Of a stretch of DNA of 64,000 nt, positions 1 through 64,000 are shown one piece after another. Below the pieces are notes generated by a model. That model was not told where the DNA came from. It searched no databases and worked only from the letters and a program-made list of their open reading frames with translations. Within the stretch, counting starts at the first letter, position 1. Each line of letters opens with the position of its first letter. The stretch spans positions 248,001 to 312,000 of the forward strand of contig JBFMCV010000004.1 of assembly GCA_040754335.1 (NCBI GenBank), written 5' to 3'. The DNA comes from Thermodesulfobacteriota bacterium. Its GTDB lineage: Bacteria; Desulfobacterota_D; UBA1144; Nemesobacterales; UBA2774. The position numbers were made by a program, and so were the translations under genes.

Positions 1-416
1 TTTATCTTCGTCTATCTCTATCTTCTTCGATTTTTCGATGACCTCTTCGTTTACGTATATAGGGGAGTCCGTCCTGAGGGCTATGGCTATAGCGTCGCTC
101 GGTCTCGAATCGAGAGAGTATTCTTCGCTATCCCTCTTGAGGTAGATGCGTGCGTAGAAGGTATCGTCGCGGAGATCTGTGACCTCTATCTTGGTCACTA
201 TGAATTTCAGCTTCTCGAGGAGGTTCCTGACCAGGTCGTGTGTGATAGGCCTCAGCCTGGGTGTTTTCTCGAGCTCCATTGCAATCGAGCTCGCTTCCAT
301 GAACCCGATCCATATAGGAAGGGTCTTATCGTTTGCGCTGTCCTTCAATATTACGATCGGGGTGTTCGTAAACGGGTCGAGCGCTATCCCTGACACTTTC
401 ATCAGAAGAAACATAG
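1..416 (-). CDS. Bifunctional nuclease family (DUF151) protein, partial
   Basis: The reading frame starts at an ATG at 416-414 and runs off the window start, so the C-terminus is missing; about 138 codons are visible. The start is set by a strong GGAGGTGA ribosome site just upstream. The product has the conserved pattern of the BFN/DUF151 family: an N-terminal segment ending in LPIWIG, then SIAIE, and the RPSDAIAIALR block. Family members have reported DNase/RNase activity, but the physiological role is poorly defined. It lies 16 bp after miaB on the same strand and is probably co-transcribed, a common arrangement in deltaproteobacteria-like genomes. The family call is firm; the function in this organism is not shown. 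Confidence 0.88.
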
Positions 417-432
417 GTCACCTCCCATTTAA

Positions 433-1740
433 TTATACAGACAGTTCGCCGCGAAGGGAATTAAACAGCCCTTCCGTGATCCTGACCCTGAGTATTTTCC
501 CGGAAAGCACGCTGCTCCCCTTAAAGTGGGTGATTCTGTTGTGACTAGTCCTGCCTGTAAGAAACTCCGGATCGCTCTTGCTCGCCCCCTCCGCGAGCAC
601 TTCTTCGATCTGTCCGACCCTCTCCCGGTTTTTCCTCGACGTAACTTCACGCTGGAACGCCTGAAGGAGGGAGAGCCTCCTGTCGGCGGTATCCATATCC
701 ACAGTTTCATCTGCCGGGCAAGCGGCCGCCTGAGTGCCGGGGCGAGGGGAGAATTTAAATGAGAACGCGCTGTCGAACTCTATCTCTTCGAGTAAAGACA
801 TCGTGTCCATGAAGTCCTGCTCTGTTTCCCCGGGATACCCGACTATTATGTCCGTGGACAGAGCCATGTCGGGCACGGCGTCCTTCAGTCTCTTAACGGT
901 GTCCGAATACCATTCCCTCGTATACGTCCTCTTCATCTTTCCGAGTACCTCGTTAGAGCCGGACTGGACAGGCAGGTGGATGTGGCGGCAAATTTTAGGC
1001 ACGTCCCTCACGGCTTCGATCATCCTCGCCGTGATGTCCCTCGGGTAGGAAGTCGTGAACCTTATCCTTTCGAGGCCCTCCACGTCGGCCGCGGCCCTGA
1101 GGAGGTCACCGAACTTATATCCGTTCTCCTTCCATGAATTGACTGTCTGGCCTATGAACGTGACCTCGCGCACGCCCTTGCCGACGAGGTTCCTCGTTTC
1201 TCTCAATATGTCAGCGAGCGGTCTGTTGACTTCGTTTCCCCTTACGTAGGGTACTATGCAGTATGAGCACCTCTTGTTGCATCCCTGCTGGACCGATACG
1301 AACGCGGTGACCTTCCCTTCGGCGTGATAGGGCTCGATATCGAAGAGCTCCTGAACGTTGTAAGAGGTTTCCACCGAGCGCCGCTTTTCGTTTTCTATCT
1401 TTTTAATCAGCTCGGGCAGTTTGGGGATAGCCCTCGGCCCCAGCACGAAATCGAGGTGCGGCATTCTGTGAAGGAGCTTGTCTCCGTAGAGCTGCGCGAC
1501 GCAACCCGAGATGCCTACTATGAGATCGGGATTGTTCGACTTCAAATGTTTATACTTACCGAGACTGCTGAACGCCTTCTGGTCGGCCTTATCCCTAATG
1601 GCGCATGTATTGATGATGATAATGTCGGCTTTTTCCGGGTTGTCGGTCGTCTCGGCACCAAGCGCGTTTCGAATCCTGTCGGAATCGTACTCGTTCATCT
1701 GACAGCCGTAGGTCTCTATGTATAAATGCTTATTGCTCAT
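433..1740 (-). CDS. miaB: tRNA-2-methylthio-N6-dimethylallyladenosine synthase MiaB
   Basis: A 435-residue radical-SAM methylthiotransferase that adds the 2-methylthio group to i6A37 of tRNAs reading UNN codons. The N-terminal MTTase domain has the three cluster cysteines C13, C46 and C80. The radical-SAM cysteines are C154, C158 and C161 (CNKRCSYC), followed by the VRGNE signature. A TRAM domain forms the last 65 or so residues. Length and motif order match MiaB rather than MtaB or RimO; the YGCQMNEYDS start is MiaB-like. It is the first gene of a two-gene minus-strand unit with the DUF151 nuclease. Confidence 0.95.
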   Translation of the reverse strand: MSNKHLYIETYGCQMNEYDSDRIRNALGAETTDNPEKADIIIINTCAIRDKADQKAFSSLGKYKHLKSNNPDLIVGISGCVAQLYGDKLLHRMPHLDFVLGPRAIPKLPELIKKIENEKRRSVETSYNVQELFDIEPYHAEGKVTAFVSVQQGCNKRCSYCIVPYVRGNEVNRPLADILRETRNLVGKGVREVTFIGQTVNSWKENGYKFGDLLRAAADVEGLERIRFTTSYPRDITARMIEAVRDVPKICRHIHLPVQSGSNEVLGKMKRTYTREWYSDTVKRLKDAVPDMALSTDIIVGYPGETEQDFMDTMSLLEEIEFDSAFSFKFSPRPGTQAAACPADETVDMDTADRRLSLLQAFQREVTSRKNRERVGQIEEVLAEGASKSDPEFLTGRTSHNRITHFKGSSVLSGKILRVRITEGLFNSLRGELSV

Positions 1741-1935
1741 GTAATTAACAATGTAACGCTCACGCCGGGCTTAGTCAAGAAAAAATCCGGGGTGAAAATA
1801 CGCGTAAGATGCAGTAAATTTTATATTTAGGGGCCACGACGCGGCCGATTTTACCTGATTGACATAGACAGGGAAATTTAGTAGGATGGAGGAAAGTTGC
1901 GCGGGCAACTAGACTGGGGGCAAGGAGAATGAAGA

Positions 1936-3276
1936 ATGAACGGCGGCACTGCTGACAGCGCTAACGCACGGCACGGGCTCTTCGCCTGGACGAGGGTGAT
2001 AACCCCCGATCAGTGGAGGGCGTTTCTCGCGGCATTCCTGGGATGGACCTTAGACGCGATGGATTTGCTTCTCTTCGCATTCGCCGTGGGGTCTATAGGA
2101 AAGGTGTTTAACCTGTCCGAAGCCTGGGTCGGCGCGCTGTTCTCGGTCACACTGTTTTCATCCGCGTTCGGCGGTGCTCTCTTCGGCATAGTGTCCGATT
2201 ACATCGGGCGGGTGAGAGCCCTTACCTATACGATAATAGTGTATTCCGCGTTCACCGGCCTGAGCGCCTTTTCACCCAACATCGTGTTCCTCCTCGCCTG
2301 CCGTCTCATCCTCGGGCTCGGAATGGGCGGTGAGTGGGCATCGGGCGAGGTGCTTGTCGCTGAGAAATGGCCGAAAGAGCACAGGGGAAAGGTCATCGGC
2401 ATGGTCCAGAGCGGCTGGGGGATAGGCTACATACTCGCGGCGATACTGGCCACGCTCATCATCCCGTTTTTTAAAGCCGGTCAGACATATACAATACCTC
2501 TCCTTAATATTAGTCTCGACGGGCTCGACCTTGGATGGAGGGTGCTGTTCTTCGTGGGTGTAGCGCCCGCCTTTCTGGTTTTCTATATCAGGAAACACCT
2601 CGATGAGCCTGAGGTCTGGAAGAAAACGAGCGAGCTCAGAAAGGAAGGCAAGCTGAGTGAAAAGGGTCATGGCTTCACCCTCGGACAGATATTCGGGGCA
2701 GATCTAATAAGATATACGATCACCGCCTCCCTGCTTACGAGCCTGTGCATGATAGCCTACTGGGGGTTATATTTCTGGCTTCCCCAGTTTCTCGCGAGCG
2801 ACAAGGGCGTGGGTTTGAATACGAAGGGCTTTATCTGGATCATACCAATTAATATAGGGGCGTTCATCGGGTGTAATACATTCGGCTTTATAAGCGACAA
2901 GTTCGGGCGCAGACCCGTTTTCGTAGGGTATCTCCTAGTTATGGCCGTTTTGGTATGGTTTTTCGGTCACGCAACCACTTTGAGGGAGGTCCTCATATTG
3001 GGGCCCTTTATCGGGTTTTTCGGCACGGGTTTTTATTCCGGCTTCGGAGCTATTTTCTCCGAGATTTTCCCGACAAGGGCTAGAGGTACGGCCCAGGGGT
3101 TTTGCTATAACGTCGGAAGGGGTGTGTCTGCCGTCGCCCCTCCTCTTATTGGATTCCTCGTGGACAAGTACGGATTTGCCGTCGGGCTTACGACGGTTTC
3201 GGTTTTTGCGGTTGCGGCCGCTGTGGTGGTTCTGACTCTCCCCGAAACGAAGGGCAAGGCGCTGGATATAGAATAA
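1936..3276 (+). CDS. MFS transporter (sugar/aromatic acid:H+ symporter-like)
   Basis: A 446-residue major facilitator superfamily permease with about 12 membrane segments. The two MFS signature loops are visible after TM2 (GIVSDYIGR) and after TM8 (GFISDKFGRR). TM1 carries the acidic GWTLDAMD motif seen in the AAHS/NanT-like branch of proton symporters. The start is chosen from AAGGAG 8 bp upstream. It stands alone: 195 bp after the divergent miaB start and 311 bp before the ammonium transporter. The substrate cannot be read from sequence; organic or sugar acids are an inference from the subfamily. Confidence 0.85.
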   Translation: MNGGTADSANARHGLFAWTRVITPDQWRAFLAAFLGWTLDAMDLLLFAFAVGSIGKVFNLSEAWVGALFSVTLFSSAFGGALFGIVSDYIGRVRALTYTIIVYSAFTGLSAFSPNIVFLLACRLILGLGMGGEWASGEVLVAEKWPKEHRGKVIGMVQSGWGIGYILAAILATLIIPFFKAGQTYTIPLLNISLDGLDLGWRVLFFVGVAPAFLVFYIRKHLDEPEVWKKTSELRKEGKLSEKGHGFTLGQIFGADLIRYTITASLLTSLCMIAYWGLYFWLPQFLASDKGVGLNTKGFIWIIPINIGAFIGCNTFGFISDKFGRRPVFVGYLLVMAVLVWFFGHATTLREVLILGPFIGFFGTGFYSGFGAIFSEIFPTRARGTAQGFCYNVGRGVSAVAPPLIGFLVDKYGFAVGLTTVSVFAVAAAVVVLTLPETKGKALDIE

Positions 3277-3453
3277 AAATCGTACCCGGTATAACCATGC
3301 CATCCCCTGTTCACTCCTCCGTCTTCAGGAGCCTCGCCTAATCGCAATCATTTTTGCCTGATTTCGCACATGCACGAAAATCAAACCTGTGTGCTTAATA
3401 ACTAAGCAATAAACATACTGCAAACGGTTCTCCCGGCCTGCCAGCTGCGACAA

Positions 3454-3473
3454 TTATAATTCAATGATTATAA
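3454..3473. promoter_or_regulatory. Imperfect 20-bp palindrome upstream of sigma-54 promoter
   Basis: Two TTATAA half-sites (3454-3459 and 3468-3473) sit in an inverted, AT-rich 20-bp arrangement centred about 57 bp upstream of the -24 element of the amt promoter. The position suits an enhancer-binding protein site, but it does not match the NtrC consensus with TGCAC half-sites. The regulatory role is inference. Confidence 0.25.
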
Positions 3474-3518
3474 GCTGTAAGAGCCGTATTTACTTCTGTA
3501 ATTTCTTCTGAATTCGCA

Positions 3519-3534
3519 TGGCATATCTCTTGCA
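3519..3534 (+). promoter_or_regulatory. Sigma-54 (RpoN) -24/-12 promoter for amt
   Basis: The sequence TGGCATATCTCTTGCA has the invariant GG at 3520-3521 and GC at 3532-3533 with exactly 10 bp between them, the RpoN hallmark, and only one or two departures from the TGGCAC-N5-TTGCA consensus. Transcription would begin near 3545, giving a leader of about 45 nt before the amt start at 3589. Nitrogen-limitation control through NtrC-type activators is typical for amt genes and fits this site. No activator gene lies in the window. Confidence 0.85.
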
Positions 3535-3588
3535 CCTTAATCCCGCCAAGATCTCGTTTCAGATCGTTTCCAAAGGAGGATTTAAGAT

Positions 3589-5031
3589 ATGGAATGGCTT
3601 GATCGCGGATTGAAGGGAATAAGAAGGTATGCGGGTTTGATGCTTCTTCCGGCCCTGCTGGTTCTGGGGTCGTCACTGTCTTACGCTCAGGAAGATGCCG
3701 GGCCGACCGTGGCTGACACAATGTTTACCGTCAACAACATATGGATGCTTATCGCTGCGTTCCTCGTATTTATCATGCATCTGGGTTTTGCAACGGTTGA
3801 ATCCGGACTTACCCGGGCGAAAAACACAACGAATATTTTATTCAAGAATACTGCGGTTCCGGCGATAGGTCTGCTCACGTATGCGATCGTGGGCTTCAAC
3901 CTGATGTACCCGGGAACTTTTTCGATGGGGGAATATTTCGGATTTTCGGGTTTTGGTTTAACAATGCCCGAAGGGGCCGCGGGGTTAATCGGATATGCAG
4001 ATGGTCACTATACCTATTGGACCGACTTCATCTTCCAGGCGATGTTCGCCGCGACTTGCGCGACGATCGTATCCGGAGCTGTCGCGGAGAGGATAAAGCT
4101 CGCGAGCTTCCTCGTATTCACGGTATTCTTCGTTTCGTTTGTATATACGATAGCGGGCTCATGGAAGTGGGGCGGCGGCTGGCTCAACACCATGGGTTTT
4201 TACGACTTTGCAGGTTCGACGCTCGTGCACAGCGTAGGCGGGTGGGGGGCTTTGATCGGCGCTATAATTCTCGGCCCGCGAATCGGAAAATATACCAAGG
4301 AAGGAGTGAAGCCGATCCCCGGTCACAGTATGCCGCTTGCTACGATCGGCGTGTTCATGCTGTGGCTCGGCTGGTTCGGGTTTAACGGCGGGTCCGTGCT
4401 TTCTGCGGATGCCGGTCCGGTCTCCCTTGTATTCGTAACGACCTCGCTTGCAGCCGCTGCAGGTATTATCGGAGCCATGATCGTTTCGTGGATAGTATTC
4501 AAGAAGCCCGACCTTTCGATGATGCTGAACGGGTGTCTTGCCGGCCTTGTAGGCATAACTGCCGGAGCAGACGTCACTACACCCTTGACTTCCGTCATCA
4601 TAGGTGCGGTGGCGGGGTGCATAGTTGTCATGTCCGTAATAATCATTGACAAGGTAATCAAGGTGGACGATCCGGTGGGAGCCGTCTCCGTACACCTCGT
4701 ATGCGGTATCTGGGGAACGTTGGCAGTCGGTATATTCAGCACTAATCCGGAGCACAGCTTCATTACGCAGCTCATCGGAGTCGCCGCTTACGGGATATTC
4801 ACCGTCGTTTGTTCGCTCATTCTCTTCTTGGTCATAAAGGTCACGATGGGGCTCCGTGTATCCGCGGAAGAGGAAATGGCCGGACTTGACATAGGCGAGC
4901 ACGGAATGACCGCATACCCCGATTTTCAGCAGGTGGCTGAGGCCGGAGGCTCCACGATGTATATGTCGACAGCCGAGCCCTCGGAAAAAGGCGGGTCTAA
5001 AGTGTTTAAGGAAAGCGAGCAGAAGTCTTGA
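3589..5031 (+). CDS. amtB: Ammonium transporter (Amt family)
   Basis: A 480-residue Amt/Mep/Rh channel that conducts ammonium across the inner membrane. An N-terminal hydrophobic segment ending in SYAQ looks like the cleavable signal of many Amt proteins, followed by 11 membrane helices. The pore twin histidines are H214 (LVHSVGG) and H369 (VHLVCGIWG). The start follows an AAAGGAGGA ribosome site at 3572-3580. It is the first gene behind the sigma-54 promoter and is followed by an outer-membrane beta-barrel gene 108 bp downstream with no terminator between. No glnK/PII gene is adjacent, which is unusual for amtB. Confidence 0.95.
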   Translation: MEWLDRGLKGIRRYAGLMLLPALLVLGSSLSYAQEDAGPTVADTMFTVNNIWMLIAAFLVFIMHLGFATVESGLTRAKNTTNILFKNTAVPAIGLLTYAIVGFNLMYPGTFSMGEYFGFSGFGLTMPEGAAGLIGYADGHYTYWTDFIFQAMFAATCATIVSGAVAERIKLASFLVFTVFFVSFVYTIAGSWKWGGGWLNTMGFYDFAGSTLVHSVGGWGALIGAIILGPRIGKYTKEGVKPIPGHSMPLATIGVFMLWLGWFGFNGGSVLSADAGPVSLVFVTTSLAAAAGIIGAMIVSWIVFKKPDLSMMLNGCLAGLVGITAGADVTTPLTSVIIGAVAGCIVVMSVIIIDKVIKVDDPVGAVSVHLVCGIWGTLAVGIFSTNPEHSFITQLIGVAAYGIFTVVCSLILFLVIKVTMGLRVSAEEEMAGLDIGEHGMTAYPDFQQVAEAGGSTMYMSTAEPSEKGGSKVFKESEQKS

Positions 5032-5139
5032 ATGCAGCATGAAAGCAGAGATAAGAGGCGAGGCCTTCCGGTCTCCGGCGGGTCTCGCTACGAAACGAAA
5101 CAAGGTGTAAAAACTAATTTAAAGGAGGATAGGTCAGAA

Positions 5140-6477
5140 ATGAAAAAGTTAACTCTCATGATTCTGATGTTAACTCTTTTGTTGCCGGTCGGTTCGCTTC
5201 CTTCATTCGCCCAGAGCACGGAGCAGGAGATCCAGGAGCTCAAGCAGATGATTGAGCAGAACAGCAAGCAGAACGAAGAGCTGATGAGGAGGATAGAGCA
5301 GCTCGAATCCGAGAAGGCCTCTACTCAGATGAAGATGGACAAGTTCATATCGGAGCAGGAAGACAAGGACCTGAAATACGACGGCCTCTTGACTTTCTTC
5401 GACGCCATCGACCTCGGGTTCTATGTCGACACGACTTATCAGTACGTATTTAACCGCGGTCTCACGGACAGCCTGCAGCTGAGGGCGCTGTATCCCGACA
5501 ACCAGCAGTTCGCGCTGAACGCAGCCACGCTCACTCTCTCCAAGACGCCGTCGATGGAGGGCGGGTTGATGAACCTGCTAGGTTTCAGGGCGGACATACT
5601 CTTCGGTGAGCAGGCCACGGAGCTGGGCGGGGAAGGTTTCGACAGCGACGTCGTAGACCCTTACCAGGCGTACCTCCAGGTATTGGCCCCTGTAGGGAAC
5701 GGCATCAATATATTCGCGGGCCGCTTTGTGACTCTCGCAGGATACGAAGTAATCGAGGCCTGGAAAGACCCGAACATCACCCGATCGATTTTGTTCGGGT
5801 TCGCGATTCCGTTCACCCATACCGGTATAAGGACGAATTACACGGCAGGGCCGATAACGCTCACGGCAGGTCTTAACAACGGTTGGGACCAGGTCGAGGA
5901 GCTGAACGATTCCCCGACGATAGAGAGCCAGATAGCATACAGCTACGCGGGGACTACGATATCGAGCGCCTGGCTTGGCGTGACCGGTTACTTCGGCGAA
6001 GAGCCGAGCGGACTCGGGTTCGGTGGACAGGGGTGGCGCGAGCTTATAACCGCGGTCGGCACGATAACGTTCGTGGAGAAGCTTACGTTCATAGTGGATG
6101 CCGACTTCGGCTGGCAGCAGGACGTAGTGTTCGACGAGCTAGGCAGCGAAGAGAACGTATCCTGGTGGGGTATAGCGGGATACATCGTTGTCGATCCGCA
6201 TCCGGCGGTCAGACTCGCGCTCAGGGGCGAATACTTCGACGACCCCGAGGGATACAGGACCGGTCTTAACCAGAAGCTCTTCGAGTTTACGCCGACTCTG
6301 ATATTAAAGCCTTTCAAGGGTCTAATTGCGGGTAACAAATTCCTCGATAACTTCGAGGCCCGTGCCGAGTTCAGATGGGACCATTCGGACGAGAATTTCT
6401 TCATCACCAAAGACGACGGTTTCAAGAAGGACCAGTACGGTGTGATGGGACAGCTGCTTTACTGGATACAGTTGTAA
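5140..6477 (+). CDS. Outer-membrane beta-barrel protein (BBP2/OmpL-like porin)
   Basis: A 445-residue exported protein. The start at 5140 is preferred over an upstream in-frame ATG at 5032 because AAAGGAGGA lies at 5121-5129 and a clean signal peptide (MKKLTL... ending SFAQ) begins there. Residues 25-65 form a charged coiled coil (EIQELK/EELMRRIEQLES). The rest alternates short aromatic-rich strands typical of a beta-barrel and ends with LLYWIQL, an aromatic-rich outer-membrane C-terminus. It resembles the putative porin family PF07642. It lies in the amt operon, so a role in solute or ammonium passage under nitrogen limitation is plausible but inferred. A strong terminator follows. Confidence 0.8.
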   Translation: MKKLTLMILMLTLLLPVGSLPSFAQSTEQEIQELKQMIEQNSKQNEELMRRIEQLESEKASTQMKMDKFISEQEDKDLKYDGLLTFFDAIDLGFYVDTTYQYVFNRGLTDSLQLRALYPDNQQFALNAATLTLSKTPSMEGGLMNLLGFRADILFGEQATELGGEGFDSDVVDPYQAYLQVLAPVGNGINIFAGRFVTLAGYEVIEAWKDPNITRSILFGFAIPFTHTGIRTNYTAGPITLTAGLNNGWDQVEELNDSPTIESQIAYSYAGTTISSAWLGVTGYFGEEPSGLGFGGQGWRELITAVGTITFVEKLTFIVDADFGWQQDVVFDELGSEENVSWWGIAGYIVVDPHPAVRLALRGEYFDDPEGYRTGLNQKLFEFTPTLILKPFKGLIAGNKFLDNFEARAEFRWDHSDENFFITKDDGFKKDQYGVMGQLLYWIQL

Positions 6478-6528
6478 ATGATTTGATTTAGAGTACTCAT
6501 CTCTCCATATCTCCTTTGTGTGGGCGGG

Positions 6529-6572
6529 GGGAGAACAGCGCGGGTTATCGGCTGTTCTCCCTTTTGTCTTTT
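6529..6572 (+). terminator. Rho-independent terminator after amt-porin operon
   Basis: A perfect 11-bp stem GGGAGAACAGC (6529-6539) pairs with GCTGTTCTCCC (6551-6561) across an 11-nt loop and is followed by TTTTGTCTTTT. It begins 52 bp after the porin stop codon. Confidence 0.95.
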
Positions 6573-6699
6573 AAGGAACTTGGAGCCGCCGTATCGATAA
6601 TTTTCTCGCTTGCCTGTAAATTTTTAGTTAGGTAGAATTAAATCCGCTTTTCGGGGGGATGCCTAATCGGCCCCCGTATTCTTCCTTAATATACCGTGT

Positions 6700-6772
<73 letters not shown>

Positions 6773-6831
6773 ATTTTTGTTCAATAAAATCAATAGGTTG
6801 TATCAGATTATCACTTAGCGATTAAACTTCT

Positions 6832-6852
6832 ACCAAAGAATAACCAAAGAAT
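6832..6852 (+). repeat. Tandem ACCAAAGAAT repeats (recombinase arm-site-like)
   Basis: Two head-to-tail copies of ACCAAAGAAT with an 11-bp period, 60 bp inside the island from the tRNA-Phe end. A matching pair occurs at 14170-14191, 72 bp beyond the tRNA-Ser fragment. The position and helical-turn spacing suit arm-type binding sites of a tyrosine recombinase; that role is inferred. Confidence 0.5.
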
Positions 6853-6964
6853 GAATCATGAAAAGTTGAGCCACTTTTACAAGTTGAAATTAAGCAGCAG
6901 AAATATGTTTGTTTGGTAACAAGTACTTACAGGAAATGAATTTAGACCGATGCTTCCCTTTAAA

Positions 6965-7016
6965 TAGAGCAAGAGGACTAAAGTCCTCAGGTCGGATGTT
7001 GGAACCCTCTCCGGAC
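6965..7016 (+). pseudogene. Degenerate copy of tRNA-Phe 3' half
   Basis: The sequence aligns with the tRNA-Phe gene from the D-stem 3' strand (TAGAGC) through the anticodon stem (GAGGACT...TCCTC) to the acceptor end (TCTCCGGAC), with scattered substitutions and about two single-base gaps. The anticodon loop and T-arm no longer form a valid tRNA. It is 200 bp downstream of the intact gene, as expected for the relic of an older attachment site. Confidence 0.5.
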
Positions 7017-7172
7017 GCGCTAATATACTCAAGTGAATTCAGATAGTTATAAGTGTATTTAGAATACGGAGTGTATTTCATAATCTAAGAATCTTCTTAG
7101 AATCATCTAGCCTTTGCGATTGGATGTAGCGGACTCTACACACAGTATGGAGCAGCTCTGTAAGCTCCCCAT

Positions 7173-7988
7173 TTATGTAGACAGTTTTAAAGTAGAACTT
7201 TTGGTTGTTACTATTTCCCTGAACACGCTTGGCGGCAGCCCTCCGAGCGACTCATGGGGACGCTGTTCATTATAGCCCCTGAGCCAGTCATCCGCCATAT
7301 CCTGTGCCTGCTCAAGGTCTTCAAATAAGTAAGTATCTAACACTTCCTCACGGAATGTTCTGTTTAAGCGTTCTATATACGCATTCTGCACAGGCTTACC
7401 CGGCTGTATATAGAGTATGTCGATGCCGTGCTCTCTGCACCAGTCAACGAAGCTCTGGGAGGTCAGCTCCGGGCCGTTGTCACAGCGAATAGCCCCCGGA
7501 AGCCCTCTCCACTCCCTGAGCTCCTCCATTACCCGCACCAGCCTTCCAGCAGGCAGTGAAGGATCTATTACTATACTCAGCGCCTCCCTCACACCCTCGT
7601 CCAAGACGTTGAGTACACGGAAGCGACGCCCCGAGTACAACGTATCACTCATAAAATCAAGTGACCAGACCAAGTTCGGCATATTTGTTACTTCCATGCT
7701 CTGGCGCTCCCGTATAGGAACCCGCTTCCTCGTCCTTCGTTTCAAATTCAGTCCCATGGCGCAATATACCCTGTAAACACGCTTATGATTCCAGAAGTGA
7801 CCATCGAGCTTAATCCTCCCGTAGCACTTCCAAAACCCCCACCGGCCGTGCTGCCCTATTACCGCATTGAGCGCTACTATTAAAGGCCCGTCCCTTTCCG
7901 ACCAGTCTACTCCTTGCCTGTAGTAAGCCGCCCTCGATAAAAACATGGAACTGAATGCCCTCTTCACCGTAAGCCTGTGCTCTGCCAC
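7173..7988 (-). CDS. IS3-family transposase OrfB (rve integrase core)
   Basis: The DDE catalytic part of the transposase, 271 residues from the first ATG. The catalytic residues lie in SLDF (Asp), RCDNGPE (Asp) and NAYIERLNRTFREE (Glu, with the K/R seven residues on), and the HTH_21 segment is N-terminal. The frame stays open upstream of this ATG to the A7 run near 8030-8036, so the working product is expected to be OrfAB made by -1 frameshifting from orfA. The reading frame is intact and ends inside the left inverted repeat, as is usual. Confidence 0.92.
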   Translation of the reverse strand: MAEHRLTVKRAFSSMFLSRAAYYRQGVDWSERDGPLIVALNAVIGQHGRWGFWKCYGRIKLDGHFWNHKRVYRVYCAMGLNLKRRTRKRVPIRERQSMEVTNMPNLVWSLDFMSDTLYSGRRFRVLNVLDEGVREALSIVIDPSLPAGRLVRVMEELREWRGLPGAIRCDNGPELTSQSFVDWCREHGIDILYIQPGKPVQNAYIERLNRTFREEVLDTYLFEDLEQAQDMADDWLRGYNEQRPHESLGGLPPSVFREIVTTKSSTLKLST

Positions 7989-8023
7989 CAGAAACTCTAC
8001 CGCTTCCCTCTTCTCAGGTGGCC

Positions 8024-8290
8024 TTAAAGCTTTTTTTCAATCAGGTACTTAAGCGCCCGGTTCTCCAGGCTCACATCGGCATACATCTGCTTTAGCCTCC
8101 GGTTCTCCCCCTCAAGCTCCTTGAGCTTCTTCACGTCGGAGACTTCCATGCCGCCGTACCTGGACTTCCACTTGTAATACGTCGCAGAGCTTATGTTGTA
8201 CTTACGCCAGATGTCCTGAACCTTAACCCCGGCATCGACTTCCTTCAGAATCCCAACTATCTGCGATTCGCTGAATCTCGACTTCTTCAT
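8024..8290 (-). CDS. IS3-family transposase OrfA (HTH_Tnp_1)
   Basis: An 88-residue DNA-binding subunit with a helix-turn-helix (KKSRFSESQIVGILKE..., SATYYKWKSRYGG) and a C-terminal leucine-zipper-like segment (LKELEGENRRLKQMY). Its last codons, IEKKL, cover an A7 tract followed by G. This is the standard slippery site for the OrfAB fusion. AGGAGG lies 6 bp before the ATG. Confidence 0.93.
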   Translation of the reverse strand: MKKSRFSESQIVGILKEVDAGVKVQDIWRKYNISSATYYKWKSRYGGMEVSDVKKLKELEGENRRLKQMYADVSLENRALKYLIEKKL

Positions 8291-8425
8291 TTGAACCTCC
8301 TGACCTGCGTTATTTTGCCAGAAAGTTCTACTTATCGCCTGTCTACCTTTTAGGGGAGCTTACAATCGCCTTATAAAATATAATTGAGTGGTCGTCAGAA
8401 AACTTTTGACTAATCGTTAGAGGGC

Positions 8426-9370
8426 TCATTCACAATGTTGTTCCAGCCACTCCAGCATTTTGCTCACGCTTCCGGTGGCCAGGGCAATGCTCGTATCCGC
8501 TGCGCCGTAATACATGTGGATGATATCACCGCCGGGTTCCATGGTATAACCGCAGGGAAAGACTACGTTGCCTACATCGCCAGCCCGTTCGTACAGTTCT
8601 TGCGGGGCAAAGAACCATTCGTTGCTGCGTTTTAGACATCGCTCCGGTGTATCCAAATCAAACAGCGCCAGCCCAAGCCGGTAAATGCTGCCGCTTGCTG
8701 TCTGACGCACGCCGTGATAAATCACCAGCCAACCCTCTGGGGTTTGTATCGGCGGGGGAGAGAGGCCGATTTTATTCGCATCCCACCACGCGCCGCGGCG
8801 GGCTACGAGCATCAGCTTGTGGTCACCCCAGTGCCGCAGGTCCGGTGAGTAGGATATCCACATGTGTGCGCGTGGAGCGCTGACAGGACGGTGGATCAAA
8901 GCCCAAAGGCCGTTGATACGATGAGGCAGCAGGGCTGCATCCTTATCTTCCGGCGACATGATAAAACCGTAGCGCTCGAAGTGGGAGAAATCTTCTGTGA
9001 ACGCAAGGGCGACGCCCGGGCCGTCGCGTGTGTAGGCAGTATAAACAATTGCATACTTACTCATTTCGGGAACGTATGTAATACGCGGATCCTCAATTCC
9101 CCAAAGCTCTTCGGGAAAGTGCTTGGGATCGGCCAATAATGTAGGCTGGGGATCAATCTGCCAGTTATCGACGCCGTTCGCGGAACGAGCCACACAAAAG
9201 TGGGAATGCCCCCGCCTATCCTCCACACGGCACAAGAGCAGTGTGGTTCCATCCGGTAGCAATGTCGCACCGGGGTTAAACACACTATGGGCTGGATAAG
9301 GCCAATCAGCAGCGGTCAGGATCGGATTTTGTTTGTGACGGTGAAATATTTGAGAGTATTGATTATTCAT
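8426..9370 (-). CDS. GH130-family mannoside phosphorylase-like protein
   Basis: A 314-residue five-bladed beta-propeller glycosidase-related protein. Family GH130 enzymes phosphorolyse beta-mannosides to mannose-1-phosphate. Visible signatures are the N-terminal VFNPGA, the LLCRVEDRRG blade, GIEDPRI with the likely catalytic Asp, and the late YYGAADTSIALATG segment. Two start codons are possible: 9379 (overlapping the upstream stop as ATGA) and 9370. I prefer 9370 because GGAGG is then 10 bp away rather than 1. It is translationally coupled to the glycosyltransferase gene upstream. The exact mannoside is unknown; some GH130 members are hydrolases. Confidence 0.85.
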   Translation of the reverse strand: MNNQYSQIFHRHKQNPILTAADWPYPAHSVFNPGATLLPDGTTLLLCRVEDRRGHSHFCVARSANGVDNWQIDPQPTLLADPKHFPEELWGIEDPRITYVPEMSKYAIVYTAYTRDGPGVALAFTEDFSHFERYGFIMSPEDKDAALLPHRINGLWALIHRPVSAPRAHMWISYSPDLRHWGDHKLMLVARRGAWWDANKIGLSPPPIQTPEGWLVIYHGVRQTASGSIYRLGLALFDLDTPERCLKRSNEWFFAPQELYERAGDVGNVVFPCGYTMEPGGDIIHMYYGAADTSIALATGSVSKMLEWLEQHCE

Positions 9371-9375
9371 TGAGC

Positions 9376-11646
9376 TCATGCCTCCACAGTTAGAATAGTG
9401 CTCTCGGCCAGGCGCAGCTCCAGCAGCGCCTGAAGAAAGGCCAGTGTGGACTCGGCGCCCTGATTCTCGTTCGGACGGTCAGGATGCAAACCGTCCCGGC
9501 AACCTCCCGTGGTCGGGTCATAAACCGAGAGGTTTAAGTCGTTTCGCCCCAGGAACCACTCGAAAGCACGCCGGGCTTCATCACGCCAGCGCTTGTCTCC
9601 TGTGCTCCGGTATGCTTCGAGGCAGGCTGAGACCATGGTCTGCGCCTCCACCGGCTGTTGATCGAAGCGGGCGCGCTCGGAGCCCCGCTTATAAAAGCCG
9701 TTGGATCCAATAGGGACAAAATGACCTCCGGGCGCGGCGGCGCGCTGCATGTCGGCCAGCCAGCTGAGCGACTCTAACCCTACCTCTGTCATGGTGTTAT
9801 TCGGAATCCATTGACCGCACAAGATCATGGCTTGCGGTAGAGCGGCGTTGCAGTATGATAGCTCATCTTCATACCAGCGCCATTCATCAGAGCGGTTATG
9901 TTGATATAAAGCCAGCAATCGCCCTGCCAATTCATCACGGACGTGTCCTGCCCTGCTGTCACCGGAATATCGACGCAGATACTCGTGTATGCCAATGAGC
10001 GTGAAAGCCCATGCTCTTGGGCTAGTCGTCTCGAGAATGGCGGGCAATGCCTGCTCAAACACCAGTCCTGCGATGCTCCGTAGGGCCGCCGTGCTGGACC
10101 TGCCCAATACAGCGGTCAACGCTAATAAAGCACGTCCTTGACTGTCTTCTGAACCGACCTCTTCCAGCCAATGGCGCTGGTAATCCAGGAAGTTGCGAAA
10201 TCGGCCGGTCTCGGAACTGAATGCATATAAGATAAAAGCAAGATAGCGGGAAGCCATTTCCAAGGCATCACTGCTGCCCAGCTCATCCAAGAGGGTTGCA
10301 ATTATGAGAGCGCGGGCGTTGTCGTCGGTTGTGTAGCCTTCGCTGTAATTGGGTACGGTGACAAGGGCATGTTGCAGCATCCCCGTCTCGTCCGTCATGC
10401 GTTCCAAGTGGTCGAGTTTGAGAGGGGGTAATTCAGCTTCTTGGGGTTTTGCTCTAAATCCGGGAGAGACGAAATGCCGGCGCTCGGCTCGGGCTCGTTC
10501 AAAGCTCTCCATGTACAGCTTTGCTACCTGCGGCCATATCATCGCTCTGCCAAACAGATAGGCCCGCTTCCGCATGGCGTGGCGCTCGGATTCGTTGTCG
10601 AGGAGACAGATCACCTCCCGGGCCAGAGCAGCCGGGTCATTGAACGGAACCAGGGAGCCGCGGCCTTCGGCCAGCATCTCCTCCGCATACCAATAGGGTG
10701 TTGAGACCACTGCCTTGCCAGCCCCCAGCGTGTAGGCCAGGGTGCCGGAAACGATCTGCGCTTCGTTGAGATAGGGTGTGATGTAAATGTCCGCCGCGCT
10801 GATGAACTCGATAAGCTCCTCCAGACTGACGAAACGGTTGTAGAAAACCACGTGATCCTCAACTCCAATTTCACGGGCTCGCCTTTGAAGGGACAACCTG
10901 TACGTCTCGCCCTCATGCTGAATCACATGGGGATGTGTTGCGCCAAGGATCATGTACACCACGTTCGGATAGCGTTCCACGATTTCAGGCAGTGCTGCGA
11001 TAACGTTTTCTATTCCTTTGTTCGGCGAGAGCAAGCCGAAACTGAGCAAAACGAGCTTGCCTTCCACGCCAAAAAGGTCTTTGTGGTAACTCGGGTCAAC
11101 AAACGGCAAATCGGGAATTCCGTGAGGGATCAGTTCGATTTTATCCGGCGGCACACCGTAGATCTCCCTGAGAAATTCTGAGCCGCGTTCGCTCATGACG
11201 ACCAGCCGGTCGGACAGGGCGGCAATTTCTTTCAGCACACGGCGCTGATCGGGACTGGGGTCTTGCAAAATGGTATGCAGAGTCGTGACGATGGGCATGC
11301 GTAATTCAGCAAGGAGGGCCAGGATATAACTGCCTGCCTTCCCGCCGAAGATGCCATATTCGAATTGCAGGCACACCATGTCGACATTATTGATATTCAG
11401 GAAGTCGGCGGCGCGGCGGTAAGAGTCAATGTTCTTTTCCGTAAGTTCGAACCGTACGCGGGGCGGGTACGGGTATCCCTTTTCGATGTCGTTGACCGGT
11501 AAAGCAATGCATGTTGTTCCGGTGTATTCGGCGGCGATAGCATCACACAAGTCGGTCGTAAACGTAGCTATGCCGCACTGACGCGGCAGATAATTGCCGA
11601 TGAAGGCAATACGGTTAATAGTAGAATTGGTAGAGAGTTGTTCCAT
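9376..11646 (-). CDS. GT4 glycosyltransferase with C-terminal helical domain
   Basis: A 756-residue protein. Residues about 10-380 form a GT-B glycosyltransferase of the GT4 type (QCGIATFTTDL start loop, PHGIPD, LLSFGLLSPNKGIE, and the nucleotide-sugar E-x7-E-like LGAGKAVVSTPYWYAEE). Residues about 420-750 look like an alpha/alpha helical barrel (TTDDNARALI, GRFRNFLDY, NENQGAESTLAFLQALLEL). The start is placed at 11646, not at the ATG 9 bp earlier, because AGGAG then has normal spacing. It overlaps the GH130 gene by one ATGA. A joint role in making or remodelling a mannoside is inferred from the pair. Confidence 0.85.
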   Translation of the reverse strand: MEQLSTNSTINRIAFIGNYLPRQCGIATFTTDLCDAIAAEYTGTTCIALPVNDIEKGYPYPPRVRFELTEKNIDSYRRAADFLNINNVDMVCLQFEYGIFGGKAGSYILALLAELRMPIVTTLHTILQDPSPDQRRVLKEIAALSDRLVVMSERGSEFLREIYGVPPDKIELIPHGIPDLPFVDPSYHKDLFGVEGKLVLLSFGLLSPNKGIENVIAALPEIVERYPNVVYMILGATHPHVIQHEGETYRLSLQRRAREIGVEDHVVFYNRFVSLEELIEFISAADIYITPYLNEAQIVSGTLAYTLGAGKAVVSTPYWYAEEMLAEGRGSLVPFNDPAALAREVICLLDNESERHAMRKRAYLFGRAMIWPQVAKLYMESFERARAERRHFVSPGFRAKPQEAELPPLKLDHLERMTDETGMLQHALVTVPNYSEGYTTDDNARALIIATLLDELGSSDALEMASRYLAFILYAFSSETGRFRNFLDYQRHWLEEVGSEDSQGRALLALTAVLGRSSTAALRSIAGLVFEQALPAILETTSPRAWAFTLIGIHEYLRRYSGDSRAGHVRDELAGRLLALYQHNRSDEWRWYEDELSYCNAALPQAMILCGQWIPNNTMTEVGLESLSWLADMQRAAAPGGHFVPIGSNGFYKRGSERARFDQQPVEAQTMVSACLEAYRSTGDKRWRDEARRAFEWFLGRNDLNLSVYDPTTGGCRDGLHPDRPNENQGAESTLAFLQALLELRLAESTILTVEA

Positions 11647-11988
11647 AAAAAGCATCTCCTAAATTCGTAATTTGCTGGCCTATTAATGACAAATGTGCGG
11701 GAGCTCGCGTTATTACCTGTGCTTTATGCCGGATAGATTTGGATCGAACAATTTCAGCTTGAAGCCGTAAAATACTATACTTGTTATTGCCCGTTACCCA
11801 AAGACAAATTTAATTACTCAGGATACTTCCACGCAATTCATTTCGGTTAATTAGATATAAAGTTCGAAAGTTAGAGGTGGAACCCGAAACTAAGACGCAG
11901 GCTGGCGTATTCCCTTAATTCGTATCCAAATTGTAAATCATAAAGCACAAATTCGCCGAACGTATTTTTGCAGGGTGTATATTCCAAT
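11647..11988. other. Gene-free stretch inside island
   Basis: 342 bp of AT-rich DNA between the glycosyltransferase start and the next minus-strand gene. It must hold the promoter of the GT4/GH130 operon, but I see no clear -35/-10 pair, terminator, repeat or convincing small gene. Confidence 0.4.
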
Positions 11989-12438
11989 TTATTTTAACTG
12001 CAACTTGGAATATTCATTGACAACACTATTAATTATCATTTCTTTTGTCAATGCGTGTATAAAGTATCCTGCATGTGTTTTAAGTTTTACATTATGTGGT
12101 TTTTGAGTTATTGGATCATAAGTAAAAAGGTGCACCAAAATATTTGTTTCATCAAATAGAACTTTTGCGGTGTAGTTAAACTCTTTGTCGTTATTTCTAT
12201 ATACTATAAATTCCGCATTGGGTAATATGTCTTTATTATCTATTTCGGAGCTTACAACCACGCTTCTGTTGAATTTGCTTATGATATCTCTTAACTCTTG
12301 GAATGCTGGTATTACAACGGTATTGATAAATTCAACTGCCTCTGCCCGGAAATTGCTTAATACTAAATCTGATATATCCCTTTGATCGTCTAAGATTCCT
12401 AATAGTAGTTTTATTTTATCTTGCCATGCTTGAGACAT
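11989..12438 (-). CDS. Hypothetical protein, 149 residues
   Basis: I do not recognise this protein. It is a soluble-looking, helix-rich N-terminal half (DDQRDISDLVLSNFRAEAVE) followed by a likely beta-sheet part (EFIVYRNND, YTAKVLFDETNILVHLF). No signal peptide, membrane segment or catalytic motif is visible. Ribosome site is weak (AGGGG). Base composition is AT-rich with codon use unlike the flanking core genes, consistent with island cargo. Confidence 0.6.
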   Translation of the reverse strand: MSQAWQDKIKLLLGILDDQRDISDLVLSNFRAEAVEFINTVVIPAFQELRDIISKFNRSVVVSSEIDNKDILPNAEFIVYRNNDKEFNYTAKVLFDETNILVHLFTYDPITQKPHNVKLKTHAGYFIHALTKEMIINSVVNEYSKLQLK

Positions 12439-12549
12439 ATTTACCCCTGTCGACTAATTTGTTGCTAAATCCTTTGAGGTTGAGCATCGAATTTTCATTA
12501 AACTGTAGAGACTAAGTTTATGCATCATGTTAAGCTGCAGATGTACCGG

Positions 12550-12828
12550 CTAACTCTTCTTGCTTTCAACAATCAGGTATACCCTGCGGCGGACTGTATG
12601 ATTTAGCGCCAAAAAAACCACTGCACCGCTTATAGCCACGATTAAGCTATATGTATTCAAGCCCTTTACACCATGCATGCCGAATAGTCCAAATAGCCAG
12701 CCGCCGGTCACTGTACCTATAATCACAAGCGGTATATCCGGAATAAACCCTTCTCCTGTTCTGTTGACTATCTTGCTGGCAATGAACCCTGCGGCCAAAC
12801 CCAATATTATCCAAGCTATAATCGACAT
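12550..12828 (-). CDS. GlsB/YeaQ/YmgE-family small membrane protein
   Basis: A 92-residue protein with three hydrophobic segments and the family pattern of the Transgly_assoc group (PF04226): IAWIILGLAAGFIA, a GGWLFGLFG turn, and a third helix. Members are stress-induced inner-membrane proteins of unknown mechanism; the older transglycosylase label is not supported by activity. Unusually it ends with a basic RRRVYLIVESKKS tail. It lies alone in the island. Confidence 0.85.
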   Translation of the reverse strand: MSIIAWIILGLAAGFIASKIVNRTGEGFIPDIPLVIIGTVTGGWLFGLFGMHGVKGLNTYSLIVAISGAVVFLALNHTVRRRVYLIVESKKS

Positions 12829-12987
12829 ATCTGTCTCTCTAGTTCAGTTGGATTTTAATAAATATTATAGCATCTTTAAAATGCCCTGTCAACAATATTC
12901 TAATAAAATTTGCTTGTAATTTGACATTGTCATTTCATATGCATATATTTTATATTAATATAGCTAAGTGTGAAGTGGAGATAGTTG

Positions 12988-13233
12988 ATGACGGGTAAGA
13001 TAAAGTGTCATTTATCAAGAATCCTCGGAGAGCAGCGCATCTCTCAACTTGAGCTTGCCAGAATAAGCGGGCTTTCTACTTACACGATACACAAGTACTA
13101 CCATGAGAATTGGAAAGGAATTGATGAAGCAACCATGGTGAAGTTGTGTAGCGCTCTGAAAGTGCAAGTGGGAGATTTATTCGAGTACGTAGATAATCAC
13201 GATGATTCTCAGGACAAAAAGTTCAAATCCTAG
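12988..13233 (+). CDS. Small Cro/CI-type HTH regulator
   Basis: An 81-residue protein that is almost only a helix-turn-helix domain of the HTH_26/XRE type: QLELARISGLSTYTIHKYY followed by DEATMVKLCSALKVQVGDLFEY. The ATG at 12988 is preferred to the TTG at 12985 because GTGGAG lies 7 bp upstream. Such lone regulators are common in mobile elements and often repress excision or plasmid genes; its target here is unknown. Confidence 0.85.
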   Translation: MTGKIKCHLSRILGEQRISQLELARISGLSTYTIHKYYHENWKGIDEATMVKLCSALKVQVGDLFEYVDNHDDSQDKKFKS

Positions 13234-13340
13234 CTTTCTACACCAAGGATGGTAGGAATTATTTATTACGAGTGGTGATAGAGAGATTAACGTAGCTGTG
13301 TACTGATCGAATTGTCCGAAGAGACAATGGGGAGTGTCTA

Positions 13341-13706
13341 GTGAATAACAACATAGAACAAATATTTTCAACTACGATTGATGCGATATTAAATAATCTT
13401 ATATCTGAATACTCTCAGGATGGTTATTCCGCGGAAAAAGCAACGACCGGGCCGTTTATGAGCCGTAGTAGACCTGTAGGGAGTGGGATTTCTCCTCAAC
13501 GAGAGCCGCCAAAACATAAAAAATCGATTACTGTATCTTCAAGAGAAAAGACGTTTCATATTACGATATTTTATGATGAGATCTCGCAAGATATTATGGT
13601 AGGGTATGTATATCCTAAGAATCTGGAAAACCGATATGCTCGCATAAAGTTGGATCAAATTCAAAATTCGCTTGAGAATGCGATAAGAGGCTGTATTCGA
13701 CTCTGA
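13341..13706 (+). CDS. Hypothetical protein, 121 residues
   Basis: The GTG start is supported by GGGGAG six bases upstream. The product has an N-terminal helical part, a basic Pro/Ser/Lys linker around residues 38-65, then a beta-rich C-terminus (TVSSREKTFHITIFYDE, DIMVGYVYP). I recognise no family. AT-rich codon use matches the neighbouring regulator, 107 bp upstream on the same strand, with which it may be co-expressed. Confidence 0.5.
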   Translation: MNNNIEQIFSTTIDAILNNLISEYSQDGYSAEKATTGPFMSRSRPVGSGISPQREPPKHKKSITVSSREKTFHITIFYDEISQDIMVGYVYPKNLENRYARIKLDQIQNSLENAIRGCIRL

Positions 13707-14043
13707 AAATTCTCAATGTGCATCTGATATCCGGGATACTTACATAGTTTCAAAGAACCACCATAAAATGGGATCGGTTGGATAACGTGAGAAATGTGGC
13801 TATTTGGATTATGGTCGAAGATAAATGGTCGAAGATAAAACGTAAAACAGGAAATACTTATATGGACTTAATGAAAATGATATAAAAAGTTCGTTTTCCT
13901 TACTAAGCATTTTCTAAGAGCCAACCATAATTCTTGTTACTATATGGAATCAATGGAACCAAATGAAATAGATGGAAATCGTTTTTGCAGGGGGATTAGA
14001 AATATTTTAACGATCCAGATTGGTTAGAACTGTCCACTATATA
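13707..14043. other. AT-rich gene-free stretch before tRNA-Ser remnant
   Basis: About 340 bp without a supportable gene. It contains short GAACCAAATG/GAATCAATGG-like near-repeats around 13940-13970, but no clear open frame, promoter or terminator. It may be the decayed end of an inserted element. Confidence 0.35.
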
Positions 14044-14098
14044 GGTCTTGAAAACCGGCGTCCGAAAGGACTTGGGGGTTCGAATCCCTCGCCCTCCG
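14044..14098 (+). pseudogene. 3' fragment of a tRNA-Ser (UGA)
   Basis: From the anticodon loop (GGTCTTGAAAACC, anticodon TGA) through a variable arm (GTCC-GAAA-GGAC), a T-arm with TTCGAAT, and an acceptor 3' strand ending in discriminator G. The 5' half is missing: upstream bases do not form the acceptor or D-arm. This is the footprint of integration into a tRNA-Ser(UGA) gene. The intact tRNA-Ser in the window (43738-43824) has anticodon CGA and is not the source. Confidence 0.8.
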
Positions 14099-14163
14099 CG
14101 ATAGAATTTGACTGCTTATTTGTTGTATTTAATTTATACGAATATGGGGGTAATCGCCTTCTT

Positions 14164-14216
14164 TTCTTTGCCAAAGAATAGCCAAAGAACCAAACGAAAT
14201 TTTTAGTATTCTTTGA
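14164..14216 (+). repeat. Cluster of GCCAAAGAA repeats (arm-site-like)
   Basis: Two tandem copies of GCCAAAGAA at an 11-bp period (14170-14191) with inverted TTCTTTG copies at 14164-14170 and 14210-14216. The tandem pair is nearly the same as the one at 6832-6852 next to tRNA-Phe. Position, about 70 bp from the tRNA end, suggests recombinase arm sites. Confidence 0.5.
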
Positions 14217-14313
14217 ACCAAATGTAATTCCCTGCATTAAATAATCCCCCCTAAATTCAAGGGTTTAAACTAAATTTCTATGTATTCAGGAAGTTAGAGT
14301 TTCGGGTTAAAAC

Positions 14314-14358
14314 GGACTGAAAATCCTCGTGTCGGCGGTTCAATTCCGTCTCCGGGCA
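14314..14358 (+). repeat. attR-type repeat (tRNA-Phe 3' end)
   Basis: A 45-bp exact copy of tRNA-Phe positions 6728-6772, covering the anticodon loop to the discriminator base, with no tRNA 5' half before it. It marks the distal end of the island; core-like DNA resumes afterwards. Confidence 0.9.
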
Positions 14359-14606
14359 TTCTTCCCGGCCCATCACTGTTTCTTTCCCGGAGGGCGGAGC
14401 ACCCCGGCCGGTTATGAATGGGTCTTGCATACGGGAGACACCAGGCACCGCGGTCGCCGGGCCACCCCGAACATTCCCTGATATGCGACGATTATATTTT
14501 ATTCTTGGGCGATTATGTCTTGCCATTTCATACGGTTATAATGTAAAATTAATACTGCCGTAAGAGTAAAAATAAAAAGGATTCCTTTAATCTTTTGGAG
14601 GCAATA

Positions 14607-15023
14607 ATGATGAGATTTGGCGATTACTTGAAGAGCAAAAGGAAGCAAAGAAATATTACCCAGGAGGACCTGGCCCGCTCGCTCAGCGTATCGAGCGTTT
14701 TCATCCACCAGCTCGAGACCGGCAAGGTGGACGCCCCTTCAATCGAGCGCTGTCAGCAGATAGCGGCCATCCTGGATGTAAATATTGAAGAATTATGGAC
14801 TGTTGCGAAGAAAGAGCGCCTCAAGAGATTTATGGAAAAGGAAGAAATAACCGAAGACAGCTTTGAAGTCCTGACGGATGCCGAGAAAGCCCTCATTAAC
14901 CTCTACAGAAGCCTGGATTCGGATATGAGGAGGGACTTCGGCGGCATGATATTCATGCTTCTGAGGCATTCGCAGGACGAAGGCGTGCAGGAGATACTCG
15001 AAGAATTTATCAAGTGCGCATGA
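14607..15023 (+). CDS. XRE-family transcriptional regulator
   Basis: A 138-residue protein with an N-terminal Cro/CI helix-turn-helix (residues 4-60: DYLKSKRKQRNITQEDLARS, VSSVFIHQLETGK) and a C-terminal helical part with a LINLYRSLD segment, the kind of tail seen in self-associating XRE proteins. The start is placed at 14607, with GGAGG 5 bp before; the next codon is also ATG. It overlaps the downstream membrane-protein gene by four bases (ATGA) and heads a three-gene unit just outside the island. Confidence 0.85.
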   Translation: MMRFGDYLKSKRKQRNITQEDLARSLSVSSVFIHQLETGKVDAPSIERCQQIAAILDVNIEELWTVAKKERLKRFMEKEEITEDSFEVLTDAEKALINLYRSLDSDMRRDFGGMIFMLLRHSQDEGVQEILEEFIKCA

Positions 15024-15778
15024 TGAACAAGATATCTATTGTCCTCAAGGCGTTTGGAATAGAGCTTTGTATTCTAGCTTTAATAGGGCTCGTGTTCTTA
15101 TTCCAGTTCAATAAGGCCAAGGGGGAATTTGTAATCAAGACCAGGGCGATATCCGAAACCATCGGAGACCTGGCCAGTGATTTTTATTCGGAAGAAGGTA
15201 AACAGCCGACGAGCGGCGAGTTCTACCATTTTCTCGACAAAAGGCTCGGAAGGAAGAAGCTGTTCAACACATTCGAGATTGCGCCAAAGTTCTTCAGCGT
15301 CGTATTCAAGAAAGACGTGGAGAACAGTCTGGCCTCGGACGGCCTGTTCATGAAGGAGTTTTATCCGGAGGGCGGCTACACTGTCAAGGACAATAACGGG
15401 ATCATATCCGTTTCGGTCCCCTTCTCCACGCAGGCCGAGACCGAGCCTTACGGGATAGTCAAGATCGACTCGGACACTAAGGCTATATTAAAGAAGGTGC
15501 TGGCCGACAACTATCTCCTATATGCGGCCATGTTAATAGTGCTTAATAACCAGGCGTTCATCTTTTACCTTCTGATGAGGAAAAAGAAGGAGATAATATT
15601 CGAAAAGGGGTATCTCAAAGAGCACTCCGTAGGAGCTCTCAAGATAATGCACAAGGTCTTGGGTGATATCATCGACGACCACAAGACGGATTACGAGACC
15701 CCGGATCAGGCCAAGAAGCAGGAATCGGGCAAGAATGTGATTTCAATATCCGAACTGGCGGAAAAAAGAAAACAATGA
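15020..15778 (+). CDS. Membrane protein with extracytoplasmic domain, unknown function
   Basis: A 252-residue protein. An N-terminal membrane helix (about 12-30), an approximately 130-residue extracytoplasmic region, a second helix (about 168-187), and a charged cytoplasmic tail give a sensor-like topology without a kinase, GGDEF or methyl-accepting domain. The start at 15020 overlaps the regulator stop (ATGA); 15023 is also possible. It is coupled to the lipoprotein gene after it. I do not recognise the family; a role in signal sensing with the XRE regulator is inference only. Confidence 0.7.
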   Translation: MMNKISIVLKAFGIELCILALIGLVFLFQFNKAKGEFVIKTRAISETIGDLASDFYSEEGKQPTSGEFYHFLDKRLGRKKLFNTFEIAPKFFSVVFKKDVENSLASDGLFMKEFYPEGGYTVKDNNGIISVSVPFSTQAETEPYGIVKIDSDTKAILKKVLADNYLLYAAMLIVLNNQAFIFYLLMRKKKEIIFEKGYLKEHSVGALKIMHKVLGDIIDDHKTDYETPDQAKKQESGKNVISISELAEKRKQ

Positions 15779-16164
15779 AGAGGATCATCTTCGCTGCTAT
15801 ATTTATCATGTTTGCAGCTGTTCTGGGCTGTGACAGCCCGAACGAGAACGGCGTGGTTCAGCTCGACGGCCCGATCCTCGAAAGTATGGACGCCAATAGC
15901 AACCTTGAATTCAACGGCGCAGTTATAAACACCGGCGGCTCGCCCGTGCGCTCAGTCTACGTCGTCATCGTGCTGAAGGACCAGGATGGCAATATTGTTG
16001 AAGCGAACTCGGTCTCTATATTCGATGAAGACCCTGAAGCACTGCTTTACCCTTCCGAAAGGGCTTTCTTCACCCTTTCGGTCGCTTCGGACCCGAACAG
16101 GGTATTTTCGAAGGAAGTCGAAATCTACTACGAAGACGCTTCGGATTCCCCCCCGTCGTCATAA
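15775..16164 (+). CDS. FxLYD-type lipoprotein
   Basis: A 129-residue exported protein with a signal peptide and lipobox VLGC (C19). The mature part resembles FxLYD/DUF3426-like beta-sandwich domains: LEFNGAVINTGGSPVRSVYV and DQDGNIVEANSV. The start overlaps the previous stop as ATGA. Such domains often sit at the outer face of the envelope; the function is unknown. Confidence 0.75.
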   Translation: MKRIIFAAIFIMFAAVLGCDSPNENGVVQLDGPILESMDANSNLEFNGAVINTGGSPVRSVYVVIVLKDQDGNIVEANSVSIFDEDPEALLYPSERAFFTLSVASDPNRVFSKEVEIYYEDASDSPPSS

Positions 16165-16223
16165 ACCGCCTGCTTTACACTCTATAAATTTTGTGTCTGT
16201 TATTCCCTCTTTCCAAAATAGTA

Positions 16224-16252
16224 TTGACATAGAAGGACTTAAATAGTATTGT
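16224..16252 (+). promoter_or_regulatory. Sigma-70-type promoter for riboswitch-pil transcript
   Basis: TTGACA (16224-16229) and TATTGT (16247-16252) with a 17-bp spacer. The -35 is perfect and the -10 matches four of six. Predicted start near 16259, about 15 bp ahead of the riboswitch aptamer. Confidence 0.7.
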
Positions 16253-16274
16253 TGAAACTGTTGTAGAAGTTTCC

Positions 16275-16362
16275 GACCGATAAAGGCAAACTGTGCGAAA
16301 GCATGGGGCGCAAAGCCTACGGTCTAAGGGTTTACAACCTATGACGGCAGGGTTACCGGAGC
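16275..16362 (+). ncRNA. Cyclic-di-GMP-I (GEMM) riboswitch
   Basis: The aptamer signatures are in order: AAAGGCAAAC, a GCGAAAGC tetraloop hairpin (16295-16302), GGGCGCAAAGCC, then CTAAG and CTATG forming the tetraloop receptor, and GCAGGGTTACCG at the 3' end. The GAAA loop and receptor are the known tertiary contact of this class. It lies 270 bp upstream of pilM and in the same direction. I see no obvious terminator hairpin with a U-tract between aptamer and pilM, so the control mode (termination or longer-range) is unclear. Confidence 0.93.
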
Positions 16363-16629
16363 TGGAAAATATTACCCTTGTACTCGACATATGGCGCACC
16401 TTCCACCCATATTTCATCCTAACCTACTGTAAACATATAATATTAACTCCGATATGAACAATCGCCGCTTCTGGGCGAAGCCGCATATAAAGGTTACTGC
16501 ATTTGTTAAAATTAAGGGTTACAATAGACTATTGGCAATTATTAAAGAGCAGTTTGATATTTTTTAAACTGAGTATTGCAATAACTTCAAAAAGGTGGTT
16601 AAATTAGTAATGTAACATAGGAGGATGAT
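16363..16629 (+). other. Leader between riboswitch and pilM
   Basis: 267 bp of AT-rich untranslated DNA expected to contain the riboswitch expression platform. It includes CGCCGCTTCTGGGCGAAG-like GC-rich bases at 16464-16485 that could form a weak hairpin. No gene is seen. Confidence 0.4.
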
Positions 16630-17679
16630 TTGTTTTTAAGCAAAAAAGAACTTGTAGGACTCGATATAGGTTCTAACGCCGTCAAGCTCGTCGAGCTAAA
16701 GTCATCCAAGAACGGCTTCCAGCTGATAAATATCGGCGAAGCCATTCTGCCCCATCATTCCATAGTCAATAAAATTATCGAAAAGCGCGAAGCTGTCACG
16801 GATACCATTTCATCCCTGTTTGAAGACCTGAGGGTCAGAACCAAAAATGTGGCGATTTCTATTTCCGGACACTCCGTGATAATAAAAAAAGTCAGTCTGC
16901 CGAAGATGTCCGAGAAGGAACTCCGGGAGTCGATCCCGTGGGAGCTCGAGCAGTACATACCGCAGAGTATCCAGGAAGTTAACTACGACTATCAGGTCAT
17001 CCCTGGAGAGACCCCTGAGGGCAACATAGACGTTCTGATCGTCGCGGCGAAGAAGGACGTCACTAGCTCATATGTCTCTACCGTGAGGGATGTCGGCCTC
17101 AATCCGGTCGTCGTGGATGTCGATGTCTTCGCACTCGAAAACATGTATGAAATAAATTATCCGGAATCGGAGGGACTCATCGCGCTCGTCAATATCGGCG
17201 CGTCTGTGACGAACATAAATATACTGAAAGACGGCGTTTCGATATTCACGAGGGATATAACCACCGGGGGGAATCAGTTCACCGATTGGATAGTAAAAGA
17301 CCTGGGGCTCGAATATATGGAAGCGGAGAGGATCAAGTCTTCCATGCGCGAGGGGGAAATATCGCCTGAGCTCGAAACCCTGACCCACAACTTCAACGAC
17401 TTGATCTGCGGAGAGATAAAGCGGACCCTCGATTTCTTCTCCTCGACGCTCTGGACGAGCAAGGTCGGCAATATCATGATCGGCGGCGGGTCGTCGAAGG
17501 TCCCCGGGTTGAGGGATGTCCTCGCTGACATGACCGACGCGAGCGTCGATTTCATGAATCCGTTCAGAAATATCTCCTATGATAAAAACGAATTCGATCC
17601 CGAATATATCGAGGCGATTGCTCCGAAGATGAGCGTCGTAATGGGTCTCGCGACCAGAAAACCGGGGGATAAGTCATGA
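16630..17679 (+). CDS. pilM: Type IV pilus assembly protein PilM
   Basis: A 349-residue actin-fold ATPase that forms the cytoplasmic ring of the pilus alignment complex. The N-terminal phosphate-binding motif is LVGLDIGSNAVKLVEL and the second is LVNIGASVTNINI; the C-terminal GGGSSKVPGL closes the nucleotide site. Translation starts at a TTG with GGAGG five bases upstream; no in-frame ATG is available nearby. First gene of pilMNOPQ, under the c-di-GMP riboswitch. Confidence 0.95.
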   Translation: MFLSKKELVGLDIGSNAVKLVELKSSKNGFQLINIGEAILPHHSIVNKIIEKREAVTDTISSLFEDLRVRTKNVAISISGHSVIIKKVSLPKMSEKELRESIPWELEQYIPQSIQEVNYDYQVIPGETPEGNIDVLIVAAKKDVTSSYVSTVRDVGLNPVVVDVDVFALENMYEINYPESEGLIALVNIGASVTNINILKDGVSIFTRDITTGGNQFTDWIVKDLGLEYMEAERIKSSMREGEISPELETLTHNFNDLICGEIKRTLDFFSSTLWTSKVGNIMIGGGSSKVPGLRDVLADMTDASVDFMNPFRNISYDKNEFDPEYIEAIAPKMSVVMGLATRKPGDKS

Positions 17680-18296
17680 TAAGGATAAACCTTATCCCCG
17701 AGCCGGAAAGGAAAGAGGTCAAGGGGATAGGCGAGATCTTTATAGGGATTTGCGTTCTAGTGGCTCTGTTCGTCGCTATCGCCGCAATCCATATTTTGCA
17801 GGGCAACAAGATCGACGACGTTAACCGGAAGATCGCCAGGGCCGAGAAGAGGATCAAGGAGCTCGAGGTCGTCAAGAAGAAGGTCGACGATTTCAAGGCC
17901 AAGAACGCGGAGCTCAAGAGGAGGATCGAGATCATCAACGTGCTCGAGAAAAACCGCACGGGGCCGCTGTACGTGATGGACGCGCTCTCACGCGCCATGC
18001 CGAACAAGGCCTGGATAGACGAATTTACGGAGAAGGGCGGGCAGACCAAGCTCGTAGGGGTGGCCGATAACGAGTTCACCGTAGCGGATTTCATGCAGGC
18101 CCTTCAGACTTCGCCTTATTTTGTCGGCGTGGAGCTGGGTGTGATAAAGAAGACCGAGCTGCGGAAGCTCGACTTGAGGACTTTCGTCATAAACACGAAG
18201 CTCGATTATGCCGGAAAGTCCCGGACTCAGGATAAGACTCAGGCTCCTAAAACGCCCGGACAGAATTCGGAGCCGAAGAAGGCGGTGACAGAATAA
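17676..18296 (+). CDS. pilN: Type IV pilus assembly protein PilN
   Basis: A 206-residue bitopic inner-membrane protein. The N-terminus MIRINLIPEPER is the conserved cytoplasmic peptide that docks into PilM. A single membrane helix (about 22-42) and a coiled coil (IKELEVVKKKVDDFKAKNAE) follow, then a ferredoxin-like domain. The start overlaps pilM by ATGA. The Lys/Pro-rich tail is longer than usual. Confidence 0.93.
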   Translation: MIRINLIPEPERKEVKGIGEIFIGICVLVALFVAIAAIHILQGNKIDDVNRKIARAEKRIKELEVVKKKVDDFKAKNAELKRRIEIINVLEKNRTGPLYVMDALSRAMPNKAWIDEFTEKGGQTKLVGVADNEFTVADFMQALQTSPYFVGVELGVIKKTELRKLDLRTFVINTKLDYAGKSRTQDKTQAPKTPGQNSEPKKAVTE

Positions 18297-18928
18297 TGGC
18301 TTTCCTGGACGATTATTCCGAAAGACTGAACGAGCAGCCTCTCCACATAAAAGCAGGCATCCTGCTGCTAATAATAGTCGTGGTATCCGCGGCCTACTGG
18401 TATTTCTTCTGGTCGCCCAGGGCGGAGGAGTTGGAGCGCGCCGAAACCAGACTGAGACAGGACGAGATAAAAGTGAGGGAATACGAAGCGGTCGCGGCTG
18501 AGCTTCCCAAGTTCGAGAGGGAATACAAGAGGCTTGAGAATGAATTCAAGCTCGTCGCGCGCAAGCTGCCCAAGGATAAGGAGATACCGGCTCTGATCGA
18601 CGGCGTTTATTCCGAGATTGCCGCTTCTAACCTCGACTCTATAATATTCGCTCCCAAGCCGCAGGTCACAAAAGAGATATACGCCGAGATACCGATCGAG
18701 ATGGAGGTTATAGGCACATATTTTAATCTCGCCGATTTCTTCGACCGCATATCGAGGCTGCCGAGGATAGTGAACGTGAGGGACCTCCAGCTTACCCGCA
18801 ACAATATCCGCGGGGGCACCGTCATACTGAATGCCAAATTTAACGTCGTGACGTTCAGGCTCCTTCCCGAGCAGGAAGCCAAGCCTGCCGACGACAAAAA
18901 AACGAAAGGGAAGAAACGCAGGAAATGA
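18296..18928 (+). CDS. pilO: Type IV pilus assembly protein PilO
   Basis: A 210-residue partner of PilN. One membrane helix (about 22-40), a long coiled coil (residues 45-95), and a periplasmic ferredoxin-like fold. The motif YFNLADFFDRISRLPRIVNV is typical of PilO. The start codon shares one base with the pilN stop (TAATG). C-terminus is strongly basic (KKTKGKKRRK). Confidence 0.93.
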   Translation: MAFLDDYSERLNEQPLHIKAGILLLIIVVVSAAYWYFFWSPRAEELERAETRLRQDEIKVREYEAVAAELPKFEREYKRLENEFKLVARKLPKDKEIPALIDGVYSEIAASNLDSIIFAPKPQVTKEIYAEIPIEMEVIGTYFNLADFFDRISRLPRIVNVRDLQLTRNNIRGGTVILNAKFNVVTFRLLPEQEAKPADDKKTKGKKRRK

Positions 18929-19617
18929 GCGTGTTAATGAACGCATTGCGAATTGATAGAACAATGCCCGGACTGCCCGGATTATTACTAATCCTGCTGA
19001 TTGTCCTATTGCTTTCGATGCCGGCAGGCGCGCAGGAAGGGAGCGCTCCCGCCGACGATACCCTGTCTCAAGGCTTGAACGTGATCAAGGACGCCAGGGA
19101 GAATAAGCTCGAAACACCCGAGGAGAGGGCCGGGAAAGCCGCCGGCGAGGAAGACCCTTACGCTGCTCCGAGCTCTGCCCAGGAGGGTACCGAAGCATCG
19201 AGCCCTGATAAACCGGCCGAGCCCGGGAAAGAGGATGCCTTGGCGGAAAGTGCGGAGAAGCTCCCCTATGATTCGACAGGCATGCGCGACCCGTTCAAGC
19301 CGTTCATCAAGCTCGTCGATACCCCTTCTGCACCTTCCGTCGTGCTCCGCCCACCGATCCAGAGATACCCGCTCAACCAGTTCAGAATAGTAGGGATCGT
19401 GTGGATAGGGGGGAAGCCCCAGGCTATGGTCGTGGACCCCGAGGCGAATACGTATTTCCTGGGCGTGGGCGACAAGATAGGGAGCAGCGACGGCGAGATA
19501 GTTGAAGTAAGACAGAACGGAATACTCGTTAAGGAGACAATGAAGATCGAGAACGTATACGGCGAGGTAAAGGTCGAGGTAAAAGAATCGGTACTGGCGT
19601 TTCAAAACGAAGAATGA
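18925..19617 (+). CDS. pilP: Pilus assembly protein PilP
   Basis: A 230-residue periplasmic linker between the PilN/PilO inner-membrane complex and the PilQ secretin. It has a signal sequence ending near PAGAQ without a lipobox cysteine, a low-complexity acidic linker (30-115), and the C-terminal PilP beta-domain (QRYPLNQFRIVGIVW, KPQAMVVDP, YFLGVGDKIG). The usual PilP lipobox is missing, so membrane anchoring may use an uncleaved signal. ATGA overlap with pilO. Confidence 0.9.
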   Translation: MSVLMNALRIDRTMPGLPGLLLILLIVLLLSMPAGAQEGSAPADDTLSQGLNVIKDARENKLETPEERAGKAAGEEDPYAAPSSAQEGTEASSPDKPAEPGKEDALAESAEKLPYDSTGMRDPFKPFIKLVDTPSAPSVVLRPPIQRYPLNQFRIVGIVWIGGKPQAMVVDPEANTYFLGVGDKIGSSDGEIVEVRQNGILVKETMKIENVYGEVKVEVKESVLAFQNEE

Positions 19618-19667
19618 CGAGGGGAAATTGTATTCAGGAGGACGATTAAGTTAAGGAGGATGGATTA

Positions 19668-21596
19668 ATGAGAATCCTGATAATATCAATCGCGATTATA
19701 CTGTGTGTCCTGTATTCGGGACCGCCGGCACATAGCGGCAGGCTCGGGCAAATTAACGACAATCATTACTCTCAAGCGGCCGGAGCGGGAATAATCGCTT
19801 CGGAGACGACGGATAAAGTTCCGCCTGTCGAGCTTGCCCAGGCCGAGACCGGCACTACGGCGGTGCCCCGGAATACGACCGTCGATATGCCCAACCCTTC
19901 CGATGAATATAACCACATCGAGAGCATCGGGTTTGAGGTCCAGCAGGGCATGGGGATCGTAACCATAGGTACGGCTTCGTCCGTTCAGTATGAGAGGCTC
20001 CAGGACGAAGACAGGAAAGTAACCCTCAAGATCATGGACGTAATACTCGCCGACAAGTTCCAAGTCTCGCGTGACGTCAGTGATTTCGACAGCCCGATCA
20101 ACTTCATCTCGTCTTTCAGGGACCCGATCAAGCCTAACGACGTGATAATGGTGATAGAGCTCAAGGAAGACGACGTGCCTGTGGATATCGGGCAGAACGG
20201 TAACGTCATCACGCTCAATTTCGGTGAAACGCGGGAGCAGCAGAAGATAGCGGAGGAGAAGGGAGAAGTGGAGGTCGAGGTGAAGCCCGAGGACCTCTAT
20301 GCCTTCGATTTCAGGCTCACCTCGATGCCGGGCGCGACCAAGACGTACAAGGGCCAGCTGGTTTCGTTCGATTTCAAGGACGCCGACATCAGGGACGTGC
20401 TCAGGATTATTTCCGACATAAGCGGACTTAACATGATAATTTCGAAGAACGTGACGGGCACGGTCACTCTCAAGCTTACTAATGTCCCCTGGGACCAGGC
20501 GCTCGACGTGATCCTCGAGGACGCGGGACTCGGCGCGTTCATAGACGGGAACGTGCTCAGGGTCGCGCCTCTCGGGACTCTTCAGGCCAGACAGAAGGCG
20601 GTAAAGAAGGCGGCCGAGACGAGCGAGGAGCTCGAGCCCCTCATCACGAAGCAGATATTCGTCAACTACGCCACGGCCGAGGAGCTCATACCGCTCGTAG
20701 AGCCGCTCCTTAGCGACAGAGGGGAATTGAGGGTCGACATACGCACAAACAGCATTCTCATTAACGACACCGGGGTCAGGGTGGCCCAGATAGAAGACTT
20801 AGTAGGGGACCTCGATACGAGGACCCCGCAGGTATTGATAGAGTCGCGTATCGTGCAGGCGACTCTCGATTTCACGCGTGACCTCGGTATACAGTGGGGG
20901 TTCGATTACAGGGCTTCAGCCGCGACCGGGAACCCGACGGGAGCGACTTTCCCGTCTAGCGTCGAGATCGGCGGCTCCACGACAGGGAGCCCGTTCGGCA
21001 CGACGGGAGACAACTTCATTATCGACCTCCCTGCCGCGGCCGGCCAGGGGGCGGGCGGTGTCCTGGGGATCGTGCTCGGCAGTCTGACCGGGGCGTACGA
21101 CCTCGACCTCAGGCTTTCGGCCCTCGAATCCAGAGGGGACGGCAGGATACTGTCGTCGCCGAAGGTGCTTACGCTCGAGAATACGCCCGCGAGGATAGAG
21201 CAGGGCGTGTCGATACCGTTCCTGAGCGTATCGGCGGCGGGCACGCAGACACAGTTCGTCGACGCCACTCTCAGCCTAGAGGTTACGCCGCAGGTGACGA
21301 ACGATAACAGGATATTGATGAACATAGTAGTCACGGACAACTCGCCAGACCCGGCGCTTACAGGGGCGGGAGGACAGCCCAGCATCAGGAGGAACGAGGC
21401 TACGACCCAGGTGCTCGCGAGCGACGGCGAGACGATAGTAATCGGCGGTATATTTACGAGGAGGATCACCGATACCGACAGCAGCATACCGTGGTTCTCC
21501 AGGCTGCCTCTCCTCGGATGGCTTTTCCAGAGGAGCACGACTGACGACGAGCGGAGGGAGCTCATAGTATTTATCACTCCGAGGATCGTAAGGTAA
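19668..21596 (+). CDS. pilQ: Type IV pilus secretin PilQ
   Basis: A 642-residue outer-membrane secretin forming the pilus exit pore. In order: signal peptide, one AMIN domain (about 85-180), the STN/N0 domain (VSFDFKDADIRDVLRIISDI), secretin N1 (about 315-385), and the secretin barrel (400-642) with VEVTPQVTNDNRI-type and IVIGGIF-type signatures and the IPWFSRLPLLGWLFQ lip region. The start follows AAGGAGGATGG. It lies 50 bp after pilP with its own strong ribosome site. Confidence 0.95.
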   Translation: MRILIISIAIILCVLYSGPPAHSGRLGQINDNHYSQAAGAGIIASETTDKVPPVELAQAETGTTAVPRNTTVDMPNPSDEYNHIESIGFEVQQGMGIVTIGTASSVQYERLQDEDRKVTLKIMDVILADKFQVSRDVSDFDSPINFISSFRDPIKPNDVIMVIELKEDDVPVDIGQNGNVITLNFGETREQQKIAEEKGEVEVEVKPEDLYAFDFRLTSMPGATKTYKGQLVSFDFKDADIRDVLRIISDISGLNMIISKNVTGTVTLKLTNVPWDQALDVILEDAGLGAFIDGNVLRVAPLGTLQARQKAVKKAAETSEELEPLITKQIFVNYATAEELIPLVEPLLSDRGELRVDIRTNSILINDTGVRVAQIEDLVGDLDTRTPQVLIESRIVQATLDFTRDLGIQWGFDYRASAATGNPTGATFPSSVEIGGSTTGSPFGTTGDNFIIDLPAAAGQGAGGVLGIVLGSLTGAYDLDLRLSALESRGDGRILSSPKVLTLENTPARIEQGVSIPFLSVSAAGTQTQFVDATLSLEVTPQVTNDNRILMNIVVTDNSPDPALTGAGGQPSIRRNEATTQVLASDGETIVIGGIFTRRITDTDSSIPWFSRLPLLGWLFQRSTTDDERRELIVFITPRIVR

Positions 21597-21632
21597 GAGC
21601 GAATTGAAACATACAAAGAGGAGGATGATGTG

Positions 21633-22196
21633 ATGAACAGGAAACTAACGGGGAAGCTCATATTCCCCTTGATAATTGCGGTGATGCTGACGGCGGGAGT
21701 GATAGCCGTAAGCTGCGGAGGGGCAAACCCGCCTTTCGCTCCGTTCGGCTCGACGGTCGAGATACTCGACCCCCCCGGGGATGTCGCGATTCCGAATAAC
21801 TCCCTTACGACGCTTCTCGTGCAGGCCATAGTCCTGGGTCCTGAAGGAGAGCCTTTGAACAGCGTGAGGGTTATATGGATTGCGTCATTCGCTGGCCAGA
21901 ACGACTTGGTGGTCGACACTAACGGAGACAATGTGGGCGATGCGAGAGCGGTGCAGCTCGTCAACGACGACGCCTGCGAACCGCAGAGGTGCGCTCTCAC
22001 GCCTATTACCGAGTGGTTCGCCATGGGGGCTTTCGTCGATTCCCCGTTCGAGACGCTCACGGACGACCGCGGCATAGCGTTCGTTGACATTTTGATCAGC
22101 GGCGAGGACATAATCGACCCCGCTTTCCTCGAAGCTTCGACGGACAGCGGCTCGGTGGACGTAGTCGAGTTCTCGATCAACGTGCCAGCGCAGTAG
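21633..22196 (+). CDS. Lipoprotein downstream of pilQ
   Basis: A 187-residue lipoprotein with signal peptide and lipobox AVSC (C28). The mature region resembles a bacterial Ig-like/invasin-type beta-sandwich (STVEILDPPGDVAIPNNS, VRVIWIASF, DRGIAFVDILIS). The start at 21633 is preferred to the GTG one codon earlier, given GAGGAGG eight bases away. It shares the ribosome-site style of the pil genes and is in the same direction 36 bp after pilQ, so probably part of the operon. A role as pilotin or surface protein is speculation. Confidence 0.75.
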   Translation: MNRKLTGKLIFPLIIAVMLTAGVIAVSCGGANPPFAPFGSTVEILDPPGDVAIPNNSLTTLLVQAIVLGPEGEPLNSVRVIWIASFAGQNDLVVDTNGDNVGDARAVQLVNDDACEPQRCALTPITEWFAMGAFVDSPFETLTDDRGIAFVDILISGEDIIDPAFLEASTDSGSVDVVEFSINVPAQ

Positions 22197-22221
22197 TTAA
22201 TACAAGGAGGGATGGATTTCC

Positions 22222-23139
22222 ATGAGACTCAGAAACTTGTTCAAGCATAAACCGGTGCGCATTTTCTCTGTCATATTATTTATGATATTGCTTTTAGGCT
22301 CTCAATACGCCTGTCTCGACGGACTCGGCGGCGGCAGCTCCGGGAACCCCATTAACACAGCCATCATCGGACTAAGCGCGAATCCGGCTTCTCTCTTCGG
22401 CAATGCGAGCCATGATTCGGTTATTCAGGTAAATACAAACCTTGTCTCCGACGGGACTCCGATAACGTTCGAAATCACATTTTCCCCTACCGGGCTGAGG
22501 CCGGAGTTAAGGGGCTGCCTGTTCGATAGCTCGGGGACGGTCGAGGGGAACCTGGCTTTCGTGAATTACCTGGCCGGAGTGCATAAAGGGGTAGGTGCGA
22601 CGATCCAGGAGATCGCTGCCGATATCGCTACCGTGAATATATCTGCCACGATTAACCCCGTGGGCGGGGACGAGGAGAGCGATTTTATCACCATGACGCT
22701 GAGGGGCGTCGGGATAGCGGCGCCGCCGGATCAGGACATCACAGTTCCCAACCCGGAAGATACCGAAGCGGAGGATATATTTTTAACGCTGATTTTTGAG
22801 ACGATAGGGATCGAGCCGGGGACGCTTGCGGAGGTATCGCTCAGCAATCCCGCGCTCGGATCATTAAATGAGGGAGTGAGTGTCGTCACCGTGCCTGTTT
22901 TGGGAAGCTCGGACGGCGGGCAGTTTATAGTTCAGTACAATGCGTTCAGGGTGGGCGGGACTCAGATAATAACCGCGAGAATCCAGCTCCAGGTGCCGCC
23001 CGAATTCGCGGCTATCTGCCCTATACCCCCGGCGGAGGACTTGCTCATAGAAGCGGTCGTAGTTATCACGCAGTCGGTCGAATCGCTCGAGCCGTCGCCC
23101 TCGCCTTCGGCTTCGCCGACTCCGACTTCAACGCCATAA
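22222..23139 (+). CDS. Lipoprotein with Pro/Ser/Thr-rich C-terminus
   Basis: A 305-residue exported protein. The signal ends near SQYAC (C31), a usable lipobox followed by a Gly/Ser-rich linker. Two beta-rich domains follow (about 45-165 and 175-280). The last 15 residues are low complexity (SPSPSASPTPTSTP), a cell-surface-like spacer tail. AAGGAGGG gives a clear start. Last gene of the pil-directed run. It shares general beta-sandwich character with the gene before it; no family is recognised. Confidence 0.7.
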   Translation: MRLRNLFKHKPVRIFSVILFMILLLGSQYACLDGLGGGSSGNPINTAIIGLSANPASLFGNASHDSVIQVNTNLVSDGTPITFEITFSPTGLRPELRGCLFDSSGTVEGNLAFVNYLAGVHKGVGATIQEIAADIATVNISATINPVGGDEESDFITMTLRGVGIAAPPDQDITVPNPEDTEAEDIFLTLIFETIGIEPGTLAEVSLSNPALGSLNEGVSVVTVPVLGSSDGGQFIVQYNAFRVGGTQIITARIQLQVPPEFAAICPIPPAEDLLIEAVVVITQSVESLEPSPSPSASPTPTSTP

Positions 23140-23216
23140 GTGGCGAGATAGGATGAAACTTTGTTCTAAAGCGCCTGAAAACACCTGGTTGAGGTAATGG
23201 AATATTTTTGTCCTGT

Positions 23217-23263
23217 GTTTTCCAATACCTATAATTTTCAGTGATACTTTTATGGCGGTGAGG
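23217..23263 (+). repeat. Imperfect direct repeat, left copy
   Basis: A 47-bp segment starting GTTTTCCAATAC that matches 24121-24169; the first 36 bp agree at 30 positions and both end in GTGAGG. The pair brackets the AT-rich HicB/nuclease cassette. Confidence 0.7.
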
Positions 23264-23269
23264 TTTATA

Positions 23270-23434
23270 ATGACAAAACAGTTCAAAGTTATAGTTGAAA
23301 AACATTCAGATGGTTATGTTGCCTATCCTATCGGATTGAAAGGCGTGGTCGCCGGTGAGGGCGAGACTTATGATGAGGCCGTAGCCGACGTCAAATCAGC
23401 TATCAGTTCCCATATTGAAACTTTTGGAGAATAG
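23270..23434 (+). CDS. HicB-like antitoxin (UPF0150 fold)
   Basis: A 54-residue protein with the HicB N-terminal pattern: FKVIVEKHSDGYVAYPIGLKG, then GEGETYDEAVADVKSAISSHIE. HicB antitoxins bind and neutralise HicA mRNA interferases. Here there is no C-terminal DNA-binding domain and no HicA gene beside it; instead a PD-(D/E)XK-like protein overlaps its 3' end. The ATG at 23270 fits GGTGAGG seven bases upstream better than 23252. The ribosome site lies inside the left direct repeat. Confidence 0.75.
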   Translation: MTKQFKVIVEKHSDGYVAYPIGLKGVVAGEGETYDEAVADVKSAISSHIETFGE

Positions 23435-23984
23435 ATCTTTATCACCAAATACGGCTAGCAGAATCGTGAGTAATCAAAAGTCAAGTAGAAGTTTCTTAAG
23501 ATTTCCTGTAATTTCCCATGGTGCAGAATTTCTCGTTCAAGGCTATTTGATGAGAAGAAATATACTCACTTATAAAGCACCACCAAATAATGAAGGTTAC
23601 GATCTTATTTGTATTCATCCAGATCCCCACATAAAGAGTAGACAATTAAGGGTTCAGGTAAAAAGTCGTTATCAATCAGATTGCGATAGGGGATTTCCAG
23701 TTAATGAAAAATCTCTGAGCGCTTTTGATTATCTGATAGTTGTTTTTCTAAATGTAGGTTATTTCTACAGAAAAAATAGCTCGGTGAAGGAAGGCATACA
23801 GGAACCGGAATTTTACACATTTCCCGTAAACTTCATAAAAAAGCATCACAATAGGAAATATTCTTGGCAAAAAGTTATGACGAAAGGGCTCAAAATAGAT
23901 AAATATAAAAATGATAAGGGGTTTGAGCTTATTGCAAAAGAATTGAGGATTGATTATCCATCGAGAGACCATGACTTAGAGTAA
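23415..23984 (+). CDS. PD-(D/E)XK-like nuclease protein
   Basis: A 189-residue protein with a restriction-endonuclease-like core: an N-terminal helix with E38 (HGAEFLVQGYL), D63 (NNEGYDLICI) and Q81-V-K83 (LRVQVKSR). This is the pattern of DUF4365/group-I-intron-type endonuclease domains. It overlaps the HicB-like gene by 20 bp, so translation is probably coupled. The start is uncertain: only TTG or GTG codons are available and none has a good ribosome site. Composition is strongly AT-rich with codon use unlike neighbours, suggesting recent transfer. Activity is unproven; the acidic-to-Gln change in the last motif is tolerated in some families. Confidence 0.6.
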   Translation: MKLLENRSLSPNTASRIVSNQKSSRSFLRFPVISHGAEFLVQGYLMRRNILTYKAPPNNEGYDLICIHPDPHIKSRQLRVQVKSRYQSDCDRGFPVNEKSLSAFDYLIVVFLNVGYFYRKNSSVKEGIQEPEFYTFPVNFIKKHHNRKYSWQKVMTKGLKIDKYKNDKGFELIAKELRIDYPSRDHDLE

Positions 23985-24120
23985 TTATTAGGTGATCGTT
24001 GTAATAGATCGGTTAAATAGCCCACCAGAATTGTCCTAATATTTAAAAGTGTCGTAATTGAAACTACCTTAATTCTATTTGACTTAACCCCGGCCTTTTT
24101 TTACTATTTATTTGATAACT

Positions 24121-24169
24121 GTTTTCCAATACGTTTAATTTTCGGTAATATTTATAGTACGTTGTGAGG
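24121..24169 (+). repeat. Imperfect direct repeat, right copy
   Basis: A 49-bp counterpart of 23217-23263, in the leader of the mutase gene. Together they bracket a cassette of about 900 bp. Either insertion duplicated the leader or both are related promoter regions. Confidence 0.7.
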
Positions 24170-24221
24170 GTCGATTCACAGGCTCAGAGATACATTCAAG
24201 TCCACAGGGTCGGAGGCTCAG

Positions 24222-25889
24222 ATGTCCGTTGACAAAAGCGAGCTTTATAAGCTGAGAAAAGCGAAAAAGCATTGGGAAAAAGATTACGGCAGCGCCCCGA
24301 AAAGGGAGGCCGACTTTACCACTATCTCCGGCATGGAAGTACCGCCCCTTGCCACCCCTCTCGATTTGAACGGTTTCGATTACGAGAGCCGTCTGGGGTT
24401 CCCCGGCTCCTATCCTTATACGCGCGGCATCCACAACTCCATGTACAGGGGGCGTCTATGGACAATGCGCCAGTTTGCGGGGTTCGGCACCCCAGAAGAC
24501 ACCAACAGGCGCTTCAAGTACCTGATGGAGCACGGGCAGACCGGTCTCAGCACGGCGTTCGACATGCCGACTCTCATGGGATATGACTGCGACAGCGAGC
24601 GCTCAAGGGGGGAGGTCGGGAAGGAAGGCGTGTCAGTATCCTCGCTTGCCGACATGGAAGCCCTCTTTGACGGTATCGATCTCGAAAAAGTGACCACGTC
24701 CATGACCATCAACTGCAGCGCGAGCATCATATTCGCGATGTATCTCGTCATGGCGGAAAAGAAAGGCGTAAGCTGGCGGAAGCTCCGGGGCACGCTCCAG
24801 AACGATATGCTGAAGGAGTTCATCGCGCAGAGGGAATGGATATCCCCGCCCGAGCCTTCCGTAAAAATAGTCGTCGACATCATCGAGTTCTGCGCGAAGG
24901 AAGTCCCCCACTGGCACCCCGTTTCCATATCCGGCTACCATATACGCGAGGCGGGCTCGACCGCGGTACAGGAGCTTGCGTTCACGCTCGCGGACGGCAT
25001 AGCCTACGTTGAAGAGGGCGTGAAGCGAGGACTCGACGTGGACGAATTCGCGCCGCGTCTGTCTTTCTTCTTCAACGTGCACAACGACTTTCTCGAAGAG
25101 GTCGCCAAGTTCAGGGCCGGGAGGAGGATGTGGGCGAAGATCATGCGCGAGCGCTTCGGCGCGAAGAATCCGAAGTCTCTCATGCTTAAGACACATGCGC
25201 AGACTGCAGGAGCGAGCCTCACCGCACAGCAGCCTATAAACAACGTCGCGAGAGTAACTATACAGGCCTTGGCTGCCGTGCTCGGCGGCACTCAATCTCT
25301 CCACACGAACTCTATGGACGAGACTCTCGCACTTCCGACCGAGGAATCCGTCACAGTCGCGCTCAGGACCCAGCAGATAATCGCCGAGGAGAGCGGGGTC
25401 GTGAACACGATCGACCCCTTCGGCGGAAGCTACCTCATGGAATCGCTCACGGACAGGATGGAGGATGAAGCGTTCGCCTATATAAAGAAGATAGACGCTA
25501 TGGGCGGCATATTCAGGGCGATCGAAACCGGTTATCCGCAGAAAGAGATCGCGGACGCGGCGTATAAATATCAGAGGGAGCTCGATACGGGTGTTAAAAC
25601 CATCGTCGGCGTCAACAAGTACAATACGGAAGGGGAGGTTACGATACCGACGCTCAAGATCGAGGAAAGTGTGGAAGAGGGCCAGATAGAGAAGCTCCGG
25701 GAGCTTAAACGGAAAAGGGACAACAAGGCCGTACAGGCTAAACTCAGCGATATAGTCACCGCGGCTCGGAAAGGGGGCAACCTCATGCCTTCGATCATAG
25801 ACGCCGTGAGGGAATACGCTACTCTGGGGGAAATATGCGACATATTCAGAGAAGTGTACGGGGTCTACAGGGACCCGGGACATTTTTAA
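24222..25889 (+). CDS. icmA: B12-dependent acyl-CoA mutase large subunit, isobutyryl-CoA mutase-like
   Basis: A 555-residue TIM-barrel catalytic subunit without a B12-binding domain. The family is certain ([33 protein letters not shown]). Of the two residues that set substrate class, the position of MCM Tyr89 is F85 here and that of Arg207 is Q203, with His244 matched by H240. The Phe/Gln pair, 118 residues apart, is the reported fingerprint of isobutyryl-CoA mutase (isobutyryl-CoA to n-butyryl-CoA), not methylmalonyl-CoA mutase. The separate small subunit just downstream also fits IcmA/IcmB. GGAGG is seven bases before the ATG. Confidence 0.85.
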
Positions 25890-25985
25890 ATGATGAAAGA
25901 ATCCGCCCGAATCTTCAGCGTTCGAAAAAAGAGTGCGGGCGGTATTATCTCAACAACATGACCAGGGAACTACCGGGTGTTCGGC

Positions 25986-26396
25986 ATGGGTGAGGGTTCG
26001 AGAACGAGGATTCTGATAGGGAAGGCGGGACTCGACGGTCACGACAGGGGCGTTAAGATAGTAGCGCGCGCGCTGAGAGACGCGGGGTTCGAGGTCATTT
26101 ATACGGGACTCCACAATACGCCCGAGGCTATAGTGGAGACGGCGCTCCAGGAAGACGTAGATGCCGTCGGGTTGAGCATCCTCTCGGGCGCTCACAATTA
26201 TATCTTCCCCGAGGTGGTGCGCCTCTTGAAAGAGAAAGGCATAGGCGACGTTACGGTCTTCGGAGGCGGTATATTCCCCAAGGAAGATATCGAAGCATTG
26301 AAATCCAAGGGAGTAAAGGCTCTCTTCGAGCCTGGCGTCTCGACCGACGAGATCATCGAGTGGGTCAGGGAGAACATCACTCCCAGGTCATTTTAG
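25986..26396 (+). CDS. icmB: Cobalamin-binding mutase small subunit, IcmB-like
   Basis: A 136-residue Rossmann-type B12-binding protein with the base-off/His-on motif D17-G-H19-D-R-G22 and the distal SILSGAH and FGGGIF segments. Its length equals that of known IcmB subunits. The start is set at ATG 25986; a GTG nine bases earlier is possible and the ribosome site is weak either way. It lies 96 bp after the large subunit and completes the holo-mutase. No MeaB/ArgK-type GTPase chaperone gene is adjacent. Confidence 0.88.
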
Positions 26397-26405
26397 GTTA
26401 ATCCG

Positions 26406-27044
26406 ATGAAGTGTGTAAGCTGCGGTAAGCGGAAAGCGAAGAGGCATTGTCCGGCGTTGAGATCGTCGATATGTCCCGTGTGCTGCGGGGAGAAGAGGGG
26501 GGTCGAGATAAAATGCCCGCTCGACTGCGCCTACTTCGTGGAAGGGCAGAAGCATCAGCAGCTCAAGGTAATGCACCAGAGGCTCAGGAAGGAAGGCGCG
26601 GTGAGCTACGTGCGGAGGGCGGAGCTTTACAACCGGAACCCCGCCGTTTTCGCCAGGATCGAGAAGATATTCGCAGACGCATTCCGTGCAAACAGGAAGC
26701 TCAGGAACGACGATGTCGTAGCCGCGCTCGCCCTCGTGAAGAGCACCCTCGATACTGAGAAAAAGGGGCTCATCTACCAGCACCAGAGCGAGAACAGTTA
26801 CGCCAACGAGCTCTCGACCCGCATACTGATCGCGCTTACGGACCTCAAGGACACACCCGACATACGGGAAGACAGGATTACTATAGATTTTGCCGTCACT
26901 GTCGTTGACGAATTCCTGAAAGAGGCAAAGTTCTATATGGAGAACGATTCGAGCCCGGAAAGCTACCTCGTCCATATACTGCGTTATCATCCCGAAGAGG
27001 AGGTCGCGGCCGGGAGGCAGAGCGAGCTGATAATTACGCCCTGA
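26406..27044 (+). CDS. Cysteine-rich zinc-ribbon protein of unknown function
   Basis: A 212-residue protein whose first 45 residues carry eight cysteines and a histidine (CVSCGKRKAKRHCP, CPVCCGEKRG, CPLDCAYF), a probable two-zinc module. The remainder is helical without catalytic motifs. It begins nine bases after icmB and is probably co-transcribed. I recognise it only as a conserved hypothetical; the name of its family is not known to me. Confidence 0.7.
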   Translation: MKCVSCGKRKAKRHCPALRSSICPVCCGEKRGVEIKCPLDCAYFVEGQKHQQLKVMHQRLRKEGAVSYVRRAELYNRNPAVFARIEKIFADAFRANRKLRNDDVVAALALVKSTLDTEKKGLIYQHQSENSYANELSTRILIALTDLKDTPDIREDRITIDFAVTVVDEFLKEAKFYMENDSSPESYLVHILRYHPEEEVAAGRQSELIITP

Positions 27045-27084
27045 TGTCGGAGTAGTTTTTTTGAGGCGGATTGGGGAGCTGTAA

Positions 27085-27276
27085 CTATTTATTTTTATTC
27101 CCTGCGGGGACTGTGTTGATGATCGCCGAGACTATTACGGCGATCACGGCTACAATTGAAAGAATCTTGAAATACGCCTGCCAGTTAATCTTTACCCCTA
27201 GATAAAAACCCGTAGCGATAAACGAGAGAACTATCAGAATCACCAGTATTGCGCCGGGTATGTTCTTTCTGAGCAT
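27085..27276 (-). CDS. Small two-helix membrane protein
   Basis: A 63-residue protein with two hydrophobic helices (about 8-27 and 35-54) and a short basic C-terminus (NKNK). No family recognised. Ribosome site GGAG is about 12 bases upstream, slightly far. It is convergent with the zinc-ribbon gene. Confidence 0.55.
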   Translation of the reverse strand: MLRKNIPGAILVILIVLSFIATGFYLGVKINWQAYFKILSIVAVIAVIVSAIINTVPAGNKNK

Positions 27277-27543
27277 GTTGTATCAACACTCCTTAATCAT
27301 TATATAATTCGCCGAGCGGACATAATATTATCTGAATTTTACCGCATATTCAACACCCGCAGTCTGGTTCGGATAACATCCCTCCGGATGCGCGGCCGGG
27401 GCGCAGGTTTGAACTTAATCCATAATATATGTAACATTACTAGATATTATTTTCTCTTAACGGAACGAGACCCCGCTTGTCCTTAACAGATAATATTTCA
27501 AACTACCCATCGAAGGTGAACTATAATTTCTACTGATTTGTAT

Positions 27544-29457
27544 ATGCGGATTCCCAAACCAAAAGAAATTCTAAAGCTTTTAAAGAATAATTCTCACCGT
27601 CCTATGAGGACCAAGGAGCTTTCCAGGCGGCTGGGCGTGCCCAAGGAAGGGAGAGTGCTCCTTAAAAAAGTGCTGGGCAAGATGGTGACGGACGGGAAGA
27701 TAGGCAGGACCAAGGGCGGGTACATATATTCCGCCGTAAAGGAACCCACCAAGGCCAAGACCGAGCCCGGAAGGACGAACGCCCTGATAAAGGGGATGGT
27801 CAAGGGCGGCAAGATACTCGGTAAGTTCGTCAGGACGGGGAATACCGGAAAGATAATACCGAAGGACGACAGGATACCCCATATTTACCTCCAGGCCCGC
27901 GAAATAAAGAATCTGAGGAACCACAGCCTCGTCGTATTCGAGATAAGCGGCGGGGTTTCGACGAGCCGGAAGGTAAAGGGTCATATTGTGGACGTCCTCG
28001 GCAGGGCAGGGGACCTCGAGGTCGAGAAAAAGGGCCTGCTTGTGGAATACGAGCTTGAGGAACAATTTCCGCCCGAAGCGATGAGGGAGTTGGCCGAGAT
28101 ACCGGACGAGATACCCGAAAGCGAGATCAGGAAGAGGGTCGACCTAAGGAACGAGATAATATTCACTATCGATAACGACGACGCCAAGGATTTCGACGAC
28201 GCGGTCGGTATAACGAGGACTCATTCCGGATACAGGCTCCTGGTGTCGATCGCCGATGTTTCCTACTATGTGGGAGTAGGGAGCGAGATAGACAACCAGG
28301 CATTGGGCAGGGGGACGAGCGTCTATATGCCGCACATGGTCGTGCCGATGCTTCCCGAAAGGCTCTCGAACGACCTCTGCAGCCTCGTGCCTTACAAGGA
28401 CAGGCTTACGAAAACGGTCGAGATGGATTTCAACCGCAAGGGCCAGATGACGGACTTCAAGATTTACAACAGCGTAATCAGGAGCGCGGCCCGTCTTACG
28501 TACTCCAAGGTCGCGGCCAGGCTCGGCGGTTCTGACCATGTGCCTCTCGAAGAGAAGCAGATAACGGAGAAGCTCTTCATGATGAACGAGCTCTACCAGC
28601 ATATAAGGTCGACGAGGATGGAAAAGGGCGAGCTCAATTTCGATATTCCGGAGCCCGACCTCATAAGGGACGAGCTCGGAAGGATCGTTGACGTCGTCAG
28701 GACTCAGAGGAACCTGGCGCACGGCCTGATCGAAGAGTTCATGATCGCTGCCAACACGGCGGTCGCCGTATTTACATGCCGCGCCGAAGCGGATTCCCTC
28801 TACAGGATCCACGAAATGCCCGATGAGGAATCCATGCTCGAGCTCTCGGAAGGACTGAAGAAGCTCGGGTATACGCTCTCGACGGGGGGAAAGGTGGATA
28901 CGCTCAACTTCCAGCGCATTATAAACATGAGCAGGGGGAGGCCCGAGGAGATAGCCGTCAACATGCTCATACTCCGCTCTCTCAAGCGGGCAACATACTC
29001 GACCGAAACTAAAGGTCACTTCGGGCTCGCGATAAAGCATTACACGCATTTCACCTCTCCGATCAGGCGTTACCCCGATCTGATCGTCCACAGGATTACC
29101 AACTCCCTCCTCAAGCACGGCTCGCATCCCTATGACAAGGAATCCCTCGACTGGGTAGCCGAGCATGCATCGAAGAAGGAGAGGTACGCCGACGAGATCG
29201 AGAGGGAAGCCATTAACCTCGAGAGGGCGTATCTGATGAAGTCCTATATCGGACAGGAGTATGAAGGGGTCATACTGAGCGTCCTTCCATTCGGCATGTT
29301 CGTCGAGGTCAAGGAGGTCTTCGTCGAGGGCCTCGTTCCCAAGGACAGCATCGTGAACTGGAGGAAGCGCTGGTTCGACATAGGCCAGACCGTTCGTGTA
29401 AAGGTGACAGCGGCCGACGTCGAAAAGAGAAGGATCACGCTTAACCTCACGTCCTGA
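27544..29457 (+). CDS. rnr: Ribonuclease R (RNB family)
   Basis: A 637-residue 3'-5' exoribonuclease that degrades structured RNA. Domains: N-terminal winged helix (1-65), cold-shock domains (about 80-185), RNB catalytic domain (about 205-535) with the metal-binding acidic motif TIDNDDAKDFDDAVGI, and a C-terminal S1 domain (about 555-635). It is shorter than E. coli RNase R (about 813), lacking the long basic tail. The start is uncertain between ATG 27544 and TTG 27538; no strong ribosome site precedes either. Confidence 0.92.
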   Translation: MRIPKPKEILKLLKNNSHRPMRTKELSRRLGVPKEGRVLLKKVLGKMVTDGKIGRTKGGYIYSAVKEPTKAKTEPGRTNALIKGMVKGGKILGKFVRTGNTGKIIPKDDRIPHIYLQAREIKNLRNHSLVVFEISGGVSTSRKVKGHIVDVLGRAGDLEVEKKGLLVEYELEEQFPPEAMRELAEIPDEIPESEIRKRVDLRNEIIFTIDNDDAKDFDDAVGITRTHSGYRLLVSIADVSYYVGVGSEIDNQALGRGTSVYMPHMVVPMLPERLSNDLCSLVPYKDRLTKTVEMDFNRKGQMTDFKIYNSVIRSAARLTYSKVAARLGGSDHVPLEEKQITEKLFMMNELYQHIRSTRMEKGELNFDIPEPDLIRDELGRIVDVVRTQRNLAHGLIEEFMIAANTAVAVFTCRAEADSLYRIHEMPDEESMLELSEGLKKLGYTLSTGGKVDTLNFQRIINMSRGRPEEIAVNMLILRSLKRATYSTETKGHFGLAIKHYTHFTSPIRRYPDLIVHRITNSLLKHGSHPYDKESLDWVAEHASKKERYADEIEREAINLERAYLMKSYIGQEYEGVILSVLPFGMFVEVKEVFVEGLVPKDSIVNWRKRWFDIGQTVRVKVTAADVEKRRITLNLTS

Positions 29458-29530
29458 GGCGTGGACCCGCGCTTCTACCCAAAATATTTCTGCGTGATTG
29501 TAAAGCCGATTTTAAATCCCGTTGCCGCTC

Positions 29531-30397
29531 TCAGATTTCTACCCTGAACAGTCCTTTGAGTGCGAATCCGAAGACAATGGATAAGACGAATACTATTACG
29601 AGCCAGTGGACGCGCCATTTATATATCCCGATCGAGTTCGCGGGATAATCGATCCTGATCCACTCCACGATCGATCCTTCCGAGATAGGTTTCAGTGCGG
29701 GATTCAGGAGCATGTCTCTCGTGTCCGATGCGGCTACGAGCGGAGAAATTTGCGCGAGGCCGTCTTCCGAAACAATTACTTGCTGTACGGCATCTTGGCC
29801 AGGCATCTTGAACTTCAGTTCGTGCGCTCCGGGTTCCTTCGCCCGTATCCTCCAGTCCACCTCTCTCTCGTCAGGGATCCTTAAAGGAGGCGTCTCGATA
29901 TCGACACCCTCGCCGGTCGTAAGCGTTATGTCCGGAATAGGATCGACGCCGTACTTGAGCTTGAGGGAGATTATCGCCGTCTCTTCTGGTCTCAGCGGCC
30001 GGTGGCCGTACCAGCTCTCGAGCTGGATCAGGATCAGCACGAGCGGTATCATCATGAAGAGCATCGGCTTGAGCGCGTATTTTATATATTTGAGGTTGTA
30101 GATAAAAATATTTTTCTGCGCCGACAGCACTATGCCTATATCGTCCTTGAAAAGGCTGAGCTCGAATATATAGGCCCTTATCCTGCTCTTGGTCTCCCTG
30201 ATCTTCTGCTGGTCGGACGTGAAGCGGAAGATTATCAGCATCAGTATTCCGATGAGGAGCGAGAAAACTGCGAGCGACCATACGGGATCGATTGCTTTGA
30301 AAGGCGAGATGATAATGTTAAAGAACCCGCTTACCGCTGAATTGAAATTCTGCATTTGTTCCATTGCCGAAAATGAGAGCCGCTGAGCCGTCTCCAT
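29531..30397 (-). CDS. Three-helix membrane protein, possibly EMC3/Oxa1-like
   Basis: A 288-residue protein with a membrane helix near residues 40-60, a charged cytoplasmic coiled-coil-like stretch (TSDQQKIRETKSRIRAYIF), a second helix near 108-125 (MLFMMIPLVLILIQLES), a soluble region of about 130 residues, and a C-terminal helix (VIVFVLSIVFGFALK). Helix, coiled coil, then paired helix is reminiscent of the EMC3/TMCO1 branch of the Oxa1/YidC superfamily, but this is a topology impression only. It ends the minus-strand phosphatase cluster. Confidence 0.6.
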   Translation of the reverse strand: METAQRLSFSAMEQMQNFNSAVSGFFNIIISPFKAIDPVWSLAVFSLLIGILMLIIFRFTSDQQKIRETKSRIRAYIFELSLFKDDIGIVLSAQKNIFIYNLKYIKYALKPMLFMMIPLVLILIQLESWYGHRPLRPEETAIISLKLKYGVDPIPDITLTTGEGVDIETPPLRIPDEREVDWRIRAKEPGAHELKFKMPGQDAVQQVIVSEDGLAQISPLVAASDTRDMLLNPALKPISEGSIVEWIRIDYPANSIGIYKWRVHWLVIVFVLSIVFGFALKGLFRVEI

Positions 30398-30445
30398 GCG
30401 CAGGGGAGGCGTGGTTTCACTGCGGCTCTTACGATACTTTCTTGT

Positions 30446-30646
30446 CTACTCGATATATCCGAGTCCCTTGAGTCTCTTTGCGACCTTTTCTTCATCTTCC
30501 GGGGATTGTTTCTGTCCCTTCTTTATTTCCCTTTCGAGCGTATACGCTATGAACTCTTCGACCGACGTATAGCCGGCTCCCTCGGCGTGCTTCCTGCATC
30601 TCTCTAGCAGGTCCTTATCCAGTTTTATTTTCGATCCGCCGAACAT
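30446..30646 (-). CDS. Small ribbon-helix-helix-like protein with LGYI tail
   Basis: A 66-residue protein with AAGGAGG seven bases upstream. The first part (KIKLDKDLLERCRKHAE, TSVEEFIAYTLEREI) has the strand-helix-helix look of MetJ/Arc repressors. The end, KRLKGLGYIE, resembles the short C-terminal LKALGYI-type peptide typical of sulfatase-fold proteins; the neighbour at 35016 ends in EKLKALNYIQ. It sits between the lipoprotein phosphatase and the membrane protein and may be co-transcribed with both. Confidence 0.7.
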   Translation of the reverse strand: MFGGSKIKLDKDLLERCRKHAEGAGYTSVEEFIAYTLEREIKKGQKQSPEDEEKVAKRLKGLGYIE

Positions 30647-30669
30647 ATATGTTCCTCCTTATACAGGCG

Positions 30670-32676
30670 TTAATTATTTCCGGTAATATCTTCCTTGAAT
30701 ATGCTGTGGCCTATCATCCCGTCCTGCTTCGGGATCCCGAACTCCTCTAGGATCGTCGGGGCCAGGTCCGTGAGTGCGGGTCTTTCCGACTTTATCTCCT
30801 TGTTCGAGAGCAGGATGCCCGGTACGAGCGCGGCCTCCATAAGGTGGTCTCCGCTCCATTTCTGCTTGTTGTCTCTCAGTATCCCCTCGGGGAAACTGCC
30901 TAGCACGGTCTCCCAGGAAGCCCGGTACCCCTTATTGTAACCCACTATGAGGTCGGGCGCATCCTGTAGATACGGGCCGCTGTATACCTCCTCCGCCCTG
31001 TAAACCCTTGAAATCACCTGCTCCCCGTTTTTGGGGTCCCTAATCGTAAGGAGCTTTTCGGATATCTCGTCGAGGAGCTCATCCCTGTCAGCAGGCTCTA
31101 CCGTCCCTTTGAACTCCCTGCCCTTCAAATTCAAAAAGAGACCGTTGAACCCGACCCCGTATGCGCGCGTCTTGTCCCAGTCTACGTTCTTGAAGAACTC
31201 GCCCTCGGAGTCGTCGATAAGGTGCGCGTATCCGTTTTCCTTGAGCCACGTATTAAGGTTAAATGCCCTGTAAAACGGGGCAAATCCGTGGTCGGACAGT
31301 ACGATGACGGTGGTATAGCCGTCGATAGAGTCGAGCACGCGCCCGAGCACTTTGTCCATTTCGATATATGTGTTCTCGATCACCGCTTTGAGCTTGCTCC
31401 CTTTGTCATAGGCCGGGTGTTTCGGGTCCATCGTGCGCCAGAACATATGCGAGAGCTGGTCGACCCTGCCGATATAGAAGAAGAGGAGTCCCGAGCGGAA
31501 CCTGCCGAGCTCGTAGCCGAGCATATCCTGCTCCTCGCCGAAGGCTATGTTCGTCTGGTCGAGGAACTCGCCGTCTTCGAGCACAAGCTCTGACAGAGCT
31601 TTTGAATCTTCCGGTATCCCCTGCGTGTAATAGAGACCCACATTCTCCGCTATCTCGGCCGAGTAATCCTCCGGCGTGGAGATAGGGAGGGCGGGATTGG
31701 ATGGGTCGATATTTACGGGCGTCGCATACATCTTGAAATTAGGCCTCAGCTCCTTAATGTAAAAGCGCACTATCCCGCTCGCCTTTTCCATATAAGGCAG
31801 CAATTCGTAATTTATCCTGACCCAGTCGCTCCACTCGCCTTCCTTGATTATGTATTGCTTGCCCTGGAGAGAAATTTTCGCTACCGCGTTATCGGGGTCT
31901 ATAAAAACGGTGAAATCCACCCTGCTCTCGGGCGCGTCTTTCCTGAACGTATTAATAGGCCCGGGGAGCCTGCCGCGGACTTTATTCCTGAAAACGTCGA
32001 CGGGAAAAATCTTGCCGCCCGACAGGTTCTCGAATTTGTCCGTGTCCTCGTCGGTATAATACGAATAAGTCCCGTACGTGCCCTGTATATCGGGCGTGCC
32101 CATTCCCGAGAGCTGGTAGGCCTTATCGTCCACAGTCGGAAAATTCGCAGGCACGCGGAATACAGTCGTAGGGATGCCGTTCTCCGAGAGGTACTCCCAG
32201 AACGCCTTGCCCTGACGCAGCAGAGAAACATTGCCCGAGGAGAGAGGTATCACCCATTTGCCGATTCTGACGGTCTTTGCGGCTGATTCGGTCCTGGAAG
32301 TAGACAGGTAGGGGAAGACGTTTTCGGGGTCCCTGTGGATGAAGTCGAATATTCCGTGCCCGCCCGGGTTCATGCCGGTGATGAAGTCCGACCAGGCTAC
32401 AGGGCTCTGCGGAGGGACGCTCGTCTGGAGAGGCATGTAGCCGCCCGTTTCGCTGAGCTTACTGAAGTTAGGCAATTTCCCCTCATCCATGAGGCGCGTT
32501 ACGATTTTCGGGTCCATGCCGTCGAACCCTATGACTATCATCTTCTTGTCCGTGCCGTCCGCACCGGCATGGGACGGCGCCTCACCTTCTCCGCATCCCG
32601 CTGATAAGAGCAGGAGCGCGATAAATACGGAAAAGAAGATTGAATTTCTTAAAAAGGACAAATAGTTCTGTTTCAT
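30670..32676 (-). CDS. Alkaline-phosphatase-superfamily lipoprotein
   Basis: A 668-residue type I phosphodiesterase/nucleotide pyrophosphatase-like protein. The signal peptide ends in lipobox SAGC (C28). Metal and active-site motifs: VIGFDGMDP (Asp), the nucleophile region PPQSPVAWSDF (Ser), VIVLSDHGF (Asp-His), and WSGDHLMEA (His). The middle (about 215-330) is a beta-rich insert. It is paralogous to the next two genes upstream on this strand. The substrate is unknown; lipid or nucleotide phosphodiesters are possible. Confidence 0.85.
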   Translation of the reverse strand: MKQNYLSFLRNSIFFSVFIALLLLSAGCGEGEAPSHAGADGTDKKMIVIGFDGMDPKIVTRLMDEGKLPNFSKLSETGGYMPLQTSVPPQSPVAWSDFITGMNPGGHGIFDFIHRDPENVFPYLSTSRTESAAKTVRIGKWVIPLSSGNVSLLRQGKAFWEYLSENGIPTTVFRVPANFPTVDDKAYQLSGMGTPDIQGTYGTYSYYTDEDTDKFENLSGGKIFPVDVFRNKVRGRLPGPINTFRKDAPESRVDFTVFIDPDNAVAKISLQGKQYIIKEGEWSDWVRINYELLPYMEKASGIVRFYIKELRPNFKMYATPVNIDPSNPALPISTPEDYSAEIAENVGLYYTQGIPEDSKALSELVLEDGEFLDQTNIAFGEEQDMLGYELGRFRSGLLFFYIGRVDQLSHMFWRTMDPKHPAYDKGSKLKAVIENTYIEMDKVLGRVLDSIDGYTTVIVLSDHGFAPFYRAFNLNTWLKENGYAHLIDDSEGEFFKNVDWDKTRAYGVGFNGLFLNLKGREFKGTVEPADRDELLDEISEKLLTIRDPKNGEQVISRVYRAEEVYSGPYLQDAPDLIVGYNKGYRASWETVLGSFPEGILRDNKQKWSGDHLMEAALVPGILLSNKEIKSERPALTDLAPTILEEFGIPKQDGMIGHSIFKEDITGNN

Positions 32677-32753
32677 CTAGCAGCCGTCGTGTTAATTTTT
32701 ATAGTGGTTTTAGCCTCTCGGGCAAGAGTGACGGGTAAATTTTCGTTGCGATT

Positions 32754-34925
32754 TTAGACCGCTCTCTTCTTCTCCTCTTCCTCGAATTCACTCCCGCCTT
32801 CCTGAACGATCTCCGCCGGTTCATCGAAGAGAGGTTTTCCTTTCATATAGTTTGGTATCCCCACGCCGAATAGCTTAAGCACTGTCGGAGCCATATCGTT
32901 AAGGTGAGGGTTCTCTTTCGCTATCCTGCGGTTCGAGAAAATGACGCCCGGCACTATTTTGGGATCGACGCAGTGGTCGCCGCTCCAGTGTTTCGTGTTA
33001 TCCTCGAACACGTCCTCCGTAACGCGCCCCACGGCGCACGTCCACGAGCTCCTGTACCCCGCATTATAACCGACAAGCAGGTCAGGTGCGTCGTGTTTGT
33101 AAGGTCCCGTTGAAGAGGCGTCCGTGTCTATGACCTCCCTTATCGCCACGTCTCCCCATTGCTCGTCCCTGAGTCCCGTGAGCTTCCTTATGAGCTCGGA
33201 CTTCAGGAGCGAGACCTCTTCCCCTTCCTCTACAACCCCCTTCATTTCCCTTCCCTTTCTGTTTATGAATATTCCGGCGAGTCCGAGCGAGAAAGCGCGC
33301 GTCCCTTCCCAGTCCACGTCCTGAAACCAGTCGCCGCTCGTGCTCCGGCCTTCCCTGAGCTTGAGGTATCCCTCCTTAAAGAGCCAGCTGTTCAGATTGA
33401 CTCCCCGTTTGAACTGGGTGAATCCGTGGTCGGATATCACCATCAGCACCGTCTTGTCGTCCGTGTATTCGAGGGCCCTGCCGATCAGCCCGTCCATCCT
33501 GACATAAAGGTCTTCTATGACGTTCTTATACTTCTCTGTCTCCTTGCCCTTGTTAGCCGGGTGGCCGTCATCGAGGCAGCGGAAGAACATGTGCTGTACC
33601 CTGTCGGTCGTGTCGAAGACGCACGTGCAGAGCCCTCTCGGGGTTCTCTCCAAAGCGTTAAAAAACATCTTCTCCCTCTCTTCGTAGAGCAGGTAGGCCT
33701 GTTCTAAAAATGCGTCTTCGTCTATCACGCCTTCGTTAAGCGCCCAGGTGTCTTCCGCGAGCCCGAGCGTCCCGAACGAGCCCTGGAGCTTGGCGAGGTA
33801 TATGGAATATATGAAGGGATGGGATATGGGGAGGGCCGGATTCTCGGGATCGATGTTGATGGGAGTAACGTACATATCGAACCCCTCATCGAGGGTGTTT
33901 ATATAAAAGCGGCATATGCCGTGCACTTTTATTCCCAGCCCCGCCGGGAACGAAAGCCTTATCCAGGGGGAGTACTTCCTCGGCGCGAGCCCGAAGCGCT
34001 GTCCGGATACATCGATAAACGCCTTCCCGGCGCCCTTGTCGATCCTTATTTTCAGCGGGATTTTGATTTCCTCTCCTGACCTGACGAGGCTGTTTTCCGG
34101 GCCGTATAACAGCGTATCGATCACCCCGTCCTTTATTTCCACGAACCTGCTTACCCCTCCTGTCTCGACTTCGTTCTTATCCTTGTCGGTCGTATAGTGC
34201 GCGAATGTGCCCTGCGAGCCCTTCAAGTCGGGGACGCACATGCCGGAGAGCATTACGCCGTTGAATTTCTCGGGCGGGAACGTTATCGGGACGCGCAGAA
34301 CTGTGCTCCATATCCCGTGCTCGCCGAGAATCTTCCAGAAGGGGCGGCCTTTCCTCAGCAGCTTCATCCTCGGCTTCCCGAGCGGTATCATGTACTTCCC
34401 GATCGGGAGCACTTTCGAAGCTTTACCTATTTCGGCTGAGGTGAGCATCGGTTGATACGTGCAGGGGTCTCTCGTAATGAAATCGAATATGTTGTGGTGC
34501 GAAGGGTCGACACCGGTCATGAAGGAGGACCATGCAACGGGTGAAATGGAGGGGTAGCTCGTCGCGAGAGACGTGAAAGTACCCCGCTCGGTCAATCTCG
34601 CAAAGTTAGGGAGCTTTCCCCTTTTCATGAATTCTTCGGACAGCTTCGGGTCCATGCCGTCGAGCCCTATTATTATCACGCGTGTTACGCTGCTTTTCGC
34701 TCTCCTGCCGCTCCGCAGTAGGGCCCTCACCGCATAGCGTACAGGCCAGGAAAGAAGGTAGAAGATTGCGAGCGCGAACGTCACTATGAGTATCAGGAAG
34801 GACGACAAAAACGCGAACCCCGCGCCGGGCCCTATATATGCGTGAGCGCTTCCGGTTAGAGCGTGACAGAGGACCAGAGAAATAACTAATGTAGCAGCTA
34901 TTTTTTTCAGATTTTTCCTCGGCAT
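32754..34925 (-). CDS. Alkaline-phosphatase-superfamily membrane protein
   Basis: A 723-residue paralogue of the lipoprotein phosphatase. Two N-terminal membrane helices (about 10-30 and 38-70) replace the lipid anchor. Motifs: IIGLDGMDPK, SYPSISPVAWSSF with Ser as nucleophile, LMVISDHGF, and WSGDHCVDPK. The C-terminus is acidic then basic (EFEEEEKKRAV). It is 77 bp upstream of the lipoprotein gene on the same strand. Confidence 0.85.
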   Translation of the reverse strand: MPRKNLKKIAATLVISLVLCHALTGSAHAYIGPGAGFAFLSSFLILIVTFALAIFYLLSWPVRYAVRALLRSGRRAKSSVTRVIIIGLDGMDPKLSEEFMKRGKLPNFARLTERGTFTSLATSYPSISPVAWSSFMTGVDPSHHNIFDFITRDPCTYQPMLTSAEIGKASKVLPIGKYMIPLGKPRMKLLRKGRPFWKILGEHGIWSTVLRVPITFPPEKFNGVMLSGMCVPDLKGSQGTFAHYTTDKDKNEVETGGVSRFVEIKDGVIDTLLYGPENSLVRSGEEIKIPLKIRIDKGAGKAFIDVSGQRFGLAPRKYSPWIRLSFPAGLGIKVHGICRFYINTLDEGFDMYVTPINIDPENPALPISHPFIYSIYLAKLQGSFGTLGLAEDTWALNEGVIDEDAFLEQAYLLYEEREKMFFNALERTPRGLCTCVFDTTDRVQHMFFRCLDDGHPANKGKETEKYKNVIEDLYVRMDGLIGRALEYTDDKTVLMVISDHGFTQFKRGVNLNSWLFKEGYLKLREGRSTSGDWFQDVDWEGTRAFSLGLAGIFINRKGREMKGVVEEGEEVSLLKSELIRKLTGLRDEQWGDVAIREVIDTDASSTGPYKHDAPDLLVGYNAGYRSSWTCAVGRVTEDVFEDNTKHWSGDHCVDPKIVPGVIFSNRRIAKENPHLNDMAPTVLKLFGVGIPNYMKGKPLFDEPAEIVQEGGSEFEEEEKKRAV

Positions 34926-35015
34926 TTAATCCGGTATTCTAATGGAGTTTTTATATGATGTCATTTCCTGTCGGGGTTCTCGCGGGTCTTTACTGACATC
35001 TTGACTGAGAAAGGG

Positions 35016-37076
35016 CTACTGGATGTAATTGAGCGCCTTGAGCTTCTCTGTCTTTTCTTTATCCAGAGCTGCCTTTTCCGTGTTTGTGACGCCTAGCTCC
35101 TTGGTCAGCATCTCTGATTTCCGGCCGTGGTTTTCCATTATGTTTTTGGCCTGATCGGTTTTTAATTTGTTCCGGGACAGCGCGAGCGGGCTCTGCTCCC
35201 CCGGGTCAGTCTTGAGGTCGTAGAGCTCGCCACGCCCCGTCACAAGGCTCTGGATGTATTTAGTGCCGCTGAAAATTACCCCCTCCCTGTTTTCGTAGTA
35301 AAGAAGACCCGTGCTTACTAAAGGCTCCTCGGCATAAGAAGAGGGGCTTTCGGCTAGCAGCGGGGCCAGGGAATCTGCTGTTGCGGATGCGCTTTCGTTC
35401 GGTATTCGCACTATGTCGAGCACGGTCGGCATGAGGCTTTGAGTAGTAACCTCCTCCTCAACGATTATTCCCGTATGCCTGCCGGGCAGCTTGACTATGA
35501 GCGGGACGTGAATCAGCTCGTTATAGAGAGTGTGGCCGTGCTCGAACCCGCCGTGGTCCCAGAATTCTTCGCCGTGGTCGCTCGTGAGTATTATCAGCGA
35601 GCTCTTATAGAGGCTGTTCTCCTTGAACGCGTCAAGCAGCCTCCCTACGTTCGCATCGACATAACGGACCTCGGCGTCATAGAGCTCCTTTATCCATTTC
35701 CTCTGTGAGGCGTTGGGGGCGAAATGTCCGTCCCTTATCGCGGACGCGCTCTCGAGCTTGTAACCTATGAAACCGTCGGGCACTGCGTCTTTGGAAATGT
35801 ATTCTCTCGGCGGCGTGTACGGCAAATGCGGGTCGTAATAATGCACCCACAGGAAGAAATCGGAGTCCCTGTTCTTCCCGATCCAGTCGATCGCCATATC
35901 GGTCAATTCTCCGGTGGACGCGTACGGATTCATCGCGCGAGGGTATGTTTTTTTTATCAGGAACGCGCCGAACGAATCGACTATCATTTGCCGTCTCGGG
36001 TAAAAATTATATTCCATGAAGCCCTGGTCTATATTGAATTCCGGATGGAGATAAAAGTTGTCGCCTATCGCCGCCGTGTAATAACCGGAGTCCCGCAGGT
36101 ACTCGGCGATCGTTTTGAATTTCTCAGGTAACACGGAATCGAACGCGATAGTTTTATGGACGGTAGGGGACACCCCGGTCATCATGGACGAAAAGGACGG
36201 AAGAGTCCAGGGCGCGGCCGAGTAAGCGTTTTTGAACAAAGCGCCGTCCATGGCCAGACCGTCTATGTTGGGGGTCGATATACGCTCGCTGCCGTACGAG
36301 GAGAGGGCGTCTGACCTGAGCGTATCTATGCTGATCAATATCACATGCCTCACTTTGTGGTCGGACGACGGCGTGAAGCCGGTTGCTGAGGGCTCGTAGG
36401 TTTTTTCCGACATCACGAAATAAACCGGGCCGCCGCCGATCGCCAGGACCATCAGAACCGAAAGAGGAACGGCCGTATTGAACCCCGTCTTTACGAGCAG
36501 AAAGAATAACCCGAGCGTGATTATGACTATAGTAATAAAACCCAGGGATAAATCGTAGACCGTGACCTCGCTGTGTTTGTTGAGCCAGATCATGATCATG
36601 ACGATAGTCAGCAGCAGGGGCATCATGATGCTCAGCATGGAACCGGCGAGCGCTCCCGATTGAGACCGGTAAATCCGTTTCGACACGTGATACGATATGA
36701 CGAGCGCGAAAACCGATATGACGATAAAGGCTAATAATTCTGTCCTGAACGCGGCCCAGTCGGCGTTGAAATCGCGATGGTTGAGCGAGATCAGGAGCTC
36801 CGTGACCCCGATTCCTATTCCAAGCGATACGACGGCGGGTATGATTTCGAGATCGAACCTCTTCGCAAGCCTCGCCCCCATGAAATACCATAAGACCAGA
36901 ATCAGGAGTAATGAAAACCCGGCTGTTACAGCAACGGGGAGCAGGATCGACCTGAACATCAGGAACTTGGTTTCAGTCGTTACTATTCCGATCGACGCGT
37001 CGAGTAGAGCGATCGAGAGAGAAACTGCCAGTGCCGCTATCATTATCTGTCTTGCCGAGTCGCCGGTTCGCCGCAT
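35016..37076 (-). CDS. Membrane-anchored sulfatase-fold protein without formylglycine site
   Basis: A 686-residue protein. The N-terminal 230 residues contain five or six membrane helices; the rest is a sulfatase-fold domain (ILISIDTLRSDALSSYG, VHYYDPHLPY, LTSDHGEEFWDHGG). At the nucleophile position it has APWTLPSFSS, that is Thr, where true sulfatases have C/S-x-P-x-R for formylglycine. The layout recalls phosphoethanolamine or lipoteichoic-acid-type transferases, so a phosphotransferase or phosphodiesterase role is more likely than sulfate ester hydrolysis. It ends in LKALNYIQ. Confidence 0.82.
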   Translation of the reverse strand: MRRTGDSARQIMIAALAVSLSIALLDASIGIVTTETKFLMFRSILLPVAVTAGFSLLLILVLWYFMGARLAKRFDLEIIPAVVSLGIGIGVTELLISLNHRDFNADWAAFRTELLAFIVISVFALVISYHVSKRIYRSQSGALAGSMLSIMMPLLLTIVMIMIWLNKHSEVTVYDLSLGFITIVIITLGLFFLLVKTGFNTAVPLSVLMVLAIGGGPVYFVMSEKTYEPSATGFTPSSDHKVRHVILISIDTLRSDALSSYGSERISTPNIDGLAMDGALFKNAYSAAPWTLPSFSSMMTGVSPTVHKTIAFDSVLPEKFKTIAEYLRDSGYYTAAIGDNFYLHPEFNIDQGFMEYNFYPRRQMIVDSFGAFLIKKTYPRAMNPYASTGELTDMAIDWIGKNRDSDFFLWVHYYDPHLPYTPPREYISKDAVPDGFIGYKLESASAIRDGHFAPNASQRKWIKELYDAEVRYVDANVGRLLDAFKENSLYKSSLIILTSDHGEEFWDHGGFEHGHTLYNELIHVPLIVKLPGRHTGIIVEEEVTTQSLMPTVLDIVRIPNESASATADSLAPLLAESPSSYAEEPLVSTGLLYYENREGVIFSGTKYIQSLVTGRGELYDLKTDPGEQSPLALSRNKLKTDQAKNIMENHGRKSEMLTKELGVTNTEKAALDKEKTEKLKALNYIQ

Positions 37077-37149
37077 TTCGCTATATTATTCCCACCCCGT
37101 TACAACTTAGTCAATTCCGTACCGCTTTTGACTGCTTCACGGGATTCTC

Positions 37150-38580
37150 CTAGCTCCAGATCCTCTTGATCCTGCCGATCAGTCCGCCGTTCCTCGTCCT
37201 GGTCAGGCTTTGCCCCGTCATCTCGCCCTCTATCCTCATTCCGAAGAGATCGAGCACCGTGGGCGCTATATCATAGATACTGGTTCCTTCCCTGTAACCC
37301 CCCTCGAGGTTCCCCGCCCTGCACCCGTTTTCGTTGAGTATGAATATCCCGTTCCAGTCGTGGTTGGCTTCGTCCGAGCCCGTATCGTTCTCGAAAGTGT
37401 GTATGTTTCCGAGTCCGACGCTCCCGACAGAGCGCCAGCCGAGAGCGCCGAAGTAGACGATCAGGTCGGGGGGGACTCCGTTCGTTTCCCTGTAAATGTC
37501 CCCGGGCCTGTACGCCCTAGTGCCGATGTCCTCGCCGTCGGGTCCCGGGATAGCCTCGATCTTGCGGATGAGCTCCGAGCGGACCATTTCGTAATCCCCG
37601 GGCTCTATTATCCCCTCGGGCTCTCTCCCCTTGACGTTCATGAAGAGGCGGCCGTAATACCCGCCGTCACCCCACGCGAGCGTTTTGCTCCAGTCGATCT
37701 CCACGTCGGCGATCCTCGTCTGTTCCCGCGGATAATTCCTTAGCGTCAGATACCCTTCCCTGATGAGCCATTCGTTAAAGCATATGCCACCTTCCATTTT
37801 CCTCGCCCCGTGGTCGGATATGACGATCACGACCGTGTCCTCGGGTACGATCGACAGCAGCTCTCCGATCTCTCTGTCGCAGTATTTGTAATATTCCTTT
37901 ATAGAGCCCTCGAATGGGTTGCCAGGCTCGAACTTCCTGTGCTCCGGGTCAACGAAGCTCCAGAACCCGTGGTGAATGCGGTCGACACCCATCTCGACCA
38001 GCATGAAGAAGTCCCAGGGCTTTGTCTTTATGAGGTGCTTGGCGACCTTGAAATGCTTCCCGGTCTTTTCGTAAATCCGTCCGAGGAGTCCCTCCTTGTC
38101 GTCCGTCCTGAAATTCTCCACATCGAGAACATATCCGCCCGATACTTCTTCTATCTCGTCTTTGAGTGGGGCGGGGTATGTGTAATTGCTCTCCGTCGAT
38201 GGCGCGAGGAAGCCGCTTACGACGCAGCCGTTTACGGGTTTGGGCGGGTATGTCTGCGGCACGCCAAGGAGCACTACCTTCTTACCCGCGCGGGAGAGTA
38301 TGTCCCACACCCTGTCGCACTTGACGGCCGTTGCGTTCGCTATTGTGTATCCGTCATAGGAGTAGTCTTTTCTGTTCCTGAAGCCGTAGTACCCGAGCTC
38401 CCCCGGGTCCTTTCCGCTCATCATCACGGCCCACGCCGGGACCGTGATCGGGGGGTGGCAGGAAAGCATGGGTCCGTATGCACCCTTGTCCATGAGTTTT
38501 CCGATGTTGGGAAGCTCGTCCTTCCATCCGAAGACGAACCTCGGGTCGGCGCAGTCAAGGCCGATAATCAAGAGCTTCAT
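37150..38580 (-). CDS. Alkaline-phosphatase-superfamily protein, soluble
   Basis: A 476-residue cytoplasmic-looking member (no signal peptide): LLIIGLDCADPRF, PPITVPAWAVMMSG with Thr as nucleophile, VVIVISDHGAR and ANHDWNGIFI. It is in the nucleotide phosphodiesterase/phosphoglycerate-mutase-like branch. It starts directly at the stop of the protease gene upstream (no gap), so the two are translationally coupled. It is the third phosphodiesterase-type paralogue in this run. Confidence 0.83.
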   Translation of the reverse strand: MKLLIIGLDCADPRFVFGWKDELPNIGKLMDKGAYGPMLSCHPPITVPAWAVMMSGKDPGELGYYGFRNRKDYSYDGYTIANATAVKCDRVWDILSRAGKKVVLLGVPQTYPPKPVNGCVVSGFLAPSTESNYTYPAPLKDEIEEVSGGYVLDVENFRTDDKEGLLGRIYEKTGKHFKVAKHLIKTKPWDFFMLVEMGVDRIHHGFWSFVDPEHRKFEPGNPFEGSIKEYYKYCDREIGELLSIVPEDTVVIVISDHGARKMEGGICFNEWLIREGYLTLRNYPREQTRIADVEIDWSKTLAWGDGGYYGRLFMNVKGREPEGIIEPGDYEMVRSELIRKIEAIPGPDGEDIGTRAYRPGDIYRETNGVPPDLIVYFGALGWRSVGSVGLGNIHTFENDTGSDEANHDWNGIFILNENGCRAGNLEGGYREGTSIYDIAPTVLDLFGMRIEGEMTGQSLTRTRNGGLIGRIKRIWS

Positions 38581-40548
38581 TCACTGTTTCCTTCTTCTGA
38601 GGAAACCGATCGCGGTTACAAAGACCGGAATCATCAGGATCAGAATATTTGTAAACGCGGTTACCGCTGCGATTTCGTTCCCGCCTGAGCCGTAGATGGC
38701 GCATCCGCCGCTGTCGTTCGAGTCACCGTCGCCGGGCGGGGGTTCGACGCCGTTACACCCGTCTTCTCCCAGGGCTTCCGCTACCGCTGCGCAGGCGTTA
38801 ATGCTCCCGAAGCCGGAAATATTATCGAAGCCTGCCGGCGACAGGTCGTCTGCGGTGCCGGTAATAATATCCGTAACCTCTTCGACCTGCCTGGCTGTTA
38901 TGATTGAGGATTCCGCCGAATTGGCGGATTCTATATCGGCTCCGAATCCGAGGGCCTGAAGCACGAGCGCCGCGACCCCGGCCGCGTGCGGAGCGGATGC
39001 CGATGTGCCGGCGAAGCTGAAGAATCCCGGAACGCTCGTCGATACCCTGTTAGGCGCGACGACCGTCGGCGTATCCCTTTCTTCCAGGAGTGACGCCGCC
39101 CGATCGGACGGGAGGCTCGAAACCGTAACTGTCGGCGGAAAGAATATGGACGAGGGACCTTCCGAGCTGAAGAAGTCCACTTCACCGTTGAATGTCGCGC
39201 CGACCGCAATGACGCCGGGCGCAGCCGGATGGCCGTATACGCTGTCTTCAGGGACGTTGAACTCTAAGGGATCACCTCCGAGGTTAAAAAAGATTTCGAG
39301 CGTCTGGTCTTCGCCGCTGAATTTATTTATGACTATATCGTAGAATCCTGTGCCCGGCCCTTCGTTGGATATACTCGCTATCTCTATCGGGTCGTCGTCG
39401 CCGTCCTGGGTATCGGTGCTCGAGCTGATAATCTCCGCCGTATCCGGGTCGACGAGAAAGAGGTCGTAGTCGTCTGAGGCCTCTCCGAAGGGGTTACTCC
39501 ACTGGAGCACGACGACCGAGCTCCTGTTCGCGGGCAGCTCGATTGTCATGCCCACATCGCTCCCTTCTCCTGCCGCGAGCCCGTAATCGTGGAGCTCGGT
39601 CTCGGCGTCCTCAGGGTCTGTATCGACGAACACGGCCTGATAATGGGCGTCACTGTCGTTCCCGGCTGCAGAGACATATATAATGCCGTTTGCGACCGCC
39701 TGTGCCGCGGCCTGTGCAACGGAGCCGTCCTGAAAGAAGGGCTCGGAAAGAAAACCAATGTCGTCTACTATTACGTCGGCGCCGATATCGGTGAAGAATT
39801 CGATAGCCTCGATGAAATTGAGCGTTGTAGTCCCGTTGTGAAACGCGAGGTTGGCCCCGGGTGCTATATCGTGCACGATCTCTAGAATAGCCGTGCCCTC
39901 GTCCCCGGTTCCGGCGTCGCCCACCTGTATTATATTCGGGAGGTCGCCCGTCATCCGGGAAGCCGCGACCGAGTCGATGCCGTCCGATATGACGCCTACC
40001 TTTATGCCCGAGCCGTCGACGCCGAACGTCTCCCTCGCTTCGTCCGAGCCCATTATCGCGTCGCCTTCCGTGGTGACCGAGCCCTCTCTCGGATAGCCAT
40101 AACTGGGAGGCGTTATCTTGGAGACGAACCCGAGCCCGGCCGCCTGTTCAATGCTGCCGTATGGGAGCCAGCCCTGGACTATATTCAGGTTTTCATTTAC
40201 GACCTCGGTGACCATGCCCAGTTCTTTTAACTGCCCGATATTCTCATCGCCCGGCTCGCTCATCTGCACGTAAACCTGAATGTTCCCCTGGTCGTCCACC
40301 CTGACGAGCGGGGTGGAAAAATCCTTTGCGCTCAGGCTCTCTATGCCGTTTCTGGCGGCGCCAGTCTCCGCTATCCTGCCGATGACTTCTGTCAGCTTCG
40401 GACTAACCTTGGAGTCTATAGTGCTGGCAGCAGACCTGTTCGTAAGGTCTCTGCCGTCTATGTCCTCCAGGGCGGATGTTTCGGGAATCAAATCGGAGAT
40501 GTAAGGAGTGCAGCATAGAATTACCAGTGTAACCAGTCCTTTTCTCAT
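38581..40548 (-). CDS. Subtilisin-fold serine protease with C-terminal sorting-like tail
   Basis: A 655-residue secreted S8-type protease. Catalytic Asp D189 (VGVISDGID) and Ser S516 (AGTSASAPHAAG) are present, but the usual HGTHVAG is GDEGTAILEIVHD with E217 in the histidine position, as in sedolisin-like Ser-Glu-Asp sets. A beta-rich C-terminal P-like region (about 320-430) is inserted. The last 45 residues form a sorting-type tail: GGC (614-616), one membrane helix (about 626-647) and RRRKQ, similar to Cys-type CTERM signals. Upstream gene of the coupled protease-phosphatase pair; ribosome site GGAG. Confidence 0.85.
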   Translation of the reverse strand: MRKGLVTLVILCCTPYISDLIPETSALEDIDGRDLTNRSAASTIDSKVSPKLTEVIGRIAETGAARNGIESLSAKDFSTPLVRVDDQGNIQVYVQMSEPGDENIGQLKELGMVTEVVNENLNIVQGWLPYGSIEQAAGLGFVSKITPPSYGYPREGSVTTEGDAIMGSDEARETFGVDGSGIKVGVISDGIDSVAASRMTGDLPNIIQVGDAGTGDEGTAILEIVHDIAPGANLAFHNGTTTLNFIEAIEFFTDIGADVIVDDIGFLSEPFFQDGSVAQAAAQAVANGIIYVSAAGNDSDAHYQAVFVDTDPEDAETELHDYGLAAGEGSDVGMTIELPANRSSVVVLQWSNPFGEASDDYDLFLVDPDTAEIISSSTDTQDGDDDPIEIASISNEGPGTGFYDIVINKFSGEDQTLEIFFNLGGDPLEFNVPEDSVYGHPAAPGVIAVGATFNGEVDFFSSEGPSSIFFPPTVTVSSLPSDRAASLLEERDTPTVVAPNRVSTSVPGFFSFAGTSASAPHAAGVAALVLQALGFGADIESANSAESSIITARQVEEVTDIITGTADDLSPAGFDNISGFGSINACAAVAEALGEDGCNGVEPPPGDGDSNDSGGCAIYGSGGNEIAAVTAFTNILILMIPVFVTAIGFLRRRKQ

Positions 40549-40866
40549 TAATTTTTTCTCCGGGGGATATATTTGATTTTAATATTATAACCAATCGGCT
40601 TCCCTGTATATCGATATATTTGACGTGGACCGATTCCTTAAATTATTCCTGATATTATCGGATTACCTACACCTTATACTGTCGGCCGGACAAAAACCTT
40701 CTCTCCTGATGAATCCGGGTTTATCAGTTTCGATCGGCTGAGCCGCCGTTCCGGGCAAAATTATTTGTAGCAAACAGATATAATTGACTATATATATAAA
40801 TATAGAGGCGCAGATGACATTTTCTTTGGCATATGGAGCGAAGCCTTGGTCTTCGGGAACTTGCAA
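40549..40866. other. Gene-free stretch upstream of protease gene
   Basis: 318 bp, AT-rich, between two minus-strand genes. Apart from the protease ribosome site near 40558-40563 I see no terminator, repeat or supported small gene. It should hold the promoter of the protease-phosphatase run. Confidence 0.4.
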
Positions 40867-41421
40867 CTATATGATTCTCCTGAAGAGGCCGGGGTACGTA
40901 ACTACGAGCCCGTCGGAGTCGACCTCGATATCTCTCACGAAATCACCGTCGAGCGACTCGAACCGGTAGAGCCTGCCGGGATCGAGGCAGGTGTATCGCT
41001 GGGCGTCCGTCGTAACGATAAGCTCCGGCAGGCGTATATAGACTGTATTAATATCCGCCGTCTGCATTGCTCCGAGTTTCAGCCGCCGTATAGGCAGCGT
41101 ATTGGTAAAAGGCGTGGTAGAAATGTCTACGTCTATCGCTCCCCTCAACTCAGGCTTATCTCCGGATTTGTCATGCCAGTTGCCGTTCCCGTCGCCCGAA
41201 AGCTCAACACCTAGGTCTTCCCCAACTAGATTGACGCTTACATGTGTGACACGCCATTCGGGGTCGCAGATTATTTCATACCGCGCAGCGTACGGATTAT
41301 CACCGTCTTTCGATATGATTACCGATGCTGCGTTTATATGATCGCGAGTCTCGTTAAGCACGAGGTGCTCGATCGAGTTTCCCGACCAATCGCACCAGTG
41401 CGCCGTGGTTTTTTTACTCAT
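40867..41421 (-). CDS. Putative glycolipid-binding protein (DUF1089-like)
   Basis: A 184-residue soluble beta-rich protein resembling PF06475: HWCDWSGNSIEHLVL at the N-terminus, ARYEIICDPEWRVTHVSV, GNGNWHDKSGDKPELRGAIDVDIS and TNTLPIRRLKL. Members are proposed to bind glycolipids; the structural relatives form a closed barrel. No signal peptide. It stands alone, 83 bp upstream (in transcription terms downstream) of the VOC gene. Confidence 0.8.
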   Translation of the reverse strand: MSKKTTAHWCDWSGNSIEHLVLNETRDHINAASVIISKDGDNPYAARYEIICDPEWRVTHVSVNLVGEDLGVELSGDGNGNWHDKSGDKPELRGAIDVDISTTPFTNTLPIRRLKLGAMQTADINTVYIRLPELIVTTDAQRYTCLDPGRLYRFESLDGDFVRDIEVDSDGLVVTYPGLFRRII

Positions 41422-41504
41422 GCTCGTTTCGTTAATTGCCCGGGCATAGCTCCTGGCGTTTTAAGGCATCGGGTGATTATTCGATTTCGAGAGGACAATT
41501 TTTG

Positions 41505-41900
41505 TTAATCCTTCTTCATAGTCTCCCATAATCCGATCACGTTGCCTTCGGAGTCGATGAAGTAGGAGTAAAAACCCATATCCGGGACTTCCTGCTTCTG
41601 CATTACGGTCTTGCCGCCCGCGGCTTCGATTTTCTTTATGTATTCGTCTATAGAGGCGACATGGATAGTGATGATAGGGGCGGATACGTCCTTAGTACGC
41701 TTCGTCATTCCGCCGTTTATGGCGCCCGGCTCCTTGGGCATATACGTTTTCTCGTCAACCTGGACTGTCCTCACGCCCGTGTACGTCATGCCTTCGGCAA
41801 ACTGAAAATCCTGAAGCTCCCAGCCGAATATGGAGCTGTAGAATTTCTTGGCGCGGTCCAGATCGTCAACCGGTATCTCGAAATGCACTACTTTATCCAT
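41505..41900 (-). CDS. VOC/glyoxalase-family protein
   Basis: A 131-residue protein with one glyoxalase/bleomycin-resistance fold: VVHFEIPVDDLDRAKKFYSS at the start and DSEGNVIGLWE at the end. These proteins bind metals or small ligands; the substrate is not predictable. Length is that of a single paired beta-alpha-beta unit set. Confidence 0.88.
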   Translation of the reverse strand: MDKVVHFEIPVDDLDRAKKFYSSIFGWELQDFQFAEGMTYTGVRTVQVDEKTYMPKEPGAINGGMTKRTKDVSAPIITIHVASIDEYIKKIEAAGGKTVMQKQEVPDMGFYSYFIDSEGNVIGLWETMKKD

Positions 41901-42001
41901 AATATTTCACCTCTCTTTATTTAATGCAATTACATCTTTCTAATTATAATGACGTAAGAGGACTTTCAAGTTTTTCTTTGGCGGCAAATTCTTTTAAATT
42001 C

Positions 42002-42598
42002 TCAAAACGATCCAGTTTTCACTTCTCCCGCGCGCTTGTAACTAGCAAAAATAACGCCCTTTGGTGAAACCTTTGAATCAATGAGCGTAAACGCCGTAGG
42101 GATAGTACCGTCAGCAAAGAGGCGCTTACCTAACCCAAGCGTGATAGGAAATATTTTTAGCCATAACTCATCCACAAGATCGTTTTTTAAAAGTGTTTGA
42201 ACTAAGTTACCACTGCCCCAGACTTTGATATCCTGTCTATCTTCTTTTTTTAGTCTCTTAATTTCTTCCACCACCTCTCCCTTTATAAAAACAGAATTTT
42301 TCCATTCATGCTTGTCCATTGTATTCGAAACCACATACTTGACGGCATCGTTAATGCCGGGCCATTGGTCCTCATGCTGGGGCCAGTATGATGCGAATAT
42401 CTCAAATGTTCTTCTGCCAAGAAGCAAATTAAGAGGTTGTTTCATCTGCTCCCTCATGACTTTGCCAGAAAAATCATCAGAGTACGGAACTATCCAGCCG
42501 CCGTATGCAAAGCCGCCCGATGTATCTTCCGTAGGGCCTCCGGGCGCCTGTATCACGCCGTCTAGAGTTACAAACTCTGTTACGATTATTTTTCTCAT
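42002..42598 (-). CDS. Dihydrofolate reductase/RibD C-terminal family protein
   Basis: A 198-residue oxidoreductase-like protein (RibD_C fold): EFVTLDGVIQAPGG, LLLGRRTFEIFASYWP, IKVWGSGNLVQTLLKNDLVDELWL, and a GKRLFADG motif. The family is related to DHFR but usually acts on other pyrimidine or pteridine substrates. It lies near the VOC and DUF5676-like genes on the same strand. Confidence 0.88.
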   Translation of the reverse strand: MRKIIVTEFVTLDGVIQAPGGPTEDTSGGFAYGGWIVPYSDDFSGKVMREQMKQPLNLLLGRRTFEIFASYWPQHEDQWPGINDAVKYVVSNTMDKHEWKNSVFIKGEVVEEIKRLKKEDRQDIKVWGSGNLVQTLLKNDLVDELWLKIFPITLGLGKRLFADGTIPTAFTLIDSKVSPKGVIFASYKRAGEVKTGSF

Positions 42599-42642
42599 AA
42601 TGTAAATGTATCAAAATTTTCTTTGGCAGCAAATTCTTTCGA

Positions 42643-42897
42643 TTATTTTTTGAAAGTATTGAACAGGTATGCGAAGAGCGCGACGGCGAGCAGGGCGACG
42701 ATGTTCCAGATAATCAGGCCGGAGATGAAATAACCGATACCGAAATATTCGGACGGGATAGTGGTTTTCATATGCAGTGCGTACTGCATGAACAAATCCC
42801 TAATCGGCGGATAAATCGCCACTCCTGCGTAGCACACGGCATAGACGACGCTCACCCAGGCCGAAGTAACCTTAAGCAGGTGCTTTGTGTTGATCAT
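42643..42897 (-). CDS. Small membrane protein (DUF5676-like)
   Basis: An 84-residue protein with two membrane helices (about 8-28 and 52-78). The start at 42897 is preferred to two ATGs up to 21 bases earlier because GGGGAGGGG is then seven bases before it. Function unknown. Confidence 0.7.
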   Translation of the reverse strand: MINTKHLLKVTSAWVSVVYAVCYAGVAIYPPIRDLFMQYALHMKTTIPSEYFGIGYFISGLIIWNIVALLAVALFAYLFNTFKK

Positions 42898-43128
42898 GTT
42901 TAGTCCCCTCCCCATCAACTAACTCGTAATTAGTATAAAATATTTTGGATTGGCAAGATATATCGGCTGGGGGTTCGTTGATAGTCGGATTCCGCGTGTC
43001 TCAGGGAATTTGGCAGGGGCGAACATTGCTTATAGCAAAGCAAATCACTCGACGGTGTCTGTTCGAAAATTCTTTTCTTTTTTCAGGTGATCCGTTCTCG
43101 AATTCAGGTTTGGCTGTTTGTGCAAAAT

Positions 43129-43704
43129 TTAGACCCTTAGCGAGCCGCGGAATCCCCTGGCGGCATAGTAGGATTCTGCACCGTTGTGATACACGAAGAC
43201 AGCGCCGTAGCGGCGGTCACAAAAGAGGGCTCCGCCGAGTTTTCTGATATCGGAAGGTGTTTTCACCCAGCTCGACGTCTTCGCATCGAAATTTCCAAGC
43301 TGCTGCAACTCCCGATATTGTTCTTCCGTTAAAAGCTCGATGCCCATGGCAGCTGCCATATCAATAGCGTCATTTTCCGGTTTATGTTCTTTCCTCGATT
43401 CCAGTGCTTCACGGTCATAACAAAGACTTCTCCGGCCTTTAGGACTTTCCGCTGAACAATCATAAAAAATGTATTCGCCCGTCTTTTTATCATGACCGAC
43501 AACATCCGGTTCACCGCCGGTCCTTTCCATTTCGTTGAGTGACCACAGTTTTGCAGTATTAGCTTCCAGCCTTGTTTGTACTTTAGCCCATTCAAGACTT
43601 TTATGGCGGTTCATGTTTTTCTCAAAACGGGATTTCAACGCTCTGAGCAGCTCTTCACGCTGTTCCGGTGACAACTCTTTTTTATCGCTGTTAATGTTGC
43701 TCAT
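43129..43704 (-). CDS. DUF4256 domain protein
   Basis: A 191-residue protein that matches my memory of DUF4256: LEANTAKLWSLNEMERTGGEPDVVG, YIFYDCSAESPKGRRSLCYD, and the C-terminal RRYGAVFVYHNGAESYYAARGFRG. No enzymatic motif is known. Soluble, no signal sequence. It lies just beyond the tRNA-Ser gene on the same strand. Confidence 0.8.
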   Translation of the reverse strand: MSNINSDKKELSPEQREELLRALKSRFEKNMNRHKSLEWAKVQTRLEANTAKLWSLNEMERTGGEPDVVGHDKKTGEYIFYDCSAESPKGRRSLCYDREALESRKEHKPENDAIDMAAAMGIELLTEEQYRELQQLGNFDAKTSSWVKTPSDIRKLGGALFCDRRYGAVFVYHNGAESYYAARGFRGSLRV

Positions 43705-43737
43705 GCTTTTATATCGGCTCTGTCATTCCCAAACTGG

Positions 43738-43824
43738 CGGAGGGGGTGGGATTTGAACCCACGAGAGCCTTACGACTCTACTGGTTTTCGAGACCAGCGC
43801 CTTCGTCCACTCGGCCACCCCTCC
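43738..43824 (-). tRNA. tRNA-Ser (CGA)
   Basis: An 87-nt class II tRNA: acceptor GGAGGGG/CCCCTCC, D-arm, anticodon stem CTGGT/ACCAG with loop CTCGAAA (anticodon CGA), long variable arm (GAGTCGTAAGGCTC), T-arm GTGGG/CCCAC, discriminator G. A CCA end is encoded at 43737-43735. Confidence 0.95.
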
Positions 43825-43925
43825 GGACGATTCAACCTGATAACGTACCAAAACTGTTTAATTAAGCAATATACCGCGAGTTTTACGGTCTGTGAAAGTT
43901 CCCCGGATGATGTAGACTTTTCTCC

Positions 43926-46439
43926 GTGCAGAAGGAGCTCCTTTCGTCCCGCGCGAAAAACCTGATCAGGGTCAGTATCGAGGAAGCCTCGGGGAACGAG
44001 GTCTTTTTCGTAGGCTCGTTTACTGAAGGCACCATCATCGACGAGGTGCGCGTGGTGGCACGCGGGAACAACAATTCCGTCCCCGCCGTTATCGATTCAG
44101 CCATGCCGGGGGAGGTCGTCATTCACAACCACCCCTCGGGGAACCTCACGCCTTCCGAGCACGATATACGTATGGCCTCCGTATTCGGCAACGACGGCAT
44201 CGGCTTCTACATCGTGGACAACACAGCTTCGCGCGTGTACGTGGTCGTGGAGCCCTTCGCCGAAAGGGAAGTCGAGCCCCTTGATATGGATAAGATGAGG
44301 GAATTCCTCCTTCCCGAAGGCGGCATCGCCCGGCTGATGGGCGACAAGTTCGAGTTGAGGGACGAGCAGCTCGCGATGCTCGGAGCCGTCGCCGGGGCGT
44401 TCAACGGGAACGTTATCTCTCTCATAGAAGCCGGCACCGGGACGGGAAAGACGCTTTCATACCTCATACCGGCGGCCGCGTGGTCGATCCAGAACGGCGA
44501 GAGGGTCGTTATATCGACCAACACGATAAACCTTCAGGAGCAGCTCATAGATAAAGACATCCCTCTCGTGCACGAGGCGTTCGGCGGTGAATTCAACTAT
44601 TCTCTCGTCAAGGGCATGGGGAATTATCTCTGCCTCCTGCGGACGGAAACCGTGAACGAAGGGCTCTTCGAGATCGCGGACGAGGACGAGGTGGGCACCA
44701 TATCGGATATCCTCGAATGGGCGAAGGTCACGGAGGACGGGTCTCTGTCGGATCTCAGCTTCAGCCCTCCCGACGACGTATGGGACAAAGTCTCGGCCGA
44801 GAGCGACAGCTGTTTGAGAGCGAGGTGCCCTTATTACTCCCGCTGTTTTTTTTATAAATCCCGGCGGGAGATCGCCTCTTCGCAGCTCCTCGTCGTCAAC
44901 CATCACCTCCTCTTTTCGGACCTATCCATCAAAGGCGCCTCAGAGAAGAGCGACGCCGGCATACTCCCCCCTTTCAGGAGGATAATCTTCGACGAGGCAC
45001 ACCATATCACGGACGCCGCGACCTCTCACTTCGGGATGAGGGCCACCAAATACGGCATTATCAGGATTCTGAGGAGGATGAAGAGGAGAGGGAAGGGCGG
45101 GGAATCGAAGGGTCTCATATACTACAGCGCGTCCCTCGCGGCGAAGCTGATGAAAGCGGTGAGGAAGGGGATAGTGAACGACGTGTTGAGGAGGGTGGAG
45201 CAGAACCTCTCTCCGAGGGTGGACGCGGCCGAGGATTATGTCGCCGACGCCTTCGATGCGCTCTATAACTTCTCTATCTTGCTCATGCAGGAGAAGGAGC
45301 CCGAAAGCCAGGAGGTTAGCATCAGGATTACGGAATCGGCTTTTTCGCGGGAGGGATGGGAGGATATAGACAGGAAGTTCTCGGTCTTGAGGATAAGGCT
45401 CAAGGAGCTACACGAGGAGATAAAGTCATTCACCGATTTCTTGCTCGATTACGAGGGCGAGAACGATTTCGCGAGGCTCATAGTCGAGTTCAGGGGAGTC
45501 GCGAACAAGCTCGACTACTATTCGGACGTGATCGCGACATTCCTCAGCCGGGACGACGACGGCTACGTGAGGTGGGTGGAAGGCAGGATGGGACGGGGTA
45601 CGATCGTGTCGGGACTCGGACTCTCTCCACTCGATATATCGCAGCCGCTGAAAGATAGGCTCTATTCTAGATGCGATACGGTCGTAATGACTTCAGCCAC
45701 GATGGCGGTTAGAAAGGATTTCGAGTTCCTGAAGTCGGGGCTCGGCCTCATGGACGAAACGAGGGTATCGGAGCTCATTCTGCCGTCGCCTTTCAATTAC
45801 GGCGAGCAGCTTCTGCTATCGATCCCGACCGATATCCCGGAGCCAGGCACGAAGGAATACTCACGGGCAATCACCCCGCTCATACTGGATGCGGTCAAGG
45901 CGTCGCGCGGGAACGCCCTTATCCTCTTCACTTCATATTCCCTTCTCGACAGCGTGTACAGACAGATACATGAAGAGCTGGAATCGTCGGGCCTCCTCAC
46001 TCTCAAGCAGGGGGCGCTGCCGCGGGCAAGGCTTCTCGACAAGTTCAGGGTCGAGGACGGGTCGGTTCTGTTTGCGACCGACAGCTTCTGGGAAGGCGTG
46101 GACGTGCCGGGGAACGCGCTCAGGCTGGTCGTGATCACTAGGCTCCCGTTCAGGGTCCCGACCGAGCCTATAATCGAAGCCCGTGTCGAGCATATGGAGA
46201 GCATGGGCATTAATTCGTTCACCGACTACAGCGTCCCCGTGGCGGTGCTCAAATTCAAGCAGGGGTTCGGCAGGCTGATAAGGACTAGGAGCGACAGGGG
46301 CGTCGTGCTCGTGCTCGACAGAAGGATAATAAGCAAATTCTACGGCAGGTACTTCCTCGATTCACTTCCCGAATGCGGTCAGTTTATAGCGAGCTCGGAG
46401 GAAGTGATAGCGGGGCTCGAGAGGTTTTTTGCGGAATAA
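43926..46439 (+). CDS. DinG-family helicase fused to N-terminal JAMM domain
   Basis: An 837-residue XPD/DinG-type superfamily 2 helicase. Residues about 10-115 form a JAMM/RadC-like metalloprotease-fold domain with the full metal set: E24, H67-N-H69, S71, D80 (HNHPSGNLTPSEHD). The helicase has Walker A at 169-176 (EAGTGTGKT), an iron-sulfur cysteine set (CLLR..., CLRARCPYYSRC), DEAH (FDEAHH), and C-terminal motif VI (QGFGRLIRTRSDRG). DinG unwinds 5'-3' at R-loops and D-loops. The intact JAMM residues suggest a real peptidase or isopeptidase activity; its target is unknown. Confidence 0.9.
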   Translation: MQKELLSSRAKNLIRVSIEEASGNEVFFVGSFTEGTIIDEVRVVARGNNNSVPAVIDSAMPGEVVIHNHPSGNLTPSEHDIRMASVFGNDGIGFYIVDNTASRVYVVVEPFAEREVEPLDMDKMREFLLPEGGIARLMGDKFELRDEQLAMLGAVAGAFNGNVISLIEAGTGTGKTLSYLIPAAAWSIQNGERVVISTNTINLQEQLIDKDIPLVHEAFGGEFNYSLVKGMGNYLCLLRTETVNEGLFEIADEDEVGTISDILEWAKVTEDGSLSDLSFSPPDDVWDKVSAESDSCLRARCPYYSRCFFYKSRREIASSQLLVVNHHLLFSDLSIKGASEKSDAGILPPFRRIIFDEAHHITDAATSHFGMRATKYGIIRILRRMKRRGKGGESKGLIYYSASLAAKLMKAVRKGIVNDVLRRVEQNLSPRVDAAEDYVADAFDALYNFSILLMQEKEPESQEVSIRITESAFSREGWEDIDRKFSVLRIRLKELHEEIKSFTDFLLDYEGENDFARLIVEFRGVANKLDYYSDVIATFLSRDDDGYVRWVEGRMGRGTIVSGLGLSPLDISQPLKDRLYSRCDTVVMTSATMAVRKDFEFLKSGLGLMDETRVSELILPSPFNYGEQLLLSIPTDIPEPGTKEYSRAITPLILDAVKASRGNALILFTSYSLLDSVYRQIHEELESSGLLTLKQGALPRARLLDKFRVEDGSVLFATDSFWEGVDVPGNALRLVVITRLPFRVPTEPIIEARVEHMESMGINSFTDYSVPVAVLKFKQGFGRLIRTRSDRGVVLVLDRRIISKFYGRYFLDSLPECGQFIASSEEVIAGLERFFAE

Positions 46440-46463
46440 CCCCTCCAAGGGTGCTCCCTCCGT
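46439..46463 (+). repeat. Short hairpin-like dispersed repeat, copy 1
   Basis: ACCCC-TCCA-AGGGT can fold, followed by GCTCCC. The downstream bases GCAAACACCCC...TTTTGTTTAATG resemble 56834-56875, and both contain GGGTGCTCCC. It starts at the helicase stop codon. Confidence 0.35.
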
Positions 46464-46510
46464 GCAAACACCCCTCGATCGGTTCCGGCGTTTTGTTTAA
46501 TGCGGCGGTG

Positions 46511-46654
46511 CTAGATTTGGGTCGAGGACTTCCCTTCGGGCACGTCGACCGAGCCTGAGCACTTCATCACACCCGGCGCGACGAACACGACAGCGAGACT
46601 AATGAATATAAGTGACATACTGAGGGTCCTGGTTATTCTCTTCGACAGCTTCAT
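46511..46654 (-). CDS. Small exported peptide, 47 residues
   Basis: A short gene with a very strong ribosome site (AAAGGAGGAGG, 10 bases before ATG). The product starts MKLSKRITRTLSMS, has one hydrophobic stretch (LIFISLAVVFVAPGV) and then CSGS, so it may be a small lipoprotein (the residues before the Cys, VMK, are a poor lipobox). Second of two tiny exported-peptide genes in a row on this strand. Confidence 0.6.
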   Translation of the reverse strand: MKLSKRITRTLSMSLIFISLAVVFVAPGVMKCSGSVDVPEGKSSTQI

Positions 46655-46688
46655 TTAAAGAATCCTCCTCCTTTTGACTGGTTACGCT

Positions 46689-46856
46689 CTACTTCGTATC
46701 AAATGCATTAGTTGTTGCGCTAATAGTGCCTGCCTTATTTGCTTTTGTTCCTAACTCCCCCTCACACTGGCAGCCGCAGATGAAAAGAAGAGACAGGAGG
46801 CACAGCAATTGAAGCGCCCGCTTTTGTTCACTTTTAAGCGTTTTGAAGATATTCAT
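46689..46856 (-). CDS. Small lipoprotein, 55 residues
   Basis: Starts at ATG 46856 with GAGGG eight bases upstream. The product has a basic N-terminus (MNIFKTLKSEQKRALQ), a hydrophobic core (LLCLLSLLFI) and a lipobox-like CGC cluster, then a short polar mature part of about 27 residues ending in FDTK. It lies 34 bp upstream of the second small gene in the same direction; they are probably one transcript. No family recognised. Confidence 0.6.
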   Translation of the reverse strand: MNIFKTLKSEQKRALQLLCLLSLLFICGCQCEGELGTKANKAGTISATTNAFDTK

Positions 46857-47001
46857 CGGCTCATCCCTCTTAACGTATTTAATTTGCGTCTAAGCGATAC
46901 CCATTAATACGAAATCTAATCATATCACAGCGGAGAACGGAGGGCAATCGATTTGTTGAGGCATCGGATTCGGAAATGAGAAGAATTCGGGCGTTCGGAA
47001 T

Positions 47002-47775
47002 TCAGGACTGAAGAGACTTGACTATCTTCCTCACGAGGAACCGTGGCGTGAATCTCAGGAGGAACGGTATCAGTTTCTGCTTAATCCCGGGGAGCACTAT
47101 GACGTCCCCCCTCCTAAACCCCTCATATCCCGCTTTGACCACGGGCTCGACGTCCATGAGGCTCATCTTGAATAAAAGCGAGTCGTCGAGCTCCGACTTA
47201 GATCCGAATTCCGTCCTCACGGGGCCAGGCGCGAGGCAGGTGATCTTTATATTCGGGTTTTTGATTTCTTCTGAAAGCGCCTCTGTGAACGAAAGCACAT
47301 AAGCCTTCGTCGCGTAGTAGACGGCGAGGTTGGGCCCGGGCTGGAAACCCGCAAGCGAGCCGACGTTGAGTATTCCGCCGCGCCCCCTTTCGATTATGCC
47401 CGGAAGGAAGAGCCTCGTCAGGTGTGTGAGCGCCGTCACGTTGACCATGATCATATCTATCTGCGCTTCCTCGCCGAGGTCGGCGAAGCTTCCGCGTGCG
47501 CCGAACCCCGCGTTATTTACGACGACGTCGATCTGCAAGCCTTCTTTCTCAAGCGTATCGAAGATCTCCCTCGGGGCGCTCTTTTCCGAAAGGTCTTTCG
47601 GCATTATAAAGACGTCGACGCCGAATTCGGATTTGAGCTCGTCCGCAAGCGCCTGGAGCCTCTCCTCCCTCCGCGCGACGAGCACGAGGTTCGAATCGTC
47701 AGCCGCGAAAAGCCTCGCGAGCTCAAGCCCGATCCCCGAAGACGCCCCCGTTATTAGCGCTGTCTCGTTTGCCAT
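47002..47775 (-). CDS. Short-chain dehydrogenase/reductase
   Basis: A 257-residue classical SDR. NAD(P)-binding TGASSGIG lies at residues 8-15, NNAG follows, then the catalytic Ser-Tyr-Lys (GSLAG... YYATKAY) and APGPVRTEF. The start is moved to 47775 from an upstream in-frame ATG since AAAGGAGAG precedes it and the fold starts there. RR at the coenzyme loop (LVARREERL) suggests NADPH. The DltE/YqjQ-like subgroup is likely; substrate unknown. Confidence 0.9.
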   Translation of the reverse strand: MANETALITGASSGIGLELARLFAADDSNLVLVARREERLQALADELKSEFGVDVFIMPKDLSEKSAPREIFDTLEKEGLQIDVVVNNAGFGARGSFADLGEEAQIDMIMVNVTALTHLTRLFLPGIIERGRGGILNVGSLAGFQPGPNLAVYYATKAYVLSFTEALSEEIKNPNIKITCLAPGPVRTEFGSKSELDDSLLFKMSLMDVEPVVKAGYEGFRRGDVIVLPGIKQKLIPFLLRFTPRFLVRKIVKSLQS

Positions 47776-47875
47776 GTGTTTGTTTTCTCTCCTTTGCGTT
47801 GTAATTATTGTTTTACATCCGGTCTCCCGGAGTGTCAATCGGCACATGGAGCGTATCCGGCCCAGTAACGGTGAT

Positions 47876-48562
47876 TCATTCGATCTTCTTCAGATACCCC
47901 GTTCCCAGGTTATTCATCTGGCCCATTATCCAGCGCTGCCGCTCAAGCACATATTTCGACGGTCTTACCGCGGACATGCGTACGGGGTTCGGGAGTATGG
48001 CGGCTATGAGGGCCGATTCCTCTATCGTGAGGCTCCCTGCGGATTTCCCGAAATAGATCTCGCCCGCTTTCCCTACGCCGTATACTCCCTTCCCCGTCTC
48101 TATGACGTTCAGGTACACCTCCAATATCCTCTTCTTCCCCCATATTTTTTCGATGAGGAACGTGAAGTATGCTTCTGCCCCTTTCCTTGTCCATGACCTC
48201 GACGGCCAGAGGAATACGTTCTTCGCCGTCTGCTGGCTTATTGTGCTCGCACCCCTTAACCTGTCTCCGCTCATCTTATCGTCTATCGCGTCTTTAATGG
48301 ATTCTATATCGAACCCGTCGTGCAAGGGGAACTTCTGGTCCTCTGCTGCAATCACGGCGAGCTTCATATATTTCGATATATTCTTGTAATCGCTCCACTC
48401 CTTTTTTATTGTTTTCGCTTCCCCGAAGTACCCGATGACCATGAGAGGCGTGAGAGGGGGGTTGACATACCTGTAGAGCGCAACCAACGCTATGGTTGCG
48501 AGAATGATGAAGAGAACCGTTTTTATGATGAATTTAACTATCCAGAGGAGAAATTTTCTCAT
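47876..48562 (-). CDS. mtgA: Monofunctional biosynthetic peptidoglycan transglycosylase
   Basis: A 228-residue GT51 glycosyltransferase that polymerises lipid II into glycan strands. An N-terminal membrane helix (about 8-30) precedes the domain with AVIAAEDQKFPLHDGFD (catalytic Glu), GASTISQQTAKNVFLW and KRILEVYLNVIETG. No transpeptidase domain, hence MtgA rather than a class A PBP. Confidence 0.93.
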   Translation of the reverse strand: MRKFLLWIVKFIIKTVLFIILATIALVALYRYVNPPLTPLMVIGYFGEAKTIKKEWSDYKNISKYMKLAVIAAEDQKFPLHDGFDIESIKDAIDDKMSGDRLRGASTISQQTAKNVFLWPSRSWTRKGAEAYFTFLIEKIWGKKRILEVYLNVIETGKGVYGVGKAGEIYFGKSAGSLTIEESALIAAILPNPVRMSAVRPSKYVLERQRWIMGQMNNLGTGYLKKIE

Positions 48563-48738
48563 ATATACGGAGTGTTCCGAGCCCCGGCGCGGCTTGCCCG
48601 GCTAAACTGTTTTTCGGGGAAACTCTATCGATTAACGTACCTTATAGACTATTCACACGGCAAATCAATTGACTCTTGCCTTCCTCTCATATAACCTTAT
48701 TAGCCAATATTTATAGATATTTAGGAGGCAAGAGTTAA

Positions 48739-51171
48739 ATGACAATGCCGTCTCAGATACTGCCCGTCAACATCGAAGACGAGATGAAGGAGTCATATCT
48801 CAGTTATTCGATGAGCGTGATAATCGGGCGCGCCCTTCCCGACGTGAGGGACGGGCTCAAGCCCGTGCACAGGCGGATACTATACGGGATGGAGGAGGCC
48901 GGGAACCAGTGGAACAGGCCCTATAAGAAGTCGGCGAGGATAGTCGGGGACGTGATGGGTAAATACCATCCCCACGGCGACGCCGCTATATACGACGCGC
49001 TCGTCAGGATGGCGCAGGACTTCTCCATGAGGTACACGCTCGTAGACGGTCAGGGCAACTTCGGCTCCATAGACGGCGATCCGCCTGCCGCTATGAGGTA
49101 CACGGAGGTAAGGCTCGACAGGATAGCGGGCGAGATGCTCGCCGACCTCGAAAAAGAGACCGTCGACTTCGTGCCCAACTACGACGGCGGGGAGAAGGAG
49201 CCCCTCGTGCTGCCGGCTAAGATTCCTAACCTGCTGCTCAACGGCTCGTCCGGCATAGCCGTAGGCATGTCGACAAATATACCGCCTCACAACCTGAGCG
49301 AGCTGATAGACGCGATAGTGGCTCAGGCGGGTAACTCCGACATAACTCTCGACGAGCTCATGAAGCACCTGCCGGGACCGGATTTCCCCACGGGCGGCTT
49401 CATCACCGGGAGGGCGCCGATAAGGGAGGCGTACGAGACCGGCAGGGGAATTATAAGGATAAGAGCCAAGGCGAGGATCGAAAAGCAGAAGAAAGGGGAT
49501 AAGGAAGTAATAATCGTGAGCGAGATACCTTATCAGGTCAATAAGGTAAAGCTCATAGAGCGCATAGCGGAGCTCGTGAAGGACGAGAAGATAAAAGGGA
49601 TATCCGACATAAGGGACGAGTCCGACAGGGAAGGGATAAGGATAGTCATAGACATTAAGCGGGGCGATAACGCCGAAGTCGTATTGAACCAGCTCTACAA
49701 GCACACGCAGATGGACACTTCCTTCGGCATCATCATGCTCGCGCTCGTGAGGAACCAGCCGCGAGTGCTCTCGCTAAAGGAAACCATAAGCCACTTCATC
49801 GAGCACAGGAAAGAGGTCGTAACCAGACGCACGCAGTACGAGCTCGGGAAGGCCGAAGAGAGGCTCCATATACTGGAAGGCCTCAAGATAGCGCTCGACC
49901 ACCTGGACGAGGTCATCGCCCTCATACGCAAGTCGGCGAGCCCCCAGGACGCGAAAGACGGCTTGATGCAGAAGCTGGGCCTCTCCGACCCTCAGGCCCA
50001 GGCCATACTCGACATGAGACTCCAGCGACTTACGGCTCTCGAGAGGGACAAGATACTCGAGGAGAGGAAGGAGCTCATAAACACCGTCAAGCGCTTGAAG
50101 GAAATACTCGAGCACGAGCACCTTATACTGGGCATAGTGACCGACGAATTAAAAGAGATAAAAGAGAAGTACGGGGACGAGAGGAGGACCGAGATACTCG
50201 AGAGCTCCGAGGAAATATCCATCGAAGACCTCATAGCCGACGAGGATATGGTCGTCACGATAACTCACGAAGGGTATGTTAAGACAACGCCTCTCAGCGT
50301 CTACAGGAGCCAGAGGAGGGGGGGCAAGGGGAGGACGGGCATAACGACGAAAGAGCTCGATTTCGTCGAGACCCTCTTCATAGCGTCCAAGCACAACTAC
50401 GTCCTCTTTTTCACGAACCTCGGCAGGTGTTACTGGATAAAGGTCCACGAGATACCCGAAGCGGGCCCGACAGCGAGAGGGAAGGCCCTCGTCAACCTCC
50501 TTAGCCTCTCCGAAGGAGAGAAGGTGGCAGCCGTCCTGCCCGTGAGGGAATTCAAGGAAAACCAGTACATCATCATGGCCACGAAGAACGGGGTGGTTAA
50601 GAAAACGAAGCTCATGGCCTACTCCAATCCCCGCGCGGGCGGCATCATTGCGCTCAATATAAGAGAGGACGACGAGCTTATAGAAGCCAAGCTTACGAGC
50701 GGTCAGGACGAGATACTCCTCACCTCTTATTTCGGCCAGGCTATAAGGTTCGAGGAAGACGACGTGAGGGATATGGGCAGGACGGCCACGGGCGTGATAG
50801 GCATAAGGCTCGACGAGGGGGATCAGGTCGTAAGCCTGGAAGTGATCGAGAACAAGGAGGCCCAGGTCCTTACCGTAACCGAAATGGGTTACGGGAAGAG
50901 GACTCTCGTCGATGAATACAGGATTACGGGGCGCGGCGGGAAGGGTGTTATCACAATTAAGACCACGGGCAAGAACGGAAGGGTAGTGGGCGCCTTTCAG
51001 GTGACTAACGATACGCAGATAATGATAATCACGACACACGGCGGGAAGGTTATCAGGATGAACGCTTCCGAGATAAGCGTGTACGGGAGAGGGACTCAGG
51101 GCGTGAGGCTCATCGATCTCGAATCCGACGAAAGGGTAGCCGCAGTGGCGAAGGTAGTGGAAAGGGATTAG
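48739..51171 (+). CDS. gyrA: DNA gyrase subunit A
   Basis: An 810-residue type II topoisomerase subunit. The catalytic tyrosine is Y121 ([10 protein letters not shown]). The C-terminal propeller contains the GyrA-box QRRGGKG, which separates it from ParC. In the quinolone pocket the residue aligned with E. coli Ser83 is A82 ([10 protein letters not shown]) while Asp87 is kept as D86. Ribosome site AGGAGG is 10 bases upstream. gyrB is not adjacent. Confidence 0.96.
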
Positions 51172-51210
51172 TCCGGGTATTTTTCTCTTAGCCGTATCCT
51201 CAGTGTTTAG

Positions 51211-51702
51211 ATGATCCGCGAGATTGAAAACATTTTCCTCGATTTTCCCGGCTACGGGTGCTTTGCGTGCGACCCGCGTAATACGCACGGGCTCAGGCTC
51301 AGGTTCTTCGCCGACGATGAAAAGGGGGACGTCTTTACGCGCACGACGGCGGAAAAACACCTCCAGGGATTTCCCGGGATACTCCACGGCGGCATACAGT
51401 GCGCCCTCGTAGACGAAGTCGCTTTCTGGACCATGTTCGACAAGTACAAAAAGATCGCCCTTACCACAAAAATCGATATGGAGTTCCTGAGGCCCGTAGG
51501 GACTGCGTCCGAAATCGAGGTGAGGGGGAAGGTCGCTGAAGAGGACGGGCGTAAAATCGGGGTTGAGGTGATTATCTGCGAGCGGGGGAAGGTTTGCACG
51601 AGGAGCAGGGTAGATTATATTATCCCGAAGAGAGAGGTGACGCTCAGGGTTATGGGGAAGGATAGGTTCACCGAAAAATTCACGAAATACCTGGACGACT
51701 GA
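51211..51702 (+). CDS. Hotdog-fold thioesterase-like protein
   Basis: A 163-residue PaaI/4HBT-like protein: GYGCFACDPRNTHGLRLRF, then the family core GILHGGIQCALVDEVAFW with the helix-borne Asp/Glu, and TTKIDMEFLRPV. Likely hydrolyses an acyl-CoA. It starts 39 bp after gyrA with a weak ribosome site. Confidence 0.87.
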   Translation: MIREIENIFLDFPGYGCFACDPRNTHGLRLRFFADDEKGDVFTRTTAEKHLQGFPGILHGGIQCALVDEVAFWTMFDKYKKIALTTKIDMEFLRPVGTASEIEVRGKVAEEDGRKIGVEVIICERGKVCTRSRVDYIIPKREVTLRVMGKDRFTEKFTKYLDD

Positions 51703-51704
51703 CT

Positions 51705-52310
51705 ATGATCAAACTATACGACCATCCGCTTTCCGGGAACTGCTATAAGGTCAGGCTTGCACTCAGCCAGCTCGGCGTCGAATACGAAAGAGAGTACCTA
51801 GACATATTTAAAGGCGAGCAGCACGGGGGCGCTTATCAGTCGTTAAACCCGAACAAGAAGATCCCTGTGCTCATAGACGACGGCTTCCACATGTGGGAGT
51901 CGAATGCGATACTTTTATATCTGGGGAGGAAGTACTCACCGAACAGGCTCTACCTGGATGACCTCCGGGGGTTCGGCGCCATGGCGCAGTGGCTCTTTTT
52001 CGGTAAGACCTCCGTCGATCCGAATCTCGCAGTAGCGAGGTATTTCACGAAGTTCACCAGTCCCGCGGACAGGGACGAGAAACGACTCAGCGAGCTCCGA
52101 GCGCAGGGGAACGCGGTGCTCAAGATCATGGACGACCATCTGGAGCGTAACGATTTTCTCGCCGGCAGGTATTCGATGGCTGATATAGCCTGTTATCCGT
52201 ATATAAGTCTGGCCCACGAGGGAGGGATAGAGCTCGCGCCCTACGCGAGTGTCGTATTATGGTGCGACCGTATAAGGTCTCAGGCCGGATATATTTCAAT
52301 GGAGGATTGA
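51705..52310 (+). CDS. Glutathione S-transferase family protein
   Basis: A 201-residue protein with a thioredoxin-fold N-terminal domain (IKLYDHPLSGNCYKVRLAL; the Ser at position 10 region is the likely catalytic residue) and GSH-binding NKKIPVLIDD and WESNAILLYL. The C-terminal all-helical domain follows (DFLAGRYSMADIACYPY). It begins two bases after the hotdog gene and is co-transcribed. Confidence 0.9.
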   Translation: MIKLYDHPLSGNCYKVRLALSQLGVEYEREYLDIFKGEQHGGAYQSLNPNKKIPVLIDDGFHMWESNAILLYLGRKYSPNRLYLDDLRGFGAMAQWLFFGKTSVDPNLAVARYFTKFTSPADRDEKRLSELRAQGNAVLKIMDDHLERNDFLAGRYSMADIACYPYISLAHEGGIELAPYASVVLWCDRIRSQAGYISMED

Positions 52311-52318
52311 ACGGGTGG

Positions 52319-52392
52319 AGCGGGAAACGGGATTCGAACCCGCGACCTTCTCCTTGGCAAGGAGACGCTCTAGCCAGCTGAGCTATTCCCGC
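52319..52392 (-). tRNA. tRNA-Gly (GCC)
   Basis: A 74-nt cloverleaf: acceptor GCGGGAA/TTCCCGC, anticodon stem CTCCT/AGGAG with loop TTGCCAA (anticodon GCC), T-arm GCGGG/CCCGT with TTCGAAT, discriminator T. CCA is encoded at 52318-52316. Confidence 0.95.
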
Positions 52393-52486
52393 TTTGTAGA
52401 AGAACTAAGATAGCCAGACGGAGGCAAGTTGTCAAGAATCAGGCGGACGCCGGCTCGAATGGAAAAATAATTTTTATCGGGATGAA

Positions 52487-53638
52487 ATGAAACGGTCTGA
52501 CAGAAAATACATTATCTCCGGCGTTAAAAGGGCAATTATAAAAATCGGAAGCAGCGTCCTCACCGATAAGAAAGGGAGCCTGTCCGAAAGTGTGTTCGAT
52601 TTTCTAGCCGGGGAGATTGCCAGGATCAGGTCGCGGGGTATCGAGGTCATAATCGTGTCCTCGGGGGCTATCGCGTCCGGAATGAAGAAGCTCCATCTCT
52701 CGAGGAAGCCGACCGAGATATCGATGAAGCAGGCGATCGCGGCCTGCGGTCAGAGCGCACTCATATGGAACTACGAGAGGGCGTTCTCGTCCTTCGGGCT
52801 CATCGTCGCGCAGATACTCATCACGCACGACGGGCTCGCCGACAGGAGGAGGTTTCTGAACGCGAGGAAAACCCTCACGACCTTGCTGGGAATGGGTATA
52901 ATCCCGATAGTCAACGAGAACGATACCGTGGCGGTGGAAGAGATAATGCTCGGCGACAACGACAACCTCGCGGCGCTCGTTACGTCGCTCGTCGAAGCCG
53001 ACCTCCTGATACTGCTTACCGATATCGAGGGGCTCTATAATAAAGACCCCCGAAAGAACCACGATGCAGAGTTCATATCCCTCATCGACAGTATAGGTGA
53101 GGAGATAGAATCAGTCGCCGGAGACACCCTCGGGAGCACCACGACGGGAGGGATGATAACGAAGATACAGGCCGCCAGAACGGCTGCCGCGTTCGGGGTG
53201 CCGACCATAATCGCGAACGGGAAATCGGAGACGACCCTCGCCGACATTTTCGACGGCCGGGACGTCGGCACCATATTCCTTCCTTCCAAGAAAAGCCTCC
53301 GCGGGAGGAAGCACTGGATCGCGTTCACGCTCAAATCGGCAGGCAAGCTCGTGCTCGACGGAGGCGCCGTAAAGGCTATCACCACGCGGGGCAAGAGCCT
53401 CCTCCCCTCGGGCATCAAAGACGTGAGGGGAAAGTTCGGCGTAGGTGATTCGGTCACCTGTGTGGATGAGGACGGGGTCGAGGTCGCGAGAGGCTTGACG
53501 TCCTACGGCTCCGAGGAGATCCGCCTGATAATGGGGCTCAGCACGAAAGACGTGGAGAGCGCTCTCGGGTATAAATACAGCGACGAAGTAATCCATCGTG
53601 ACGACCTGGCAGTGATTGAGAAACGCTCTCGGGTTTGA
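52487..53638 (+). CDS. proB: Glutamate 5-kinase
   Basis: A 383-residue amino-acid kinase giving gamma-glutamyl phosphate, the first step of proline synthesis. N-terminal kinase domain: IIKIGSSVLTDKKG, VSSGAIASGMKKL, PIVNENDTVAVEEI and GGMITKIQAA. A C-terminal PUA domain (about 285-370) is present, as in the long form. proA is not adjacent. The ribosome site is weak. Confidence 0.95.
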   Translation: MKRSDRKYIISGVKRAIIKIGSSVLTDKKGSLSESVFDFLAGEIARIRSRGIEVIIVSSGAIASGMKKLHLSRKPTEISMKQAIAACGQSALIWNYERAFSSFGLIVAQILITHDGLADRRRFLNARKTLTTLLGMGIIPIVNENDTVAVEEIMLGDNDNLAALVTSLVEADLLILLTDIEGLYNKDPRKNHDAEFISLIDSIGEEIESVAGDTLGSTTTGGMITKIQAARTAAAFGVPTIIANGKSETTLADIFDGRDVGTIFLPSKKSLRGRKHWIAFTLKSAGKLVLDGGAVKAITTRGKSLLPSGIKDVRGKFGVGDSVTCVDEDGVEVARGLTSYGSEEIRLIMGLSTKDVESALGYKYSDEVIHRDDLAVIEKRSRV

Positions 53639-53647
53639 AGTTTTAAA

Positions 53648-54649
53648 ATGGGTTCCGGAAGATTAAAAATAGTATCCATAGCGGTCCTGATATCGCTCTT
53701 CCTGGGCGCGTCCGTGCTGCTCGGTCTTTACTACTACATAAACAGTGTTCCGACTGTTTCCGAAGACAGGGTCGTGGATATACCAAAGGGTGAAGGACTG
53801 AGGAATATATCGGCGATGCTTGAGGAAGAGGGAATCATCGGGAACGGCGACTTGTTCACGCTCTACGTTATCGGGAAGGGCTGGCAGGACAGGCTCAAAG
53901 CCGGTGAGTATGAGTTCAAAAAGGGCAGCACGACTTCTCAAGTCGCCCTCAAGATTGCGGAGGGCGACGTGGTCATACACAAGGTGACGATACCGGAAGG
54001 GCTCACTGCGAGGGAGATCGCGGAGCTCCTCGGGAGGAACGGCGTGCTAGACCCGGACGGGTTCCTCGCTGCTGCCGGGGACCGGGAGATCTTGAAAATT
54101 CTCCCGGGGCGTCCTATCACCGGGATCGAAGGTTATCTGTTTCCCGACACCTATACATATACCAAAGGCGTTACGCCCGAGGAATTCGTTCGGATGATGG
54201 TGAGCCGGTTCAAAAAAGTATATAGCTCGCTCGGCGGTTTGAGGCGGAGGGTGAACCTTACCGACAACGAGGTAATTATACTCGCGTCTATGATCGAGAA
54301 GGAGACGGGCTCTCCGTCCGAGAGGCCTGTTATCTCGGCCGTCTTCCATAACCGTCTCAGACTCGGCATGAAACTGGACAGTGACCCTACCGTAATCTAC
54401 GGGCTCGGGGACGACTTCGACGGGAACCTGACCAAGGCGGACCTCAATACCATGACGCAGTACAATACTTATCTGATAAAGGGGCTGCCGCCCGGACCGA
54501 TATCGAATCCCGGCAAGGAATCTATTATCGCGGCCCTGAGCCCGGCCCGGGTGGACTATATATATTTCGTCTCCAGGGGCGACGGGACGCACTACTTTTC
54601 AGAGAATTACAAGGACCACCAGAGAGCCGTATCCGAATACCAGAAGTAA
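53648..54649 (+). CDS. mltG: Endolytic murein transglycosylase MltG
   Basis: A 333-residue YceG-type enzyme that cleaves nascent glycan strands. N-terminal membrane helix (about 8-28), LysM-like subdomain (40-140), and the YceG catalytic part with ASMIEKETGSPSERP (catalytic Glu) and VFHNRLRLGMKLDSDPTVIYG. It begins nine bases after proB and converges with the VWA gene, six bases apart. Confidence 0.94.
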   Translation: MGSGRLKIVSIAVLISLFLGASVLLGLYYYINSVPTVSEDRVVDIPKGEGLRNISAMLEEEGIIGNGDLFTLYVIGKGWQDRLKAGEYEFKKGSTTSQVALKIAEGDVVIHKVTIPEGLTAREIAELLGRNGVLDPDGFLAAAGDREILKILPGRPITGIEGYLFPDTYTYTKGVTPEEFVRMMVSRFKKVYSSLGGLRRRVNLTDNEVIILASMIEKETGSPSERPVISAVFHNRLRLGMKLDSDPTVIYGLGDDFDGNLTKADLNTMTQYNTYLIKGLPPGPISNPGKESIIAALSPARVDYIYFVSRGDGTHYFSENYKDHQRAVSEYQK

Positions 54650-54655
54650 GAAGGA

Positions 54656-55636
54656 CTAGGCGAATACCTTGCTGAAAGGGTCGACCTGGGACTTGTCTTC
54701 CTGCACAGGGGCAACGAGCTTCTTGTCCCTTCTCTCTATCCTGATAGTCCCGTCCTTCCTCCGCGTGGCTATGAACTGAGTCCCGCTCGTCTCTCCCGAT
54801 ATCTTCTGCAGTATCCGGGGATAGTTCTTGGAGCCGATGAAAATCGAGTGTATGCAGACGCCCAGTTTCTTGGCCCTCGACCTTTCGTCTAGCACGTCGC
54901 AGTCGCCCGAGGTGGGGATACCGTCCGTGATGAACAGTATGTGCTTGTTCCTGAGCCCCCGCCCCCTGAACTCCGTAAGCGCGTCCTTGAGTGCGTCCTC
55001 GTAATTGGTGTTGCCTGAGCATTCCGTCTTGGAAGCGAGGTCCAGCATCCACTGGTAATCCCTCGTGAAGAACTTGGAGTTCCTCTTGTACTTGTACGAG
55101 CGGTGGTTGAATTCCACGTATCCGACCCTCATCTTTTTCGATCTCGCGAGCTCGATGACGCCCCTTACGACGGATGAAGACCATTCGCTGTAAACGCCCA
55201 TCATCGACGTGCTCACGTCCCTCAGGATGGCGATCTCCCCTCCCATCATCTCCTTCTCGCGCTTGTGCACTCTCGGGAGCGTGGGGGTGGTGTACTCCGA
55301 CCAGAACATGGCCTCGTAAGGGTCGACGTCCTCGATCTCGTCGAAATAGTTCATCCTCTTCCATTTCCTCGGCAGTCCGCCGGGGTGAGGCGCGCGGAGC
55401 GCGATGCTCCTCTGGAAATTCCCTTCGAGAACCTTCATTATAACCTTAACGTTATCGGCTGATTCCAGATTCCTTTTGCCGCCTATCCAGTAATCTTCCT
55501 CGTCGCCCGGGTCCGGGGACTTGCTCGCGAATACCTTGGTTGTCTTCGGGGGCTGCCTGTCGTCCCTCCTCCTCCCGTCGTCGGAAGCCTGGCCCGTAGG
55601 GTCGGAGGGTATGTTCATCTCGTCAGGAGGAGCCAT
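54656..55636 (-). CDS. VWA-domain protein, partner of MoxR ATPase
   Basis: A 326-residue protein when started at ATG 55636, which has AAGGAG six bases upstream. Its C-terminal two-thirds is a von Willebrand A domain with the MIDAS motif ILRDVSTSM (DxSxS), a second-site Thr in ECSGNTNYEDAL, and ITDGIPTSGD. Upstream of the ATG the same frame stays open for about 65 codons with a charged, helix-forming, protein-like sequence and no start codon, back to an A11 run inside the MoxR gene. So a longer MoxR-VWA product through slippage or -1 frameshift is likely as well. Metal-dependent partner binding and MoxR-assisted protein or cofactor maturation are inferred from the family. Confidence 0.82.
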   Translation of the reverse strand: MAPPDEMNIPSDPTGQASDDGRRRDDRQPPKTTKVFASKSPDPGDEEDYWIGGKRNLESADNVKVIMKVLEGNFQRSIALRAPHPGGLPRKWKRMNYFDEIEDVDPYEAMFWSEYTTPTLPRVHKREKEMMGGEIAILRDVSTSMMGVYSEWSSSVVRGVIELARSKKMRVGYVEFNHRSYKYKRNSKFFTRDYQWMLDLASKTECSGNTNYEDALKDALTEFRGRGLRNKHILFITDGIPTSGDCDVLDERSRAKKLGVCIHSIFIGSKNYPRILQKISGETSGTQFIATRRKDGTIRIERRDKKLVAPVQEDKSQVDPFSKVFA

Positions 55637-55803
55637 GGAGCTCTCCTTCTGGATGTTTTCCTTGAGTTCTTTCAAAGCCTGGAAGAATGTCTTGCGCGCT
55701 TCGGTGAGCTGGTCCTGGGACTCTTTTTTCCCCTGCTCGTCCGGGAATTCCTGCTTTTGCTCTTCGGGTGTATCCTTGTCAAACTCCGTGGACGGCTGTT
55801 CCT

Positions 55804-56766
55804 CTAGCTCGCTCCCCCTGTCCCTGTCTTTTTTTTTTTGGACGTGAGGTCTTCTAAAATCTGGTCGAGCTGCAGGAAAACCTCTTCAGGGATCCTGAAA
55901 GCGGTCATGTATTTGAGTGCGTTAAGGTCTTCGAGCGTGCACACTTCCCTTCCGTGCAGGAGCGCATGCGCCCTCATTATCTTTAGAGACTTTACGAAGA
56001 AAGTCCTGTCGGATATGAGGGAATTCGTTTCATTGCATCCGTAGTCTTCTATTAATGTCGCCACGAAATTCGCGAGCCCTTCCTGTACTTCGATGGGGAT
56101 TTCGAGGTTGCCAAGCTTGCTGTAGTATTCGTCGAATACTTCCTTGCTGACCCTGGCCGGCACGCGGTACTCGAGAGGTCTTTGCGTGTAAAGCTTGATT
56201 ACCTCCCTCGCCTCGTCCCATCTCTTGCCGTAAGAGAGGCCCTGGGCGTTTATCTGGAGGACGAACCTGTCGAGGTTGGCCGGATCAAGGGGCTCGTTGT
56301 AATACTCGTCCGCAGTCGGGTTGCTGGTGGCAATCGCCGTCAGGAGTGGTATGTCTTCGTCGAAAAACTTTCTTTCGTTGAGGATTCTAAGAAGCACGTT
56401 GAGCGATTCGCCCGGGGCTCTGGATATGTCGTCCAGGAGGCATACCTCTGCTGTCAGAATGCCGCCCTTAACCACCTTCTGTTTTATTACCTCGCCTGTA
56501 TCCGTGGTTTCTTTGGATATGACCAGGTCGCCTATCAGCTCCGAGAGTCTCGTATCCCTGTGGAGCTGGTAAAAGAAGAACTTCAGCTGCGCGGCCCCGG
56601 ATATTATCTCGGCAAGCATCGTCTTCGCCGTCCCGGGCGGTCCTTCAACATAGATATGCTCTCTGGCTATGATACCGAGCAGGAGAGATATTTTTACCTC
56701 CTCGTGTCCTATAACCAGCTTATCCATTTCTTCTTTCAGAGCTATAAATGGATTCTGTGATGTCAT
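55804..56766 (-). CDS. MoxR-family AAA+ ATPase
   Basis: A 320-residue AAA+ protein: Walker A VEGPPGTAKT (about 39-48), Walker B EVCLLDDIS, sensor 1 ATSNPT, and arginine-finger region ANLDRFVLQI. The C-terminal lid covers about 205-300. MoxR proteins act with VWA partners in maturation of other proteins. The last residues (SKKKK then TGTGGAS) arise from an A11 tract; after the tract the other frame continues into the VWA gene. GGAGG is 12 bases before ATG, rather far. Confidence 0.9.
   Translation of the reverse strand: MTSQNPFIALKEEMDKLVIGHEEVKISLLLGIIAREHIYVEGPPGTAKTMLAEIISGAAQLKFFFYQLHRDTRLSELIGDLVISKETTDTGEVIKQKVVKGGILTAEVCLLDDISRAPGESLNVLLRILNERKFFDEDIPLLTAIATSNPTADEYYNEPLDPANLDRFVLQINAQGLSYGKRWDEAREVIKLYTQRPLEYRVPARVSKEVFDEYYSKLGNLEIPIEVQEGLANFVATLIEDYGCNETNSLISDRTFFVKSLKIMRAHALLHGREVCTLEDLNALKYMTAFRIPEEVFLQLDQILEDLTSKKKKTGTGGAS
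55829..55839 (-). promoter_or_regulatory. A11 slippery run at MoxR/VWA junction
   Basis: Eleven consecutive A residues in the coding strand of the MoxR gene. A -1 ribosomal shift, or transcripts with one extra A, would lead from residue 313 of MoxR into the open linker of the VWA frame (starting DRDRGSE). Confidence 0.65.
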
Positions 56767-56840
56767 TATAAGGTATTGCCTCCGTAGTAGTCCTTGAGCT
56801 ATGGATAATTGTACATAAGGGGCTTTTCTTTTGCAATAAA

Positions 56841-56876
56841 CACCCCCGGCGGGTGCTCCCCGGGTTTATTTAATGA
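56841..56876. repeat. Short hairpin-like dispersed repeat, copy 2
   Basis: CACCC-CCGGC-GGGTG forms a stem inside a wider AATAAAC/GTTTATT inverted repeat, followed by TTTAATG. It resembles the sequence after the helicase gene at 46439-46502. It lies between divergent genes. Confidence 0.4.
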
Positions 56877-56966
56877 AATAAGCCGGTTTCCATTTCCCGT
56901 CATTTTCTATAATCCGATAAATATGATAAGTTTGTAAACTCAATTATCCGAACCGGGGATATTTCG

Positions 56967-58319
56967 ATGCAGGAAACCATTACATCATTCCTTTCCGAGC
57001 TGAGCGGCATCGTGTGGGGCATTCCCCTTATTGCGCTCCTCCTGGGGACCGGTATCTACCTGACGGTCATTCTCAGGGGGCTACAGTTCCGCGCTTTGAT
57101 ACCTTCCCTATACCTCGCGTTTATAAAGAGACACGAAGAGGGGGAAGGGGATATATCCCATTTCCAGGCCCTCATGACGGCACTCTCCGCGACTGTGGGC
57201 GTGGGGAACATAGCGGGCGTGGCGACGGCGATAGCCGTGGGCGGTCCCGGGGCGATGTTCTGGATGTGGGTCACCGGGTTCCTGGGCATGGCCACGAAAT
57301 ACTCCGAGGCCGTCCTGGCCGTCAAATACAGGGAAGTCGACAAGTTCGGCACGATGAGCGGCGGTCCCATGTATTACATCTCGAAGGGTCTCGGGCTCGG
57401 ATGGCTCGGAATGCTTTTTGCTGTATTCGCGGCGTTAGCCACTTTCGGGATAGGCAACATGGTGCAGTCGAACTCGGTAGCTGACGCCATGCATACTGCG
57501 TTCGGCATCTCCCCCTGGATTTCGGGTCTCGTGATGTGTGTAGCGACGGGACTCGTAATCGTAGGCGGGATCAAGAGCATCGCCAAGGCGACGAGCGCGA
57601 TAGTGCCTTTCATGCTGATATTCTATGTGGTCGGCTCATCGATAATCCTTTATGCGTACAGGGAGAATATTCCCAACGCCTTTTATCTCATTTTTTCCCA
57701 CGCTTTTTCCCCTTCTGCCGCCGCGGGGGGCTTCTTGGGTGCTACTATAGCTCAGACGATAAGGATAGGGGTCGCGAGGGGTATATTCTCTAACGAATCG
57801 GGTTTGGGGAGCTCTCCTATAGCAGCAGCTGCCGCGAAGACACAGAACCCTGTGGGTCAGGCGCTGGTGTCCATGACCCAGACATTTATAGATACCATCA
57901 TTATTTGCTCGTTTACGGGAGTCGTTATCATTTCGAGCGGGTTCTGGACGAGCGGCGAGACCGGCGCCAGGCTCACGGCACTGGCATTTGAGAGCAGGAT
58001 ACCGGCACAAGCGGGGGCCGCCATACTCGGGATCAGCCTTGCCTTCTTCGCTTATTCCACGCTCCTCGGCTGGTGTTACTACGGCGAGAAGGCCATAGAA
58101 TATATCTTCAAGGAGAGGGCTGTAAAGCCCTACAGGCTTGTATTTACAATAGCCGTGCTCGTGGGCGCCGTGGTGAAGCTCGAGCTCGTATGGACTTTTG
58201 CGGACGTAATGAACGGGCTCATGGCGTTCCCCAATCTCGTCGGACTTTTGGGACTGTCGAGGGTGGTCGTCGACGAGACCAAAAAATATATCGACCTCGA
58301 GATTTCCCGCGCAAGGTAA
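56967..58319 (+). CDS. AGCS-family sodium:alanine/glycine symporter
   Basis: A 450-residue inner-membrane symporter with about 11 helices. Signatures: ATVGVGNIAGVATAI, the conserved FGTMSGGPMYYI, RGIFSNESGLGSSPIA, and FAYSTLLGWCYYGEKA. It imports small neutral amino acids (alanine, glycine) with Na+. It stands alone with its own terminator-like hairpin. Confidence 0.94.
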   Translation: MQETITSFLSELSGIVWGIPLIALLLGTGIYLTVILRGLQFRALIPSLYLAFIKRHEEGEGDISHFQALMTALSATVGVGNIAGVATAIAVGGPGAMFWMWVTGFLGMATKYSEAVLAVKYREVDKFGTMSGGPMYYISKGLGLGWLGMLFAVFAALATFGIGNMVQSNSVADAMHTAFGISPWISGLVMCVATGLVIVGGIKSIAKATSAIVPFMLIFYVVGSSIILYAYRENIPNAFYLIFSHAFSPSAAAGGFLGATIAQTIRIGVARGIFSNESGLGSSPIAAAAAKTQNPVGQALVSMTQTFIDTIIICSFTGVVIISSGFWTSGETGARLTALAFESRIPAQAGAAILGISLAFFAYSTLLGWCYYGEKAIEYIFKERAVKPYRLVFTIAVLVGAVVKLELVWTFADVMNGLMAFPNLVGLLGLSRVVVDETKKYIDLEISRAR

Positions 58320-58341
58320 ATAACTCGGCCTCGATATCCCC

Positions 58342-58391
58342 AGCCGGTTCCTGCACGGCGGGAATCAGGTTTTAACCGGCTTCATTTTATT
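58342..58391 (+). terminator. Probable terminator after symporter gene
   Basis: AGCCGGTT (58342-58349) pairs perfectly with AACCGGCT (58374-58381), loop 24 nt, followed by TCATTTTATT. The stem is good but the loop is long, so a weaker terminator is likely. Confidence 0.55.
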
Positions 58392-58430
58392 ACTAAAAAT
58401 ATTTGGCTACAATATAGCATTCGGGACCAT

Positions 58431-58859
58431 ATGAAAGCTTTCCTTTTCGGGCTTTTGATAACTGTAACGCTGGTATTATCCGCGGCATCCGGCGCGCGTG
58501 CCGTCGTATGGCGTCCCATAGGGTTCGGCACGATGGGCGATTCCAGGTTCAGGGTTTTCGTGGATACGGAGAGCATAGAGAGCTACGGGGGCAAGGTCAG
58601 GTTCTGGCAGGGCCATGTGTTCTATGAGGAACAGCCCCTTCCCTCGGGAGCCTCTTTCGTCAGGGTCTCGATATCGCGCGTAGTCGACTGCGATCAAAGG
58701 AGCGACTCGAATCTCGAGGCTATATTCTACGGCCCGTCGGGCGACGTCGTCGACAAATACGGCACGCAGGGCGCGATGCAGTTCAATACCGTGAAGCCGG
58801 ATACCATAAGCGAAGCGGTTTTGAATTATGTCTGTGACTACGTAAATAAGAAAGGTTAG
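58431..58859 (+). CDS. Exported surface-adhesin E-like protein
   Basis: A 142-residue protein with a signal peptide (MKAFLFGLLITVTLV... ending near ARA) and a domain like the surface-adhesin protein E family: RVFVDTESIESYGGKVRFWQ, RVVDCDQRS, AIFYGPSGDVVD. It is paralogous to the next gene. The family name comes from a Haemophilus adhesin; a binding role here is unproven. Confidence 0.7.
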   Translation: MKAFLFGLLITVTLVLSAASGARAVVWRPIGFGTMGDSRFRVFVDTESIESYGGKVRFWQGHVFYEEQPLPSGASFVRVSISRVVDCDQRSDSNLEAIFYGPSGDVVDKYGTQGAMQFNTVKPDTISEAVLNYVCDYVNKKG

Positions 58860-58868
58860 GAGTGTTGA

Positions 58869-59300
58869 ATGACCAAGAGATCGGGAGTGGTTTACATAGC
58901 GCTCTTTTCGGCGCTTATCCTTTTATTTTCCTGCCGCGGCGGGGAGAGCGATAATGACAGCTGGAAATTCGTGGCTACGATAAAAGACGAAAAGGGCGCC
59001 GACGTCGATGTGTACCTTGATACCGCCAACATAGAGATTAACGGCGACACGAGGAAATTCTGGATCAAATACGTGGCTACGAAGGAAGTTGACGGGGCGC
59101 GGGAAGAATATGTACGTCAGACCGGCTATTGGGAGATCAACTGTTTCGACAGGTCGCTATACAGGCTTGCCGAGGAATATTTCAGTCCGAGCGGCAAACT
59201 CCTGGGCAGGACCGAAAAAAGGGTGTGGGAGGAATACAGCTCTTACCAGTCGCTCGGAGCCAAGATGTCAGACATGGCCTGCCGTTACGCTGGGCAGTGA
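58869..59300 (+). CDS. Lipoprotein with surface-adhesin E-like domain
   Basis: A 143-residue lipoprotein: signal and lipobox LFSC (C22). The mature domain follows the same plan as the gene before it (VDVYLDTANIEINGDTRKFW, EINCFDRSLYRL, EEYFSPSGKLL), implying a tandem duplication. AGGAG is six bases before ATG. Confidence 0.72.
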   Translation: MTKRSGVVYIALFSALILLFSCRGGESDNDSWKFVATIKDEKGADVDVYLDTANIEINGDTRKFWIKYVATKEVDGAREEYVRQTGYWEINCFDRSLYRLAEEYFSPSGKLLGRTEKRVWEEYSSYQSLGAKMSDMACRYAGQ

Positions 59301-59306
59301 CGGTGG

Positions 59307-59359
59307 GAATATATGTACCGAATCGGCGCACCAGCTCCCACTTGCTGGTGTACATATTC
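59307..59359. terminator. Bidirectional terminator-like hairpin
   Basis: CACCAGC (59329-59335) pairs with GCTGGTG (59344-59350), loop of eight, extended by an outer GAATATATGTAC/GTACATATTC pairing. It lies between two convergent genes. There is no long T-tract, so it may work in both directions weakly. Confidence 0.55.
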
Positions 59360-59376
59360 GACTCGTAAAGTACCGC

Positions 59377-59607
59377 TCAATGCTTCACGTCGCTCGGCAA
59401 CAGCACCATTTCCCATATCGAGATCATTACTTCCTCTTTTTCCGTGAGCTCGGGCTTCTTTCCCGACATCAGCTCCTTTGCGTACCTGTTGGCAAACTCG
59501 TTCAAATCGCTGATGCTGACGTCCATCTCTGCAGGGTTATCGTGGAACATGACTCGGAATCCGGTCTCTGTCTGTGTCGCTGTGAATCCGTTCAATTCTC
59601 TGTTCAT
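59377..59607 (-). CDS. Hypothetical protein, 76 residues
   Basis: A small soluble protein. It has a beta-rich N-terminus (NGFTATQTETGFRVMFHD) and a helical part (SDLNEFANRYAKELMSG) followed by an acidic-basic stretch. No family recognised. Confidence 0.6.
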   Translation of the reverse strand: MNRELNGFTATQTETGFRVMFHDNPAEMDVSISDLNEFANRYAKELMSGKKPELTEKEEVMISIWEMVLLPSDVKH

Positions 59608-59738
59608 TTTTTTATCTCCGAAACTTGCTTTAATCAGAATATATTCACGGGTTTATTGTTTTAAAGGGGTCGATTTGGTGGGGGCGGTAAATTCGATAAA
59701 CGGCGTATTCCCTTTAGCCATGCCGCCCGGATAAGTCT

Positions 59739-60560
59739 CTATCTGCCCAGATTTATTCTGATTTTCCCGTTGGTTGCGAGGAGGTCGCATTTCCTCTCCT
59801 GCCTGAACTCCTTCCATTCGTAGGGTGTGCCGTCCAGGTGAAGAAGCTCGCCCCCGGCTTCGCTCACGAAGAGTATTCCCGAGGCGATGTCCCAGAGCGA
59901 TATACTCGTCGTCATGTAGATTTCCGACCTCCCCATGCCGACGAAAGCGAGCTCGAGCGCGGCCGAGCCGAGCTTCCTCGTATCTTTTAGCTGAAGATAA
60001 TATTTCCCCATCAGCTCGAGCGATTTCTTTTTGTTCCTGACTCCTCCCTCGCAGTAGACCCCGTAGGCCTTGCTCACACTGCTCACTCGCGAGACCCTAG
60101 CCCTCCTCACTTTTCTTCTCAAGAGGTCATAGTGGTAAGAGCCGTAACCCCTTACGGCGGCGAACCGCTCCATCATCATCGGCGCCTCTATTACCCCGAG
60201 AAGCGGCTCCCCTTTTTGCCAGAGGGATATAGAAACGGCGAACATCGGGTTCTGGTCGGCGAAATTGCTCGTGCCGTCGAGGGGGTCTATTATCCAGAGG
60301 CAGTCCGATTTCTTATCGACGAACCCCGTCTCCTCCGTGACGTACGAGTGGTCCGGGAAGCGGCTTTCCATCTCTTTCCTTATGATCCTGTCGGCTACTA
60401 TGTCGTATACGAGCTTAACCTCTTTCACTGTGCCGCGCTCGACCGGGGCCTCTTTCCTGAAGCTCCTGAGGAGCCTCTTTCCCGCTTTTTCCGCAATTGT
60501 TACGGCCTCTTTGAAAAATTTCCTTTCCGTCCGGGGTATTTTTCTCTCAAGCGCATTCAT
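59739..60560 (-). CDS. Inositol monophosphatase-family protein
   Basis: A 273-residue Mg-dependent sugar/inositol phosphatase-like enzyme: the metal site TEE (YVTEETGF), WIIDPLDGTSNFA (the IDPLDGT motif) and the distal ISLWDIASGILFVSEAGG. The start is set at 60560 with GGAGGAG eight bases upstream; an in-frame ATG at 60647 would add 29 unrelated residues. It could act on inositol-1-phosphate, or on 3'-phosphoadenosine-5'-phosphate-type substrates (CysQ). Confidence 0.9.
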   Translation of the reverse strand: MNALERKIPRTERKFFKEAVTIAEKAGKRLLRSFRKEAPVERGTVKEVKLVYDIVADRIIRKEMESRFPDHSYVTEETGFVDKKSDCLWIIDPLDGTSNFADQNPMFAVSISLWQKGEPLLGVIEAPMMMERFAAVRGYGSYHYDLLRRKVRRARVSRVSSVSKAYGVYCEGGVRNKKKSLELMGKYYLQLKDTRKLGSAALELAFVGMGRSEIYMTTSISLWDIASGILFVSEAGGELLHLDGTPYEWKEFRQERKCDLLATNGKIRINLGR

Positions 60561-60636
60561 CTGTTCATCTCCTCCGCATAGTTCTTTCCGTCTCGGGAAT
60601 AATGTAGAATTAATAATATCAGATTGGGGAGAAGAA

Positions 60637-60915
60637 ATGGGCGGCACTTATCTGGAAGGAGAAAAGGCGCTCGAGAGGCTGGGAGACCTCACCGAGCTTA
60701 TCTGCAGGGTTGCGGAAGGCGGCGGTGTTGGTGACGAGGACGAAACGCTCCTTGATGAGCTCCTTCGGGACATGTGCACCGCACTCAGGGAAAGGGACCT
60801 CCCGAAAGCGAAGAAGCTCGTGACGAGGATGCTCTCGGAGGTGCTTGGATACGACCAGGTCCGCGCCAGGTTCGTAATGCAGAACCACCTCAATAAAAAC
60901 GCAGGGTGGGATTGA
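60637..60915 (+). CDS. Hypothetical protein, 92 residues
   Basis: Starts at ATG 60637 with GGGGAG five bases upstream. A helical, acidic N-terminal part (ERLGDLTELICRVAE) followed by ELLRDMCTALRERDLPKAKKL and EVLGYDQVRARFVMQNHL. No membrane segment. Not recognised. It is divergent from the IMPase gene, so they may share a promoter region of about 75 bp. Confidence 0.7.
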   Translation: MGGTYLEGEKALERLGDLTELICRVAEGGGVGDEDETLLDELLRDMCTALRERDLPKAKKLVTRMLSEVLGYDQVRARFVMQNHLNKNAGWD

Positions 60916-61023
60916 TAAAACGCATACCCCGCCCGCCTGATATAATCTAGTCCCGGCAAATTCCGGAGACTCTCCCTTGCGGGGGTCATATTCGCTTTGC
61001 TGCCTGTATTTAATTGGGGGAGT

Positions 61024-61239
61024 TTACTTGGCCGGGGTCTTGAAATACTTGTCCCTGGCTTCTTTCGGGAGGTGCTTCTTGAGATATTCCGTTACCGCCT
61101 CCCTTACGATCTGAGCGGGTCTCATCTGGAGGTGCCATTGAGACTCGTTCAGCATGTCCACGAACTCCTGGGAGGCTTTAACGTATATGGCTTTTTCGAG
61201 AGGCTCTTTCCTGGTCTTCTCTTTCTTTCTTGTAACCAT
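61024..61239 (-). CDS. Small helical protein, possible ribbon-helix-helix
   Basis: A 71-residue basic protein: MVTRKKEKTRKEPLEK, then IYVKASQEFVDMLNES and MRPAQIVREAVTEYLKKHL. The strand-helix-helix order is that of ribbon-helix-helix DNA-binding proteins. No partner toxin gene is adjacent. Function unknown. Confidence 0.65.
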   Translation of the reverse strand: MVTRKKEKTRKEPLEKAIYVKASQEFVDMLNESQWHLQMRPAQIVREAVTEYLKKHLPKEARDKYFKTPAK

Positions 61240-61608
61240 ATTTTAAATATATAACATAGTCGAGATATAAAATGAATAGACGATTTTCCGTCGGTTTCGA
61301 ATTATCCTTTTTGCATTGGACGCTGGATAATCCAGGAGTTAAAAATATGTAATGTTCTTCGGATATTATCAGGAGCGAAAAAAAGCATGAAAACCTCTCT
61401 GAATTTTTGCGTCCGCAGCCCGGTTTTCATGCTCCCGTCATCGTTACTTTCGATACGCGGATAATTTTTATCATGACACCGACAGGATAGTGTACGGTAC
61501 GGTACAATTAATCTCTGGAGCAGCGCCCGGCGTTAGGACCGGACGGGGCGTCGAATCCGGCGATATTGCGTCATGACGAATTAAGGGGTCATCAGGAGGG
61601 GACACGCG
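61240..61608. other. Gene-free stretch with 12-bp inverted repeat
   Basis: 369 bp between divergent genes. AGCATGAAAACC (61384-61395) and GGTTTTCATGCT (61422-61433) are a perfect inverted repeat with a 26-bp spacer, and GTACGGTACGGTAC (61492-61505) is a short tandem motif. Some part must hold the promoter of the M50 protease gene. No gene is seen. Confidence 0.5.
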
Positions 61609-62697
61609 ATGAAATGGTCTTGGAAGATAGGCGAGTTCGCGGGCATCGGGATTTATATGCACGCGACTTTTTTTCTCATTATAGCATGGGTCATACTGAT
61701 CCACTGGAGCGAGGGACACGACCTTGCGACTATATTATCGGGGGTCGTGTTCGTACTGGCGCTTTTCCTGTGTGTGGTGCTCCACGAATTCGGTCACGCC
61801 TTGACCGCCCAGAGATACGGTATCAAGACCCGCGATATCACGCTCCTGCCTATAGGAGGGGTCGCCCGTCTCGAGCGTATGCCCGACGTGCCGATGCAGG
61901 AGTTCTGGGTGGCCCTCGCGGGACCTGCGGTAACAGCGGTTATCGCGCTGCTGTTATTCTTCTGGCTCCGAATAACGGACAGCTTTGTGCCGGTCGAGCA
62001 GATCACTGTCACACAAGGCTCTTTTATAGAGCGACTCATGCTCGTCAACGTATTTCTACTTGTTTTCAACTTGATCCCCGCCTTCCCTATGGACGGCGGC
62101 AGGGTGCTCAGGGCGCTCCTCGCGCTCCGCGGCGATTATGTGACCGCTACACAAACGGCGGCGAGCATCGGACAGGCGATCGCCCTTATCTTCGGCTTCA
62201 TCGGACTCTTTACGAACCCGTTCCTCATCTTCATCGCGCTCTTCGTCTGGATAGGCGCCGCCCAGGAAGCGAGCATGGTGAAGATAAAATCGGCGCTCGG
62301 TGGAATTCCCGTTTACAAGGCCATGCTCACCGATTACAAAATAGCCGCCCCCGGGGACAGGCTCAAGTACCTGGTCGATCTTACCATGTCCGGCTCCCAG
62401 CAGGATTTTCCCGTCGTCGATAACGGCAGGCTCGTAGGCATAGTGCCTCACGCCGACCTGATCAAGGGACTTGCGGAAAAGGGCGATTCGATTTCGGTTG
62501 GAGATATAATGAGGAGCGAATTCGAGGTCGTCGATCCCGGGGAAATGCTCGAGTACGCGTTCGCGCGTCTCCAGGCGGGCGATTTCTACACTATGCCCGT
62601 CGTCAAGAACGGAGAGTTGGTCGGTCTCCTGACGATGGACAACGTGGGGGAATTCATGAGGATACAGTCCGCCATGTCGGGCTCGCGCGCGCGGTGA
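61609..62697 (+). CDS. Site-2 protease (M50) with CBS domain pair
   Basis: A 362-residue intramembrane zinc protease. Metal ligands H59 and H63 with E60 lie in HEFGH and D162 in MDGGR. About six membrane helices cover residues 10-225, then two CBS domains (about 235-350) that could sense adenosyl ligands. The layout is of the Rip3/SpoIVFB-like group. The start has CAGGAGGGG about eight bases upstream. Its substrate is unknown. Confidence 0.93.
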   Translation: MKWSWKIGEFAGIGIYMHATFFLIIAWVILIHWSEGHDLATILSGVVFVLALFLCVVLHEFGHALTAQRYGIKTRDITLLPIGGVARLERMPDVPMQEFWVALAGPAVTAVIALLLFFWLRITDSFVPVEQITVTQGSFIERLMLVNVFLLVFNLIPAFPMDGGRVLRALLALRGDYVTATQTAASIGQAIALIFGFIGLFTNPFLIFIALFVWIGAAQEASMVKIKSALGGIPVYKAMLTDYKIAAPGDRLKYLVDLTMSGSQQDFPVVDNGRLVGIVPHADLIKGLAEKGDSISVGDIMRSEFEVVDPGEMLEYAFARLQAGDFYTMPVVKNGELVGLLTMDNVGEFMRIQSAMSGSRAR

Positions 62698-62777
62698 TGC
62701 CGGACGTGAAACGTTATTGCGGCCTTGCTCTCTCGGCCGTATCATAAATTGGTTATCAAATTCATACCGGTGTCGCA

Positions 62778-64000
62778 ATGGAACATAAGACCGAAACATC
62801 CGGAAGCGAAGCGAAGACGACCCGCCGTCTCCACGTGACGGACATAAGCTGCGCGGGCTGCGTCGAAACCGTCGAGAAGACGCTCAGGTCCGTCCCCGGC
62901 GTGTCGGACGCGCAGGTAAACTTCGCGGAGAGGACTGCGACCGTAACGGGGAATGTGTCCCCGGACGTCCTGGTTACGGCCGTCGGAAAGGCGGGTTATA
63001 CGGCCTCGCTTCTCGAAGACGAGGACGCTGAAGCGGAAAAGGAGAACGCCGAGCTCAGGCACTACAGGAAGCTTCTCCGCCAGACGACCGTCTCGGGTGT
63101 GATAAGCGTATTAATATTAGCGGTAAGCATGTTTCACCTCCTTCCTTCGCTCGATTCCGCCTCCGGGCGGATCTCGTGGGGTACGGTCTCACTTCTCACG
63201 CTTTTCGTCCTCGCATACGGAGGAGGCCGTTTTTTTACCGGCGCTTTGAAATCCTTCAGGAACCATAACGCGAACATGGACACGTTGATCGCCGTCGGCA
63301 CCGGGGTCGCATGGGTCTATTCGACCTTCGTGGTGCTCTTTCCTGACTCCCTGGCCGAGGTCGCGAGACATCTCTACTTCGAGACTGCGGCGCTTATAAT
63401 CGCATTCATAGATCTCGGCTCAGCGCTCGAGATGAGAGCGCGCGGCATGACCTCTCAGGCGATAAAGCGTCTCATGGGTCTTCGGCCGAGGACGGCGCGT
63501 GTAGTGAGAGGAGGCGAGGAGGTCGATATCCCGATCGGGCTCGTGATACCGGGCGACGTCGTGCGCGTCAGACCCGGTGAGAAGATACCCGTCGACGGAG
63601 AGGTCGTGGAGGGCTCGTCCCACGTCGACGAATCGATGCTCACGGGCGAGCCTATCCCGGTAGAAAAGAAGAAGGGGGACACGGTCGTCGGTGGGACTAT
63701 AAATAAAACAGGGAGCTTCTTGTTCAGAGCCGATCGCGTCGGCAAAGACACCGCACTCGCCCGTATTATCGATATGGTGAGGAAGGCTCAGAATGCGAAG
63801 CCCGAGATAGGGAGGCTTGCCGACAAGGTCTCCGGCATCTTCGTCCCGACTGTGCTTATCATAGCCGTCGTTACGATGCTCGTGTGGTTTAACTTCGGCC
63901 CGTCCCCGCACATCACATATATTCTCGTAACGACTATGGCCGTGCTGATTATCGCGTGCCCCTGCGCATTGGGTCTCGCGACGCCGATATCGGTGATGGT
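62778..64000 (+). CDS. Copper-type P1B ATPase, partial
   Basis: About 407 codons are visible before the window ends. N-terminal HMA domain with the metal-binding ISCAGC motif (CxxC), then membrane helices, the actuator motif LTGEP ([14 protein letters not shown]) and the CPCAL transmembrane metal site, the signature of Cu+ exporters. The DKTGT phosphorylation loop lies beyond the window. Ribosome site is weak. It follows the M50 gene by 80 bp, same strand. Silver or copper export is expected from the CPC/HMA set. Confidence 0.93.

Follow-up and report, generated by a model that had tools for sequence, protein, structure and literature searches.

A conserved A-run at the junction of a MoxR ATPase and a VWA domain suggests a slippage site yielding two products from one gene

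A MoxR-type ATPase ORF runs into an open VWA frame at an A11 run

The window, the whole 64-kb stretch of DNA analysed here, carries a MoxR-type AAA+ ATPase ORF with a run of exactly 11 A residues close to its end, as the initial annotation had reported, and a VWA domain encoded downstream in a different frame (Table 1). The codons of the MoxR frame across the junction are TCC AAA AAA AAA AAG ACA GGG ACA GGG GGA GCG AGC TAG, leaving a short tail, TGTGGAS, after the run. It had been proposed that a -1 shift or one extra A would open a frame into the VWA domain, and this holds: the frame entered is free of stop codons from the run to 54656 and passes through the linker peptide GSELEEQPSTEFDK, giving a predicted MoxR-linker-VWA fusion product of about 700 aa. 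The mltG gene (53648-54649) is convergent with MoxR-VWA, with a gap of 6 nt (window 54649-54656), and this convergent neighbour is present in 13 of the 13 loci compared, while a divergent symporter gene (56967-58319) lies upstream. No operon partner hinting at a substrate was found among the neighbours (mltG, proB and the symporter gene), the flanking genes being on the opposite strand.

Table 1 Features of the MoxR-VWA locus and their positions in the window
Feature	Position	Strand	Description
MoxR-type AAA+ ATPase ORF	55804-56766	minus	320 aa, C-terminal SKKKKTGTGGAS, TAG stop 55804-55806
A11 slippery run	55829-55839	minus	AAA AAA AAA AAG in MoxR frame
-1 frame with charged linker and VWA domain	54656-55837	minus	stop-free from run to end
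Linker helix LTEARKTFFQALKELKENI	55652-55708	minus	conserved in split and fused lineages; precedes the first ATG of the VWA frame; helix 350-378 of HRbin37 fusion model
Candidate internal start	55634-55648	minus	AAGGAG 55643-55648, 6-nt spacer, ATG 55634-55636
VWA domain	54773-55234	minus	Pfam VWA 38.5 bits, P0002 residues 202-355

The ATPase has a MoxR-type AAA+ core, with Walker A and AAA lid, whose best solved matches are 2r44 and RavA. In a Pfam scan it scored 76 bits against bpMoxR (cut-off 27), with AAA_5, AAA_3 and AAA_lid_8 also above cut-off. Its match to Mg_chelatase was short and marginal (19.6 bits in P0001 with a cut-off of 20.3; 22.2 bits over 39 residues in the fusion P0003), and with bpMoxR far above Mg_chelatase the scan did not find a ChlI/ChlD-type AAA+ domain. 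The partner domain scored above the Pfam VWA cut-off and is fused to MoxR in two families of the phylum (f4 and f2) and in the outgroups. A defence-system library returned weak IetA AAA matches only. In a structure model of the HRbin37 fusion the final AAA+ lid helix comprises residues 300-319 and the run falls at its end, so that the short form is predicted to retain the whole ATPase; the AAA+ part of this model is usable and its VWA half is too weak to assess a NorD-type finger.

The run is retained while the frame state changes

A sample of 58 genomes of the phylum yielded a MoxR ortholog in 54 and a covered junction in 52, representing eight families (f1 to f8). Most of the named relatives belong to Candidatus Dadabacteria (L059-L062, L066, L067, L069), and some records bear the labels Deltaproteobacteria, Thermodesulfobacteriales, Desulfobacterota or HRbin37. 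Run length in relatives had been suggested as a check, and each of the 52 Dadabacteria junctions proved to have a run of 9 to 11 A residues at the same codon position, as do seven orthologs from outside the phylum, which gives 59 of 59 orthologous junctions. The VWA domain lies in the -1 frame in 41 of the 52 (f1, f3, f6, f7, f8 and one of f5), in a single in-frame ORF of 704-735 aa in eight genomes (seven of f4, one of f2), and in the +1 frame in two, L043 (G047) and L053 (G019), both with A9. The sister genomes of the latter two have A10 with the -1 frame; the +1 state is either a homopolymer assembly error or a true drift of the frame, for which only slippage by the polymerase could compensate. 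These counts cover 51 of the 52 junctions, L058 (G042) having been set aside for its damaged frame. Several in-frame stops occur in both its MoxR and VWA parts, and the broken frames are probably due to a low-accuracy assembly.

Outside the phylum, searching 387 genomes with the VWA query recovered an ortholog in only six, a sharp boundary reproduced by a profile search. In all six, MoxR and VWA form an in-frame fusion whose MoxR part carries A10 or A11 at aa 310-315; a seventh ortholog, from G388, has A10, and the seven come from three bacterial groups. The A-run is retained in all orthologous in-frame fusions, comprising the eight from Dadabacteria and all outgroups, and on the tree the frame state switched at least about three to five times while the run stayed. 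One genome (G151) also encodes a diverged paralogous MoxR-VWA fusion (L073; G151:C1:1542900-1546600) about 20 kb from the first, the junction of which is without an A-run, providing a natural control.

Within the window the junction holds the sole run of at least nine A, counted as three overlapping nine-mers where 0.76 are expected. The 3.26-Mb genome contains two sites of at least ten A, of which the MoxR junction is the only A11 and the other is intergenic. Genome-wide counts combined with run positions and lengths identified the junction run as the only site of at least ten A in 11 genomes of the phylum (G001, G002, G005, G008, G011, G020, G027, G028, G035, G036 and G038). Such counts rule out a chance A-run.

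The second site of the window genome, an A10 (L032:1501-1510, G000:C2:233316), precedes by about 16 nt the ATG for a 408-aa protein, whose N-terminal HGSMETPVSRIYNCYLEG we take to resemble an AA10 polysaccharide monooxygenase.

Evidence for translation of the linker

Over the stretch from 30 to 190 nt past the run, the VWA frame had a pN/pS of 0.12 in the genus of the window genome, 0.02 in g10, and 0.10 and 0.03 in two f8 groups (overall range cited for the linker 0.02-0.14), compared with 1.5-14 in the other two frames of the split lineages. Split and fused lineages also share the linker motif SEFDxDxP...SEARKTFFQALKELKENI. This constraint at the protein level indicates that, read in the VWA frame, the linker is evolving as a protein, and it bears out the linker conservation on which the initial annotation had made its reading depend. 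In L022 and L047 the VWA frame is without ATG, GTG or TTG for 403 and 355 nt past the run, respectively, so that the constrained linker would be reachable only via MoxR, barring a rarer start codon.

The locus had been thought to give two or three products, the third being VWA alone from an ATG with AAGGAG, described as having no start codon before it. The ATG and the AAGGAG 6 nt upstream of it are present and the preceding stretch is indeed free of ATG and GTG, but a TTG at run+164 (55673-55675) precedes the ATG at run+203 (55634-55636). An SD and ATG at run+203 or the equivalent position occur only in L002, L003, L004 and L006 (f1 genera g1 and g4); because they are confined to four close genomes, VWA alone would be at best a local product, and one that the sequences support weakly. 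Comparative evidence strongly supports the ATPase alone and the fusion, whereas for VWA alone the SD and ATG are not conserved.

Alternative explanations for the junction

It could be argued that MoxR and a separately started VWA are two ordinary genes and the A-run is incidental, and the AAGGAG-ATG at 55648-55634 of the window is what this would predict. That start is not conserved, however, protein-level constraint acts on the linker ahead of any start codon, natural fusions retain both linker and run, and the run is without any AAG at its two Lys columns, making such an arrangement very unlikely. A lysine tract selected as protein only, at a Lys-rich lid end and with AAA arising from codon bias, would fit the conserved Lys at the run positions and the preference for AAA in low-GC genomes. 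Yet AAG encodes 40 of the 52 lysines outside the run in the window's gene, while in the two aligned run columns all Lys codons are AAA, with no AAG among 55 sequences from 11 families; six other conserved MoxR Lys columns have AAG in 6-10 of the 11 families each. AAG at these other conserved lysines rules out codon bias as the cause of the run, and we regard selection on the protein alone as extremely improbable. There is next to no probability that a homopolymer error in sequencing or assembly conceals a true A12 or A10, the outcome that would have undone the original proposal. Homopolymers of this length are error-prone, and L043 and L053 may be examples, but A11 was obtained in 13 independent assemblies of the family, and other assemblies have A10, their flanks matching and the VWA likewise in the -1 frame, which excludes an error in practice. 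The A11 run is neither a product of chance nor an assembly error.

From the comparison of sequences we infer that slippage takes place at the run, and RNA polymerase is its probable agent; of the two routes first envisaged, an extra A added by the polymerase would fit better than a -1 shift of the ribosome. The junction has features expected of either, namely a conserved A/T run of at least nine at a functional frame junction and a -1 frameshift heptamer, A_AAA_AAG in the window and A_AAA_AAA elsewhere. The run was never shorter than nine at any of the 59 junctions, although 6-7 A suffice for a ribosomal heptamer, which favours polymerase slippage; in many genomes it is from nine residues that runs show selection against slippage (PMC1088944), and the A9 run of T. 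thermophilus dnaX is a precedent for slippage by the polymerase (PMC1088944). Polymerase slippage is further favoured by the retention of the run in both polarities and by the lack of a conserved hairpin or SD-like element: among the 59 junctions a conserved downstream hairpin was not found (mean z -0.86, the window's own z +0.8) and just two had an SD-like stimulator. Programmed -1 ribosomal frameshifting at A_AAA_AAG or A_AAA_AAA would make the fusion as in E. coli dnaX and in chlD, which uses heptamer-type sites (PMC5009743, PMC3711429). It would be consistent with the in-frame A_AAA_AAR heptamer, with the VWA in the -1 frame at 41 of 52 Dadabacteria junctions and with downstream folding z below -2.5 in six genomes. 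We nevertheless hold the ribosomal route to be possible but rather unlikely, given runs that always have 9-11 A where 6-7 would suffice, stimulatory elements that are not conserved and two +1 configurations which, if real, it could not serve.

The six genomes with stable folds are L045, L046, L050, L053, L054 and L055, in which the downstream 65 nt are more stable than shuffles (z -2.8 to -4.1); such folds occur in some f5 and f8 genomes and are absent from others. Slippage is further supported by six of the seven fusions in the outgroups, where both shifted frames stop within 0-11 codons past the run, distances that rank among the rarest 1-12% of codon positions in those genes. In the seventh, L078, one shifted frame stops at once (KKK-stop), its TAG overlapping the last A of the run, and the other stops within about ten codons. 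The same comparison of codon positions in the f4 fusions found off-frame stops no nearer than usual.

A model for the supply of mixed subunits

Taking these observations together, we consider it very probable that a single gene with a programmed slippage site yields both MoxR and MoxR-VWA, probably for a mixed AAA+ hexamer. At the run of 9-11 A at the lid-helix end, a fraction of expression events would change frame. The DNA's own frame in the window genome would give MoxR alone (320 aa), and the MoxR-linker-VWA fusion would arise either from a transcript with A12 or A9 in place of A11 or from a -1 shift of the ribosome; in the in-frame lineages the same run would act conversely, with slippage producing the short MoxR. 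A defined mix of VWA-free and VWA-bearing subunits would in this way be supplied to a mixed hexamer. We infer this purpose from related MoxR systems, in which one VWA module serves the whole ring. A VWA on every subunit would crowd the ring, and slippage would provide the mixture. A strict one VWA per hexamer would need very strong slippage in the in-frame lineages (five short forms per fusion), and the subunit ratio may therefore be looser.

We also lean slightly towards an ancient origin, in which the slippage site would predate the split of Dadabacteria from at least the three outside groups and would set the MoxR-VWA stoichiometry, the DNA frame having drifted between fused and split with both proteins kept. 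Polymerase slippage would give access to each of the three frames whatever the phase of the run, leaving the DNA frame free to drift. Slippage at this junction would extend recoding to MoxR proteins and would point to a general route to one VWA arm per several ATPase subunits. A run retained whether the DNA is fused or split provides a natural setting in which to test slippage by the polymerase against slippage by the ribosome, and annotation pipelines would call two genes at such a junction or miss the fusion.

Comparison with known systems

The initial annotation was aware of no such report for MoxR, and in keeping with this we found no report of MoxR frameshifting or slippage in open-access full text; the accessible text of two large recoding surveys does not mention MoxR. 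As far as we found, recoding at AAA+/VWA junctions was previously known only for chelatases.

In the accessible descriptions of NorQ/NorD and CbbQ/CbbO, a MoxR hexamer likewise works with a VWA partner at one VWA protein per hexamer, with one NorD per NorQ hexamer (NorQ6:NorD1; PMC9976466) and a 6:1 ratio in CbbQ6:CbbO1 (PMC4660213), and in NorQD the VWA finger sits in the pore (PMC13036017). These pairs differ in being encoded by two separate genes, and the same descriptions do not mention a linker fusion or recoding. One of the nearest MoxR structures solved is that of RavA, whose partner ViaA is a VWA protein; RavA/ViaA, however, are separate genes, RavA has extra domains and the identity is only 22-24%, the closest solved match being CHU_0153 (2r44). 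The bpMoxR ternary systems (PF20030) share the type of MoxR domain, the one here scoring 76 bits with a cut-off of 27, but their beta-propeller partner is absent beside the gene here.

In dnaX, AAA+ subunits are mixed within one oligomer. According to the accessible text on Thermus thermophilus dnaX, its A9 run has the long product in frame and transcriptional slippage leads to the short product; it differs in encoding a clamp loader, not MoxR-VWA, and that text does not describe a split-frame state (PMC1088944). The analogy with chlD drawn at the outset proved correct: in chlD/bchD, recoding makes AAA+-only and VWA-bearing forms from one gene, which is found in both split and fused versions (PMC3711429, PMC9227772). 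The architecture of AAA+, linker and VWA is common to both, with the AAA+ family being ChlI/ChlD there and MoxR here. Whereas the sites of ribosomal shifting in chlD are followed by RNA structure (PMC9227772), the MoxR-VWA junction has a run of 9-11 A without conserved structure and, unlike chlD/bchD, retains that run in its in-frame fusions too.
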